Of a stretch of 64,000 nucleotides of DNA, positions 1 through 64,000 are shown in pieces. Position numbers and translations under genes: made by a program. The notes under the pieces were generated by a model. The model saw nothing but the letters and a program-made list of their open reading frames with translations, did no database searches and was not told the origin of the DNA. Location of the stretch: positions 186,001 to 250,000 of the forward strand of contig NZ_MSRC01000017.1 of assembly GCF_010093085.1 (NCBI RefSeq). The letters are read 5' to 3'. The stretch's first letter is position 1; the number at the start of each line of letters is the position of its first letter. Source of the DNA: Bacillus sp. SKDU12 (GTDB lineage Bacteria; Bacillota; Bacilli; Bacillales; Bacillaceae).

Positions 1-179
1 TGCTGGCGGGGGATACGGCGATGAAGGTTACGACCGAAGCTGTGCAGATTTTCGGCGGCTACGGCTATACTAAAGAATATCCGGTTGAACGCTATATGCG
101 TGATGCAAAAATCACGCAAATCTATGAAGGCACGCAAGAAATTCAAAGACTGGTCATCTCCAGAATGCTCGCGGATTGA
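1..179 (+). CDS. acdA: Acyl-CoA dehydrogenase, C-terminal end (partial)
   Basis: Only the last 58 codons are in the window (reading from base 3, TGA at 177-179). The translation carries the family's C-terminal signature: a [17 protein letters not shown] helix followed by [19 protein letters not shown], which in acyl-CoA dehydrogenases contributes to FAD and substrate binding at the dimer interface. The enzyme oxidises acyl-CoA to trans-2-enoyl-CoA in fatty-acid beta-oxidation. In B. subtilis the gene directly upstream of rpoE is acdA, which supports the symbol; the chain preference cannot be judged from this fragment. Confidence 0.85.
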
Positions 180-234
180 CAGAAAACACCTATCAGTCGG
201 ATCACTCTTGTAAAATTATTTAAATTAACGCTGT

Positions 235-300
235 TAAGGGTAGCATATTCTGTTTTATTTTGTTTATAATGAGAGGTATGGTTTGTATAAGAACGATACA
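235..300 (+). promoter_or_regulatory. Probable sigma-A promoter region of rpoE
   Basis: A perfect TATAAT lies at 265-270 about 90 bases before the rpoE start. I see no good -35 box at 17 bases, so the promoter may rely on the T-rich tract before it. An alternative start further downstream cannot be excluded. Confidence 0.4.
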
Positions 301-361
301 AAAATGCTTTCATTATTGATAAAACAGATACATATAAGTAATAGAAAGGGAGTGTCCGACC

Positions 362-874
362 TTGGGTATCAAACAATATTCACAGGAAGAGCTAAAGGAA
401 ATGGCTTTAGTTGAAATCGCTCACGAATTATTTGAAGAACATAAAAAACCAGTTCCTTTTCAGGAGCTTTTAAATGAAATTGCATCTTTGCTCGGCGTGA
501 AAAAAGAAGAGCTAGGAGACCGCATCGCTCAATTTTATACAGATTTAAATATTGACGGCCGCTTCTTAGCGCTTTCTGATCAAACGTGGGGGCTTCGCAG
601 CTGGTATCCGTACGATCAGCTTGACGAAGAAACGCAGCCGACAGTTAAGGCGAAAAAGAAAAAAGCAAAAAAAGCAGTCGAAGAAGATCTTGATCTTGAC
701 GAGTTTGAAGAGGTCGATGAAGACGATCTTGATCTAGATGAAGTTGAGGAAGAACTCGACATTGACACCGATGATGACTTTGACGATGAAGACGAAGACG
801 ATGACGGTCTTGAGATCGAAGAGGATATCGTTGATGAAGAAGATGAAGACGAAGAAGATGAGGACCTTAAATAG
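362..874 (+). CDS. rpoE: RNA polymerase delta subunit
   Basis: Delta is the Gram-positive RNA polymerase subunit that increases recycling of the enzyme and makes initiation sensitive to the initiating nucleotide. The 170-residue product has the expected two parts: a folded N-terminal HARE-HTH domain (about residues 1-90) and, after a lysine-rich stretch near residues 96-106, an almost purely Asp/Glu tail to the end. I chose the TTG start at 362, which follows the ribosome site AAAGGGAG at 345-352. The acidic tail is low-complexity and commonly varies by a few residues between strains. The gene stands alone between acdA and pyrG. Confidence 0.95.
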   Translation: MGIKQYSQEELKEMALVEIAHELFEEHKKPVPFQELLNEIASLLGVKKEELGDRIAQFYTDLNIDGRFLALSDQTWGLRSWYPYDQLDEETQPTVKAKKKKAKKAVEEDLDLDEFEEVDEDDLDLDEVEEELDIDTDDDFDDEDEDDDGLEIEEDIVDEEDEDEEDEDLK

Positions 875-898
875 TAAAACGCCCTCATCAAAACGATC

Positions 899-940
899 TT
901 GACTTTCATAGTCGAACTATGTAGTATGTATTTTGGGCTC
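899..940 (+). promoter_or_regulatory. pyrG promoter with GGGCTC start
   Basis: TTGACT (899-904), a 17-base spacer and TAGTAT (922-927) form a sigma-A promoter. The likely transcription start is the GGGCTC at 935-940, the initial sequence known in B. subtilis pyrG for reiterative G insertion when CTP is scarce. Confidence 0.75.
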
Positions 941-972
941 TTCAAAAACGAAGAGAGAACATAGTGCGTTAT

Positions 973-1011
973 GCTCCCTTTCAAGAAATTGAAAGGGAGC
1001 TTTCTTATTTT
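973..1011 (+). terminator. pyrG leader attenuator
   Basis: A 10-bp perfect stem (GCTCCCTTTC at 973-982 with GAAAGGGAGC at 991-1000) followed by a T-rich run. It lies in the pyrG leader about 115 bases before the coding start. In B. subtilis a run of extra G residues made at the 5' end under low CTP pairs with the C/U-rich left arm and prevents termination; both required parts are present here. Confidence 0.85.
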
Positions 1012-1087
1012 CACCCCTCATTTTTTCTTATAAATCATTTAAAAGGCTAAATGATTTTCTATAAAACAGTACATTTTAAGCATGTAG

Positions 1088-2722
<1,635 letters not shown>

Positions 2723-2724
2723 TA

Positions 2725-2770
2725 AAAAAAGACTTGCCGTTTGTCAAAAGCGGGCAAGTCTTTTTTATTT
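2725..2770. terminator. Terminator after pyrG, possibly bidirectional
   Basis: GACTTGCC (2731-2738) pairs with GGCAAGTC (2753-2760), flanked by A7 on the left and T6 on the right, so it could also serve ywjG on the other strand. Confidence 0.85.
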
Positions 2771-2803
2771 GTTTCCTGTAAGATCCAGCATTACAATAAG
2801 ATA

Positions 2804-3325
2804 TTATGCATACTCTTGCAGGATTTCTTTTAATGTAAACGATAAAGCATGGTAGACATACAATGCCGTCATTAAAGAAGGAAATCCGTAACGGGTGCCG
2901 TCTTCATCAGGAACAAGCGGCATTTTTAATTTAGAGTCAATATGTACATCACAATATTGTTCAATTCCCGCACTGTCTTTAGCTGCCGGTGATACGCATA
3001 CGACCCCTGCACCTTTTTCAAAAAGCTCTTTCGCCAGCGCCTGCTCTTCAGCTGTGCCCGATCCTGAACAAAACATCAGTACCCTGTCGCTTTCTGTCAC
3101 GTCCTCAGCGCTTTCTGGAAAGGCTTTGACAGATGGGAATGGTTCTTTACTTTCGGTTGCCTCATAAAAGACGCCCTGAAGCTCATTAGCTCCGTATAAA
3201 TAAATGGAATGCCCGCTAATCACTGCTTGAGCAAGCAGCCGTGCCCCATCTTCAATCGCGTCAGATTCCTTATCCTGAATGCGGGAAAAAATACCTGTTA
3301 ACTGCGTCGTGAATATTTTCAACAT
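2804..3325 (-). CDS. ywjG: DUF2529 (YwjG family) protein
   Basis: A 173-residue protein beginning MLKIFTTQLTGIFSR; the start is fixed by an AAAGGAGG ribosome site just upstream on the minus strand. The middle reads like a sugar-isomerase (SIS)-type fold: GHSIYLYGANELQG, then DRVLMFCSGSGTAEEQALAKELFEKGAGVVCVSP, resembling the phosphosugar-binding loop. The family is DUF2529, conserved next to spo0F/pyrG in Bacillus; no reaction is established to my knowledge. It is divergent from spo0F and convergent with pyrG. Confidence 0.85.
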   Translation of the reverse strand: MLKIFTTQLTGIFSRIQDKESDAIEDGARLLAQAVISGHSIYLYGANELQGVFYEATESKEPFPSVKAFPESAEDVTESDRVLMFCSGSGTAEEQALAKELFEKGAGVVCVSPAAKDSAGIEQYCDVHIDSKLKMPLVPDEDGTRYGFPSLMTALYVYHALSFTLKEILQEYA

Positions 3326-3388
3326 AAGTGAATCCTCCTTTATAACGTACAATATCAGTATACAACAAAAGAGAAAATGCGCAGAAAA

Positions 3389-3470
3389 TGTCGTAAAGTA
3401 GACTATTATAATTAAAGGAAATAGGAAAATCAAACAGAATACATACACTACTGCTTACTTTTGACGAAAA
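3389..3470 (+). promoter_or_regulatory. spo0F promoter: sigma-H site and Spo0A boxes
   Basis: AGGAAAT (3416-3422) and GAAT (3437-3440) match the sigma-H consensus at proper spacing. A TGTCGTA (3389-3395, one mismatch) and a perfect TGACGAA (3462-3468) match the Spo0A box TGNCGAA. In B. subtilis spo0F is sigma-H dependent and controlled by phosphorylated Spo0A. Confidence 0.75.
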
Positions 3471-3490
3471 TCATAATATTGGGGTGTAAA

Positions 3491-3865
3491 ATGATGAATG
3501 AAAAAATTTTAATCGTTGATGATCAATACGGCATACGTATTTTGCTTAACGAAGTATTCAATAAAGAAGGCTACCAGACGTTTCAGGCTGCAAACGGTCT
3601 GCAGGCACTTGACATTGTGACAAAAGAACGGCCTGACCTTGTGCTTCTCGACATGAAAATTCCCGGAATGGATGGTATCGAAATTTTGAAACGGATGAAG
3701 GTCATTGACGAAAACATCCGGGTAATTATCATGACGGCATACGGAGAGCTCGACATGATCCAGGAATCGAAGGAACTGGGCGCTTTGACGCACTTTGCGA
3801 AGCCGTTTGACATTGATGAAATCCGAGATGCAGTGAAAAAATATTTGCCTCTGAAGTCTAACTGA
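3491..3865 (+). CDS. spo0F: Sporulation phosphorelay response regulator
   Basis: Single-domain receiver that takes phosphate from KinA-E and passes it to Spo0B, on the way to Spo0A. The 124 residues contain the acidic pocket (ILIVDD, residues 6-11), the phosphoacceptor Asp54 in [10 protein letters not shown], Thr in IIMTAYGE and Lys104 in HFAKPF. No output domain follows, as expected. I start at ATG 3491 (MMNEKIL) behind the GGGGTG ribosome site; a longer frame exists upstream but overlaps the promoter. RapB, encoded at 40625-41758, is a known Spo0F phosphatase. Confidence 0.98.
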
Positions 3866-3907
3866 CATAAAGAAGAAACAAATGAATCATGTCATTATGT
3901 TGCCGAT

Positions 3908-3940
3908 TTGTCGAAAAGTTGGTATTCTAGTTATGGAGAA
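3908..3940 (+). promoter_or_regulatory. Possible fbaA promoter overlapping a perfect Spo0A box
   Basis: TGTCGAA at 3909-3915 is a perfect 0A box. It overlaps a possible -35 (TTGTCG, 3908-3913) with a weak -10 (TTATGG, 3931-3936). The promoter call is tentative; the 0A box is a direct match. Confidence 0.35.
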
Positions 3941-4044
3941 AAAGCGATCTGGTATTTACATATGACAGCATTAAATGGGTCATGATAGGATGGAGAGCTT
4001 TTTTCGCTAGAAGACAATCAGGCTACATAAGGAGGACGTTCGAC

Positions 4045-4902
4045 ATGCCTTTAGTTTCAATGACAGAAATGTTGAATACAGCTAAAGAAAAAGGTTATGC
4101 AGTAGGACAATTCAACTTAAACAACCTTGAGTTTACTCAAGCAATTTTACAAGCAGCTGAAGAAGAAAAATCTCCAGTGATCCTTGGTGTTTCCGAAGGT
4201 GCGGGACGCTACATGGGCGGCTTCAAAACAGTCGTAGCTATGGTAAAAGCACTTATGGAAGAGTACAAAGTGACAGTTCCTGTTGCGATCCACTTAGACC
4301 ACGGTTCAAGCTTTGAATCTTGTGCGAAAGCGATTCATGCAGGTTTCACATCTGTTATGATCGACGCTTCTCACCATCCATTTGAAGAAAACATTGCAAC
4401 AACTTCTAAAGTTGTTGAGCTTGCTCATTTCCACGGAGTATCTGTAGAAGCTGAGCTTGGAACAGTTGGCGGACAAGAAGATGACGTTATCGCTGAAGGC
4501 GTAATCTACGCTGATCCTAAGGAGTGCCAAGAGCTTGTTGAGCGCACTGGCATCGACTGCCTTGCACCTGCATTAGGTTCTGTTCACGGTCCTTACAAAG
4601 GTGAACCAAACCTTGGTTTCAAGGAAATGGAGGATATCGGTAAAACAACTGGTCTTCCATTAGTTCTTCACGGCGGTACTGGAATTCCGACTGCTGACAT
4701 TAAAAAATCAATTTCACTTGGTACAGCTAAAATCAACGTGAATACTGAAAACCAAATTTCTTCTGCAAAAGCTGTTCGCGAAACATTGGCAGCTAAGCCT
4801 GACGAATACGATCCTCGTAAATATCTTGGACCTGCTCGTGATGCGATCAAAGAAACAGTTATCGGTAAAATGCGTGAATTTGGTTCTTCAAACCAAGCTT
4901 AA
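4045..4902 (+). CDS. fbaA: Class II fructose-1,6-bisphosphate aldolase
   Basis: Zinc-dependent aldolase that splits fructose-1,6-bisphosphate into dihydroxyacetone phosphate and glyceraldehyde-3-phosphate, and makes it in gluconeogenesis. The 285-residue product shows the class II signatures HLDHGSSFE (residues 83-91, with Asp85 and zinc ligand His86), [11 protein letters not shown] and VLHGGTGIP. The start at 4045 has a strong AAGGAGG eight bases upstream; an in-frame upstream ATG region lacks a ribosome site. Codon use is that of a highly expressed gene. A terminator at 4922 separates it from the transaldolase gene. Confidence 0.97.
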
Positions 4903-4921
4903 TTCAATTTGAACGTTTATA

Positions 4922-4951
4922 GCCGCCTGACAGCTTGACAGGCGGTTTTCT
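4922..4951 (+). terminator. Terminator after fbaA
   Basis: GCCGCCTG and CAGGCGG form a stem around a short loop and are followed by TTTTC. Confidence 0.8.
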
Positions 4952-4963
4952 GTCTATCATTAG

Positions 4964-5659
<696 letters not shown>

Positions 5660-5668
5660 TGGCAAACA

Positions 5669-5712
5669 GCGGCAAACCGCTTTATCTCTGTTTGCCGCGG
5701 CTTTTGTTTTTT
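5669..5712 (+). terminator. Terminator after the transaldolase gene
   Basis: GCGGCAAAC (5669-5677) pairs perfectly with GTTTGCCGC (5690-5698), followed by GGCTTTTGTTTTTT. Confidence 0.9.
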
Positions 5713-6039
5713 CATCGTCCTGATTCAGCGGACTTGCAGATGCAGACGCAACTTAACAGAAAAGGAATGATTGGGCTGCAGAAGCTGATATCGGAACGAA
5801 GGGTTTGCGTACCGCTTTTTGCCGGATGACATCAATGTCTCTTAAGCCGGCGGGTCTCTGTGCAACTTTCGAAATTTGTGCCCCGCAAAGCTTCGTTATT
5901 TTCTTCTGATATTTTACAATGTGTTGTATTCTTTCTCTTCGAATTGGCTAGATTTTGGACATGAGCTTTATTTGCAGAGACAGAATAAAATAACATTTTA
6001 TTTAGCTCCGCAGCTATCTTCTTATGGAAGGAGACTATC
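5713..6039. other. Intergenic stretch before murAB, no gene recognised
   Basis: About 330 bases without a convincing reading frame. The final part is AT-rich and must hold the murAB promoter; GGAAGGAGA at 6025-6033 is its ribosome site. I could not identify a clear -35/-10 pair or any gene remnant. Confidence 0.5.
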
Positions 6040-7329
6040 ATGGAAAAGTTGAATATTGCCGGCGGTGACTCGTTAAACGGTACAGTACATATCAGCGGCG
6101 CTAAAAACAGTGCTGTTGCTTTAATACCTGCAACCATTTTGGCGAATTCCGAGGTGACAATTGAAGGGCTTCCAGAGATTTCAGATATTGAAACGCTGCG
6201 TGACCTGTTAAAGGAAATCGGCGGCAGCGTGCATTTTGAGAATGGGGAAATGGTTGTTGACCCCGCCTCAATGATCAGCATGCCGCTTCCTAACGGGAAA
6301 GTAAAAAAGCTTCGCGCGTCGTATTATTTAATGGGGGCGATGCTCGGCCGCTTCAAACAGGCTGTCATCGGATTGCCTGGCGGCTGCCACTTAGGCCCCC
6401 GTCCGATTGATCAGCATATTAAAGGCTTTGAAGCGCTTGGTGCTGAAGTGACCAATGAGCAGGGAGCCATTTATTTGCGTGCAGACAGGCTGAGAGGCGC
6501 ACGTATTTACTTAGATGTCGTAAGCGTAGGGGCAACCATTAATATTATGCTTGCCGCTGTTTTGGCAGAAGGGAAAACAGTCATTGAAAATGCTGCCAAG
6601 GAGCCTGAGATCATCGATGTCGCGACACTGCTTACCAGCATGGGCGCCAAAATCAAAGGCGCGGGAACCAATGTGATCCGAATTGACGGAGTGAAGGAAT
6701 TGCACGGCTGTAAGCATACGATCATTCCGGACAGAATTGAGGCTGGGACCTTTATGATTGCAGGGGCTGCAATGGGCAAGGAAGTCATTATCGATAATGT
6801 GATTCCCACTCACCTTGAGTCTTTAACGGCAAAGCTGAGAGAAATGGGCTACCATATCGAAACAAGTGACGACCAGCTTCTTATTGTCAACAGGCAGAAA
6901 CACTTAAAGCCGGTTGATGTCAAAACCCTTGTATACCCAGGCTTTCCGACTGACTTACAGCAGCCGATGACAGCGCTCCTGACAAGGGCAAAAGGGACGA
7001 GTGTCGTCACAGACACCATCTACTCGGCGAGGTTTAAGCATATTGATGAACTGAGACGGATGGGTGCCAACATGAAAGTAGAAGGCAGATCTGCCATCGT
7101 CACTGGTCCTGTCGAGCTTCAAGGCGCAAAGGTGAAAGCGAGTGATCTGCGTGCGGGAGCTTGTCTGGTCGTTGCCGGCCTGATGGCTGACGGTGTCACG
7201 GAAATTACGGGTCTGGAGCATATAGACCGCGGATACAGCAACCTTGAGAAGAAGCTTGAAGGGATTGGAGCGACAATCTGGCGTGAAAAATTGACTGACG
7301 AAGAAATAGAACAGCTTCAAAATTCATAA
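6040..7329 (+). CDS. murAB: UDP-N-acetylglucosamine 1-carboxyvinyltransferase 2
   Basis: Transfers enolpyruvate from phosphoenolpyruvate to UDP-GlcNAc, the first committed step of peptidoglycan synthesis, in the cytoplasm. The 429 residues show the EPSP-synthase-like double fold with [12 protein letters not shown] at the N-terminus, catalytic Cys in [14 protein letters not shown] (near residue 117; target of fosfomycin in the family) and [14 protein letters not shown] second copy, murAA, is encoded at 33576-34886. In B. subtilis murAA is the essential copy and murAB is dispensable. Start ATG follows GGAAGGAGA. Confidence 0.96.
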
Positions 7330-7360
7330 TGATTTCTTGTTTGAGGAGATCGTGTGGGCA

Positions 7361-7730
7361 TGGAAAAAGTTTATCTTATCTATGGAATTGGTGCGTGCGA
7401 CCGAAGCGCCAATCTGTATATCGGAGGGGACTCGGAAACGGGCCCGCACCGATGTCGCAGCTGACTCGCTTGAAGGCACAAACCTTTTAGCAAGCGTCGC
7501 TGACGGTCCAGTCCGCGGCCCTGGCATAAATATGCGAAAAATCGAAAGCGGTGGGCTGCATTGAGATTGAAGCATCAGACATTGATAAAAGTTGTGGCAA
7601 AAGAAAAACAAGACGTCGTTGCCACGAAAGACATCTAAGTTTCGTGAGGCCGGCACCAGAATCAATTTGATCAACGTTAGCGATGTCGCAGGCGCCATCA
7701 ACACGACTATGGATCAGGAGAGAGCTTTCT
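7361..7730 (+). pseudogene. glpX: Remnant of class II fructose-1,6-bisphosphatase gene
   Basis: B. subtilis carries an intact glpX (ywjI, about 321 residues) between murAB and rho. Here that slot holds only scraps. A possible start at 7361 gives MEK, then after a frameshift SMELVRATEA; then LYIGGDSETG, RTDVAADSLEGTNLLAS, a few bases of the HAPDMYM region, GCIEIEASDIDK, VVAKEKQDVVATKD and REAGTRINLINVSDVAGAINT, in order but in shifting frames, with large internal deletions. The whole C-terminal third, including the substrate loop, is gone. No continuous frame longer than 75 codons survives. The cell would have to rely on another fructose bisphosphatase (Fbp) for gluconeogenesis. Confidence 0.9.
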
Positions 7731-7775
7731 GCTGCTGCGTTAAAATGTTGTAATTCAGCCTTAACCAACAAAAAT

Positions 7776-7800
7776 AGCGGGTGTGCGCCCGCTTTTCCTT
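7776..7800 (+). terminator. Hairpin with T-rich tail downstream of the glpX remnant
   Basis: AGCGGG (7776-7781) pairs with CCCGCT (7788-7793), followed by TTTCC and TTT. It may be the surviving terminator of murAB-glpX. Confidence 0.65.
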
Positions 7801-7837
7801 TGCAGAAAAGCGTCAACTCTATCAATTCCATGTCAAA

Positions 7838-7873
7838 ACCTTATTTCAGTTGAATAATTTTCTGAAATAAGGT
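7838..7873. other. Perfect 12-bp inverted repeat upstream of rho
   Basis: ACCTTATTTCAG (7838-7849) and CTGAAATAAGGT (7862-7873) pair without mismatch around a 12-base AT-rich loop. There is no T run after it, so it is not a standard terminator. It lies about 300 bases before rho, near the expected start of the long rho leader. Confidence 0.6.
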
Positions 7874-8169
7874 AAAAATAAAGAGTGCTGCGAATTTTAC
7901 TGCGTAATTCCTTCTTTTAAGCACTAGGAAAATTTCAATTTCTACCGCATACAGACGATATAAGTATTGATCTTCTCATGTTTTTGTCCTCGCTTCCTTC
8001 AAAACTCATTAAGACAATCCTTTTAACAAAAGCGCCGATCATGGGTGGAAGTGTTACCGATAGAAGTTCCTTTATGTTAAAAAAAGAATGTGCTTTGGCG
8101 GATGTTGTGCAAAAGCAGCAGGTTATATGTGCAGAGTAAGATATTGACTATGAAAAGCGTGGTGTTTTT
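7874..8169 (+). promoter_or_regulatory. Leader region of rho
   Basis: About 300 bases with no gene. B. subtilis rho is known to have a long autoregulated leader where Rho terminates its own transcription; the length and position here fit, but I cannot point to the exact promoter. The ribosome site just before ATG 8170 is weak. Confidence 0.45.
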
Positions 8170-9453
8170 ATGAAAAACGTATCCATTTCCTCTTTGGAAA
8201 ATATGAAGTTGAAAGAGCTTTATGAACTTGCAAGACATTATAAAATCTCCTATTACAGCAAACTGACAAAAAAAGAACTCATTTTCGCTATTCTAAAAGC
8301 AAACGCAGAACAGGAAGATCTGCTGTTTATGGAAGGCGTTCTTGAAATCATCCAGTCCGAAGGTTTCGGCTTCCTGAGACCGATCAACTACTCTCCAAGC
8401 TCAGAAGATATTTACATTTCAGCTTCACAAATCCGCCGTTTCGATTTGCGAAACGGAGACAAAGTATCAGGCAAGGTTCGCCCGCCAAAAGAAAATGAGC
8501 GCTACTATGGACTTTTGCACGTTGAAGCGGTAAACGGGGATGATCCCGAATCTGCAAAAGAGCGTGTGCATTTCCCGGCTCTTACACCTCTTTATCCAGA
8601 CCGCCAAATGGTGCTTGAAACAAAACCAAACTTCTTGTCTACAAGAATTATGGACATGATGGCGCCGGTTGGATTTGGCCAGCGCGGTTTGATTGTTGCA
8701 CCTCCAAAAGCTGGCAAAACGATGCTGCTGAAGGAAATTGCCAACAGTATTACAGCGAACCAGCCTGAAGCAGAGCTGATTGTGCTTTTGATCGACGAAA
8801 GACCAGAGGAAGTGACCGATATCGAGCGCTCTGTAGCCGGGGATGTCGTCAGTTCAACGTTTGATGAAGTGCCGGAAAACCATATTAAAGTGGCTGAGCT
8901 TGTGCTTGAGCGCGCAATGCGTCTAGTAGAACACAAAAAAGACGTCATCATTCTGATGGATAGTATCACACGTCTTGCCCGCGCCTACAACTTAGTGATT
9001 CCGCCAAGCGGAAGAACGCTTTCCGGAGGGATCGACCCAGCAGCGTTCCACCGCCCGAAACGCTTCTTCGGAGCTGCGAGAAATATCGAAGAGGGCGGCA
9101 GCTTAACGATCCTTGCTACGGCTCTTGTCGATACAGGATCGCGTATGGACGATGTGATTTATGAAGAATTCAAGGGAACAGGCAACATGGAGCTTCATCT
9201 TGACCGTTCTCTGGCAGAGCGCCGCATCTTCCCGGCCATCGATATCCGCCGTTCAGGAACGCGTAAGGAGGAGCTGCTTGTGCCTAAAGAGCACCTTGAT
9301 CGTTTATGGTCGATTCGCAAAACGATGTCTGATTCACCGGATTTCGCAGAAAAATTCATGAGAAAAATGAAAAAAACCAAAACGAACCAGGAATTCTTCG
9401 ATATACTCAATCAAGAATGGAAACAAGCAAATCTATCATCTGCCAGACGATAA
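8170..9453 (+). CDS. rho: Transcription termination factor Rho
   Basis: Hexameric RNA-dependent ATPase/translocase that ends transcription of untranslated RNA and suppresses antisense transcription. The 427 residues run: N-terminal Rho_N domain ([28 protein letters not shown]), the cold-shock-like RNA-binding domain ([21 protein letters not shown]), and the RecA-type motor with Walker [12 protein letters not shown] (near residue 178) and Walker [18 protein letters not shown]. The N-terminal insertion seen in some actinobacterial Rho is absent. It is probably cotranscribed weakly with rpmE, which begins 118 bases later. Confidence 0.97.
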
Positions 9454-9475
9454 ATTGTATTTGCAAAAGAAGTAA

Positions 9476-9772
<297 letters not shown>

Positions 9773-9785
9773 TAATAGATTTTTC

Positions 9786-9817
9786 AACAGGCAAGAAGCA
9801 CTCTTGCCTGTTTTTTA
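9786..9817 (+). terminator. Terminator after rpmE
   Basis: CAGGCAAGA pairs with TCTTGCCTG around AGCAC, followed by T6. Confidence 0.9.
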
Positions 9818-9861
9818 TATTGTCTAAAACACAAGCTGGCAGAGAGAGGGGAGCGGAGCTT

Positions 9862-10449
9862 ATGTACATAATGAAACAAAGCGGGTGGCTTGAGCTGATT
9901 TGCGGCAGTATGTTCTCAGGAAAATCTGAAGAGCTGATCAGAAGAGTAAAGAGAGCGACTTACGCCAAGCAGGAAGTCAGAGTATTTAAGCCTGTAATTG
10001 ATGATCGATACAGCGAAGATGCAGTTGTTTCCCATAATGGAACATCCATGACGAGCTATGCTATTTCTTCTGCTGCGGACATTTGGACTCACATCAGTGA
10101 AAATACGGATGTGATTGCTGTTGATGAAGTGCAGTTTTTTGACAGGAATATTGTGGAGGTCTTATCTTCTCTTGCTGATAAAGGCTACCGTGTGATTGCA
10201 GCGGGTCTTGATATGGATTTTAGAGGAGAGCCGTTCGGCGTCGTCCCGAAAATTATGGCGATTGCAGAAAGTGTGACAAAGCTGCAAGCTGTCTGTTCCG
10301 TCTGCGGATCACCGGCGAGCAGGACACAGCGCCTGATTGATGGCAAACCAGCTTCTTACGATGATCCGGTCATCATGGTGGGCGCATCCGAATCATATGA
10401 AGCAAGATGCAGACACCATCACGAAGTCCCGGATAAATTTACAAAATAG
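9862..10449 (+). CDS. tdk: Thymidine kinase
   Basis: Phosphorylates thymidine to dTMP in nucleoside salvage. The 195-residue type II kinase has the P-loop [11 protein letters not shown] (near residue 15), VDEVQFFD with the catalytic base region, the lasso-loop cysteines CSVCG (near 148) and the final [10 protein letters not shown] zinc-ligand segment. Start ATG 9862 follows GGGGAGCGGAG; the upstream frame extends farther but runs into the rpmE terminator region. Ends before a terminator at 10474. Confidence 0.96.
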
Positions 10450-10473
10450 CCCAAAACATAGGCACATAGATGG

Positions 10474-10508
10474 AAAACACCAGGTGGAATACCGGTGTTT
10501 TTTTTATA
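10474..10508 (+). terminator. Terminator after tdk
   Basis: AAAACACC and GGTGTTTT form a stem around an AGGTGGAATACC loop, followed by a run of T. Confidence 0.85.
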
Positions 10509-10721
10509 TTCTGATAATAATTAATTAAAAAATTTAATTAAGTGTATTAAAAAATTAAGTAATTTTCTTCTCTTGAATTTTGATTTTGACAGGCATACAA
10601 TAGCTTACGTAATGTAAATAGTTTTTAGACATTGTTCGAATAATTGTCATAAAGTCGGTATAAAGATCATGATCTTATTTTTTGGATGGGTTATTACTTA
10701 ACTTGATTAACAATTTCATGA

Positions 10722-12434
<1,713 letters not shown>

Positions 12435-12515
12435 TTAGCGAGTAAATTTATTCGTCCGAGGGAAAGCTTTTTGTAAAGCTAAAGTATACGGACATAGGAT
12501 TTGGAGGAGAATATT

Positions 12516-13475
12516 TTGAGCATCTTAGATATCTTAATCCTCCTGGCACCGATCTTCTTTGTTATCGTGCTAGGTTGGTTTGCAGGACATTTTGGAAGTT
12601 ATGATGCCAAGTCAGCAAAAGGGGTAAGTACGTTAGTAACGAAATACGCACTTCCAGCTCACTTTATCGCGGGTATTTTGACAACTTCTAGAAGTGAATT
12701 TTTATCTCAAGTACCATTAATGGTTTCTTTAATCATTGGGATTGTTGGTTTCTACATCGTTATTTTATTGATTTGCAGATTTGTGTTTAAATATGACTTA
12801 ACAAACTCATCCGTATTTTCTTTGAACTCTGCACAGCCGACATTCGCTTTTATGGGTATTCCTGTATTGGGAAGCTTGTTCGGTGCGAGTGAAGTCGCGA
12901 TTCCGATCGCGGTAACAGGTATCGTTGTTAATGCCATTCTTGATCCGCTTGCGATCATTATCGCTACTGTCGGTGAGTCGTCTAAGAAAAACGAAGACAG
13001 CGATGACAGCTTCTGGAAGATGACAGGGAAATCCATCCTGCATGGTCTTTGTGAGCCGCTTGCAGCTGCTCCGTTAATCAGTATGCTTATCGTGCTGATT
13101 TTCAACTTCACTCTTCCTGATCTAGCAGTTAAAATGCTTGATCAGCTTGGAAGCACTACTTCTGGTGTGGCTCTATTTGCAGTCGGTGTTACTGTTGGTA
13201 TCCGAAGCATCAAATTCAGCATACCGGCATTTGGAATTGCGCTGCTTAAAGTTGCGGTTCAGCCTGCGTTAATGTTCTTGATTGCTCTTGCAGTCGGATT
13301 ACCAGCTGACCAAATGACAAAAGCGATTCTGCTTGTTGCATTCCCTGGTTCTGCCGTAGCAGCCATGATTGCAACTCGTTTCGAGAAACAAGAGGAAGAA
13401 ACAGCTTCTGCATTTGTAATCAGTGCGGTTCTGTCATTGATTTCACTTCCGATTATTATTGCGCTTACTGCGTAA
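12516..13475 (+). CDS. ywkB: AEC-family transporter, probable malate permease
   Basis: A 319-residue integral membrane protein with about ten hydrophobic segments and the auxin-efflux-carrier (AEC) family layout: two five-helix halves separated by a hydrophilic loop near residues 150-170 ([12 protein letters not shown]). Its place directly behind maeA suggests malate or another organic acid as substrate; that is inference from context. The start is TTG 12516, six bases after the GGAGGAGA ribosome site. A strong terminator follows. Confidence 0.88.
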
Positions 13476-13480
13476 ATCAC

Positions 13481-13509
13481 AAAAAGCTCCCTTTATGGGG
13501 AGCTTTTTG
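13481..13509. terminator. Terminator between ywkB and racA, bidirectional
   Basis: AAAAAGCTCCC and GGGGAGCTTTTT flank TTTAT; A and T runs on both sides suit both converging genes. Confidence 0.9.
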
Positions 13510-13511
13510 CT

Positions 13512-14066
13512 TTAAGTTTGAAATTTGAACAGTGACAGCAGCGGTTTTTTTCTTATTTTGGTTTTTTCGGAAGCAGCGGCGGTCTCGGGGATCGGCGGGG
13601 CGGTGAATTCTTTCATTTGTGAGGCCAGTGCCTCTAGATCTCCAAGGATGTCATCAATTTCTCTTCGATGCTGAAGCAGCTGATAAGACACCCCCTCATC
13701 GGCTTTTTGTTTCAGCTGGCGTTCCAGTTCACCGATCCTTGCAAGCAGTTCATTTTCGTCCTGTTTTTGCTGTAATAGCGTGTCGAGTTTCTGTTCGAGC
13801 TGTTCAATTCTTCGTTCCGAACCGTTATTTGTTTTTTGGACAATGAAACCTCTGCGCTTTTTAACGCTTTGCGGCACATGAATATCCTGAATGGCGGTGC
13901 CTTCAGAAATTTGTTTTTGAACAGATTTTAGAACCTTCACGTCTTCTGCCGTAAACGAATAGTGCCCGAGCTCATTGCGTTCGGCCGGGAGATTCAGCTG
14001 CTTCACCCACCGCTGCACCGTTTTTGCGGAGACGCCGAGTTCACTTGCCACCATATTTGTATTCAT
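13512..14066 (-). CDS. racA: Chromosome-anchoring protein RacA
   Basis: At the onset of sporulation RacA binds GC-rich sites near the origin and ties the chromosome to DivIVA at the cell pole. The 184 residues have a MerR-like helix-turn-helix at the N-terminus ([23 protein letters not shown], residues 5-27), a linker, a long coiled coil (about 85-150, [35 protein letters not shown]) and a basic C-terminus ([17 protein letters not shown]). The length matches B. subtilis RacA. It stands alone and convergent with ywkB. Confidence 0.95.
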
Positions 14067-14187
14067 GATCTCATACCTCCTTTTTAGCTAGGTATTCGAC
14101 CGTAGAATGCGGTTCCCTTCCTGTTAGACAAAACAAGAAAGGATTCGGCAAAGAAAGTGGAGTTCTCCTTTATTTCTTCAAAAACCG

Positions 14188-14574
14188 TTATTGTTCATAC
14201 AGTTCTAATGGAAGCTCGTCAGGATCAAAAAAGAAGGTGAACCGCTTGCCAGTCAGCGGATCTGTTCTGATCGGCTCCGTTTTGATTCCTTTTTCATGAA
14301 GCTCCTGAACCGCCTCATCCAAGCTGCTGACTGTAAAGGCGAGATGACGCAGGCCTGCTGCTTCAGGCCGAGTTTGGCGTTCGGGCGGATCAGGAAACGA
14401 GAACAGCTCAATGAGGTACGAGCCGTTAAGCGACAAATCAAGCTTATAAGAGCCGCGCTCTTTGCGGTACGTTTCTTGAATCACCTGAAAACCAAGTTTA
14501 TGTACGAAGAAAGTTTTCGACTTTTCATAATCTGAACATATGATTGCAATATGATGTATGGATTTCAGCAACAT
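14188..14574 (-). CDS. ywkD: Glyoxalase-fold (VOC family) protein YwkD
   Basis: A 128-residue vicinal-oxygen-chelate protein with two beta-alpha-beta-beta-beta repeats: IHHIAIICSDYEKSKTFFVHKLGF and LRHLAFTVSSLDEAVQELHEKGI. His in the first strand and His/Glu in later strands (FFFDPDELPLELYE) are placed as metal ligands of glyoxalase I-like enzymes. The substrate is not known. I start at ATG 14574 (MLLKSIHH) right after GGAGGGA; longer upstream frames lack a ribosome site. Confidence 0.88.
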   Translation of the reverse strand: MLLKSIHHIAIICSDYEKSKTFFVHKLGFQVIQETYRKERGSYKLDLSLNGSYLIELFSFPDPPERQTRPEAAGLRHLAFTVSSLDEAVQELHEKGIKTEPIRTDPLTGKRFTFFFDPDELPLELYEQ

Positions 14575-14699
14575 GATCCCTCCTTGATTCCCAGTATAGC
14601 AGAGGAGGCTTTTGCAGCTGGGATTGAAATGCTTTTGACTGGGATTCATCACTATACTATAATGAGAATGTTACGCACAGGAAAACAGAGGTGAAGACC

Positions 14700-15770
14700 G
14701 TGTTAGACCGTTTAAAGTCAATCGAAGAACGATACGAAAAATTAAATGAGCTTTTAAGCGATCCAGAAGTAGTCAACGATCCGAAAAAGCTAAGAGAATA
14801 TTCAAAAGAGCAATCTGATATACAAGAAACAGTTGACGTATATAGACAATACAGAGATGCGTCGGAACAGCTGACTGATGCAAAAGCGATGCTTGAAGAT
14901 AAGCTGGACGCTGAGATGCGCGATATGGTGAAGGAAGAGATTTCTGAACTTCAGAAAGAAACGGAAACACTGTCCGAGCGCCTGAAAGTGCTCCTCATCC
15001 CGAAAGATCCCAATGATGACAAAAACGTTATCATGGAGATCCGCGGAGCTGCGGGAGGCGAGGAAGCCGCTTTATTTGCGGGCAGCCTGTACAGAATGTA
15101 TTCCCGCTATGCGGAGCTTCAAGGCTGGAAAACAGAGGTCATGGAAGCGAGTGTAACCGGAACGGGCGGCTATAAAGAGATTATCTTTATGATTACGGGA
15201 AGCGGTGCATATTCGAAACTCAAATACGAAAACGGCGCCCACCGCGTACAGCGTGTGCCTGAAACAGAATCAGGCGGCCGTATTCATACCTCTACTGCAA
15301 CAGTAGCATGTCTTCCTGAGGCGGAAGAGGTAGAGGTTGACATTCATGAGAAGGATATCCGCGTCGATACGTTTGCATCAAGCGGACCGGGCGGACAAAG
15401 CGTTAACACAACAATGTCTGCCGTTCGTCTGACCCATTTGCCGACAGGTGTTGTTGTATCATGTCAGGATGAAAAATCCCAAATCAAGAACAAAGAAAAA
15501 GCAATGAAGGTTCTCCGTGCCAGAATCTATGATAAATTTCAGCGGGAAGCCCAAGCTGAATATGATCAAACACGGAAATCAGCAGTTGGATCAGGTGACC
15601 GCTCTGAGCGTATCCGCACATACAACTTCCCGCAAAACCGTGTGACGGATCACAGAATCGGCCTGACGATTCAAAAGCTTGACCAGATCCTTGAAGGAAA
15701 ACTTGATGAAGTGGTTGAAGCGCTGATCGTTGAAGATCAGGCAAGCAAGCTTCAGCAGTCGGAAGGTTAA
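14700..15770 (+). CDS. prfA: Peptide chain release factor 1
   Basis: Ends translation at UAA and UAG. The 356-residue protein carries an N-terminal coiled-coil domain, the codon-recognition domain and the peptidyl-hydrolysis motif [10 protein letters not shown] near residues 227-236, whose Gln is methylated by PrmC. I place the start at GTG 14700 ([12 protein letters not shown]) after AGAGGTGA; a GTG three codons earlier lies within that ribosome site. prmC begins one base after its stop, so the enzyme and its substrate are translated together. Confidence 0.97.
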
Positions 15771-15771
15771 G

Positions 15772-16638
15772 ATGAAGACAATATTTGAAGCCCTGAAATG
15801 GGCTTCTTCTTATTTAACTGCAGCGGGAAGAGAAGAAAATGCAGCAGAGCTTCTTTTGCTTAATGATACTGGAATGGACAGGAGCAAGCTGCTTGCTAAC
15901 TTGCAGGAACCAATCGGTGAAGACGAGCTGTATCGCTTTAGGCGCCACGTTGAGATGCATAAAGAGGGCGTTCCGGTTCAGTACATTATCGGAAAAGAAT
16001 TTTTTTACGGCCGGGAATTTATGGTGAATGATGATGTGCTGATCCCGCGGCCGGAAACAGAAGAGGTTGTCTATCATCTGCTTGAAAAATATAAGCATGT
16101 CTTTTCTGAGGGCGACAAGCTCGAGGTTGTTGACGTCGGTACAGGGAGCGGCGCAATAGCTGTCACGCTTTCGCTTGAAAATCAAAACTTTTCCGTGTCG
16201 GCTGTCGATATCTCAAAAGAGGCGCTGCAAGTTGCTTCTGCTAATGCGGAAAAGCTCGGAGCAGATGTTTGCTTTTATGAGGGCGACCTGCTTGAGCCTT
16301 TTATTAAGGCGGGAAAAAAAGCCGACATTATCGTTTCAAATCCTCCATATATCTCAGAAGAAGAAATGGCTGATCTGTCGGAGATTGTCCGTTTTCATGA
16401 GCCGCTGCACGCTCTCACTGATGGCGGAGACGGACTGAAATTTTATAAGCGGTTTATGGAAGACATCCCGCTAATCATGAAGGATAAAGTGTTTGTTGTT
16501 TTTGAAATCGGCTGGAAACAGGGAGAAGCAATCAAAGAGCTGTTCCTCAAAGCATTTAAGGACGCAAAAGTGGAAGTGCTGAAAGATATTAACGGAAAAG
16601 ACAGAACCATATGCGCCGTAATTCATAAAAATATATAA
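15772..16638 (+). CDS. prmC: Release factor glutamine methyltransferase
   Basis: S-adenosylmethionine-dependent enzyme that methylates the Gln of the GGQ motif in release factors 1 and 2. The 288 residues show an N-terminal helical domain, the SAM-binding VVDVGTGSGAIAVTLSLE (near 117) and the catalytic NPPY motif in IVSNPPYISEEEM (near 186). Its ribosome site GGAAGG is inside the end of prfA, giving tight translational coupling. Confidence 0.96.
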   Translation: MKTIFEALKWASSYLTAAGREENAAELLLLNDTGMDRSKLLANLQEPIGEDELYRFRRHVEMHKEGVPVQYIIGKEFFYGREFMVNDDVLIPRPETEEVVYHLLEKYKHVFSEGDKLEVVDVGTGSGAIAVTLSLENQNFSVSAVDISKEALQVASANAEKLGADVCFYEGDLLEPFIKAGKKADIIVSNPPYISEEEMADLSEIVRFHEPLHALTDGGDGLKFYKRFMEDIPLIMKDKVFVVFEIGWKQGEAIKELFLKAFKDAKVEVLKDINGKDRTICAVIHKNI

Positions 16639-16695
16639 GCAGCTTGCTGGCAAGTTGATGAATCAAGCTATAACACCGGCAAAGGGGATGACAAA

Positions 16696-16983
16696 ATGAA
16701 AAAAGCCCTGGCAGCAGGAATTTTGCTCATTGCGATTGAGAGCATGATTGGCACTATTTTTCCGCAGTCTCTTTCCTATGAAACGATATTTGGCGTTGCG
16801 TCTCTCGTTTTGATTGGGCTTGCGGTGATCACATCGGGTTTGGCTGTGAGCGGAAGCGATCAGCGAGCAAACTATCATTCAGAAACGAAAGAAGGCCGAG
16901 CAGCCCGCTTGAAAATATCGGCTGCTTTGTTTGTTGCGGCGATCCCTTCTGTTCTATGTTATTTGCTCACGGTCTTGTTCTAA
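16696..16983 (+). CDS. ywkF: Small membrane protein YwkF
   Basis: A 95-residue protein with three hydrophobic segments (about 1-20, 30-52 and 75-95) separated by a charged loop [21 protein letters not shown] near 55-75. The family is DUF5316-like in appearance, but I am not certain; no function is known. The ATG follows AAAGGGGATG. It is close downstream of prmC (57 bases) and probably in the same transcript, ended by the hairpin at 16985. Confidence 0.75.
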
Positions 16984-16984
16984 T

Positions 16985-17018
16985 AAAAAAAGGAAGCCTC
17001 TTTAGGCTTCCTTTTTTT
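16985..17018. terminator. Bidirectional terminator between ywkF and ywlA
   Basis: AAAAAAAGGAAGCCT and AGGCTTCCTTTTTTT are perfect complements around a 4-base loop. The ywlA stop codon lies inside the loop. Confidence 0.92.
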
Positions 17019-17364
17019 GCAGTAAAACAGAATCCCATAGCCAATAGACGAGAGCTGTTAATACAGAAAAAAGATAGAAGGCAGTATTTTGAAACAAAGA
17101 TTGGCTTGAAGGCTGCAGCACGCCGAAAATGATCGCGTTAGCAATAAATGCTGCGGCAAGGTAATACAGAAGATACAAAGGGCTGAACCGTTTCGGTTTT
17201 TTATTCATCATGAATTGAAGCGGCAGCGCAAATAGTAAATAAGGAAAAAGGAAATAAAATGCCATCGTGATGACAGCGGCAATGATAAATGAATGAATAT
17301 AGATAATCGAATAAAGAACTGACATCGTGAATGCTGATAACAACACTGTATAATTATATTTCAT
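17002..17364 (-). CDS. ywlA: UPF0715 membrane protein YwlA
   Basis: A 120-residue protein with four hydrophobic segments, beginning MKYNYTVLLSAFTMSVLYSIIYIHSF. Composition and the layout (FYFLFPYLLFALPLQFMMNKK loop after the second segment) resemble the UPF0715 family; position next to spoIIR matches ywlA of B. subtilis. Function unknown. Its last codons are part of the bidirectional terminator. A clear AGGAGG ribosome site precedes it on the minus strand. Confidence 0.75.
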   Translation of the reverse strand: MKYNYTVLLSAFTMSVLYSIIYIHSFIIAAVITMAFYFLFPYLLFALPLQFMMNKKPKRFSPLYLLYYLAAAFIANAIIFGVLQPSSQSLFQNTAFYLFSVLTALVYWLWDSVLLQKKEA

Positions 17365-17435
17365 TTTAAACCTCCTAAAATACTATCGTACCATAAATTA
17401 GATTAACAGCCTGCTAGATTTTTTTCACCCTATAC

Positions 17436-17465
17436 GTTTATCTTAAGCTCTCCTTGTCCATAATA
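17436..17465 (+). promoter_or_regulatory. Sigma-F-like promoter of spoIIR
   Basis: GTTTA (17436-17440), a 15-base spacer and GTCCATAATA (17456-17465) fit the sigma-F pattern GYATA / GGNNANANTR with one mismatch in each box. spoIIR is a known sigma-F gene. Confidence 0.6.
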
Positions 17466-17504
17466 GGGCTAGAACCAAAGGACGGAGAGGAACGGTGGGG
17501 ACCG

Positions 17505-18170
17505 ATGAAAAAAACTGTCATCATATTCATATATATTTTTCTTTTATTATCTGGAGCGCTTGTAGGGTTGGCAAAAGAAGAAACGGCCCGGCAATCAGAA
17601 AATCAGCCGGTGGTCATACCAGATGAGGCGATTCGTCTGAGAATATTGGCAAATAGCGATAGAGAGAAAGATCAACAATTAAAGCGGCAGATCAGAGACG
17701 CGGTCAATAAAGAAATCACAACCTGGGTAGAGGATATTACTTCTATAGATGAAGCACGGCGTTTGATTCGCTCAAAGCTGCCTGAAATTAAAGCAATTGC
17801 AAAGGAAACAATGAAGAAAGAAGGAGCGGACCAATCGATATCCGTTGATTTTAACAACATCTCATTTCCGACAAAGCTTTACGGAAACATGGTGTATCCA
17901 GCCGGTGAGTATGAAGCGATTTTGATTACGCTTGGAAAGGGAGAAGGAGCCAACTGGTGGTGTGTGCTGTTTCCGCCGCTCTGCTTTCTCGACTTTTCTA
18001 ACGGGGAAGCCGTCAAAGAACAAGAAGATCAAGAAGCCTCGAAAAAACAAACCGAAAAAGTGCTCGAGGACGTAACCGCTAAAGTGAAAAAGGCCAAAGA
18101 AGAAGAAAAAGAAGACGACACAGAGGTGAAATTCTTCTTAGTTGAATGGATTTCCGGCCTATTTTCCTAA
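17505..18170 (+). CDS. spoIIR: Stage II sporulation protein R
   Basis: Signal protein made in the forespore under sigma-F and secreted across the septum, where it triggers SpoIIGA to process pro-sigma-E in the mother cell. The 221 residues start with a signal anchor (MKKTVIIFIYIFLLLSGALVGLA), then IRLRILANSDREKDQQLKRQIRDAVNKEI and the conserved YPAGEYEAILITLGKGEGANWWCVLFPPLCFLD block (near 130-165). The C-terminal part is a highly charged stretch. Start ATG 17505 follows GGTGGGG. Confidence 0.96.
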   Translation: MKKTVIIFIYIFLLLSGALVGLAKEETARQSENQPVVIPDEAIRLRILANSDREKDQQLKRQIRDAVNKEITTWVEDITSIDEARRLIRSKLPEIKAIAKETMKKEGADQSISVDFNNISFPTKLYGNMVYPAGEYEAILITLGKGEGANWWCVLFPPLCFLDFSNGEAVKEQEDQEASKKQTEKVLEDVTAKVKKAKEEEKEDDTEVKFFLVEWISGLFS

Positions 18171-18236
18171 TCACCTGGTCTAAAAATAGATTCGCCTCAT
18201 AGATTGGAAGAAAGAATGCAAAAACGGGGTGAACGG

Positions 18237-18680
18237 ATGTTTTATCAACTGCGGGTGGCAAGGGAAAAAGACGGAGATGGACTCGAGGCATTTTTGAAAC
18301 AGGCGAAAACCAGCTGTGAAGGTGTGAGAGAGAACTTCACCCAATTTCTTATGCTGGAGGACAGCGAAAAGAACATTGCCGGCTGTCTCGGAATTGAAAA
18401 AATCAGCTGTGGTCAAGGATTGCTGCGATCACTTGTCATATCGGACAAGCTTCATCAAGGTCATATTGTGACGCTCTTTCAAAGCATGGAGCTGTTGTGT
18501 GAAAAGCATCAGATCAAAACAGTATATTTAATAGCGAATCAGCATTCCTCCGCCGACTTTCTGGCGGCGCTTGGTTTTGAACCAGCTGAAAGTGTACCTG
18601 AAGAGCTGTGTTCTTCTGGTCATTTCTGTGAATCGCAGCAAAGAGAAGGAGCCGTCTTGATGAAAAAAGCATCTGGATAA
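18237..18680 (+). CDS. ywlB: GNAT-type N-acetyltransferase YwlB
   Basis: A 147-residue protein, MFYQLRVAREKDGDGLEAFLKQ, of the acetyltransferase fold; the recognisable parts are the N-terminal strand-helix and NIAGCLGIEKISCGQGLLRSLVISDKLHQGHIVTLF, which corresponds to the acetyl-CoA binding strand and helix, although the usual Arg/Gln-x-x-Gly-x-Gly is degenerate (DKLHQGHI). The substrate is unknown. I start at ATG 18237 after GGGGTGA. Its last codons overlap the DnaA-box cluster. Confidence 0.8.
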   Translation: MFYQLRVAREKDGDGLEAFLKQAKTSCEGVRENFTQFLMLEDSEKNIAGCLGIEKISCGQGLLRSLVISDKLHQGHIVTLFQSMELLCEKHQIKTVYLIANQHSSADFLAALGFEPAESVPEELCSSGHFCESQQREGAVLMKKASG

Positions 18681-18896
18681 GTACGATTTATACACATACT
18701 TATCCACTTCTTCAATAGCGTTGTCCACAATTTGTGGATAACGCTTGTTTTATTACAGGACATCTTTTATACTTTCAAAAGGATTACACGCGAAAAACAA
18801 TCGTTTTATCGTTGTGAATAAGGAGTTTGGTCTGAAAATGAAAACGAAAAGATGGTTTGTGGATGTAACTGATGAGTTATCCACAAATGATCCACA
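18672..18896. promoter_or_regulatory. DnaA-box cluster across the ywlB end and ywlC start
   Basis: Two perfect DnaA boxes, TGTGGATAA (18733-18741, inverted) and TTATCCACA (18877-18885), plus one-mismatch boxes at 18672-18680, 18700-18708, 18721-18729 and 18888-18896, and a two-mismatch box at 18858-18866. Seven sites in 225 bases is far above chance. The ywlC region is among the stable DnaA-binding clusters reported in B. subtilis, where it helps limit re-initiation of replication. Confidence 0.85.
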
Positions 18897-19878
18897 AATT
18901 GCACAAGCAGCCGCTTTGCTCCGAGAAAATGAAGTCGTTGCATTCCCGACAGAAACGGTATACGGTCTCGGCGCAAACGCGAAAAACACAGAAGCTGTCA
19001 AAAAAATATATGAGGCGAAAGGGCGGCCGAGCGATAATCCCCTCATTGTCCACATTGCGGATATCAATCAGCTTGCCGATTTAACCGGCCCGGCGCCGGA
19101 AAAGGCGAAAATCTTGATGAAACGGTTTTGGCCGGGTGCACTAACACTCATCCTGCCATGTAAACCTGATGCGCTCTCACCCCGTGTAACGGCAGGGCTT
19201 GAAACGGTTGCCATTAGGATGCCGGATCATCCGCTTGCTCTAGCGCTGATTCGTGAGTCTGGTTTGCCGATTGCGGCACCTAGCGCCAATCTGTCAGGCA
19301 AGCCAAGTCCGACAAAGGCCGAGCATGTGGCTCATGACTTGGAAGGCCGAATAGCTGGAATTATGGACGGAGGTCCTACCGGGATTGGGGTCGAATCAAC
19401 TGTACTTTCATGTGCGGGTGACATTCCTGTCCTCCTGCGCCCGGGCGGCGTTACGAAAGAACAAATTGAAGCGGAGGTAGGACCGATCCTTGTGGATAAA
19501 GGACTCAGCGATCAAAATGAGAAGCCGATTTCTCCAGGGATGAAATATACACATTATGCGCCGACAGCGCCGCTTGCCATTTGCGAAGGCGGACCAGAGC
19601 GCGTTCAGCACCTCATTCAAGAATTTCAACAAGGCGGCAGACGAGTTGGCGTCCTGACGACAGAAGAAAACGCGGACGTATATTCCGCTGATTATGTGAA
19701 GAGCTGCGGCAGACGGTCACAGCTTGAGACTGTTGCGGCGGCGCTGTATGATGCGCTGCGCAGCTTTGATGAAAATAAGGTGGACTTTATTATTGCGGAA
19801 TCCTTTCCTGACACGGGCGTCGGTCTCGCCGTTATGAACAGGCTGATGAAAGCTGCCGGGGGAAGAGTGATTTGCTGA
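18838..19878 (+). CDS. ywlC: Threonylcarbamoyl-AMP synthase (Sua5/YrdC family)
   Basis: Makes threonylcarbamoyl-AMP from threonine, bicarbonate and ATP for the t6A modification of ANN-decoding tRNAs. The 346 residues include the YrdC domain (FPTETVYGLGANAKN, KGRPSDNPLIVHI, PSANLSGKPSPT, residues about 20-210) and the extra C-terminal Sua5 domain after the SPGMKYTHYAP linker. I start at ATG 18838 behind AAGGAG, a slightly long spacing; a longer frame exists but runs through the DnaA-box region. DnaA binding just upstream and within the first codons may affect its transcription. Confidence 0.93.
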   Translation: MKTKRWFVDVTDELSTNDPQIAQAAALLRENEVVAFPTETVYGLGANAKNTEAVKKIYEAKGRPSDNPLIVHIADINQLADLTGPAPEKAKILMKRFWPGALTLILPCKPDALSPRVTAGLETVAIRMPDHPLALALIRESGLPIAAPSANLSGKPSPTKAEHVAHDLEGRIAGIMDGGPTGIGVESTVLSCAGDIPVLLRPGGVTKEQIEAEVGPILVDKGLSDQNEKPISPGMKYTHYAPTAPLAICEGGPERVQHLIQEFQQGGRRVGVLTTEENADVYSADYVKSCGRRSQLETVAAALYDALRSFDENKVDFIIAESFPDTGVGLAVMNRLMKAAGGRVIC

Positions 19879-19894
19879 GATGTTCTAACCCTTT

Positions 19895-19932
19895 TTGGAC
19901 ACGCATAGGCTAAAAAAGCAGGGCGTGTCCAA
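19895..19932. other. Perfect 10-bp inverted repeat just before mntP
   Basis: TTGGACACGC (19895-19904) and GCGTGTCCAA (19923-19932) pair completely around an 18-base loop. There is no T tail; instead the right arm abuts the AAGGGGG ribosome site of mntP. It may be the ywlC transcript end or a translation control element. Confidence 0.6.
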
Positions 19933-19947
19933 GGGGGTTATTTATGT

Positions 19948-20505
19948 ATGTCGGATTTGTTCATAGGAGAGCTGGTGACTTTAAGCATCATGGCGTTTGC
20001 TTTAGGGATGGATGCTTTTTCTGTCGGTCTCGGAATGGGCATGGTCAAACTCAGGAAAAAACAGATATTCTACATTGGTTTCATTATCGGCCTCTTTCAC
20101 GTCGTTATGCCTCTTGCAGGGATGGCAGCCGGCAGCATGCTGTCGGGGCTCTTAGGTGTGTTAGCGGTTTATATCGGGGGTTCGCTGCTTTTGGTTCTTG
20201 GGGTTCAAATGCTTATGGCTTCTTTTAAACAGTCAGAAGACCGATTCATGTCGCTGGCAGGGCCGGGCTTATTGCTGTTTGCAATCGGCGTCAGCCTTGA
20301 TAGCTTCTCCGTCGGTTTGAGCTTGGGGATATACGGCTCGCATCTGCTCCTCACCATTACCCTGTTTGGGCTGTTCAGCATGCTATTGACATGGCTGGGC
20401 TTGCTGATCGGAAAACAAGTACAGTCATGGCTTGGCTCATACAGCGAAGCGCTCGGAGGCATCATACTCATCGCCTTTGGCTTAAAGCTTCTTTTGCCAA
20501 TTTGA
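19948..20505 (+). CDS. mntP: Manganese efflux pump MntP (YwlD)
   Basis: Exports Mn2+ to prevent intoxication. The 185-residue protein has six membrane helices in two repeats, each with the metal motif: [14 protein letters not shown] (residues 13-26) and [14 protein letters not shown] (near 112-125). The charged loop MKKS-type region between repeats is [11 protein letters not shown]. The ATG at 19948 has AAGGGGG upstream; another ATG at 19944 is out of frame. No yybP-type manganese riboswitch is seen before it. Confidence 0.93.
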
Positions 20506-20515
20506 TATTTCAATA

Positions 20516-20546
20516 AAAGAAACGAAGTCGCCGTTTCTTTTTTCTT
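20516..20546 (+). terminator. Terminator after mntP
   Basis: AAAGAAACG and CGTTTCTTT pair around AAGTCGC, followed by TTTC. Confidence 0.8.
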
Positions 20547-20579
20547 CATATATAATAGAGAAAATAAGGGGTGACTAAC

Positions 20580-21032
20580 GTGAATATTATTTTTGTCTGT
20601 ACAGGAAATACGTGCCGCAGCCCGATGGCTGAGGCGCTTTTTAAATCAATTGCAGAAACGGAAGGGCTGAATGTCAGTGTCCGCTCGGCAGGTGTTTTTG
20701 CTTCGCCTAATGGGAGAGCGACGTCTCATGCGGTCGAAGCGCTGTTTGAAAAGCACATCGCCTTGAATCACGTGTCTTCTCCATTAACTGAAGAACATAT
20801 GGAATCGGCTGATTTAATTCTGACTATGACTCATCAGCACAAACAGATCATTGCCAGTCAATTTGGACGGTACCGTGATAAGGTGTTTACGCTAAAAGAA
20901 TATGTTACAGGCACCCACGGGGATGTTATCGATCCGTTCGGCGGTTCAATTGAGATCTATAAACAAACGAGAGATGAGCTTGAAGAGCTTCTTTGGCGGC
21001 TGGCAAAACAGCTGAAAAAAGAGGGCAAGTAG
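20580..21032 (+). CDS. ywlE: Protein-arginine phosphatase YwlE
   Basis: Removes phosphate from arginine residues placed by McsB, opposing the phospho-arginine degradation tag for ClpCP. The 150-residue low-molecular-weight phosphatase fold has the P-loop CTGNTCRSP at residues 7-15, including the Thr that gives arginine specificity (CTGNTCRS), and general acid Asp in IDPFGG near 118. Start GTG 20580 (MNIIFVC) follows AAGGGGTGA. rpiB follows after a 154-base gap. Confidence 0.95.
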   Translation: MNIIFVCTGNTCRSPMAEALFKSIAETEGLNVSVRSAGVFASPNGRATSHAVEALFEKHIALNHVSSPLTEEHMESADLILTMTHQHKQIIASQFGRYRDKVFTLKEYVTGTHGDVIDPFGGSIEIYKQTRDELEELLWRLAKQLKKEGK

Positions 21033-21186
21033 GCTGTCAGAAAATCTGCAAACAGGTCATTTGCAAATCCTGCGTGAAGGAGTAGAATAAAGTGAAAAGC
21101 ACATCATTTGGTGTGAACTAGAGCGGACAGGCTGCGCGGCCAATATAGCGGGCGGGACCGCATTACACACGTGGGAGGAAAAGCAG

Positions 21187-21639
21187 ATGAAAGTAGCCAT
21201 CGCATCGGATCATGGCGGCGTTCACATTCGGAATGAAATCAAAGAGTTAATGGACGAATTGCAAATTGAATATATTGATATGGGCTGTGACTGCGGCGAC
21301 AGCGGATCTGTCGATTATCCTGATTATGCTTTTCCGGTAGCCGAAAAAGTGGTAAGCGGCGAAGCTGACCGAGGCATTTTAATTTGCGGGACAGGCATTG
21401 GTATGAGCATTTCCGCTAATAAAGTCAAAGGCATCCGCTGCGCGCTGGCACACGACACATTCAGCGCGAAGGCAACGAGAGAGCATAATGACACAAACAT
21501 CCTCGCGATGGGTGAACGGGTGATCGGCCCTGGTTTGGCGCGGGAAATCGCAAAAATCTGGCTGACTACCGAGTTTACCGGCGGAAGACATCAGACTCGT
21601 ATTAGCAAAATCTCAGATTATGAAGAGAAAAACCTATAG
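21187..21639 (+). CDS. rpiB: Ribose-5-phosphate isomerase B
   Basis: Interconverts ribose-5-phosphate and ribulose-5-phosphate. The 150 residues (YwlF) show the RpiB/LacAB signatures: ASDHGGVHIRNEI (with substrate Asp and His at 8-9), YPDYAFPVAEKV, the active Cys in ICGTGIGMSISANKVKGIRCAL and HNDTNILAMGERV. Start follows GGGAGGAAAAG. ywlG begins 12 bases after the stop, so the two share a transcript. Confidence 0.95.
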   Translation: MKVAIASDHGGVHIRNEIKELMDELQIEYIDMGCDCGDSGSVDYPDYAFPVAEKVVSGEADRGILICGTGIGMSISANKVKGIRCALAHDTFSAKATREHNDTNILAMGERVIGPGLAREIAKIWLTTEFTGGRHQTRISKISDYEEKNL

Positions 21640-21651
21640 GGGTGCTGTTCA

Positions 21652-22194
21652 ATGAATGAGATCAAACAAACGTGGAGTAGAATACTGTCTGAGTTTCAGG
21701 AACAAGCGGAATTGAAGCCGGATCAGCTTTTTGTCCTAGGATGCAGTACAAGCGAAGTCGCCGGCAGCCGGATCGGAACATCGGGCAGTGTAGACATCGC
21801 GGAAAGCATCTGCAGCGGACTTGCTGAGCTTAAGGAGAAGACGGGAATCCATCTCGCGTTTCAATGCTGCGAGCATTTGAACAGAGCGCTTGTTGTCGAG
21901 GAAGAAACAGCTAGGCTGTTCAGGCTCCCAACAGTCTTTGCCGTACCCGTTCCAAAAGCGGGCGGTGCGATGGCTTCTTATGCATTTAAGCGGATGGCGT
22001 CTCCTGTTCTTGTCGAGACCATTCAGGCTGACGCCGGAATAGACATCGGCGATACGTTTATCGGCATGCATCTGAAGCCGGTAGCTGTGCCTGTGCGCGT
22101 CTCTCAAAACAGTCTCGGTGCAGCGCATGTGACCTTAGCGCGTACACGGCCGAAGCTGATTGGCGGAATGCGGGCGGTTTATGGGTGTGAATGA
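21652..22194 (+). CDS. ywlG: UPF0340 protein YwlG
   Basis: A 180-residue protein of the UPF0340/TIGR01440 family with conserved blocks [26 protein letters not shown] (near residue 28), [16 protein letters not shown] and [23 protein letters not shown]. The Cys/His-rich QCCEHLNR suggests metal or redox chemistry, but no activity is established. It follows rpiB at 12 bases and precedes glyA. Confidence 0.9.
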
Positions 22195-22223
22195 AAGGAC
22201 TGCATGGCCAGTCTTTTCTTTTT
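22194..22223 (+). terminator. Weak terminator after ywlG
   Basis: AAAGGACTG and CAGTCTTTT form a short stem around CATGGC with one bulge, followed by CTTTTTAAG. Confidence 0.6.
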
Positions 22224-22236
22224 AAGCAGAAAAATA

Positions 22237-22275
22237 AATTCCGAACTTTAGCTTAAATATATGTTGTTAATATTC
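22237..22275 (+). promoter_or_regulatory. PurR box(es) upstream of glyA
   Basis: AATTCCGAACTTT at 22237-22249 matches the PurBox AWWWCCGAACWWT exactly. About 17 bases on, ATATTCGTTTT is a weak inverted partner. glyA belongs to the PurR regulon in B. subtilis, consistent with its role in one-carbon supply for purines. Confidence 0.75.
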
Positions 22276-22395
22276 GTTTTTACCAATATAAATTCAAATT
22301 TTTAAAAAATAATCTTTTACATTGGTCTAAAAAACCATGTACAATAGTGATGGTAAAAACAAAGAACAGGATACGGATAGGAGAGGATCTCGCTG

Positions 22396-23643
22396 ATGAA
22401 ACATTTACCTGCGCAAGACGAACAAGTGTTTAACGCCATTAAAAATGAGCGTGAACGCCAACAGACTAAGATCGAATTGATTGCTTCTGAGAACTTTGTA
22501 AGTGAAGCTGTTATGGAAGCACAAGGATCTGTTTTGACGAATAAATACGCTGAAGGATATCCGGGCAAACGCTACTATGGCGGATGTGAGTACGTCGATG
22601 TCGTTGAAGATATCGCTCGTGACCGTGCGAAGGAAATCTTTGGAGCGGAATATGTAAACGTTCAGCCGCATTCAGGCGCGCAAGCAAACATGGCAGTATA
22701 CTTCACGATCTTAGAACAAGGCGATACTGTGCTTGGGATGAACCTCTCCCACGGCGGCCATTTAACACACGGAAGTCCAGTCAACTTCAGCGGTGTGCAA
22801 TATAACTTTGTTGAGTACGGCGTAGATAAAGAAACGCAATATATTGATTATGATGACGTGCGTGAAAAAGCTCTCGCTCATAAGCCGAAGCTCATCGTAG
22901 CAGGAGCAAGTGCGTATCCTCGTACAATCGACTTTAAAAAATTCCGTGAAATTGCAGATGAAGTCGGCGCTTACTTCATGGTGGATATGGCGCATATTGC
23001 AGGACTTGTTGCGGCGGGCCTTCATCCAAACCCGGTTCCTTACGCTGATTTTGTGACGACAACAACTCATAAAACACTTCGCGGACCTCGCGGCGGTATG
23101 ATCCTTTGCCGTGAAGAGTTCGGCAAGAAAATTGATAAATCAATCTTCCCTGGCATTCAAGGCGGCCCGCTGATGCACGTAATTGCCGCAAAAGCTGTTT
23201 CATTCGGCGAAGTATTGCAGGATGATTTCAAAACATATGCACAAAACATCATTTCAAATGCGAAACGCCTGGCTGAAGCATTAACGAAAGAAGGCGTTCA
23301 GCTTGTTTCGGGCGGAACCGACAACCACCTTATCCTTGTTGACCTTCGTTCTCTCGGACTGACAGGTAAGGTTGCGGAGCACGTGCTTGATGAAATCGGC
23401 ATTACGTCTAACAAAAACGCGATCCCATACGATCCTGAAAAACCATTCGTCACAAGCGGTATCCGTCTAGGGACAGCTGCTGTGACAAGCCGCGGTTTTG
23501 ACGGGGACGCATTGGACGAAGTCGGTGCCATCATTGCGCTTGCATTGAAAAACCACGAAGATAAAGGAAAACTTGAAGAAGCAAGACAGCGTGTAGCTGC
23601 TCTGACTGATCAATTTCCTTTGTATCAAGAATTAGACTACTAA
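22396..23643 (+). CDS. glyA: Serine hydroxymethyltransferase
   Basis: Pyridoxal-phosphate enzyme converting serine and tetrahydrofolate to glycine and methylene-tetrahydrofolate. The 415 residues show [33 protein letters not shown], and the PLP lysine in [14 protein letters not shown] (near 226). Length and motifs are standard. ATG follows GGAGAGGATC. The PurR box upstream and terminator at 23649 make it a single-gene unit. Confidence 0.98.
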
Positions 23644-23648
23644 GACCT

Positions 23649-23683
23649 AAAAAACCCGCTTGGCTTTGGCCGCGGGTTTTTTG
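23649..23683 (+). terminator. Terminator after glyA
   Basis: AAAAAACCCGC and GCGGGTTTTTT surround a TTGGCTTTGGCC loop. Confidence 0.9.
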
Positions 23684-23775
23684 ACGATGTTCTTGAAACT
23701 CCATGTCTTTTTTTGTAGAATCAATAGAAGTGTGAAATTGTCGATGTGACAATAAAAAAGGAGCTGAAACACAGT

Positions 23776-24405
23776 ATGGGAAAGGTTTATGTATTTGATC
23801 ATCCTTTAATTCAGCATAAGCTGACATATATACGGAATGAAAATACAGGTACGAAAGATTTTAGAGAGCTTGTGGACGAAGTAGCCACTCTTATGGCATT
23901 TGAAATTACCCGCGATCTTCCTTTAGAAGAAGTGGATATCAAGACACCGGTTCAGGCTGCTAAATCGAAAGTCATCTCAGGTAAAAAACTTGGAGTGGTT
24001 CCTATCCTCAGAGCGGGATTAGGAATGGTTGACGGTATCTTAAAGCTGATTCCTGCGGCAAAAGTGGGACATGTCGGCCTGTACCGCGATCCCGAAACCT
24101 TAAAACCCGTAGAATACTATGTCAAGCTTCCTTCTGACGTGGAAGAACGTGAATTCATCGTGGTGGACCCGATGCTGGCCACAGGCGGTTCTGCTGTTGA
24201 AGCCATTCACAGCCTCAAAAAGCGCGGTGCAAAACATATTCGTTTCATGTGTCTTGTGGCGGCGCCTGAAGGTGTGGAAGAATTGCAGAAGCATCATTCA
24301 GACGTGGATATTTACATTGCGGCGCTTGATGAAAAATTAAATGAAAAAGGTTATATTGTTCCAGGTCTTGGAGACGCGGGAGATCGTATGTTTGGAACAA
24401 AATAA
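23776..24405 (+). CDS. upp: Uracil phosphoribosyltransferase
   Basis: Salvages uracil to UMP with PRPP. The 209-residue protein begins [21 protein letters not shown], carries the PRPP-binding loop [16 protein letters not shown] (near 127-142) and the uracil-binding [12 protein letters not shown] near the C-terminus. I start at ATG 23776, 11 bases after AAGGAG; a longer in-frame start lies before the ribosome site. A terminator follows directly. Confidence 0.97.
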
Positions 24406-24410
24406 AAGTG

Positions 24411-24438
24411 AAAACCCCAGAAAGGGTTTTCTTTTTTG
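24411..24438 (+). terminator. Terminator after upp
   Basis: AAAACCCC and GGGTTTT around AGAAA, then CTTTTTT. Confidence 0.85.
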
Positions 24439-24540
24439 TCCAGTTATTTGATATTCGGTCAGCTTGTATACAATTATAGGTGAAAATGTGAACATTCTGT
24501 GGAGGCGTAAATTATAAAAAGTTTTTTAACTTTAAACAGA

Positions 24541-24823
24541 TTGACACACGTTCAGGCGCTATTGTATGCTAAACGAGGGTATTATGAGAAGGTTTTCATA
24601 GCTTTCATTATAGTCCTCATCCTCAATGTGAATCCTCTTAGAAAACCCGTGTTATGAGGATTTATTTAAGCGAATGAAACAGCATCCCTGCTAGGCTTGC
24701 GGATGAATGATTTTTTCGAACAGGCCCGTTTTGCCGGTCAAAAAAGGTCTTCTACTAGGGTTAACCGCTGATTTTTGCCGTATCTAAGATATATTATTTT
24801 TTTCATCAGGAGACAGATAATTG
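24541..24823 (+). promoter_or_regulatory. atp operon promoter and 250-base leader
   Basis: TTGACA (24541-24546), an 18-base spacer and TATGCT (24565-24570) form a strong sigma-A promoter. The start would be near 24577, leaving about 245 bases before atpI. The leader has no gene; it contains several short repeats (for example GCCCGTTTTGCCGG near 24725) but no clear terminator or riboswitch that I recognise. Confidence 0.7.
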
Positions 24824-25949
<1,126 letters not shown>

Positions 25950-25979
25950 AACATTATATCCAAACGGATAACATTTTAA

Positions 25980-26207
<228 letters not shown>

Positions 26208-26232
26208 GCATAAAAGCCTTATATGAACTAAA

Positions 26233-26268
26233 AATGGCGAAGATCATTCCAAGAGAACCTTCGCCATT
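26233..26268 (+). other. Intra-operon hairpin between atpE and atpF
   Basis: AATGGCGAAG (26233-26242) and CTTCGCCATT (26259-26268) pair perfectly around a 16-base loop; there is no T run. The atpE-atpF gap is 162 bases, the longest gap within the coding part of the operon. A likely role is protecting the 3' end of atpE mRNA or partial termination. Confidence 0.65.
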
Positions 26269-26369
26269 GCTTTATGTCTGATAAGCACCCCGCCTTGCCG
26301 GCTGAAAAGAGACAAGTGCGGCTGCTGGATCAGCAAAGAAAAACCTGCAGAAGGGAGTTGCCGTAGTAG

Positions 26370-27424
<1,055 letters not shown>

Positions 27425-27440
27425 AAGGGGTGAAACCTAA

Positions 27441-28949
<1,509 letters not shown>

Positions 28950-28962
28950 CTCGAATGCTGAT

Positions 28963-28994
28963 GAGAGAAAAAGGTTCTCTTTTTCTCTCTTTTT
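28963..28994 (+). terminator. Terminator-like hairpin inside the atp operon, between atpA and atpG
   Basis: GAGAGAAAAAG (28963-28973) and CTTTTTCTCTC (28979-28989) are perfect complements around a 5-base loop, followed by five T. By form it is an intrinsic terminator, weakened by the A/T-rich stem. It would lower expression of atpG, D and C relative to atpA, or be read through. Confidence 0.7.
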
Positions 28995-29004
28995 ACGCAG
29001 ATGA

Positions 29005-31333
<2,329 letters not shown>

Positions 31334-31344
31334 TCTGGTCCTAG

Positions 31345-31755
<411 letters not shown>

Positions 31756-31756
31756 G

Positions 31757-31791
31757 AAAAAAATCCTTCTCATAAGAGAAGGATTTTTTTT
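31757..31791. terminator. Terminator at the end of the atp operon, bidirectional
   Basis: AAAAAAATCCTTCTC and GAGAAGGATTTTTTTT around ATAA; also in position to stop ywmA from the other strand. Confidence 0.92.
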
Positions 31792-32263
31792 ATGAACGCA
31801 CAAGAGAATCAAACAGCGACAGAAGCGGCTGACTCTCTTTTTGCCTCATATATAAACGGTCACAGCAATTCATTGTATGCCATGATTTTCGATGTCTTCT
31901 GAAGCCCATTGTATAAGCTCCGTCTGTATACGGATAAGATTTCACTACCCATTCAGCATCTTCATGATGGGCTATCACGCAATCTATAAGGTAAACACTG
32001 ATCATTTTCTCGAATTCTTCAATAGGAAGATTCCAATCAGCAAGCAAAAGCTCTTGTAAACTTTGAAAATAAAGGTTTTCAAGCTCTTCAATACTTTCTC
32101 TCGTATAAGTAAGAGAAATGTTATAAAACCGACACAATTCATTCAGTTCTTCAATCTGCGACTGTCTATAATCATAATAGAATGCAATTGCTTCCCATTC
32201 CTGTTTAAAAATTGGCAGATCATCACCGTATTGCTTTTCAGGCTGAAAAAAAGAAGGATTCAC
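31790..32263 (-). CDS. ywmA: Uncharacterised protein YwmA
   Basis: A soluble 157-residue protein with many aromatic and acidic residues, starting MNPSFFQPEKQYGDDLPIFKQEWEAIAFYYDYRQSQIEELNELCRFY. No signal peptide, membrane helix or known motif is visible. The GTG start at 32263 is chosen because AAAGGAG stands nine bases before it; an upstream start would add about 16 residues (MRFFYMIYFTGKELA) but has no ribosome site. The gene lies between the atp operon and ywzB as ywmA does in B. subtilis. Confidence 0.75.
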   Translation of the reverse strand: MNPSFFQPEKQYGDDLPIFKQEWEAIAFYYDYRQSQIEELNELCRFYNISLTYTRESIEELENLYFQSLQELLLADWNLPIEEFEKMISVYLIDCVIAHHEDAEWVVKSYPYTDGAYTMGFRRHRKSWHTMNCCDRLYMRQKESQPLLSLFDSLVRS

Positions 32264-32438
32264 ATTTGCCAGCTCCTTTCCAGTAAAGTATATCATGTAA
32301 AAGAATCGCACTTTAAGCGGGGATTAGCCCTATATTTGGATAATTATTCCGTTCGATCTAAAAGTATCATCTTTATCGTTACTTCTTATATAATAAGAAA
32401 GGGTATAAATGCGAGAAAGGATAAAAGGAGGCGATGAG

Positions 32439-32669
32439 ATGAGTGTATTGGGACAGCAGGCTGCAATTGGTATTGTCGTTCATCTGATTTTTATAGCGGT
32501 GACTTGGTGGGCGCTCCAAGCCGTCAATATCGATCCGTTAATTAAAAAAGGAAAAGTCATACAGGCGAGACTCCTGATGATTTTACTGACAATCGCCATT
32601 GGAACGGCCGTTGCGAATTTCTTTTTAGATTACCTTAATTATTCACAGCAGCTTCCCTACCTGTTTTAA
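32439..32669 (+). CDS. ywzB: DUF1146 membrane protein YwzB
   Basis: A 76-residue protein with two hydrophobic helices (about 5-26 and 44-63), a short polar loop NIDPLIKKGKVIQARLL between, and the C-terminal motif DYLNYSQQLPYLF. The family is DUF1146, regularly found next to the atp operon or murA in bacilli. Function unknown. ATG 32439 is preceded by AAAGGAGG. Confidence 0.87.
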   Translation: MSVLGQQAAIGIVVHLIFIAVTWWALQAVNIDPLIKKGKVIQARLLMILLTIAIGTAVANFFLDYLNYSQQLPYLF

Positions 32670-32795
32670 TAGTTTTGTATTCTATCATTACGGGAATGGT
32701 TGGGGAGCGGGTTGTAGTATAGAGCTCGAGTTTTGACGAAGATTTTTACGTATGGCGCCTCTTGCCTCCGGTAAAACTGGGGATAAGGGGGAGAG

Positions 32796-33542
32796 ATGAA
32801 TATGAAGAAAAAACAAGTAAGCCATGGTATTATCATTTCTGTCATGCTTAGCTTTGTTATAGCTGTTTTCCATACCATCCATGCGAGTGAGTTAACGCCG
32901 TTATCGCAAATAGCAGGGGGAATGGAACGCCAAGGTGTGTCAATAGATAAGTGGACATTGCATGCAAAACAAAACTTGTCGCTGAGCGAAAAGGAATTTT
33001 ATCAAAAAGTGCAACGTTTAAAATCAAAGTATCGTCAATATGATTGGGCGATTGCCCAAGAAGATAAAATTGTAAAGGCGATTGGCACATATCATGACAA
33101 AAAAAATCGCACTTCTTTTAAACTGCAGCTTGTCACAACCCTCAAAAAACACAACCCAACTTCGTATTTATTATATGAGCAAATGAGTCTTGAGACACCG
33201 ATGAGCTGGAATGATACATATGAACAGTTTGAACGGGAGACACTCGGGATATTCCAAGAAAAAGTAGTTATTTTTACTTGTCTAAATGGTCATTTAAATG
33301 ATAATATGAATATTGTTTTGCAAAAAAAAGCAAGTCAGTTATCAAACGAATTTCAAGCAAGATCTGTAGAACATGTAGTTGAGCCAAATTTCGTTTCTAT
33401 TTCTGCGTTGACAGATGAGTGGGAAGAGTCCATCATGACTTCGAAACATAAAATGAATTTGCAAATTGCACTTAGAAGTGCAGGAATGGGCGAAAAACAT
33501 ACCGTTACGGTTGGCACACCGATCGTTACGACTGAATATTAA
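32796..33542 (+). CDS. ywmB: Exported protein YwmB (DUF1779 family)
   Basis: A 248-residue protein with an N-terminal signal peptide or anchor (KKKQVSHGIIISVMLSFVIAVFHTIHA). The remainder, from SELTPLSQIAGGMERQGVSIDKWTLHAKQNLS to GMGEKHTVTVGTPIVTTEY, belongs to the DUF1779 (YwmB, TATA-box-binding-like fold) family; the role is unknown. AAGGGGGAG precedes; a second ATG two codons later (32802) is at a better distance and may be the true start. murAA follows after 33 bases, so they may be cotranscribed. Confidence 0.85.
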   Translation: MNMKKKQVSHGIIISVMLSFVIAVFHTIHASELTPLSQIAGGMERQGVSIDKWTLHAKQNLSLSEKEFYQKVQRLKSKYRQYDWAIAQEDKIVKAIGTYHDKKNRTSFKLQLVTTLKKHNPTSYLLYEQMSLETPMSWNDTYEQFERETLGIFQEKVVIFTCLNGHLNDNMNIVLQKKASQLSNEFQARSVEHVVEPNFVSISALTDEWEESIMTSKHKMNLQIALRSAGMGEKHTVTVGTPIVTTEY

Positions 33543-33575
33543 TATAGAGAATTTAGGGACGCGGAGGGGAATACC

Positions 33576-34886
33576 TTGGAAAAAATCATCGTCCGCGGCG
33601 GTCAAAAGTTAAACGGCACAGTCAAAGTTGAAGGCGCTAAAAATGCCGTTTTACCTGTTATCGCTGCAGCTTTATTAGCAAGTGAAGAAAAAAGCGTAAT
33701 TTGTGATGTACCTACGCTCTCCGATGTATATACAATTAACGAAGTGTTGCGTCATTTAGGAGCAGATGTGCATTTTGAGAATAATGAAGTGACTGTAAAT
33801 GCTTCATACGCTTTGCAAACTGAAGCACCTTTTGAATATGTGCGTAAAATGCGTGCGTCTGTGCTTGTCATGGGGCCGCTTCTTGCGCGTACAGGTCATG
33901 CAAGAGTTGCGCTTCCAGGCGGATGCGCAATTGGTTCCAGACCGATTGATCAGCATTTAAAAGGTTTTGAAGCAATGGGCGCAGAAATCAAAGTCGGCAA
34001 TGGCTTCATCGAAGCTGAAGTAAAAGGCCGTCTGCAAGGCGCAAAAATCTATCTGGACTTCCCGAGTGTAGGAGCTACAGAGAACCTTATTATGGCAGCA
34101 GCTCTAGCTGAGGGAACAACAACGCTGGAGAACGTGGCGAAAGAACCCGAAATCGTTGATTTAGCGAACTATATCAACGGAATGGGCGGAAAAATCCGCG
34201 GAGCTGGCACCGGCACCATCAAAATTGAAGGAGTCGAAAAGCTTCACGGTGTAAAACATCATATTATTCCTGATCGCATTGAAGCGGGCACATTTATGGT
34301 TGCCGCTGCAATCACTGAAGGAAACGTATTAGTTAAAGGTGCGGTTCCTGAACACCTCACTTCTTTAATTGCCAAAATGGAAGAAATGGGTGTAACGATT
34401 AAGGATGAAGGTGAAGGCCTGCGTGTCATCGGTCCGAAAGAACTCAAACCGATCGACATTAAAACAATGCCTCACCCAGGCTTCCCGACTGATATGCAGT
34501 CACAAATGATGGCGCTTTTGCTTCGTGCAAGCGGCACAAGCATGATTACAGAAACCGTTTTTGAAAACCGTTTTATGCATGCGGAAGAATTCCGTCGTAT
34601 GAATGGTGATATCAAGATTGAAGGTCGTTCTGTCATCATTAATGGTCCTGTACAGCTTCAGGGAGCTGAAGTTGCAGCGACTGACTTGCGTGCAGGTGCA
34701 GCGCTGATTCTTGCGGGGTTAGTAGCTGAAGGTCATACACGTGTTACTGAACTGAAGCACTTAGACCGCGGTTACGTTGACTTCCATCAGAAGCTTGCAG
34801 CTATTGGCGCAGACATCGAACGTGTAAATGATGAGTCTGCTTCTGAGCAAGAGAACAAAGAAGTTGTTTCTGACTTAAACGCATAA
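33576..34886 (+). CDS. murAA: UDP-N-acetylglucosamine 1-carboxyvinyltransferase 1
   Basis: The essential MurA of peptidoglycan synthesis in B. subtilis, same reaction as MurAB. 436 residues; [16 protein letters not shown], catalytic Cys in [14 protein letters not shown] (near 117) and [13 protein letters not shown] are present. It has an acidic C-terminal extension ([18 protein letters not shown]) not found in MurAB of this window; regulated ClpCP proteolysis of MurAA is known in B. subtilis. TTG start at 33576 after GCGGAGGGG. Confidence 0.97.
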
Positions 34887-34893
34887 AGGATTT

Positions 34894-34937
34894 AAAAAGC
34901 AGTGTGTCAATCTGACATACTGCTTTTTAATTTTTTT
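34894..34937 (+). terminator. Terminator after murAA
   Basis: AAAAAGCAGT...TGTCA pairs with TGACA...ACTGCTTTTT, with one mismatch, followed by AATTTTTTT. Confidence 0.9.
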
Positions 34938-35013
34938 GTACTATCATCATTATGCGCAATGCAACAAAAAAGAATACGTAAATAACAAATAAAGTTTCTG
35001 TCCAAAACGAGAG

Positions 35014-35042
35014 TCATATTAGCATGTCCCTGCCCATAGACT
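35014..35042 (+). promoter_or_regulatory. Sigma-E promoter of spoIID
   Basis: TCATATT (35014-35020), 14 bases, CATAGACT (35035-35042): close to the sigma-E pattern KMATATT / CATACANT. spoIID is a known mother-cell gene. Confidence 0.8.
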
Positions 35043-35079
35043 AGACTAGAGTCGAATCCCGAGCAGGAGGCAGCTAAAT

Positions 35080-36111
35080 ATGAAACAATTCGTAATCACA
35101 CTATCTGTACTATGTGCTTTGATTCTCTTAGTACCCACGCTTTTGGTCATTCCGTACCAGCATAATAAAGAAGCGGGGGCCGCTGTAGAATCAAGTAAAG
35201 CAGCAATCAGGACGAAACCAGTATCAAAAGGAACGGCAACATTGAAGGCGTCGCCTGTTTCTATTCCCGTCTATCGAACCGCAAAACAATCCGTAGAAGA
35301 GATTCCGCTTGAAGAGTATGTCATTGGAGTCGTTGCCTCTGAAATGCCGGCAACCTTTAAACCTGAAGCGCTGAAAGCCCAAGCTCTCGCCGCCAGAACG
35401 TTCATCGTCAGACTGATGGTGTCGAATTCAGCAGTAGAGGCTCCTAAAGGATCGCTGGTGGATGATACACAGATGTTCCAAGTGTATAAAAGCAAAGCAG
35501 AGCTAAAAAAACAGTGGGGCTCCAGCTATGAAGCAAAATTGAAGAAGATCACAGATGCGGTAGCCAGCACGCAAGGCAAAATCTTAACGTACAATAACCA
35601 GCCGATTGAAGCTGCCTTTTTCTCTACAAGCAATGGCTACACAGAGAATGCAGAAGCCTATTGGACAAGTGTCATCCCGTATTTGAAAAGCGTCAAAAGC
35701 TCATGGGATAAAAAGTCCCCGAAATTTAAGGCCACGAAAACTTTCACAGCAACAGAATTTGAGCAAAAACTTGGCGTCAAACTGGATGGAGCCAGTGCAG
35801 TCGGACAGATCACCGGAGAGACACCGGGCCGTCAGGTTGCAACAGCCATCATTAACGGCAAGACGCTGAAAGGAAGAGACATACGTGAAAAGCTGGGTCT
35901 CAATTCAGCGGACTTTGAATGGAAGCGAAGCGGAGATACCATCACTGTCACGACAAAAGGATTCGGACACGGTGTGGGCATGAGCCAATATGGTGCGAAT
36001 TTTATGGCGCAAGAAGGCAAAACGGTTGATCAAATTGTGAAGTACTATTACAAAGGCACACAAATATCTGACGCAAACTCATTTTTGAATAAATATATGG
36101 CGAAGAAATAA
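35080..36111 (+). CDS. spoIID: Stage II sporulation protein D, lytic transglycosylase
   Basis: Mother-cell peptidoglycan lytic transglycosylase of the DMP complex (with SpoIIM and SpoIIP) that drives engulfment. 343 residues: an N-terminal membrane anchor (FVITLSVLCALILLVPTLLVIPY), then PLEEYVIGVVASEMPATFKPEALKAQALAARTF (near 84-113; catalytic Glu in SEMP), FFSTSNGYTENAEAYW and GFGHGVGMSQYGANFMA near the C-terminus. Single-gene unit between a sigma-E promoter and a terminator. Confidence 0.97.
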   Translation: MKQFVITLSVLCALILLVPTLLVIPYQHNKEAGAAVESSKAAIRTKPVSKGTATLKASPVSIPVYRTAKQSVEEIPLEEYVIGVVASEMPATFKPEALKAQALAARTFIVRLMVSNSAVEAPKGSLVDDTQMFQVYKSKAELKKQWGSSYEAKLKKITDAVASTQGKILTYNNQPIEAAFFSTSNGYTENAEAYWTSVIPYLKSVKSSWDKKSPKFKATKTFTATEFEQKLGVKLDGASAVGQITGETPGRQVATAIINGKTLKGRDIREKLGLNSADFEWKRSGDTITVTTKGFGHGVGMSQYGANFMAQEGKTVDQIVKYYYKGTQISDANSFLNKYMAKK

Positions 36112-36115
36112 GCAG

Positions 36116-36141
36116 AGACGCTCAATGAAGCGTCTTTTTTC
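36116..36141 (+). terminator. Terminator after spoIID
   Basis: AGACGCT and AGCGTCT around CAATGA, then TTTTTC. Confidence 0.85.
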
Positions 36142-36488
36142 TGTTATGAGTATCTTTTGTCTTAGGACGAATGAAACCATTTAGATAAACTCCTGACAGT
36201 CTTAATGATGATAAAGGGAATTGATCCTTTTTTCCTGTGGTAAAGTAATCCACATATTGCGACAGACTTCGACAGACTCATATAACGAAAGCCGAAAGAC
36301 CGGCAATCTTCTTTTTTCATGATAGTGTTAGGTGCAAATCACTAATAAAACCAAGATTTCTATGCAAAAGTAAACAACAGCAATGGGGTAGGCCGCCCTA
36401 TTTCATTCTCTGTTTTTGTCGATTACGATTAATTATGTTCAGCGTTGAACAACTGCGCGCAGAAACAAACTTGTAAAGGGGTAAGGAT
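36142..36488 (+). promoter_or_regulatory. Long region upstream of ywmC
   Basis: About 345 bases without a gene. It contains a near-direct repeat (GACAGACTTCGACAGACTC at 36261-36279), a small hairpin with T tail (AAAGG...CCTTTTTT, 36213-36231), GCCGAAAGACCGGC (36292-36305) before TTCTTTTTT, and GGGTAGGCCGCCCTA (36386-36400). No known riboswitch is recognised. AAGGGGTAAGG at 36475-36485 is the ribosome site. Confidence 0.4.
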
Positions 36489-37172
36489 ATGAAAAAAAGA
36501 TTTTCATTGATCATGATGACAGGCTTGTTATTCGGATTAGCTTCACCTGCTTTTGCGGCTGAAAAGAAAGAATCGGAGGCTGAAGCTCCGGCAAATGTTG
36601 CAGTCTTGCTTGATGCCAGCGGAAGTATGGCGAAAAGAATAGACGGTGTATCTAAATTTAATTCAGCTAAAGAAGAAATTTCTAATTTTGCAAGCTCGCT
36701 GCCGGAAGGAACTCAGGTGAAAATGAGTGTATTTGGTTCAGAAGGAAACAATAAAAATTCCGGAAAAGTTCAGTCATGTGAAGCGATCCGTAACGTATAC
36801 GGCTTCCAAAGCTTTAACGAGCAAAGCTTCCTCAATTCTCTTAATACAATTGGACCGACTGGCTGGACGCCGATTGCCAAAGCGCTGAATGAGGCGAAAT
36901 CTTCTTTTGATCAGCTTGATACAGAAGGGGAAAAAGTAGTCTACCTGCTGACAGATGGTGAGGAAACGTGCGGAGGAAACCCGATTAAAACAGCAGAAGA
37001 ACTGCAAAAAGACAATATCACTGTTAATGTGATCGGTTTTGATTATAAAGAGGGCTATAAAGGCCAGCTGAACGCAATTGCGAAAGTAGGCGGCGGTGAA
37101 TACTTCCCGGCTTATACGCAAGAAGATGTTGAGAAAATCTTCACGCAGCAATCCCTAATGTTATCTAAATAA
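36489..37172 (+). CDS. ywmC: Secreted von Willebrand factor A-domain protein YwmC
   Basis: 227 residues: signal peptide ending ASPAFA|AEK near residue 24, then a vWA domain with the MIDAS motif VLLDASGSM (near 38-46), the metal Thr in GPTGWTPIAKAL (near 124) and YLLTDGEETCGG (near 157). Two cysteines (QSCEA, EETCGG) may form a disulfide. Such domains bind protein partners through a metal ion; the partner is unknown. It is a paralogue of ywmD, which follows in the same orientation. Own terminator at 37174. Confidence 0.88.
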   Translation: MKKRFSLIMMTGLLFGLASPAFAAEKKESEAEAPANVAVLLDASGSMAKRIDGVSKFNSAKEEISNFASSLPEGTQVKMSVFGSEGNNKNSGKVQSCEAIRNVYGFQSFNEQSFLNSLNTIGPTGWTPIAKALNEAKSSFDQLDTEGEKVVYLLTDGEETCGGNPIKTAEELQKDNITVNVIGFDYKEGYKGQLNAIAKVGGGEYFPAYTQEDVEKIFTQQSLMLSK

Positions 37173-37173
37173 G

Positions 37174-37210
37174 AAAAAAGAGGGCTGATAGTGATCAGCC
37201 TCTTTTTTTG
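37174..37210 (+). terminator. Terminator after ywmC
   Basis: GAGGGCTGAT and ATCAGCCTC around AGTG, then T7; one G bulged in the left arm. Confidence 0.88.
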
Positions 37211-37482
37211 TATGTGAAAAGTAGCTTTCTGCCTGTAGCATAGTAGCAGATTTTCGTTTCTCTGTCATAATCAAGACGAAAAAAGAATGAATGATGTCTC
37301 AGTTTATATATGTTTTCTGGGCGAAAAAGGCTAAAAATCACCGGCACTCAAGCGATGGTGAATAGAGGGGGAAGCAGCACAAAAGGCAGCTTGCCCTATA
37401 TCTTTTTTCATTTTCGTATTCTAGCATAAAGAGGAATCCAACTGATATAGTTGGAAAATAAGTTAAAGAAAGGAAGATTAAT
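37211..37482 (+). promoter_or_regulatory. Region upstream of ywmD
   Basis: No gene seen. TATTCT near 37418 may be a -10. CCAACTGATATAGTTGG (37438-37454) is a small perfect hairpin just before the ribosome site GAAAGGAAG. Confidence 0.35.
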
Positions 37483-38157
37483 ATGAAAAAATTTCTGGCT
37501 GCCGGTCTCATTGGATTGCTGACTGTCTCTTTTGCATTCCCGTCATTTGCCGCTGAGAAACAAGCTGACACAAATGTTGCTGTTTTATTTGATGGAAGCG
37601 GAAGTATGAATCAAAAAACAGGGGGGGAGCGCAAAATAGACATTGCCAAAAAATCAGTAAAGTCATTTGCTGATCTGCTTCCCGAGAATACAAATCTTAT
37701 GCTTCGGGTTTTCGGACATGCAGGGAATAATAAGCTGTCCGGCAAAGCTCTCTCATGCAGCACGACAGAAACCATTTATGCTCTTCATCCATATGAAGGG
37801 TCGCTGTTTGACAATTCATTGAGTGCGATCAAGCCGACTGGCTGGACACCGATTGCTAAAGCCCTTGCAGATACAAGAAAAGAATTTGAATCATTTGATG
37901 CTGATGGAAAAAACGTAGTGTACGTCATCACTGATGGTGAAGAAACATGCGGCGGAGACCCTGCAGCGGAAATTGAAAAGCTTCGTGAATCGAATGTAGA
38001 AACCATTGTTAACATCATTGGTTTCAACTTTGATATGAAAGGAAATGAAAAAATGAAACAGGCGGCTGTTGCTGGCGGCGGTGAATATATTTCAGCGGAC
38101 AGCGCGGATGAGTTTAAACAGACTTGGGAAAAAGAAGCACAGAAGTTTAATGAGTAA
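37483..38157 (+). CDS. ywmD: Secreted von Willebrand factor A-domain protein YwmD
   Basis: 224 residues, clearly homologous to YwmC over its whole length: signal peptide ending FPSFA|AEK, MIDAS VLFDGSGSM (near 34-42), the Thr motif KPTGWTPIAKAL and YVITDGEETCGGDP. Both proteins keep the two cysteines. The pair looks like an old tandem duplication, each copy with its own leader and terminator, so they may be expressed under different conditions. Function unknown. Confidence 0.88.
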   Translation: MKKFLAAGLIGLLTVSFAFPSFAAEKQADTNVAVLFDGSGSMNQKTGGERKIDIAKKSVKSFADLLPENTNLMLRVFGHAGNNKLSGKALSCSTTETIYALHPYEGSLFDNSLSAIKPTGWTPIAKALADTRKEFESFDADGKNVVYVITDGEETCGGDPAAEIEKLRESNVETIVNIIGFNFDMKGNEKMKQAAVAGGGEYISADSADEFKQTWEKEAQKFNE

Positions 38158-38166
38158 CGATTTTTG

Positions 38167-38193
38167 AAGGCGCTCTCCAGGCGCCTTTTTCTT
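38167..38193 (+). terminator. Terminator after ywmD
   Basis: AGGCGC and GCGCCT around TCTCCAG, then TTTTC. Confidence 0.82.
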
Positions 38194-38195
38194 TG

Positions 38196-38220
38196 GTTTA
38201 AAAGCAGCCTGAGCGGGAAT
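38196..38220 (+). promoter_or_regulatory. Sigma-B promoter of ywmE
   Basis: GTTTAA (38196-38201), 13 bases, GGGAAT (38215-38220): a close match to the general-stress consensus GTTTAA / GGGTAT. YwmE is a known general stress protein. Confidence 0.8.
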
Positions 38221-38246
38221 GATACCCTTTAAAAGGGGTTGAACAT

Positions 38247-38411
38247 ATGAAATTATTAGGAGTGCTTTTTCTTATTGCCGCCGTGGCGTTCGTATTGCTC
38301 GGTGTTTTTCTGAAACTGGCAGCCTTCTTTTTTGTCAGCATTCTCACATTAGTTGCAGCTATTGTGCTGTTTGTGGTCTTGAAAAAGAATCAGCAGCACA
38401 ATCAAACATAG
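38247..38411 (+). CDS. ywmE: Small general-stress membrane protein YwmE
   Basis: A 54-residue product starting MKLLGVLFLIAAVAFVLLGVFLKLA, almost wholly hydrophobic (two helices, about 1-22 and 25-45) with a polar tail KKNQQHNQT. AAAAGGGG precedes the ATG by nine bases. The sigma-B promoter directly upstream and the position after ywmD agree with B. subtilis ywmE. Function unknown. Its stop codon touches the first of three hairpins. Confidence 0.85.
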   Translation: MKLLGVLFLIAAVAFVLLGVFLKLAAFFFVSILTLVAAIVLFVVLKKNQQHNQT

Positions 38412-38432
38412 AGCCCTCTATACAGAGGGCTC
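38411..38432 (+). terminator. Hairpin 1 after ywmE
   Basis: GAGCCCTCT (38411-38419) and AGAGGGCTC (38424-38432) pair perfectly around ATAC. No T run follows, so termination would be weak. Confidence 0.65.
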
Positions 38433-38435
38433 TCA

Positions 38436-38485
38436 GCGTATCAAGGAACGGCGGCTAAATGTTTAGGCGCCGTTCCTTGATACGC
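38436..38485. repeat. Long inverted repeat between ywmE and fdhD
   Basis: An 18-bp perfect stem (38436-38453 with 38468-38485), continued after one G-G mismatch by five more pairs (38455-38459 with 38462-38466). In total 23 of 24 pairs around a two-base turn. Not a typical terminator: no T run on either side. Confidence 0.8.
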
Positions 38486-38504
38486 TGTTATCACATCCTG
38501 TGAA

Positions 38505-38524
38505 AGCCCTTTATATAAAGGGCT
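38505..38524 (+). terminator. Hairpin 3 before fdhD
   Basis: A 20-base palindrome made of AGCCCTTTAT and ATAAAGGGCT, followed by ATTTGTAT. A weak T run. Confidence 0.6.
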
Positions 38525-38605
38525 ATTTGTATGTATCATAATTCGACAAAATCCGTGGATTATGAAAAAATATAATGGCAGGAACATTGTGGAGGGGAAG
38601 AGAAG

Positions 38606-39394
38606 TTGAACGATAAAGTAACTGCGGTTAGGGATGTATGGCGCTATGAACAAGGGGAAATCAGCAAAGTAGAAGACCAAATGGTGACAGAATACCCTTT
38701 GACAGTGATACTGAACGGAAGTGAATTTGTGACGCTTGTTTGTACGCCGGAGCATATCAAAGAGCTTGTCATCGGATTTCTAGCATCTGAGGGTGTAATT
38801 CGATTTCAAAAAGAGATTAAAAGGTTTACAATAGATGAAAGTCTCGGGTTTGTTTATGTCGATCTCGTTCATCCGGAGACATTAGATCAAAAGGATTATA
38901 CGAAACGGGTGATCGGCTCATGCTGCGGAAAGGGCCGCCATTTTTATTTTCAGCAGGATGTCAAAACCGCTAAAACGGCTGTCAGCCAAATCAAGGTATC
39001 ACCTGAAGCATGTCTAGCGCTTATGAAAGACATGCAGCAAGGGAGCGGAACATTTCAAGATACGGGAGGCGTCCACAATGCGGCGCTTTGCGACACAGAA
39101 AAGCTGCTGTTGATGCGCACAGATATCGGCAGGCACAACGCGCTTGATAAATTATACGGCCACTGTCTTCTGAACGGGATGTCCGTCCGTGACAAACTGA
39201 TTGTATTTAGCGGCAGAATCTCATCAGAAGTTCTGTTGAAAGCGGCAAAAATCGGCGTGTCGATCGTCATTTCCAAATCGGCGCCGACAGAGCTTGCGAT
39301 TCAAATGGCGGAGGAATTAAATATCACAGCGATCGGATTTGTCAGAAACGAATCATTTAATGTATATACACATCCCGAGAGAATCAGGGGATAG
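38606..39394 (+). CDS. fdhD: Formate dehydrogenase accessory sulfurtransferase FdhD
   Basis: Carries sulfur from a cysteine desulfurase to the molybdenum cofactor of formate dehydrogenase. 262 residues with conserved EYPLTVILNGSEFVTLVCTPEHIKELVIGFLASEG, the Cys pair in IGSCCGKGRHF (near 107), and ALCDTEKLLLMRTDIGRHNALDKLYGH. TTG start 38606 follows GGAGGGG. moaA begins 15 bases after the stop, joining two molybdenum-cofactor functions in one transcript. No formate dehydrogenase gene is in the window. Confidence 0.95.
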   Translation: MNDKVTAVRDVWRYEQGEISKVEDQMVTEYPLTVILNGSEFVTLVCTPEHIKELVIGFLASEGVIRFQKEIKRFTIDESLGFVYVDLVHPETLDQKDYTKRVIGSCCGKGRHFYFQQDVKTAKTAVSQIKVSPEACLALMKDMQQGSGTFQDTGGVHNAALCDTEKLLLMRTDIGRHNALDKLYGHCLLNGMSVRDKLIVFSGRISSEVLLKAAKIGVSIVISKSAPTELAIQMAEELNITAIGFVRNESFNVYTHPERIRG

Positions 39395-39409
39395 GAAGGG
39401 GCTGTAGCT

Positions 39410-40435
39410 ATGGTTACAGAATCGCATCAGATGCTGGATAAGAGGAACAGACCGCTGAGAGACCTTCGTATTTCTGTTACAGACCGCTGCAACTTCCGAT
39501 GCACGTACTGTATGCCTGCGGAATTATTCGGCCCGGATTATCCTTTCTTAAAGAAAGAGGAGCTGCTTTCGTTTGAGGAGATGGAGCGGCTTGCGACACT
39601 GTTTGTCACAAAATTCGGCGTTGAAAAAATCCGTTTAACAGGCGGAGAGCCTCTCATGAGAAAGGATATGCCGGAATTAATCAAAAAACTCGCCCGCATT
39701 CCGGGTGTACGTGATATTGCAATGACAACAAACGGATCATTGCTGCCTGTTTATGCGAAAAGGCTCAAGGTAGCCGGTCTGAAAAGGGTCACGATCAGCC
39801 TCGATTCCTTAGAGGACGAGCGTTTTAAAAAGATAAACGGACGCGGAGTTTCGGTCAGCAAGGTGCTGGAAGGCATTGAAGCGGCGAAGCAAGCGGGGCT
39901 CGGTGTGAAGATCAACATGGTCGTCCAAAAGGGCGTCAATGAAAAAGATATACTGCCTATGGCCCGTTATTTTAAGGAAAAAGGGCATATTCTGAGATTC
40001 ATTGAATTTATGGACGTAGGAAACACCAATCAATGGGAAAAGAAAGATGTCATGACTAAGGCGGAAATCATTGAATTGATCAATGAACACATGCCGGTTG
40101 AACAGATAGCGCCGAATTATAAAGGTGAAGTCGCTTTCAGATTCCGCTACTTAGACGGATCTGGAGAAATCGGGGTCATATCGTCTGTATCCGATGCGTT
40201 CTGCGGATCGTGCAACAGGGCCCGCTTATCTGCGAGAGGGGAGCTGTTTACCTGCTTATTCGCCTCAAGCGGATATGACCTCAGAGGACCGGTTCGGCAA
40301 GAATTAAGCGATGACGAATTATCAGAAATGATCGGCACCGTATGGAAAAACCGGATTGATCAGTATTCAGTCGACCGTACGCTGTCAAAAGCATCGGACA
40401 AAAAGAAAGTGGAAATGTCTTATATCGGCGGTTAA
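39410..40435 (+). CDS. moaA: GTP 3',8-cyclase MoaA
   Basis: Radical-SAM enzyme for the first step of molybdopterin synthesis. 341 residues with the SAM cluster ligands C27, C31 and C34 in [10 protein letters not shown], the LTGGEPLMR motif, the second iron-sulfur cluster in [21 protein letters not shown] (near 262-282) and the C-terminal double glycine SYIGG. ATG 39410 follows AGGAAGGGG. Known as narA in early B. subtilis work because of its nitrate reductase phenotype. Confidence 0.97.
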
Positions 40436-40439
40436 ATGT

Positions 40440-40477
40440 AAAAAGCTTATCGGCACTTTCCGGTAAGCTTTTTTTAT
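40440..40477 (+). terminator. Terminator after moaA
   Basis: AAAAAGCTTATCGG and CCGGTAAGCTTTTTTT; one mismatch in the stem. Confidence 0.88.
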
Positions 40478-40528
40478 AAACATTAAAGTGCAAAAAATAC
40501 TTACAAAAACCGAAGTATATAAAGATAG

Positions 40529-41758
<1,230 letters not shown>

Positions 41759-41762
41759 AATA

Positions 41763-41790
41763 AAACCATCTGCTGGCAGATGGTTTTTTT
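41763..41790 (+). terminator. Terminator after rapB
   Basis: AAACCATCTG and CAGATGGTTT around CTGG, then TTTT. Confidence 0.9.
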
Positions 41791-41931
41791 ATATACAAAA
41801 AAAGGTGAGCATCGGAACGTTTATTTCCAGACAGAACAGGAAAAATCGATATATATGCTTTTGATCACATTCATATAGTCGGATTTAGATAGATGATGCA
41901 TGGTTCATTGATAGGCGTGAGGGGGAATTTG

Positions 41932-42411
41932 ATGTTTGGTTTCAATGATATGGTGAAGTTTTTATGGTCTTTCCTCATTGTTCTGCCGCTTGTACAGATC
42001 ATTCATGTTTCAGGGCACAGCTTCATGGCCCTTATTTTTGGCGGAAAAGGATCATTGGATATTGGGATGGGAAAAACGCTGTTCAAGATTGGGCCGATCC
42101 GGGTCAGAGCGATCTATTTCATAGATTCCTTTTGCAGGTTTGGTGATTTGAAAACTGACAATCGTTTATCGCGTGCACTCGTGTATGGGGGAGGCAGCTT
42201 GTTTAACCTTATCACAATTTTTGCGATCAATTTTCTGATTACACACAGTGTATTAACACCGAATATGTTTTTTTATCAGTTTGTCTACTTTTCTACGTAT
42301 TATGTGTTTTTCGCCTTGCTGCCGGTTCGATATTCAGAGAAAAAGTCATCAGACGGGCTTGCGATTTACAAGGTGCTTCGCTACGGAGAGCGCTATGAGA
42401 TCGATCATTAA
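41932..42411 (+). CDS. ywmF: Membrane protein YwmF, degenerate M50-like
   Basis: A 159-residue membrane protein with about four helices. Two parts recall site-2 (M50) metalloproteases: IHVSGHSFMALIFGG near residue 24, where HExxH would be, and SSDGLAIYKVLRYG near 142, like the second-metal-ligand DG motif. But the catalytic Glu is missing (HVSGH), so protease activity is unlikely. Position before csbD matches ywmF. I take ATG 41932 after TGAGGGGGA; earlier starts have no ribosome site. Confidence 0.75.
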   Translation: MFGFNDMVKFLWSFLIVLPLVQIIHVSGHSFMALIFGGKGSLDIGMGKTLFKIGPIRVRAIYFIDSFCRFGDLKTDNRLSRALVYGGGSLFNLITIFAINFLITHSVLTPNMFFYQFVYFSTYYVFFALLPVRYSEKKSSDGLAIYKVLRYGERYEIDH

Positions 42412-42420
42412 CCTTCAAAT

Positions 42421-42445
42421 GTTTACTGTCTCTTGAATCGGGAAC
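42421..42445 (+). promoter_or_regulatory. Sigma-B promoter of csbD
   Basis: GTTTAC (42421-42426), 13 bases, GGGAAC (42440-42445). csbD is a classical sigma-B gene. Confidence 0.85.
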
Positions 42446-42483
42446 ATAACAAGTACACACATAAATGAAGGGAGAGAATAAAC

Positions 42484-42672
42484 ATGAGTAACGATAGTGT
42501 AAAAGATAAAATGAAAGGCGGCTTCAATAAAGCCAAAGGAGAAGCAAAGGATAAAGTCGGGGACATGACCAATAAAGCGGACATGCAGGCTGAAGGCAAA
42601 AAAGATAAGGCGAAAGGCGAGATCCAAAAGGATGTCGGCAAAGCAAAGGATACATTCACAAATAAAGATTAA
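42484..42672 (+). CDS. csbD: General stress protein CsbD
   Basis: A 62-residue, very hydrophilic protein rich in Lys, Asp and Gly with repeated KGxxxKAKGEAKDKVGD-type segments, the CsbD family signature. Likely flexible and involved in stress protection; no precise function is established. ATG 42484 follows AAGGGAGAG. Controlled by the sigma-B promoter upstream. Confidence 0.95.
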   Translation: MSNDSVKDKMKGGFNKAKGEAKDKVGDMTNKADMQAEGKKDKAKGEIQKDVGKAKDTFTNKD

Positions 42673-42681
42673 TCATACGGA

Positions 42682-42717
42682 AAAGGCAGGAAACGATATG
42701 TTTCTTGTCTTTTTTTG
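42682..42717 (+). terminator. Terminator after csbD
   Basis: AAGGCAGGAAAC and GTTTCTTGTCTT around GATAT with one wobble pair, then T5. Confidence 0.85.
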
Positions 42718-42731
42718 TGAAACTTTGTTGA

Positions 42732-42748
42732 TGTGAATAAATGTAACA
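42732..42748. promoter_or_regulatory. TnrA/GlnR box 1 upstream of ureABC
   Basis: TGTGA-N7-TAACA, an exact match to TGTNA-N7-TNACA. A -10-like TATAAA about 30 bases downstream (near 42776) fits activation by TnrA from -49. Confidence 0.85.
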
Positions 42749-42836
42749 AAAATAGAAATCGATTTAGTTAAACCATATAAATTTTTTCAATATTCTATTA
42801 TTTTATAATCCTTTTCTATATAATAATGACATAAGT

Positions 42837-42853
42837 TGTTAACTTTTGTAACA
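42837..42853. promoter_or_regulatory. TnrA/GlnR box 2 upstream of ureABC
   Basis: TGTTA-N7-TAACA, also exact; 105 bases downstream of box 1 (ten helical turns). Placed downstream of the presumed start, it is suited to repression by GlnR, matching the known ure P3 control in B. subtilis. Confidence 0.85.
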
Positions 42854-43099
42854 TCAATCGATATATTAGTCGAGCGCAGGCTGGAAAACGCATTATTATG
42901 TGCTGGCTACCTTTATGTAATCGGTAGGGGAACGGTTGTTGACTATGGGAAAGCTGATGAAGAAACAGCTCACCGCATTGAAAGTCATCTTACTGTATGA
43001 TTTTCACACCTGAAGAAAGGGAGGTGATGTCCCGCCTGCATGTTCTGCAAATTCACAGTAAGCGAATCTGCTTTATATGAAAAAAGAGGAGGACGACAG
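42854..43099 (+). promoter_or_regulatory. ureABC leader region
   Basis: About 245 bases with no gene, preceding ureA. TTGACT near 42940 could be part of another promoter, but no good -10 is seen. AGAGGAGG just before 43100 is the ribosome site. Confidence 0.4.
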
Positions 43100-43417
43100 A
43101 TGAAACTGACACCGGTTGAACAAGAGAAATTGCTCATTTTTGCAGCGGGGGAATTAGCCAAACAGCGAAAAGCACGGGGCGTTCTGCTGAACTATCCTGA
43201 GGCTGCTGCTTATATCACCTGTTTTATTATGGAAGGCGCACGTGATGGGAAGCGTGTATCGGAGTTAATGGAAGCCGGCCGACATGTGTTAACGGAAAAA
43301 GACGTGATGGAGGGTGTGCCTGAGATGCTGGACAGCATTCAAGTAGAGGCCACATTTCCTGATGGAGTGAAGCTTGTCACGATACATCAGCCCATTTCTG
43401 CGGAGGTGAAGTCATGA
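43100..43417 (+). CDS. ureA: Urease subunit gamma
   Basis: Smallest structural subunit of urease (urea to ammonia and carbamate). 105 residues starting [39 protein letters not shown], with the conserved C-terminal [21 protein letters not shown] 43100 follows AGAGGAGG; a longer frame upstream is not supported. It overlaps ureB by four bases. Confidence 0.96.
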
Positions 43418-43788
43418 AACCGGGAGCACTCCAAATCGCTGAGGGAACCATTACGATTAATGAAGGACGCGAGACACGGGAGGTAACAGTAAAAAACACT
43501 GGATCACGCTCAATTCAAGTCGGCTCGCATTTTCATTTTGCTGAAGCCAACGGGGCATTATCATTTGACCGGGAGCGGACGATCGGCATGCGTCTTGATG
43601 TTCCATCAGGCACGTCGGTCCGTTTTGAGCCGGACGAGCAGAAAACGGTTGTGCTCGTGGAAATCGGAGGACGTAAGACAATCAGAGGCCTGAACGGAAT
43701 GGCCGACACGTTTATCGATGAACGCGGCAAAGGAAAAACGTCAGCCAATTTACATCAAGCGGGCTGGATGGAGGGGGTGATCCGATGA
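43414..43788 (+). CDS. ureB: Urease subunit beta
   Basis: 124 residues with [44 protein letters not shown] and [26 protein letters not shown], the standard beta-subunit body. Start and stop overlap its neighbours (ATGA-type overlaps with ureA and ureC), indicating translational coupling within the trimer of subunits. Confidence 0.96.
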
Positions 43789-45494
43789 ACATGTCACGGG
43801 AGCAATATGCGGAGCTGTTTGGCCCGACGACGGGCGATAAAATCAGATTGGGCGATACAGATTTATGGATCGAAGTCGAAAAGGATTTTACTGTATATGG
43901 TGAAGAAATGATCTTCGGCGGCGGAAAAACGATCCGCGACGGCATGGGCCAAAACGGCAGAATCACAGCAAAAGACGGCGCTTTGGATTTGGTCATCACC
44001 AATGTCGTATTATTAGATTACACAGGTATTGTCAAAGCTGATATCGGTGTGAAAGACGGCCGGATTGTCGGCGTCGGAAAAAGCGGAAATCCTGATATCA
44101 TGGACGGAGTCACTCCGACTATGGTCATCGGCGCGGGCACAGAGGTGATTTCCGGTGAAGGCAAAATCGTAACAGCCGGAGGAGTGGATACGCACATTCA
44201 CTTTATTTGCCCTCAGCAGATGGAGGTTGCGCTTTCTTCAGGTGTGACGACACTTTTGGGTGGCGGAACAGGACCCGCTACAGGAAGCAAAGCGACAACA
44301 TGTACATCCGGCGCGTGGTATATGGCAAGGATGCTGGAAGCGGCCGAGGAGTTTCCGATCAATGTCGGCTTCTTAGGAAAAGGGAATGCATCTGATAAAG
44401 CGCCGCTGATTGAGCAGGTGGAAGCAGGCGCCATCGGCCTTAAGCTTCATGAAGACTGGGGTACGACGCCGCGCGCCATTAAAACGTGCATGGAAGTGGT
44501 GGATGAAGCTGATATTCAAGTTGCCATCCATACCGATACGCTTAACGAGGCGGGCTTTTTGGAAAACACGCTCGACGCGATCGGGGATCGGGTCATTCAT
44601 ACCTATCATATTGAAGGAGCAGGCGGCGGCCACGCCCCGGATATTATGAAGCTCGCCTCTTATGCGAACATTCTGCCGTCATCCACAACGCCAACCATTC
44701 CTTATACCGTCAATACGATGGAGGAGCATCTTGACATGATGATGGTCTGCCACCATTTAGATGCGAAGGTGCCCGAAGATGTGGCGTTCAGCCATTCCAG
44801 AATCAGGGCTGCGACCATTGCGGCAGAGGATATTCTCCATGATATCGGAGCGATCAGCATGACATCATCGGATTCCCAAGCGATGGGACGGGTCGGTGAA
44901 GTGATCATCCGCACCTGGCAGGTAGCAGACAAAATGAAAAAGCAGCGCGGCGCTCTAGCTGGAGAAAACGGGAACGACAATGTGCGCGCAAAACGCTATG
45001 TTGCCAAATACACAATTAATCCGGCGATTACGCACGGGCTCAGCCATGAAGTCGGTTCGGTGGAAAAAGGGAAGCTTGCTGATCTCGTTCTGTGGGACCC
45101 GGTATTTTTCGGTGTGAAACCGGAATTGGTTTTGAAGGGCGGAATGATTGCACGTGCGCAAATGGGGGATCCGAACGCGTCCATCCCGACCCCGGAACCG
45201 GTGTTTATGCGCCAGATGTATGCGTCTTACGGAAAAGCCAATCGCTCAACCTCCATTACATTTATGTCTCAGGCTGGCATTGAGCGGGGTGTAGCGGAAG
45301 AATTAGGTCTGGAAAAAAGAATCTCTCCGGTCAAACATATCAGAAAGCTGAGCAAGCTGGATATGAAATTGAACGCAGCTTTGCCGAAGATAGAGGTTGA
45401 TCCGAAAACCTATCAGGTCTTCGCTGACGGAGAGGAATTGTCTTGCCAGCCTGTCGATTACGTTCCGCTTGGACAAAGATATTTCTTATTTTGA
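43785..45494 (+). CDS. ureC: Urease subunit alpha, catalytic
   Basis: Nickel-binding catalytic subunit, 569 residues. Metal ligands His137 and His139 in [11 protein letters not shown], the carbamylated Lys220 in [12 protein letters not shown], the flap with [18 protein letters not shown] (near 322-338) and Asp in [12 protein letters not shown] are all present, so the active site is complete. No accessory genes (ureD, E, F, G) follow; B. subtilis is known to make active urease without them. A bidirectional terminator follows. Confidence 0.97.
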
Positions 45495-45554
45495 CAAGAC
45501 GCGTCCGGAGTGCGGCCGGCCTCATCGGCTTCAAAGTGATAGATGAAGCGAAGT

Positions 45555-45584
45555 AAAAAACCCGGAGCCAACTCCGGGTTTTTC
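45555..45584. terminator. Bidirectional terminator between ureC and ywnC
   Basis: AAAAAACCCGGAG and CTCCGGGTTTTT around CCAA. Confidence 0.92.
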
Positions 45585-45588
45585 CTGA

Positions 45589-45978
45589 TTAATAACTGTT
45601 GTACGTACTATAATCGTTGAAGATGCCGTCAGCAATCCCAAGCATTAAAAAGATGAAGAAGGCGATAATCGCAAGAACAGATATAGAAATGCTTACGATT
45701 AAATAGATTCCTTGCATCTTCACAAACTTCGCGTAATTCTCCAGCATTAAATCCTCAGACTGTCCGCTATTGTGTTCAGCCATTTGTCCGGCTTCTTTGG
45801 CTGACCGCATCAAAAAGATTCCAGCGATAATTTGCAGTACGCCCGGTATGGCACCGATTAGAAAAAAGAACGCGCCCGAAAGCGCGGTAATTGCGCCCAT
45901 CACAATAAATAAGATTCCCGTTGCTTTTCCCCATTTTGAAATGCTGATGAGGGTTTTGTTCACTGTTTCAGGATTCAT
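45589..45978 (-). CDS. ywnC: DUF5362-type membrane protein YwnC
   Basis: 129 residues with three to four hydrophobic segments; the core reads SKWGKATGILFIVMGAITALSGAFFFLIGAIPGVLQIIAGIFLMRSAKEAG, then a polar loop and MLENYAKFVKMQGIYLIVSISISVLAI. It shares this plan with the product of 51162-51680 in the same window. Function unknown. Convergent with ureC. AAGGAG ribosome site on the minus strand. Confidence 0.75.
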   Translation of the reverse strand: MNPETVNKTLISISKWGKATGILFIVMGAITALSGAFFFLIGAIPGVLQIIAGIFLMRSAKEAGQMAEHNSGQSEDLMLENYAKFVKMQGIYLIVSISISVLAIIAFFIFLMLGIADGIFNDYSTYNSY

Positions 45979-46068
45979 GTATACTTGCTCCTTTATAAAA
46001 AAATACTCACCTTTCTTTTATACACTATTTGTGAGAAGTTTTGTATAAAGAAAATCATATTTTAGGGA

Positions 46069-46099
46069 TTGACCCTGACGCTGCGTAATTGTTTACGAT
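46069..46099 (+). promoter_or_regulatory. mta promoter with 19-base spacer and MerR-type operator
   Basis: TTGACC (46069-46074) and TACGAT (46094-46099) are 19 bases apart, the long spacing typical of MerR-activated promoters, with a dyad around ACGCTGCGT in the spacer. Mta is known to activate its own gene. Confidence 0.65.
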
Positions 46100-46121
46100 A
46101 AAAGAAGAGGAGGTGTTATGA

Positions 46122-46895
46122 ATGAAATACCAAGTTAAGCATGTAGCGGAAATGGCGGGAGTCAGCATTCGGACGCTTCATCACTATGATAATATTCAGC
46201 TGCTGAATCCTTCAGCTCTTACTGACGCAGGGTATCGATTGTACAGTGATGCAGATCTGGAAAGACTGCAGCAGATTTTATTTTTTAAGGAAATTGGGTT
46301 TAGGCTGGATGAAGTGAAAGAGATGCTGGATCAGCCGAATTTTAACCGGAAAGCGGCACTTCTGTCGCAAAAGGATATGTTGATGAAGAAAAAACAAAGA
46401 ATGGAAGAGATGATACAGACGCTTGATAGGACGCTTCAGTCCATTGAGGGAGGAGAACTTATGAATAAGCGGGATTTATTTGCCGGATTAAGCATGAAAG
46501 ATATTGAAGAGTACCAGAAGGCATACGCGGATGAAGTCAGAAATCTGTATGGTAGGGAAATCGCAGAAGAAACAGAGAAAAGGACATCTGCATATTCATC
46601 AGACGATTGGCGTGCGATCATGGCTGAATTTGATTCGATTTACAGACGAATTGCGGCGCGAATGGAATACAGACCCGATGATACAGAGGTTCAGGCCGCT
46701 GTGGGGGCATTTCGCGATCATATTTGCCAATATCATTACGATTGCACGCTCGACATTTTCAGGGGGCTTGGGGAAGTGTATATCACTGATGAGCGATTTA
46801 CTGACTCAATCAATCAATATGGAGCAGGTCTGGCCGCTTTTTTGCGGGAGGCGATCATTATTTACTGTGACCATCAGAAAAACCCCCGGGCCTAA
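46122..46895 (+). CDS. mta: Multidrug transport activator Mta (MerR family)
   Basis: MerR-type transcription factor that activates efflux genes such as bmr and blt in B. subtilis. 257 residues: winged helix-turn-helix KYQVKHVAEMAGVSIRTLHHYDNIQLLNPSALTDAGYRLYSDADLERLQQILFFKEIGF (1-60), a long coiled coil (about 75-115) for dimerisation and a C-terminal TipAS-like ligand domain (about 120-257, with the LRE/AIIIYC end). The AGAGGAGGTG ribosome site fixes the start. It shares a terminator with clsA. Confidence 0.92.
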   Translation: MKYQVKHVAEMAGVSIRTLHHYDNIQLLNPSALTDAGYRLYSDADLERLQQILFFKEIGFRLDEVKEMLDQPNFNRKAALLSQKDMLMKKKQRMEEMIQTLDRTLQSIEGGELMNKRDLFAGLSMKDIEEYQKAYADEVRNLYGREIAEETEKRTSAYSSDDWRAIMAEFDSIYRRIAARMEYRPDDTEVQAAVGAFRDHICQYHYDCTLDIFRGLGEVYITDERFTDSINQYGAGLAAFLREAIIIYCDHQKNPRA

Positions 46896-46910
46896 AGGCC
46901 GGGGGTTTTG
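46878..46910. terminator. Bidirectional terminator between mta and clsA
   Basis: AAAACCCCCGG and CCGGGGGTTTT around a GCCTAAAGG loop; the left arm overlaps the mta stop. Confidence 0.92.
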
Positions 46911-46917
46911 GCGCATC

Positions 46918-48366
46918 TTATAAAATCGGTGACAATAAGCGCGAGACGGATTCTTTCATTCGAATCCACAGGGAGCGCTGCTGATATTCCTCATAGGTGT
47001 ATTTCCTGGATACGAGCAAATCTTCTTTAAATGTAGAAGCTAATTCTTTCGCAATGGTGATATCGTAAATAAATGCATTCACCTCAAAATTCAGCCTGAA
47101 GCTGCGAACATCGATGTTCGCTGTACCAACTGATGCAATTTCATCATCCACAACAATGGTTTTCGCGTGAATAAAGCCGTTATCGTAAATATAGACAGTG
47201 GCTCCGGCTTTCAGCAGATCGCCGATGTACGAAAGTGTCGCCCAGTATACAAAGGCATGATCAGGCTTGTTCGGGATCATAATGTTGACATCAACGCCCG
47301 ACAAACACGCGATTCTTAAAGCATCGAGCAGGCTTGCGTCCGGGATAAAATAAGGCGTTTGAATCAAAATGGAACGCTTGGCATTTGAAATCATTTTGAT
47401 GTAGCCATTTTTAATTTGTTCCCATTCGGAATCGGGTCCGCTCGTGACAATCTGCATCCCGACATTGCCTTTTGGGCCGTAATCAGGAAAGTGATTCGGG
47501 ATATATGTCAGTGTATGGTGATGGGAAGCTTGGTTCCAGTCAAGAATAAAACGTGTCTGGATGGCATGCACTGCCTTTCCTTGCAGCCGGATATGCGTAT
47601 CCCGCCAATAGCCGAATTTCGGGTTAAGCCCTAGATACTCATCTCCAACGTTAAATCCTCCGACATAACCGGTGATTCCGTCTATGATCACAAGCTTGCG
47701 ATGGTTCCGGTAATTCAGCCGCAAATTAATCGGCCTGAGTTTTGAAGGAAAAAAGACCTCCACATGCCCGCCAGCCTCGCGGAGCTCCTTAAAAAACTTT
47801 TTTCTCAGCGTTCTTGATCCGAGTTCATCATAAAGCACCCTGACCTGAACGCCTTCTTTTGCTTTTTGGATGAGAGCGTCCCGTAATTTTTTGCCTAATT
47901 CATCACCTTTATAAATATAATATTGTAAGTGGATATGATCCTTAGCCTTCGAAATGTCATGTAGCAGCCGTTGAAACTTGTCCCGCCCGTCTGTGATCAC
48001 GTCAACCGAATTATCCTCTGTAAACACAGCGTGATTATTCATGATAAGCATATAAATTAAATCCTTGTTATCAAAGGTTGCCCGGTTATTGAACTGAAAT
48101 TGCTTGGTTTCTAATTCCTTAAGCTGATGCTTCAATAGCTTTTCAATACCGATTTTTTTTCGGTCTTCCCATTGAAATAACTGCTTTCGCCTAAGATTAT
48201 GGCCGAATAATAAGTATAAAATAAAGCCTATAACGGGAATAAAGAAAAGAACCAGTAGCCATGCCCAAGATGCGCTGGCATCGCGCCGTTCTTTGAAAAT
48301 GACAATGATAGCCAAAAGAATATTTAAAATAAAAAAAAGTGACAAAAGGATGGAAGAAATACTCAC
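46918..48366 (-). CDS. clsA: Cardiolipin synthase ClsA
   Basis: Condenses two phosphatidylglycerol molecules to cardiolipin at the membrane. 482 residues: two N-terminal membrane helices (SILLSLFFILNILLAIIVIF and WAWLLVLFFIPVIGFILYLLFG), then two phospholipase-D-type HKD motifs, NYRNHRKLVIIDG (near 220) and FIHAKTIVVDDE (near 398). I start at GTG 48366 (MSISSILLS) to match the known length; longer starts upstream add no recognisable domain. In B. subtilis this is the main cardiolipin synthase (YwnE). Confidence 0.95.
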   Translation of the reverse strand: MSISSILLSLFFILNILLAIIVIFKERRDASASWAWLLVLFFIPVIGFILYLLFGHNLRRKQLFQWEDRKKIGIEKLLKHQLKELETKQFQFNNRATFDNKDLIYMLIMNNHAVFTEDNSVDVITDGRDKFQRLLHDISKAKDHIHLQYYIYKGDELGKKLRDALIQKAKEGVQVRVLYDELGSRTLRKKFFKELREAGGHVEVFFPSKLRPINLRLNYRNHRKLVIIDGITGYVGGFNVGDEYLGLNPKFGYWRDTHIRLQGKAVHAIQTRFILDWNQASHHHTLTYIPNHFPDYGPKGNVGMQIVTSGPDSEWEQIKNGYIKMISNAKRSILIQTPYFIPDASLLDALRIACLSGVDVNIMIPNKPDHAFVYWATLSYIGDLLKAGATVYIYDNGFIHAKTIVVDDEIASVGTANIDVRSFRLNFEVNAFIYDITIAKELASTFKEDLLVSRKYTYEEYQQRSLWIRMKESVSRLLSPIL

Positions 48367-48609
48367 TTTGTAACCCCGCTCATTCATATTTATCAAGAAG
48401 ATTGCCATTAGTATTCCATGATTAACAGCGATCTGATTCTCATTACAAATTATAACACTCACATTTTAAAAGAATAAAGAGCGGCGATCCAGATTCTTTG
48501 TGAAAAATACGGGCAGATTTCTTTAAAACCAGCTTGCACCTGCGTTAAAATAAACACATATGATAACGTTCGTGAAGCCTTGCAGCATCAAATAAAGGGG
48601 GAGGATTAC

Positions 48610-49047
48610 ATGAACTTTTACAGAGTTGAACAAATGCCGGGGTTCATTAAATCAGAAATGCAAAAAATTCAAAAGGCCGTACAGCCTTTTATGAAAAAAA
48701 CCGTCGTTTATCGTTTTCTTGCCATTCCGATTGCTGCATTCTCTCTCTTTCAATTAGCTGTTTTTCTTTTTCACGCTTCAGCAGACTGGAAGTCCCTGAT
48801 CAACGCGGGTTTATTCGCTCTTTTGGCGGCGCTGGGACTGGCATTTTTCAAAGAAGCGGGCTATCAGCATAAACAAATTCAAAAAACGATATACATCTAT
48901 ATGCTGAACAGGATTAAAAAGAGCGAAATTCTTTCAGAAGATAGAAAAAACTCCTACACGCAACAGATTAAGGAAGAACCGTTTGCGATGCGGAGTTTTG
49001 TTGAATTTTTGACTGAGGAAGACAGACGCAAAAATTTGTATGAATAA
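48610..49047 (+). CDS. ywnF: DUF5392 membrane protein YwnF
   Basis: 145 residues, MNFYRVEQMPGFIKSEMQKIQKAVQPF, with two membrane helices (about 34-52 and 60-80) flanked by charged cytoplasmic segments; no catalytic motif. ATG 48610 follows GGGGGAGGA. Divergent from clsA. In B. subtilis 168 the next genes in this direction are ywnG and ywnH; here a large extra gene intervenes. Confidence 0.82.
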   Translation: MNFYRVEQMPGFIKSEMQKIQKAVQPFMKKTVVYRFLAIPIAAFSLFQLAVFLFHASADWKSLINAGLFALLAALGLAFFKEAGYQHKQIQKTIYIYMLNRIKKSEILSEDRKNSYTQQIKEEPFAMRSFVEFLTEEDRRKNLYE

Positions 49048-49052
49048 GAACT

Positions 49053-49097
49053 GCACCCGGAATGTTGGGATTTGCCTGACAATCGGGTGTTTTTTAT
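49053..49097 (+). terminator. Terminator after ywnF
   Basis: CACCCG and CGGGTG enclose a 24-base loop and are followed by TTTTTTATTT. Confidence 0.7.
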
Positions 49098-49183
49098 TTG
49101 CGGCAATAGAGAGGAGACAGTCGAAACAAAAAGCATGGATTTGAAATGGTTCCGAACACATGCACAGTTTGCTTAGCGAAATG

Positions 49184-50974
49184 TTACTTATTTTCTGGCG
49201 GTAACAGCGTTGCTTTATTGATTTCCTCAACTAGAGATGTCTGATCAATCCATTTGGTAGACACATCGTGATTGATCTTTGAAACGTGCTGGTTTTCTGA
49301 TAAATAATCTCTTATCCGGCTGAAATAGAGCGGTTCGTTTTTGACATCCAGGTCTCGATATATTTGTTCAAACAACTCTAAATCTTTAGGTTCATCAAGG
49401 GTTAAACGCCAAGACGGATAATGAAGTTCTTTTGGAAGGCTGACTTGATTGAGGGAAAATAAGGAAGGGTTGTTTAAAAAATAAAAAGACAAATATTCTG
49501 TATGGGTTAACGGTTTTGGCTGCTGCACAAGCCGCTGAAGAGCTTCAACTGTAATGATATTGCCAGATATTCCTGCTGAACTTGAATAATCCTGGGTATA
49601 ATCGGCTCCTTTTTGTAAGTGACGATCAATTAAATATTGAAGCACTTCAGGTGAAACGGCTGGACAATCACCTGTTACACGGATGATGATATCAGCATTT
49701 GCTAACGCTGCGGCTTCAAGCATTCTTTCTGCTACATTATCCGGATCGCCTCTCACGATTTTGACCTTTCCGTTTAGAGTGTAAGCTTCAAGCGGATCAT
49801 CTTCAGGAAGATTTGAGGTTGCCAATATCACTTCATGAACTTCAGGAACAGCCAGGCAATTGATTAAACAGCGTTCCACAGATGGGATTCCGTAAATCGG
49901 AAGCAATGCTTTTTTCGGCAAGCGAGTCGATTTTAGCCGGCATATTACTGCGATCGCAATTCTTGGACTTTTGATCTCGTTACATGTAATTGGCTGGTTT
50001 ACCGATAAATCAGCAGTTGCTACTTGAGGCAATGCAGCCTCAGCTTGTAAAGGCATCAATGCATTCTCATTTCCGCATCTTTTGTAACTCGTTTTGTCCA
50101 ATGTGATGATTTCTCCCTTTTTGACTGTCCGATTGGCTGTCACACGTATAGATGAATCATACAAATACTTTCTTTCGGATTCATTTACTTCAGTTGAACC
50201 AGCTGCAATTTGAGCCTGCCGGAGTTTTTTCGTCATCAGTTTGAATTCATTGGGCTCTAATGAAGAATAATAATCGAACCCTTTAGCTGTCCGATCTAAA
50301 GTAATATGTTTTTCAATTACAGATGCGCCCGAGAAAAATGCATAGACAGGAAGGTCGGCCGCCAGCGAATGATCGGCGTCGATGTGATCTGCGAATCCAA
50401 TTTGAACCTTGTATCTTTCTTTTAAGTGCTGGATCCGTTGTAGGTTAATATCCTCCAGTTTTGTCGGATATCCTTGAAATCCGTGCATGAGAATAAGCTG
50501 ATTCGCCATATGCTGTTTTACAAGCGACATCATCTGATCGATCTCTTCCTCATACCATCCCCCAATTCCGATAAGCGCAGGTTTCTCTGTCATACCAATC
50601 GTTTTCATTATTTCCGTGGATTGAAGGATAGTCGTTGGAAGCTTTATCCCATCAATATGATGCTGGAAGCGAAAAAAGAGCTCTGCCCCCCATGAATCAA
50701 AAAGATCCACCCATATTTCTAATCCAAGTTTTTTGCCGTAGGCGACACAATTTTTCCACACGTCTTCACTTAAAAACAGCTTCATATACGATTCGTAGGC
50801 AGAAAAACAAGGCGTTGCAATACAGTCATACTTGAACCACTGAAATTTCACACCATCTGCTCCGCTTTCTGCGGCAGCTTTGATGAGTGCTTTAAGATTC
50901 TCCTCTTTTCCCTGATGAGCGTTTGCGATTTCGGCGATGATTTTTACTTTTCCCGGCAAGCTGCTCGTTTCCAC
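49184..50974 (-). CDS. Bifunctional nonulosonate synthase / SpsF-like nucleotidyltransferase
   Basis: 596 residues in three parts. Residues about 10-260 form a NeuB/SpsE-type synthase (EIANAHQG, GADGVKFQ, LMHGFQGYPT, IGFADHIDADHSLA, SVIEKHITLDRTAKGFDYYSSLEPNEF), which joins phosphoenolpyruvate to a six-carbon amino sugar to make a nine-carbon acid. Residues about 275-330 look like the small antifreeze-like (SAF) domain. Residues about 338-520 are an SpsF/CMP-KDO synthetase-like transferase (CRLKSTRLPKKAL, VILATSNLPEDDPL, IVRGDPDNVAERM, IIRVTGDCPAVSPE). SpsE and SpsF are separate proteins in the B. subtilis spore-coat sps operon. I take GTG 50974, eight bases after AAGGAG, rather than GTG 50983 inside that site. 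No other sugar gene is adjacent. Confidence 0.85.
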   Translation of the reverse strand: METSSLPGKVKIIAEIANAHQGKEENLKALIKAAAESGADGVKFQWFKYDCIATPCFSAYESYMKLFLSEDVWKNCVAYGKKLGLEIWVDLFDSWGAELFFRFQHHIDGIKLPTTILQSTEIMKTIGMTEKPALIGIGGWYEEEIDQMMSLVKQHMANQLILMHGFQGYPTKLEDINLQRIQHLKERYKVQIGFADHIDADHSLAADLPVYAFFSGASVIEKHITLDRTAKGFDYYSSLEPNEFKLMTKKLRQAQIAAGSTEVNESERKYLYDSSIRVTANRTVKKGEIITLDKTSYKRCGNENALMPLQAEAALPQVATADLSVNQPITCNEIKSPRIAIAVICRLKSTRLPKKALLPIYGIPSVERCLINCLAVPEVHEVILATSNLPEDDPLEAYTLNGKVKIVRGDPDNVAERMLEAAALANADIIIRVTGDCPAVSPEVLQYLIDRHLQKGADYTQDYSSSAGISGNIITVEALQRLVQQPKPLTHTEYLSFYFLNNPSLFSLNQVSLPKELHYPSWRLTLDEPKDLELFEQIYRDLDVKNEPLYFSRIRDYLSENQHVSKINHDVSTKWIDQTSLVEEINKATLLPPENK

Positions 50975-51107
50975 ATGTCCCACTCCTTAACGTTATTGAG
51001 ACAATCCTGCGGTCATGCAATGTTAGCAGGAGTCACTCCTGATTGAATTATATGCTTGACAAAGCATGCGGTTCTTACACCAGCCTTAGATATAGAAAAA
51101 GTGACAA

Positions 51108-51147
51108 ACAAAAAAGGCATGGTTCCGTTTTTCTTGGAACACATGCC
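51108..51147 (-). terminator. Terminator of the ywnH-ywnG unit
   Basis: On the minus strand GGCATGTGTTCC and GGAACCATGCC pair with one mismatch, followed by TTTTTTG. Confidence 0.85.
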
Positions 51148-51161
51148 CGGTATCAGTGGTG

Positions 51162-51680
51162 CTATTCGAACACCGGATCATCCTCATAATAATAAGAACC
51201 CGGGTCCTCGTACGAATCAGTGTTTTCAAAAGCAGCAATACCGATGACCACAAGCACGAAAATGGCTAAAACGATCCCGATCAGAGCAGTGACGATACTG
51301 GATGCTGCGTAGAACAGCTGCATTTTTATAAACGTTCTGTAATTCTCAAGCATGCTTTCGCCAGCGCTGCCCGCAAGATTTCCTTCGGCCTCCGCAGCAG
51401 CTTTTGCAGAACGCATCAGAAAGACGCCTGAAATAATGAGCAATACGCCCGGGATGGCACCGATCACTGTCATCAAAGCAGACAGTGTGACAAGCGATCC
51501 CATAATGATCAATAAAACCCCTGAAACTTTGCCCCATTTAGCAATGTCTGCTAGCGACTTGACAGCAGAAGGGCTCAATGGGCGGTTTTCGTTTTTTGCA
51601 GGTTCAATCTCCTGTTCAGCAGGAATAATTTCTTCCTTATGATTTTCAATTTCGTTTTCATCTTTATCCAGACTAATCAT
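51162..51680 (-). CDS. ywnG: DUF5362-type membrane protein YwnG
   Basis: 172 residues. An acidic, polar N-terminus (DKDENEIENHKEEIIPAEQEIEPAKNENRP, 1-40) precedes a membrane core IAKWGKVSGVLLIIMGSLVTLSALMTVIGAIPGVLLIISGVFLMRSAKAAAEAEG and MLENYRTFIKMQLFYAASSIVTALIGIVLAIFVLVVIG, followed by a Tyr/Asp-rich tail (YEDPGSYYYEDDPVFE). The core is homologous to YwnC at 45589-45978. The start overlaps the end of ywnH by eight bases, so the two are coupled. Function unknown. Confidence 0.75.
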   Translation of the reverse strand: MISLDKDENEIENHKEEIIPAEQEIEPAKNENRPLSPSAVKSLADIAKWGKVSGVLLIIMGSLVTLSALMTVIGAIPGVLLIISGVFLMRSAKAAAEAEGNLAGSAGESMLENYRTFIKMQLFYAASSIVTALIGIVLAIFVLVVIGIAAFENTDSYEDPGSYYYEDDPVFE

Positions 51681-52173
51681 GACACTCTCTCCCTAAAATT
51701 TTCAAATCGTATCTGTTGCCATCCATTTCGGCGATGCCGGGGAATAGTCCCCATTCTGCAAACCCGTGCTTTTCAAACAGCTTCAGGCTTGGTTTATTAT
51801 GTCCGAAAATGAAGGCCATCAGTGAGCGAATTCCAAGACTCGGCGCGATGCGGAGCGCTTCTTGAAGCAAATATGATCCAACGCCTTTGCCGCGGCATGC
51901 TTCGTCAATGTATATGCTGATCTCCGCTGTTTTATTATAGGCGGGTCTGCCGTAAAATGTTTCAAAGCTGATCCAGGCAGCGACGTTTCCGCTAGCGTCC
52001 TCGGCTACATAGAGCGGACGTGCCTCTGTATGACCCAAAAACCATTCCCTCCGATCTTCAGGAGTTACCGGTTCAGTATCGGCTGTTACTGTTCGAGAAG
52101 CAATCGTTGAATTATAAATCGCGACAACAGCCTCCAGATCCTTATTTTCAGCAAGACGCAATGTCATATCCAT
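51673..52173 (-). CDS. ywnH: GNAT acetyltransferase YwnH
   Basis: 166 residues of the phosphinothricin/methionine-sulfoximine N-acetyltransferase (Pat/Bar-like) group: LRLAENKDLEAVVAIYNSTIASRTVTADTEPVT, WISFETFYGRPAYNKTAEISIYIDEACRGKGVGSYLLQEAL (acetyl-CoA loop RGKGVG near 97) and HNKPSLKLFEKHGFAEWG. It may detoxify amino-acid analogues. Start ATG 52173 follows GAGAGGAG at a long distance; ATG 52167 (MTLRL) is also possible. Confidence 0.9.
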   Translation of the reverse strand: MDMTLRLAENKDLEAVVAIYNSTIASRTVTADTEPVTPEDRREWFLGHTEARPLYVAEDASGNVAAWISFETFYGRPAYNKTAEISIYIDEACRGKGVGSYLLQEALRIAPSLGIRSLMAFIFGHNKPSLKLFEKHGFAEWGLFPGIAEMDGNRYDLKILGRECHD

Positions 52174-52258
52174 ATGTTTGTGGCACTCCTCTCAAAAAAA
52201 TGACATATTTTTATATCAGTCTGCGCAAACTACATCTAAAAAAGTTTTTTGAATTAGT

Positions 52259-52288
52259 GTATATATTTTCAGAAAAGTGTTCAGAATG
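52259..52288 (+). promoter_or_regulatory. Sigma-F-like promoter of spoIIQ
   Basis: GTATA (52259-52263), 15 bases, GTTCAGAATG (52279-52288): a good sigma-F match with one mismatch (GT for GG). spoIIQ is a known sigma-F gene. Confidence 0.7.
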
Positions 52289-52306
52289 TTGCTGAGGTGA
52301 TGAACA

Positions 52307-53179
52307 ATGAGAGAGGAAGAAAAGAAAACTTCTCAAATCAAAAAACTTCAGCAGTTTTTTCGTAAACGCTGGGTATTCCCTGCAATCTACTTAGTCAGTG
52401 CGGCCGTCATTTTAACAGCTGTCCTTTGGTATCAATCTGTTTCAAATGAGGATGTAAAGGACCAGTTAGCTGATAACGGCGGAAACTCCGCATATGACAA
52501 CAACGACGATGCAGTTGAAGTAGGAAAGTCAATGGAAAATGTCGCAATGCCGGTTGTTGATTCTGAAAACGTTTCTGTTGTGAAAAAGTTCTATGAAACC
52601 GATGCCGCAAAAGAAGAAAAAGAAGCAGCACTCGTTACCTATAATAACACGTACAGCTTAAGCAAAGGAATTGACTTAGCTGAGAAAGACGGAAAAGATT
52701 TCGATGTTTCTGCTTCTCTAAGCGGTACGGTTGTTAAAGCTGAAAAAGATCCAGTGCTTGGATATGTTGTAGAAGTAGAACATGCCGATGGATTATCGAC
52801 TGTGTATCAAGCTCTTTCTGAAATAAGTATTGAGCAAGGCGATAAAGTAAAACAGAACCAAGTGATCGGAAAGTCTGGCAAAAATCTATACAGCGAAGAC
52901 AGCGGAAACCATGTGCATTTTGAAATCCGTAAAGACGGAGTCGCAATGAACCCGCTGAATTTTATGGACAAGCCGGTTTCTTCTATCGAAAAAGCAGCAG
53001 CTGCTGAAGAAAAAGCGGCAACTGAAGAAACAGAAGGATCTATTCAGCAATCTTCCGAGAAAAAGGAAGGACCAACTGAAAAAGAAACAGAAGAAAAATC
53101 CGGTGAGAAAAAGGATGATTCAACTGACAAATCTGGTTCTAAAGAAAGCAGCACGACAGAAGACTCTGAACAGTCTTAA
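52307..53179 (+). CDS. spoIIQ: Stage II sporulation protein Q
   Basis: Forespore membrane protein that pairs with SpoIIIAH in the mother cell to form the channel/zipper needed for engulfment and late forespore gene expression. 290 residues: one membrane helix (WVFPAIYLVSAAVILTAVLWY, about 22-42), then a LytM/M23 domain (about 120-225) where the first zinc His is replaced (LSKGIDLA) while GNHVHFEIR is kept, so it is a degenerate endopeptidase. The C-terminus (about 226-290) is a low-complexity Glu/Lys/Ser/Thr tail. Confidence 0.97.
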   Translation: MREEEKKTSQIKKLQQFFRKRWVFPAIYLVSAAVILTAVLWYQSVSNEDVKDQLADNGGNSAYDNNDDAVEVGKSMENVAMPVVDSENVSVVKKFYETDAAKEEKEAALVTYNNTYSLSKGIDLAEKDGKDFDVSASLSGTVVKAEKDPVLGYVVEVEHADGLSTVYQALSEISIEQGDKVKQNQVIGKSGKNLYSEDSGNHVHFEIRKDGVAMNPLNFMDKPVSSIEKAAAAEEKAATEETEGSIQQSSEKKEGPTEKETEEKSGEKKDDSTDKSGSKESSTTEDSEQS

Positions 53180-53184
53180 TGAAG

Positions 53185-53217
53185 AAAACGTCTATCCATG
53201 TGATGGACGTTTTTTTC
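53185..53217 (+). terminator. Terminator after spoIIQ
   Basis: AACGTCTATC and GATGGACGTT around CATGT with one wobble, then T6. Confidence 0.88.
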
Positions 53218-53289
53218 TGTTACTTTTTGCATCATGTCATCGTCTATGTAGTTATACATAGGCACGTTCGCTATAAAGGGGGTTATGTC

Positions 53290-53712
53290 ATGAACCGTCT
53301 ATTGCTCGCGGGATGGATCCTTTTTATTCTGATCTCTGTCTGTACGGAAAGCTTCAGCGGCATGGTCATGTCGCAAACGGTGGCTTTTCATTTTCAGCCG
53401 CACCCTGATCTGTCTCATGTTTTAGACATGGATTTTACTGAACTTACTATACCTGAAGTGGCTATTCAAAAAAGCGGGCACGCATTTTCCTTTTTTGTGC
53501 TGACGTATTTGCTGTGGAAACAGAGAGGCAGCATAAAATTGGCGATAGCGGTCTCATTCATGTTTGCTTTTTTCACAGAAGTGCTGCAGCTCTTCTTCAG
53601 CAGGGGCGGATGCATTCGAGATGTGCTCATTGATGCTGTTGGGATTGTCTTGTTTTACGGAATATTTGTGTTGGTGAAGCGGAAAAACCATGAAATGAAT
53701 GAAAAAATGTGA
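53290..53712 (+). CDS. ywnJ: VanZ-family membrane protein YwnJ
   Basis: 140 residues with about four helices and the VanZ pattern: KSGHAFSFFVLTYLLWK (near 66), FFTEVLQLFFSRGGCIRDVLIDAVGIVLFYGIF (near 97-130) with the conserved Glu-x-x-Gln and Arg-Asp-x-x-x-Asp. VanZ proteins are linked to lipid-II antibiotic tolerance in some species; the role here is unknown. I start at ATG 53290 after AAAGGGGG; the frame extends upstream into the spoIIQ terminator, which is not coding. Confidence 0.85.
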   Translation: MNRLLLAGWILFILISVCTESFSGMVMSQTVAFHFQPHPDLSHVLDMDFTELTIPEVAIQKSGHAFSFFVLTYLLWKQRGSIKLAIAVSFMFAFFTEVLQLFFSRGGCIRDVLIDAVGIVLFYGIFVLVKRKNHEMNEKM

Positions 53713-53746
53713 AAGCCGGCTGTCTTGGATTCAGACACCGGCTTTT
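53712..53746. terminator. Bidirectional terminator between ywnJ and bcrC
   Basis: AAAGCCGG.TGTCT and AGACA.CCGGCTTTT around TGGATTC with one bulge. Confidence 0.85.
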
Positions 53747-53753
53747 GTCTTTC

Positions 53754-54335
53754 TTAAAAATTCTGATCGGTTGTGTTTTTCGTCAGTTTATTGATGATGG
53801 ATTCATAAACTTTCACAATGAAATCGACGAATGGGCGAAGCAGATTTGAAAATCTAAAGAAAAGGAACCCGATAATGATAGCGACAACAAGACTGCCCAA
53901 TACATCTATCGGGTAGTGATGTCCTACCCAAATTCTTGAAAAACCTGTCAAAAGCCCGAAAATGACAAGCGGCCAGCCGATTTTGCGGTTTCTGAAAAGC
54001 ATCGCAATCGAAATCGCTAACGCACCTGTTGTATGGTCACTCGGAAATGACGCATCTGCAGCATGCGGAATCAGCGTATTCACTGTATGCTCAACGAACG
54101 GACGCGGCTCAATATAAACATGTGTAATCAAATAGTTGATGATAAGCCCCGCGATTCCTGTAAGCCCCGCATAAAGCACATTTTTTCTGCTTTGCGTGTT
54201 TCCGAACAGCCAGATTGCCAATAAGATAAGGGCATAGGCGATAATCGCGTATTCCGTGATGAAGACCATAATGGAATCGAGAATCGCATTGTGATGAGAT
54301 AATCCATTGATTGCTTTAAAGATTTCGTAATTCAA
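53754..54335 (-). CDS. bcrC: Undecaprenyl pyrophosphate phosphatase BcrC
   Basis: Recycles the lipid carrier of cell-wall synthesis and gives bacitracin resistance. 193 residues, PAP2-type: five to six helices and the three catalytic motifs YIEPRPFVEH (near 87), SFPSDHTTGAL (near 106) and SRIWVGHHYPIDVLGS (near 142). TTG 54335 stands four bases after AAAGGTGAT; a GTG within that site would add three residues. Preceded by an extracytoplasmic-function sigma promoter, as expected for this envelope-stress gene. Confidence 0.95.
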   Translation of the reverse strand: MNYEIFKAINGLSHHNAILDSIMVFITEYAIIAYALILLAIWLFGNTQSRKNVLYAGLTGIAGLIINYLITHVYIEPRPFVEHTVNTLIPHAADASFPSDHTTGALAISIAMLFRNRKIGWPLVIFGLLTGFSRIWVGHHYPIDVLGSLVVAIIIGFLFFRFSNLLRPFVDFIVKVYESIINKLTKNTTDQNF

Positions 54336-54365
54336 ATATATCACCTTTTACATTTTAATAATAAG

Positions 54366-54394
54366 TAGACTAATCTTACACCGAAAAAGTTTCA
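54366..54394 (-). promoter_or_regulatory. ECF sigma promoter of bcrC
   Basis: On the minus strand TGAAAC (54394-54389) and, about 17-18 bases on, GTCTA (54370-54366). This fits sigma-M/X/W-type promoters (TGAAAC / CGTC). bcrC is a known sigma-M and sigma-X target. Confidence 0.7.
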
Positions 54395-54476
54395 ATTAAA
54401 ATAGAGTTTGCCAAAAAGTGTGATGCTTGAAAAGAATTCGGAGGGGTGTCAGAGTTTCTGGGGGCTTTTTCTATAA

Positions 54477-54508
54477 GCAAAAAAGAGATTCGACATGTCG
54501 AATCTCTT
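54477..54508 (-). terminator. Terminator of the amtB-glnK unit
   Basis: A 24-base perfect palindrome (54484-54507, arms AGAGATTCGACA) followed on the minus strand by T6. Confidence 0.92.
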
Positions 54509-54516
54509 CCGAATAA

Positions 54517-54867
54517 TTACAGTGCTTCAGGTCCTTCTTCGCCTGTACGGATGTTGATTGTATTGCTGATTTCATAGACAAATATTTTACCGTCACCCGG
54601 TGATCCCGTTTTCAGAACCCTTTTAGCCGTCTCTGTCACTTGGTCAACAGGAACCTTGCTGACCACAATCTCGACTTTTAAACGCTCATATACATTGCTT
54701 TCGATTTTAACCCCTCGATAGAGCTCCGTGTGTGCTTTTTGCAGGCCGCAGCCGTGAACATTTGAGAAGGTCAGAGAGGTAACTCCGATTTTTCCGAGTT
54801 CCTCCTTCAGCTTTTCGAAATTTGCCGGACGCGTTACAATTTCCACCTTGAACATTTGACCGCTCAT
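54517..54867 (-). CDS. glnK: PII-like nitrogen regulator GlnK (NrgB)
   Basis: PII signal protein that binds the ammonium channel AmtB and interacts with TnrA. 116 residues beginning MSGQMFKVEIVTRPANFEKLKEELGKIGVTSLTFSNVHGCG, then the T-loop region KAHTELYRGVKIESNVYERLK, and VLKTGSPGDGKIFVYEISNTINIRTGEEGPEAL with the ATP-binding GSPGDGKI. ATG 54867 follows GAGGAGTG. It is 11 bases downstream of amtB. Confidence 0.95.
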   Translation of the reverse strand: MSGQMFKVEIVTRPANFEKLKEELGKIGVTSLTFSNVHGCGLQKAHTELYRGVKIESNVYERLKVEIVVSKVPVDQVTETAKRVLKTGSPGDGKIFVYEISNTINIRTGEEGPEAL

Positions 54868-54878
54868 ACCATCACTCC

Positions 54879-56093
54879 TCACATAGAATCTTGATATGCT
54901 TTTTCCCCGTGCATCGTTAAGTCAAGCCCAAGTGCTTCTTCTTCTTCGGTTGCGCGAAGGGGAAGGAAGAGGCCTACTATTTTAATAATAACGAGAGTGA
55001 CAATAAATACAAAAATATAAGTGGCGCCGATGGCTACGACTTGTTTCCATACTAAGCTTGCGTCTCCGTAAAATAAACCGTTCGCGCCATCAGCATTAAC
55101 AGAGGTTGTCGCGAATAACCCCGTTGCGATTCCGCCCCATGTGCCGCCGATGCCGTGCAGGCCAAAGGCGTCTAGCGCATCGTCGTATCCGAATTTCTTT
55201 TTAAGTGAAAATACACCCCAGAAACAAACCGCGCCGCCAATGAGGCCGATAATAATAGACGCAAAAGGTGTGACAAATCCGGCAGCCGGTGTAATCGCCA
55301 CAAGCCCGGCAATTGCGCCGGATACTGCTCCGAGCATCGTCGGTTTTTTATTCATGATCCATTCTACTAAAATCCAGCCGGCAATCCCGGCTGCTGCAGC
55401 AGTGTTTGTGTTGATGAAGGCGTACATGGCGACGCTATCCAAGGTCAGGGCGCTGCCGACGTTAAAACCGAACCAGCCGAACCAAATCAAAGCGCCTCCT
55501 AAGAAGGTGTAAATGAGATTGTGCGGTGAAGACGCTGTGCCGTCTTTTCGTTTACCGAGCACAATAGCGAGAACAAGGCCTGCCACCCCGGAGGAAATAT
55601 GAACAACGTTGCCACCGGCGAAATCGAGCGCGCCAAGCTGGCCGATCCAGCCGCCGCCCCATACCCAATGCGCAACGGGTGTGTAAACTAAAGAAGCCCA
55701 TAAAACTGAAAATAAAAGAAAAGCGCCAAATCGCATCCGTTCTGCAAAAGCCCCGGAGATAATCGCTGTAGTCAGAACAGCGAACGTCATTTGGAACATC
55801 ATAAATAATGAGTGGGGAATGGTGTCACTGTAAGCTCCGGGTTCAAACCCGACTCCTTTTAGACCGGCCCACTCCAGTCCGCCGATGATTGAATTGCCTG
55901 GTGCGAAGGCAAGTGTATATCCGAACAGCACCCAAACGATGGAAACGATGGCAATGGAAGAAAAACTGTGCATGGCAGTGCTCAGCACATTTTTGCTTTT
56001 TACCATTCCTCCATAAAATAACGCTAATCCCGGGGTCATCAGCCACACGAGTAAAGCGCAAAAGAACATAAAAACTGTATCGCCCATTTGCAT
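54879..56093 (-). CDS. amtB: Ammonium channel AmtB (NrgA)
   Basis: Ammonium transporter with about eleven helices; 404 residues. Conserved parts are TPGLALFYGGMVKSKNVLSTAMHSF, the twin-His pore residues in FAGGNVVHISSGVAGL and DAFGLHGIGGTWGGIATGLFA, and the aromatic gate residues. It is needed at low ammonium. The TnrA box and promoter upstream make it the head of the nitrogen-regulated nrgAB unit. Confidence 0.97.
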   Translation of the reverse strand: MQMGDTVFMFFCALLVWLMTPGLALFYGGMVKSKNVLSTAMHSFSSIAIVSIVWVLFGYTLAFAPGNSIIGGLEWAGLKGVGFEPGAYSDTIPHSLFMMFQMTFAVLTTAIISGAFAERMRFGAFLLFSVLWASLVYTPVAHWVWGGGWIGQLGALDFAGGNVVHISSGVAGLVLAIVLGKRKDGTASSPHNLIYTFLGGALIWFGWFGFNVGSALTLDSVAMYAFINTNTAAAAGIAGWILVEWIMNKKPTMLGAVSGAIAGLVAITPAAGFVTPFASIIIGLIGGAVCFWGVFSLKKKFGYDDALDAFGLHGIGGTWGGIATGLFATTSVNADGANGLFYGDASLVWKQVVAIGATYIFVFIVTLVIIKIVGLFLPLRATEEEEALGLDLTMHGEKAYQDSM

Positions 56094-56134
56094 GTCTCAT
56101 TCCTCCGTATCTTTCAGAATTATTATATTTCTTC

Positions 56135-56185
56135 ATTATAGAGAAAAAAGAATGATAAAACATGTTCATGTTAGATTTCCTAACA
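56135..56185 (-). promoter_or_regulatory. TnrA box and -10 of the amtB-glnK promoter
   Basis: TGTTA-N7-TAACA at 56169-56185 is an exact TnrA site. On the minus strand a TATAAT (56140-56135) lies so that the box is centred about 49 bases before the expected start, the standard place for TnrA activation. Confidence 0.9.
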
Positions 56186-56576
56186 TTGTTTTTTAGGGAA
56201 TGTTATCGAGGGATATAAAGAATGAGAAATGCCCCTTTATGCGATATGAGACTTTATATCTATAAAAGGAATGAGGGCGGTGATTTTTCTGCCGATTATT
56301 GTGAGCCTCCTCTTGGTTCATGCTTGTTTTCATATTGGCGTTCAGGATTTTAGCATGATATTAATGTCGAGTATTAAGGGGCGTTGGTGCAGGTAATGAG
56401 TGATGCCGCACTTTATGAAAAAGTGCTGGCGGGACTATTTAAATGTATGAATGCATAAAAAAACATGAAAAAACGCTCCTTCTGAGAGTTTCACAAGCAT
56501 TATAAAAGAACTTAGGCGAAGTGAAGAGTAAAATAAACAATGAGAGAAACACTAACAGCATCAGGAGGAGACTATA
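56186..56576. other. Intergenic region between amtB and ywoC
   Basis: About 390 bases without a gene, separating divergent units. A GCACTTTATGAAAAAGTGC hairpin (56409-56427) has no T tail. The ywoC promoter must be here but I see no clear boxes; CAGGAGGAG at 56561-56569 is its ribosome site. Confidence 0.5.
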
Positions 56577-57143
56577 ATGGATACACTTAATATTGATTTT
56601 CAAAAAACAGCCTTGGTTATTATTGATTTGCAAAAAGGGATTGTGCCGATAGATCAAAGCGGGCAGGTTGTCCCACATGCGAAAAAACTTATCGATGAAT
56701 TTCGGAAACATAACGGGTTTATCAGCTTTGTGAATGTTGCCTTTCATGACGGGGCGGATGCGCTGAAGCCGCAAACGGATGAGCCTGCACAGGGCGGTTC
56801 GGGGGAAATGCCGGCGGACTGGGCCGAATTTGTTCCGGAAATCGGTGTGCAGGATGGAGATTACACTGTGACTAAGCGGCAGTGGGGTGCTTTCTTCGGT
56901 ACAGATTTAGATTTGCAGCTGAGACGCCGCGGCATTGATACGATCGTATTGTGCGGCATCGCGACAAACATCGGGGTGGAAAGCACCGCGCGCGAGGCAT
57001 TCCAGCTTGGCTATCAGCAGATTTTTATTACAGATGCCATGTCTACGTTTAGCGAGGAAGAACATGAAGCTACACTGCGCTTTATTTTTCCTAAAATTGG
57101 TAAATTACGGACAACGGAAGAATTTCTGGCGCAAGTGAAATAA
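56577..57143 (+). CDS. ywoC: Isochorismatase-family hydrolase YwoC
   Basis: 188 residues of the cysteine-hydrolase (isochorismatase/nicotinamidase-like) fold: ALVIIDLQKGIVP with catalytic Asp (near 17), VTKRQWGAFFGTDLD with Lys (near 101), and the nucleophile Cys in TIVLCGIATNIGVESTAREAFQLGYQ (near 124). The substrate is not known. Its stop overlaps the start of ywoD by one base (TAATG), so the pair may handle one compound: transport by YwoD and hydrolysis by YwoC. Confidence 0.9.
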   Translation: MDTLNIDFQKTALVIIDLQKGIVPIDQSGQVVPHAKKLIDEFRKHNGFISFVNVAFHDGADALKPQTDEPAQGGSGEMPADWAEFVPEIGVQDGDYTVTKRQWGAFFGTDLDLQLRRRGIDTIVLCGIATNIGVESTAREAFQLGYQQIFITDAMSTFSEEEHEATLRFIFPKIGKLRTTEEFLAQVK

Positions 57144-58501
57144 TGATATCAAAAAAAAGCCGTGCTGTTTTTTTAACAGCGGTGGCTTCGGGTACGATGC
57201 TGAATCCGCTGAACTCGTCTATGATATCTCTTGCGCTCCATAGCATCCAGCATGAGTTTCATCTGTCCTTTACAACGGTTTCCTGGCTGATTTCCTCGTT
57301 TTACTTGGCAAGTGCCGTGGCTCAGCCTGTAACGGGAAAGCTCGGTGATTTGATCGGTCGGAAACGGTTGTTTTTAGCCGGGCTTATCCTTGTGGCGGTT
57401 TCTGCTGTCGGGGCGCCGTTTGCGCCAACGTTTATGACATTATTGGTCATGCGGCTGTTTCAATCGGTAGGGAGCAGTGCGATTTATCCGTCGGGAGTCG
57501 GGGTGATTCGTAGTCATATTCATGAACGGCAGGCATCAGCCTTGGCTGTGCTCTCTATTTTTGCGTCTGCCATGACGGCGCTTGGACCGACAGTCGGCGG
57601 TTTTTTGATTGTTTGGGGCGGATGGCCGGCGATCTTTATTGTCAACTTGCCGTTTATTATCCTCAGCTTCTTTTTAGGCATGTATATGTTCCCAAAGGAC
57701 CAGAAAAAAGGAGCTGGCATCAAAACGATTATTCGGCAGCTCGATATCCTTGGAATTATTTTGTTTGCCGGGGGAATCATTTTGCTTCTCTCTTTTCTGC
57801 TGTCCTTCAGCACGTCGCCGCATGTGGCAGAAGGTGTGCTTGGCGTGCTGCTGCTCGGAGCATTTGTTTGGCGTGAACTGAAGACAGAAAAGCCATTCAT
57901 TGATGTTCGTCTGTTTAAAACGCAGCGAAGCCTATCGGCCGTATATATCCAGTTTATTTTGCTGAATGTTTTCTTCTATTGTTTATTTTTCGGATTGCCG
58001 AGTTATTTTCAGGATGAAATGCATCTTTCTGTTCAAACGAGCGGACTGTTTATGCTGTTTATGTCTGGCATGAGCATCGTAGTATCGCCTATCACAGGCA
58101 AATGGATCGACCGATCAGGCGTAGTCAAACCGATCTTTACGGGGGCGCTTCTGATGATGGCTGGAGCTGTGCTCTTAACTGTCTTTTTTATCAATGCTCA
58201 GGTGATCGGAAAAGGCCTTATCCTGTCAATTTTGGGTATAGGCTACGGACTTGGAAATGTCGCACTTCAGGCAGCTATGCTGAAAACGAGCCCTTCCGAC
58301 ATGGTAGGAACGACTTCGGGACTGTTTCAAACCTGCCGTTACCTAGGGTCGATTTTGTCTTCGGTGATCTTGGGTCTTTTGTTTGGGAAAGAAATCACAG
58401 CGGCTCATTTTGATATGATGGGAATCCTCATGATCATAGCGGGCGGAATAAGTTTGTTTATGGTAGTGAGATTTGCCGCATTAATGAAAACTGCATCATG
58501 A
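57143..58501 (+). CDS. ywoD: Major facilitator transporter YwoD
   Basis: 452 residues with 12-14 membrane helices, DHA2 (drug:H+ antiporter) type: LNPLNSSMISLALHSIQHEFHLSFTTVSWLISSFYLASAVAQPVTGKLGDLIGRKRLFL (motif A GKLGDLIGRKR near 66-76) and motif C-like SAMTALGPTVGGFLI (near 138). It likely exports a small molecule; the substrate is unknown. Coupled to ywoC. A terminator follows. Confidence 0.88.
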   Translation: MISKKSRAVFLTAVASGTMLNPLNSSMISLALHSIQHEFHLSFTTVSWLISSFYLASAVAQPVTGKLGDLIGRKRLFLAGLILVAVSAVGAPFAPTFMTLLVMRLFQSVGSSAIYPSGVGVIRSHIHERQASALAVLSIFASAMTALGPTVGGFLIVWGGWPAIFIVNLPFIILSFFLGMYMFPKDQKKGAGIKTIIRQLDILGIILFAGGIILLLSFLLSFSTSPHVAEGVLGVLLLGAFVWRELKTEKPFIDVRLFKTQRSLSAVYIQFILLNVFFYCLFFGLPSYFQDEMHLSVQTSGLFMLFMSGMSIVVSPITGKWIDRSGVVKPIFTGALLMMAGAVLLTVFFINAQVIGKGLILSILGIGYGLGNVALQAAMLKTSPSDMVGTTSGLFQTCRYLGSILSSVILGLLFGKEITAAHFDMMGILMIIAGGISLFMVVRFAALMKTAS

Positions 58502-58503
58502 AA

Positions 58504-58535
58504 AAGAGACAGGCATTGCGTCTGTCTTTTTTTCT
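58504..58535 (+). terminator. Terminator after ywoD
   Basis: AGACAG and CTGTCT around GCATTGCGT, then TTTTTT. Confidence 0.85.
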
Positions 58536-58602
58536 TGTGTAGATTGCTCAAATAGGAACAGGGAAATTGTATATTATAGCCAATGTTATTGTCTGACTTT
58601 TC

Positions 58603-58627
58603 AGTTATATTAAGTGACATCAAATGT
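58603..58627 (+). promoter_or_regulatory. TnrA-like box and dyad upstream of pucI
   Basis: AGTTA-N7-TGACA (58603-58619) matches the TnrA box except for one base. It overlaps TGACATCAAATGTCA (58615-58629), a perfect 6-bp dyad. Purine-catabolism genes are under PucR and nitrogen control in B. subtilis; which protein binds here is inference. Confidence 0.5.
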
Positions 58628-58669
58628 CAGAAAACTGAACATATGACAATACGGAAAGGGGAGCCGGCT

Positions 58670-60142
58670 ATGAAAATAAAAGAGAGCCAGCATCAATCCA
58701 ACAGACTGAGCAATGAAGATTTGCTGCCTTTGGGACAGGAAAAGCGGACGTGGAAGGCAATGAACTTTGCGTCCATTTGGATGGGATGTATACATAATAT
58801 ACCGACCTACGCGACGGTGGGCGGGTTAATTGCGATCGGTCTTTCGCCTTGGCAGGTGCTGGCGATCATTATTACGGCATCGCTTATCTTGTTTGGTGCT
58901 CTGGCTTTAAACGGCCATGCCGGGACAAAATACGGGCTGCCGTTTCCAGTGATCATCCGGGCTTCTTACGGAATATACGGCGCGAATATCCCTGCGCTTC
59001 TAAGGGCGTTTACAGCCATCATGTGGCTCGGCATTCAAACCTTTGCGGGAAGCACGGCGCTGAATATTTTGCTTTTAAATATATGGCCTGGCTGGGGACA
59101 AGTTGGCGGCGGGTGGAATATTCTCGGCATTCACCTATCCGGTTTGCTTTCTTTTGTTTTCTTTTGGGGCATTCATTTACTCGTATTACACCATGGAATG
59201 GAATCGATTAAACGCTTTGAGGTGTGGGCAGGGCCTTTGGTATATCTGGTATTTGGCGGCATGGTATGGTGGGCCGTTGATATTGCCGGGGGATTGGGGC
59301 CGATATACGCTCAGCCAGGAAAGTTCCATACGTTTTCCGAAGCATTCTGGCCGTTTGTTGCCGGGGTTACCGGCATCATTGGCATCTGGGCGACGTTGAT
59401 TTTAAATATCCCTGACTTTACACGGTTTGCTAAAACACAAAAGGAGCAAATGAAAGGGCAATTTTACGGTTTGCCGGGAACCTTCGCGCTGTTTGCGTTT
59501 GCCAGCATTACTGTGACTTCCGGTTCGCAGGTTGCTTTCGGAGAGCCGATTTGGGATGTTGTCGATATTTTGGCGAGATTTGATAACCCTTATGTCATCG
59601 CCTTGTCCGTGATTACGCTCTGCATCGCCACGATCTCTGTCAACGTTGCGGCGAATATCGTATCGCCCGCTTATGATATAGCGAATGCCCTGCCGAAATA
59701 TGTTAATTTCAAACGCGGCAGCTTTATCACGGCGTTGCTCGCTTTATTTACAGTTCCGTGGAAGCTGATGGAAAGCGCGACAAGTGTATATGCGTTTCTC
59801 GGTTTAATTGGCGGCATGCTTGGTCCGGTGGCGGGTGTCATGATGGCTGATTACTTTATCATTCGCAAACGTGAGCTCTCGGTCGATGACTTATATGCCG
59901 AAACAGGGCGGTATGTGTATTGGAAGGGCTACAATTACCGTGCGTTCGCGGCCACGATTTTAGGTGCGCTGATCTCGCTGATTGGCATGTATGTGCCCGC
60001 ATTGAAGAGCTTATACGATATTTCTTGGTTTGTCGGTGTGCTGATTTCATTTCTTTCCTATATTGGTCTGATGCGTATTCACCCGCCGGCATCATCGGCA
60101 ATTGAAACGGTTGAAACTGTGCGGGTTCGTCAGGCTGAATAA
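58670..60142 (+). CDS. pucI: Allantoin permease PucI
   Basis: NCS1-family transporter, 490 residues and 12 helices. Family marks: RTWKAMNFASIWMGCIHNIPTYATVGGLIAIGLSPWQ at the start, GLPFPVIIRASYGIYGANIPALLRAFTAIMWLGIQTFAG (near 100-140) and NIPDFTRFAKTQKEQMKGQFYGLPGTF (near 250). It imports allantoin as a nitrogen source. I start at ATG 58670 (MKIKESQ) after AAAGGGGAG; earlier starts run through the regulatory region. Confidence 0.94.
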   Translation: MKIKESQHQSNRLSNEDLLPLGQEKRTWKAMNFASIWMGCIHNIPTYATVGGLIAIGLSPWQVLAIIITASLILFGALALNGHAGTKYGLPFPVIIRASYGIYGANIPALLRAFTAIMWLGIQTFAGSTALNILLLNIWPGWGQVGGGWNILGIHLSGLLSFVFFWGIHLLVLHHGMESIKRFEVWAGPLVYLVFGGMVWWAVDIAGGLGPIYAQPGKFHTFSEAFWPFVAGVTGIIGIWATLILNIPDFTRFAKTQKEQMKGQFYGLPGTFALFAFASITVTSGSQVAFGEPIWDVVDILARFDNPYVIALSVITLCIATISVNVAANIVSPAYDIANALPKYVNFKRGSFITALLALFTVPWKLMESATSVYAFLGLIGGMLGPVAGVMMADYFIIRKRELSVDDLYAETGRYVYWKGYNYRAFAATILGALISLIGMYVPALKSLYDISWFVGVLISFLSYIGLMRIHPPASSAIETVETVRVRQAE

Positions 60143-60244
60143 GACGCGTGTGGTGCATTTTCATATTTTTGAAATGGTTTTCCATAAATAGAACATTTAT
60201 AATGATTTTAGACATCTAATTCTAAAACGAAATGGGAATCGAAT

Positions 60245-61654
60245 ATGAGAAAATGGTATTTTATACTTTTGGCAGGTGTTTTAACGTCCGTCATCCTCGC
60301 TTTCGTTTATGATAAGACAAAAGCGAGTGAGAAAGTCTCTGGGGAATACTTATATGTTTCGCCGAATGGCAGTGATCAAAATGAAGGAACGAAAGAAAAG
60401 CCGTTTCGTACACTGGCACATGCTTCAGAGGAGGCTGCAGCCGGCACAACCGTTATGATTCGGGAAGGCACGTATCGTGAAATCCTTGAGGTAAAACACA
60501 GCGGTGCGGACGGAAAACCTATCACATTCCGAAACTATGAAAATGAAAAAGTCGTGATTAGCGGGAAATCCGTTGCAAATGCAGAATATGAAATACCGCT
60601 CATTTCTATTCACGATAAACATGACATTGTTATCAGCGGTTTAACGATTCAGGATCTGTCTGTTTCATCTGAGGAAGCAACAGCTATGGGGATTTATGTA
60701 TCAGGATCAAGCAGTCATGTTGCCATCAAAAACAATCATGTCAGGAATATTAAGACAACGGCAGATGAAGGAAATGCTCACGGAATTGCAGTCTATGGGA
60801 CAGGCAGCGTGAAAGACATTCAAATTGAGAACAATACGGTTGAGAATTTGACGCTTGGAGCGAGTGAAGCGGTTGTGCTTAATGGTGATATTGACGGCTT
60901 CACGATTGCGGGCAATATCGTCCGCAACAATAACAACATCGGAATTGATCTTATCGGTTATGAGGGAACCGCGGACAAAAACGATTACGCGCGAAACGGA
61001 GTTATAGAAAACAATACGGTTTATCAAAACTCGACTTACGGAAACCCTGCATATGGAGATGATTACTCAGCAGGCGGGATATATGTCGATGGCGGACAAA
61101 GTATCAAGATTAAGAAAAACACAGTTTATGATAACGATATTGGGATTGAGGCAACATCTGAACACAAAGGGAAATATGCAAATGAGATTCAAATTACAGA
61201 CAACAAAGTATACAACAATGCTTACACCGGTATCTCGATCGGAGGGTATGACAAAAAGCGGGGTGGCACCAGCAATTCCCTGATTGCCCACAACATTATG
61301 TACCGGAATGACACAAAGGGTTTGTACGGCGGACAGCTGCTGCTTCAGTACGATACGAAAAACAATACAATCGAAAAGAACATTTTGACAGCCGGTGATT
61401 CAAGATTATTTATCGGAAACGATTTTACAGAAAATGAAGGCAATATAGTCAATCATAACGTCTACCATAAAGAAACGGATCAAGAGGGCTTATGGATGTG
61501 GAAAAAGAAAGAATATGATTCGTTTTCGTCATATCGAAAAGCGACAAATAATGATCAGCAATCCATTTATGCCGATCCGCTGTATCGTGATGAAGCATCC
61601 TATGACTTTACGTTAAAACCTGATTCACCTGTGCGGCCGATCATTGAATCATAG
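60245..61654 (+). CDS. ywoF: Secreted right-handed beta-helix protein YwoF
   Basis: 469 residues: signal peptide or anchor (WYFILLAGVLTSVILAFVYDKTKA), then LYVSPNGSDQNEGTKEKPFRTLAHASEEAAAGTTVMIREGTYRE, the DUF1565 entry seen in polysaccharide-acting proteins, then repeated strands of the type NHVRNIKTT, NNTVENLTLG, GNIVRNNNNIG, NNTVYQNST, NTVYDNDIG, NKVYNNAYTG, which build a pectate-lyase-like beta-helix from about 100 to 400. It may cut or bind an extracellular polysaccharide; no catalytic residue can be fixed. The ribosome site is weak. Confidence 0.88.
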   Translation: MRKWYFILLAGVLTSVILAFVYDKTKASEKVSGEYLYVSPNGSDQNEGTKEKPFRTLAHASEEAAAGTTVMIREGTYREILEVKHSGADGKPITFRNYENEKVVISGKSVANAEYEIPLISIHDKHDIVISGLTIQDLSVSSEEATAMGIYVSGSSSHVAIKNNHVRNIKTTADEGNAHGIAVYGTGSVKDIQIENNTVENLTLGASEAVVLNGDIDGFTIAGNIVRNNNNIGIDLIGYEGTADKNDYARNGVIENNTVYQNSTYGNPAYGDDYSAGGIYVDGGQSIKIKKNTVYDNDIGIEATSEHKGKYANEIQITDNKVYNNAYTGISIGGYDKKRGGTSNSLIAHNIMYRNDTKGLYGGQLLLQYDTKNNTIEKNILTAGDSRLFIGNDFTENEGNIVNHNVYHKETDQEGLWMWKKKEYDSFSSYRKATNNDQQSIYADPLYRDEASYDFTLKPDSPVRPIIES

Positions 61655-61662
61655 TCATAATG

Positions 61663-61690
61663 GCGTTCTTTAAGGGAACGCGGTTTTTTA
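61663..61690 (+). terminator. Terminator after ywoF
   Basis: CGTTC and GAACG around TTTAAGG, then CGGTTTTTT. Confidence 0.75.
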
Positions 61691-61694
61691 ATTG

Positions 61695-61728
61695 AAAAAA
61701 AGACTGCCGGCACATTCCGGCAGTCTTT
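61695..61728 (-). terminator. Terminator after ywoG
   Basis: On the minus strand AAAGACTGCCGG and CCGGCAGTCTTT around a six-base loop, then T4. Confidence 0.9.
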
Positions 61729-61731
61729 CAT

Positions 61732-62922
61732 TTATTCTGCAATAGAGACTTTTCCCTCAGCCTCAGAAGGTTTTTTCTGGCTCCATGCGTACAGAAGCAG
61801 AGCAATCAGAACGAACAGCCCTGCTGATAAATAAATGGCAGAGAAGCCGGCAGAAGCTACAAACAATCCGAATACATACGATCCTACAGCAATTCCGCTA
61901 TCAAAGAAGGTAAAGAACGTTGCCGTCGCAAAACCTGAGCGGTGGGCCGGAGATTTTTGGATCGCCAGCGTTTGCATGCAAGGAACGATTGAACCGTATC
62001 CGAGACCGATAACCGCTCCTGAAAGCAGAAGCATCAAGCCGCTGTGTGTGAAGGACAGCATGCAAAGTCCCACTGAGAAAATAAAGATAGAAGGATAAAT
62101 GACTACGCCGGGTCCGATCTTATCGAATAATTTCCCTGTGAACGGCCGAGCAATCATCATTGTCACCGCGAAGCAAACAAAGAAATAACCGCTGATATCC
62201 GAAAGGTCAACTGATTTGGCGAATACAGACAAATACGCTGTAACAGTTGAATAACAGAAAGAAATAAATAAACCGACCGTCGCAATCTTAAGTGCACCTT
62301 TTTCAAACATATCCGAGAATGAAAAACGGAATACAGTCGTGCCGCTGTCTTGGTTTTGAGGCACTTTTATCAAGAATGAAACAAGCAAGCCTGCAACCAT
62401 AAACAATGCAAAGGCTGTAAAAAGTACAGAGAAGCTGACAACCTTCATCAAATTCAGTCCAAGGAAAGGCCCGATTGCCATGGCGAGGTTCATAGACATA
62501 GCAAAGTAGCCAAGCCCTTCACCGCGGCGTTTGACCGGAATGATATCCGCTGCGATTGCACCCGTAACAGTCGTTAAAATGCTGAACCAAATCCCTTGGA
62601 AGAACCTTAAGCCAAGCAGCAGGTAAAAATTATGAATCGGCATGTACAGAAAAGATGAAAGGGCGAATAACGCCATTGAGACAATCGCCATTCTTTTCTT
62701 CCCGAAACGCTCAACAATGGCTCCGGAGAAAGGCCGTGTAATGATCGCTGACAGAAGGAACAGGCTGATTAAAAGCCCGCCTTGGGATTCTGTGCCGCCA
62801 AGCTCTTGAAGCGTATAAATCGGCAGTACAGTTAAAAATGTATAAAAGAACACAAACACAAATAAATTGACAAGCAGGACCATAATAAAATCCTTGGTCC
62901 ATATCGCATCTGCTTTTTTCAA
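61732..62922 (-). CDS. ywoG: Major facilitator transporter YwoG
   Basis: 396 residues, 12 helices, drug-efflux-like: [72 protein letters not shown] (motif [12 protein letters not shown] near 62). A second motif-A-like [14 protein letters not shown] occurs in the second half. Probably an exporter; the substrate is unknown. It begins 21 bases after ywoH, a MarR-type regulator that likely controls both. Confidence 0.88.
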
Positions 62923-62943
62923 ATGTAAGTCACTTCCTTATTT

Positions 62944-63357
62944 TCATTGATGTAAAAACATGCGGAATAAATGAGAAAAAGCTTCCTTATCTTCATCGCG
63001 GAAATCTGCAAGCAGCTCTTCCTCGAATTTCAGCATTTTCACATTGATTTCTTCGTATTTTTTCTCAGCTTCTTTTGTGAGGACAACAAGTTTTTCCCGT
63101 TTGTCTTCACCTTGCCATCTCTCTACCCAACCATTTTCCTCCAGGCGTTTGATCGTCCGCGTCACAGTCGGCGCTTCCACATTTAAATAAGACCAAATCT
63201 CTTTTTGAGTCATTGGTCCGAGCGTGCGCAAACAATATAAAACTGACCATTGAGAGGAGTAAAGGCCGAATGGCTCAAGCTGTTCATTGGCTTTTTTGGC
63301 AATCAGGCGGGCGCTTTGGTTGATTTGATGAATGAGGTGTCTGTTGACGTAGGTCAT
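62944..63357 (-). CDS. ywoH: MarR-family regulator YwoH
   Basis: 137 residues with a winged helix: QWSVLYCLRTLGPMTQKEIWSYLNVEAPTVTRTIKRLEENGWVERWQGEDKREKLVVLTKEAEKKYEE (about 36-100; recognition helix VEAPTVTRTIKRL, wing GEDKREKLV). MarR proteins repress efflux genes and let go when a small ligand binds. Its partner is ywoG directly downstream. AAGGAG ribosome site on the minus strand. Confidence 0.92.
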   Translation of the reverse strand: MTYVNRHLIHQINQSARLIAKKANEQLEPFGLYSSQWSVLYCLRTLGPMTQKEIWSYLNVEAPTVTRTIKRLEENGWVERWQGEDKREKLVVLTKEAEKKYEEINVKMLKFEEELLADFRDEDKEAFSHLFRMFLHQ

Positions 63358-63378
63358 TTTGAGCTCCTTCTAAAAAAC

Positions 63379-63390
63379 TTACCTAAGTAA
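63379..63390. promoter_or_regulatory. Possible YwoH operator
   Basis: TTACCTAAGTAA, a perfect 4-bp inverted repeat with a 4-base centre, about 22 bases before the ywoH start. MarR regulators often bind such dyads over their own promoter. Confidence 0.4.
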
Positions 63391-63511
63391 CTAATTGCTT
63401 TCTTTATTGTACAGGAGCGTTGGCTAGATGTAAAGATATAAATTTAGTGACCCGAAATAAATTAATGAGCTGAAAAAGTTCGTTTCACCCCTTGTCCTTA
63501 TTGAGTTTTTA

Positions 63512-63540
63512 GCATATTCCCAAAAGAATGCTAATACACT
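63512..63540 (+). promoter_or_regulatory. Sigma-E promoter of spoIIID
   Basis: GCATATT (63512-63518), 14 bases, AATACACT (63533-63540): an excellent sigma-E match. The remaining bases up to 63705 hold a leader of about 155 bases with no gene. Confidence 0.85.
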
Positions 63541-63705
63541 GTTACAAACCTAACAAAGAGAGTGTTTGAGGTGAGGGATCGTGGGCATATTTCACAAACC
63601 TACTTTTAAAACCATACAACGAAGAAGCGGCATAATGAACGAGTCTTTACAGAATACGGATCTCATTTCACACTTCTCACATCCATTTTAGGGAGGTCGA
63701 GTGGT

Positions 63706-63987
63706 GTGCACGATTACATCAAAGAGCGAACAATCAAGATAGGGAAGTACATCGTGGAGACAAAGAAAACCGTTCGTGTCATTGCGAAGGAATTTGGTGT
63801 TTCCAAAAGTACAGTACACAAGGATTTAACAGAGCGTCTGCCCGAAATTAACCCTGATCTGGCAAACGAAGTGAAAGAAATACTTGATTATCATAAATCC
63901 ATCAGGCATTTAAGAGGAGGAGAAGCGACAAAGCTCAAATATAAAAAAGATGAAATTCTTGAAGGAGAGCCTGTCCAGCAGTCATAA
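63706..63987 (+). CDS. spoIIID: Stage III sporulation protein D
   Basis: Mother-cell transcription factor that tunes the sigma-E regulon and prepares sigma-K expression. 93 residues with one helix-turn-helix, TVRVIAKEFGVSKSTVHKDLTERLPE (about 22-47), and a basic C-terminal part (HKSIRHLRGGEATKLKYKKDE) that also contacts DNA. The GTG start at 63706 follows GGGAGGTCGAG. In B. subtilis mbl lies just downstream, outside the window. Confidence 0.97.
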   Translation: MHDYIKERTIKIGKYIVETKKTVRVIAKEFGVSKSTVHKDLTERLPEINPDLANEVKEILDYHKSIRHLRGGEATKLKYKKDEILEGEPVQQS

Positions 63988-64000
63988 TCAGCTAGAATTG

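Follow-up and report, generated by a model that had tools for sequence, protein, structure and literature searches.

A NeuB-like/cytidylyltransferase fusion gene between ywnF and ywnG

The window analysed here, a stretch of 64,000 nucleotides from Bacillus sp. SKDU12, contains an open frame on the minus strand (49184-50983 in the ORF listing of the window) in which a gene for a protein of 596 aa (49184..50974, minus strand) starts with a GTG at 50974, and an AAGGAG ribosome-binding site lies 8 nt upstream (50983..50988, minus strand); both signals were read from the DNA. Counted from this start, the protein has the same length as its nine closest homologs among the matches listed. The flanking genes carry Pfam domains of the DUF5392 (48610..49047, plus strand) and DUF5362 (51162..51680, minus strand) families, and we take their names, ywnF and ywnG, from the gene order of strain 168. 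A terminator-like inverted repeat (49050..49095, strand not given) separates the fusion gene from the convergent ywnF. An earlier sequence-only reading had described the gene as standing alone at this place, and the ORF listing indeed contains no adjacent sugar genes.

That reading had also placed a NeuB-type synthase and a transferase in the one gene and had proposed a domain search, in which neither domain was missing. The NeuB-type domain covers residues 30-261 of 596 (50192..50887, minus strand; PF03102, E-value 5.8e-44), and its 150.8 bits against a cut-off of 22.1 place it within the NeuB superfamily. The cytidylyltransferase domain covers residues 343-538 (49361..49948, minus strand; PF02348, CTP_transf_3, E-value 1.1e-21, 78.1 bits against a cut-off of 22.6), and its nucleotide-binding motif RLKSTRL is invariant in 19 out of 19 aligned fusions. 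The NCBIfam equivalogs TIGR03569 and TIGR03586 scored far under their cut-offs (164.3 vs 399.65 and 153.4 vs 340.25 bits, respectively). The SAF-like segment proposed between the two domains (about residues 265-330; 49985..50182, minus strand) stood only in part: the SAF arginine position, R299, is kept in 113 of 114 fusions among the matches listed, but we regard the segment as weak because the fusion protein has no Pfam match there at 1e-3 and PF08666 (SAF) is precomputed in only a few of the listed homologs. An AlphaFold2 model built with 19 homologs reached a mean pLDDT of 88.3 and a pTM of 0.70. Its best Foldseek matches were PseI (8h2c), an SpsE-like protein (3g8r), SiaC and SpsE for the N-terminal part, predicted to share their fold, and the cytidylyltransferase 6oew for the C-terminal part. 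Furthermore, a comparison of the four carriers described below gave dN/dS ratios of 0.11-0.18 in the N-domain and 0.09-0.12 in the C-domain, so both domains are under purifying selection and the fusion is not a chance frame.

The fusion is not SpsE joined to SpsF

The gene had been interpreted as SpsE joined to SpsF, and trees of each domain against these proteins had been suggested. We ruled this interpretation out, since neither domain grouped with its counterpart, the N-domain carries altered residues and SpsE is present in the same genome as the fusion. In a quick-search tree of 94 N-domains, 27 of them from fusions, 26 of the 27 formed a clade apart from SpsE and PseI with a support of 100, and the remaining fusion (P0116) fell among canonical rows with a support of 0; the unfused relatives split into two groups. 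In a quick tree of 53 rows, the C-domain grouped with neither SpsF nor the PseF of the B. subtilis clade, which formed separate groups, and the identity of the fusion to this PseF is only 22-23%.

To characterize the N-domain, we compared 114 fusions (the proteins of 540-640 aa among 120 matches listed of 494) with 47 canonical synthases from the fetched loci. E15, K43, K111, D196-H197 and E221-K222-H223 were each retained in 112-114 of the 114 fusions, and H197 and H223 were kept in all 114. We take the roles of these residues, which include the metal-site histidine pair and the active-site lysine, from general knowledge of such enzymes. At positions conserved in 40-47 of the 47 canonical synthases, fusions have instead A19 for Asn, I116 for Glu, G136-I137 for Ser-Thr, G165 for Cys and A195 for Ser. 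Because several canonical synthase residues are missing, the N-domain may not condense PEP at all.

On these sequence comparisons, the fusion is a member of a separate, widespread family of NeuB-like/cytidylyltransferase fusions. Full-length homologs with 40-67% identity occur in Bacillota and beyond among the matches listed, and relatives were found in Halanaerobium, Mucilaginibacter and archaea, which are not known as spore formers. Among genomes the gene is rare, and the expectation that it would not be shared by all B. subtilis-group genomes was confirmed: 4 of 44 same-genus genomes carry it at full length, this genome included. In a sample of 397 genomes of the order, five gave a match at 1e-60, and in one of these the match covers the C-part only. 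Some family members appear in databases as 'N-acetylneuraminate synthase family protein' or 'spore coat protein'; they have the same full-length architecture, these are names only, and our literature searches found no functional study of proteins so named.

The fusion resembles SpsE and SpsF of B. subtilis, the legionaminic-acid (Leg) synthase and the CMP-Leg synthetase (PMC7439481, PMC9009071), in combining the same two kinds of step and the same domain superfamilies, but SpsE and SpsF are separate proteins of the sps operon whereas the fusion domains represent distinct lineages and coexist with SpsE. In Leptospira a nonulosonic-acid (NulO) synthase is likewise joined to a neighbouring step, although its partner there is a phosphatase domain and not a cytidylyltransferase (PMC3438082). 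In a full-text literature search, mostly of papers outside subscription, none of the papers examined, PMC6137143 and PMC13317340 among them, gave an account of the fusion or of the pseudaminic-acid (Pse) operon at ywnF-ywnG described below. The family defines a second, predicted NeuB-like enzyme type that is open to assay.

Fusions in Pse operons of other Bacillota

We fetched 78 loci with relatives of the fusion and annotated 54 of them. A set of 27 loci (L068-L095 without L073; some stretches are short and three, L090, L093 and L094, are from Bacteroidota) was read for neighbouring genes. The fusion or its C-part was the sole cytidylyltransferase ORF of the locus in 27/27, was directly preceded by Pen-Pal-PseC in 13/27 and was accompanied by a canonical NeuB in 26/27, and 18/27 contained an SpsA homolog of at least 50% or an SpsI-L homolog of at least 40% identity. 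L178 is another Pse operon with a fusion plus sps homologs. Across other Bacillota, then, most fusions lie in Pse operons that have no further cytidylyltransferase, and spore-polysaccharide (sps) homologs are often close by. The fusion occupies the place of PseF in these operons, which hold a separate canonical PseI as well. A Pse operon of Cytobacillus firmus (L068:9995-12526) encodes a single protein of 843 aa in which PseF (54% identity to its B. subtilis-clade counterpart) precedes the fusion (69%), so that the NeuB-like domain is flanked by two cytidylyltransferases. The NeuB-like/cytidylyltransferase pair is often unfused and adjacent in the more distant loci.

Several of these loci bear on the alternative that only the C-terminal cytidylyltransferase works and that the NeuB-like part serves binding or assembly without being catalytic itself. 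The C-part stands alone in the place of the fusion in L088 (Lederbergia) and L092 (Paenibacillus tritici), and it is also alone in L101 and L102. In L084 and L085 the C-domains are 60-63% identical to that of the present fusion and the N-domains, no closer to this fusion's than to canonical synthases, appear to have been exchanged. In addition, a separate canonical NeuB was found by a motif rule in 37 of the 46 loci with the NeuB-like form, and the altered N-domain pocket would fit a non-catalytic part. This alternative is nevertheless rather unlikely in our view, as the N-domain dN/dS of 0.11-0.18 and the two metal-site histidines present in every one of the listed fusions argue against it.

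As a side observation, L095:9965-12631 and L070:11761-13498 contain an aldo/keto reductase and an SDR, either behind the NeuB-like/cytidylyltransferase pair or fused with it. The idea that they always accompany the pair was dropped, both being nearby in only 10 of 54 loci.

A site of replaceable cassettes between ywnF and ywnG

ywnF was found in 26 of 44 genus genomes, and the junction was read in 16 of the 26, in 15 as DNA and in G028 by ORFs. We define the B. subtilis clade as the 12 genomes whose ywnF has at least 85% identity; all 12 junctions were read and fell into four states, namely fusion (four genomes), Pse operon (six), empty (one) and scar (one). The fusion is alone at the junction in this genome, G005, G012 and G020. 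In G007, G010, G023, G024, G033 and G042 its place is taken by a Pse operon of seven genes with the same orientation (L056:6294-13093, and the same junction in L057, L058, L059, L060 and L061). Pse is made by a seven-enzyme pathway in B. thuringiensis (cited in PMC7439481). The PseC, PseG, PseH and PseI calls of G023 exceed the NCBIfam cut-offs, and all seven genes of the other five genomes match those of G023 at 79-98%. The operon of G033 (L061) is closer to that of G023 (L056) than those of the other four are (89-98% vs 79-94%), although G033 branches outside these four in the rpoB tree, which suggests, from sequence identity, transfer of the cassette between species.

The junction is empty in G015 and, outside the clade, in G011, G018 and G030, where the gap measures about 40 bp. 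In G004 the gap is 293 bp and contains the fusion leader together with the last codons and the terminator of the fusion. The leader part matched the fusion leaders of G012 (E-value 9e-11), G020 (5e-8) and G005 (3e-4), with no match reported to the leader of this genome, and the tail part matched the end and terminator of the fusion in G020 (3e-29) and in this genome (1e-22). We take G004 to be strain 168, so the earlier claim that this strain lacks the gene agrees with the scar found there. The place of the gene is not merely unusual, as sister species have an entire Pse operon there. In G004 the spsM-like gene is split into two parts that lie about 134 kb from each other, in line with the SP-beta insertion described in PMC7439481.

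Sister genomes differ in state. In the rpoB tree three sister pairs have unlike states: G005 with the fusion and G007 with the Pse operon (support 93/97), G020 with the fusion and G010 with the Pse operon (100/100), and G015 empty and G023 with the Pse operon (100/100). A tree of six flanking genes recovered the same three pairs. Six state changes were counted over 17 rpoB rows, G013 being scored as empty without a junction reading. Within the B. subtilis clade, then, the cassette at ywnF-ywnG is replaceable, and the finding is more interesting for its place, a junction where the clade exchanges sugar-acid genes, than for the fusion itself. A phage or plasmid origin was considered and rejected: 99 plasmid and 2 phage records match the fusion, all below 60% identity. 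The best match, in a Priestia plasmid, covers 53% of the query at 58.5%, and neither phage match reaches 30%.

Mutual exclusion of Pse and Leg in 12 genomes

In B. subtilis, CMP-Leg for the spore crust is the product of SpsM, C, D, G, E and F (PMC7439481), the sps operon and spsM are controlled by sigma-K (PMC7439481; PMC517825), and a delta-spsE strain is without Leg while delta-spsF accumulates it (PMC9009071). In the six Pse genomes spsC, spsE, spsF and spsG are gone or present as remnants, spsA, spsB and spsI-L remain, and the spsM-like PF02719 gene was not found or was broken in 6/6. In the six genomes without the Pse operon spsC, spsE and spsG are all kept. Pse and Leg therefore exclude each other in 12 out of 12 genomes (6 and 6; Fisher test, 0.0022), although counted by independent pairs only three are supported, all of them opposite in state (sign test, 0.25). 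The six Pse genomes have likely exchanged Leg for Pse as the sugar acid of the crust.

The remaining gene, spsD, is at full length in five of the six Pse genomes and lost in G007; in L171, L172, L173, L174 and L177 it is kept where spsC, spsE, spsF and spsG are lost. Because it is retained in five Leg-less genomes, spsD, counted here as a Leg gene, may have another role.

Loss of spsF in the SKDU12 genome

The precursor sugar genes had been predicted to lie elsewhere, and the sps operon is located on the same contig (C9:134-144 kb), about 91 kb from the fusion. spsA-E, spsG and spsI-L are full length or nearly so in this genome and the spsM-like gene is intact (342 aa). The start region and most of the body of spsF are lost, and a 3' remnant lies at L022:13639-13857. 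A PF02348 scan of the genome gave three matches: one is the fusion (80.8 bits), and the other two are weak (28.0 and 24.6 bits) and lie in ORFs of 456 and 246 aa, which are presumably GlmU and IspD. With spsF deleted and no other PF02348 candidate, the fusion is the only candidate sugar-acid cytidylyltransferase here, and since spsF is the sole missing Leg step, what is missing is a step that the C-domain of the fusion could supply. The other three carriers (G005, G012 and G020) keep spsF, so this genome is a special case and a role in making CMP-Leg is not needed in them.

Leader signals and the predicted timing of expression

The leader of the fusion contains a sigma-K-like element, AC-N16-CATA-N3-T (51047..51072, minus strand), which resembles the sigma-K consensus and occurs at a matching place in 11/11 leaders (four fusions, six Pse operons and the scar). 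A stricter pattern ending in T[AC] had no match in the fusion leader, and a scan of the window with the stricter pattern gave one match vs 2.55 expected, which is chance level. As a control, the regions upstream of four spsA genes gave no match at spacings of 15-17; inspection by eye shows CATAAGATA in these leaders at a spacing of 14 nt.

The leader also bears on whether the nonulosonic acid is destined for flagella or the vegetative envelope and not for the spore. Pse decorates flagella in other bacteria (PMC7439481, PMC13317340), and the fusion leader contains a TATAAT within the stretch CATATAAT. A search for a sigma-70 promoter in this leader found no match, however, and the Pse operons at the junction accompany loss of the crust Leg genes in 6/6 cases and sps homologs occur in 18/27 of the distant loci, which makes a destination outside the spore unlikely.

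Four fusion leaders were compared with three of the six Pse leaders using 300 shuffles: 5 of the 12 pairs beat all shuffles, six were reached by 1-3 of 300 and one by 20 of 300. Of the tails, one fusion against four of the six Pse operons, three out of four beat all 300 shuffles, and that of G033 was reached by 36. Shuffle support for homology between fusion and Pse leaders is thus mixed. Some resemblance at the same site would be expected if the fusion were a leftover, the remains of an earlier Pse operon that are now being lost and no longer have a function. That the gene stands alone, that G004 has already lost the fusion and that C. firmus has PseF and the fusion as one protein within a Pse operon would fit as well. 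Such a leftover is nonetheless improbable, given that the gene is intact in 4/4 carriers with dN/dS values of 0.09-0.18.

A candidate enzyme for the sugar acids of the spore crust

The explanation that we consider best, with a probability of about 0.5, is that the fusion acts on a nonulosonic acid, a sialic-acid-like sugar, of the spore crust; its C-domain would load CMP, and its N-domain would be a second, altered synthase. The activity, the sugar and the timing are what we infer from the data above. The C-terminal domain would use CTP to attach CMP to a nonulosonic acid. In this genome, with spsC, spsD, spsE, spsG and the spsM-like gene intact and spsF deleted, it would be the only candidate for the CMP-legionaminic-acid step. 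For the N-terminal domain we predict another condensing enzyme, one whose acceptor pocket is changed; it may turn a precursor of the sps pathway into a related acid. The sigma-K-like leader would place the enzyme in the late mother cell, alongside the sps enzymes. Against this explanation, the apparent strain 168 lives without the fusion, the sigma-K-like pattern is weak and some relatives come from organisms not known as spore formers. A broader proposal, possible but doubtful, is that the junction acts as a crust sugar-acid switch between Leg and Pse, with the lone fusion as a third state that would make an undescribed acid of its own through its remodelled NeuB site and replace lost SpsF.

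If sister species do switch their crust acid between Leg and Pse, some of them adding a fused enzyme, the charge and adhesion of their spores could differ in a way predictable from one locus. In this regard, B. tequilensis EA-CB0015 was reported to be without Leg genes, and a lower charge was predicted for its spores (PMC10083409). The present data bear on that inference, as the six Leg-less genomes read here, EA-CB0015 not being among them, hold a Pse operon instead.
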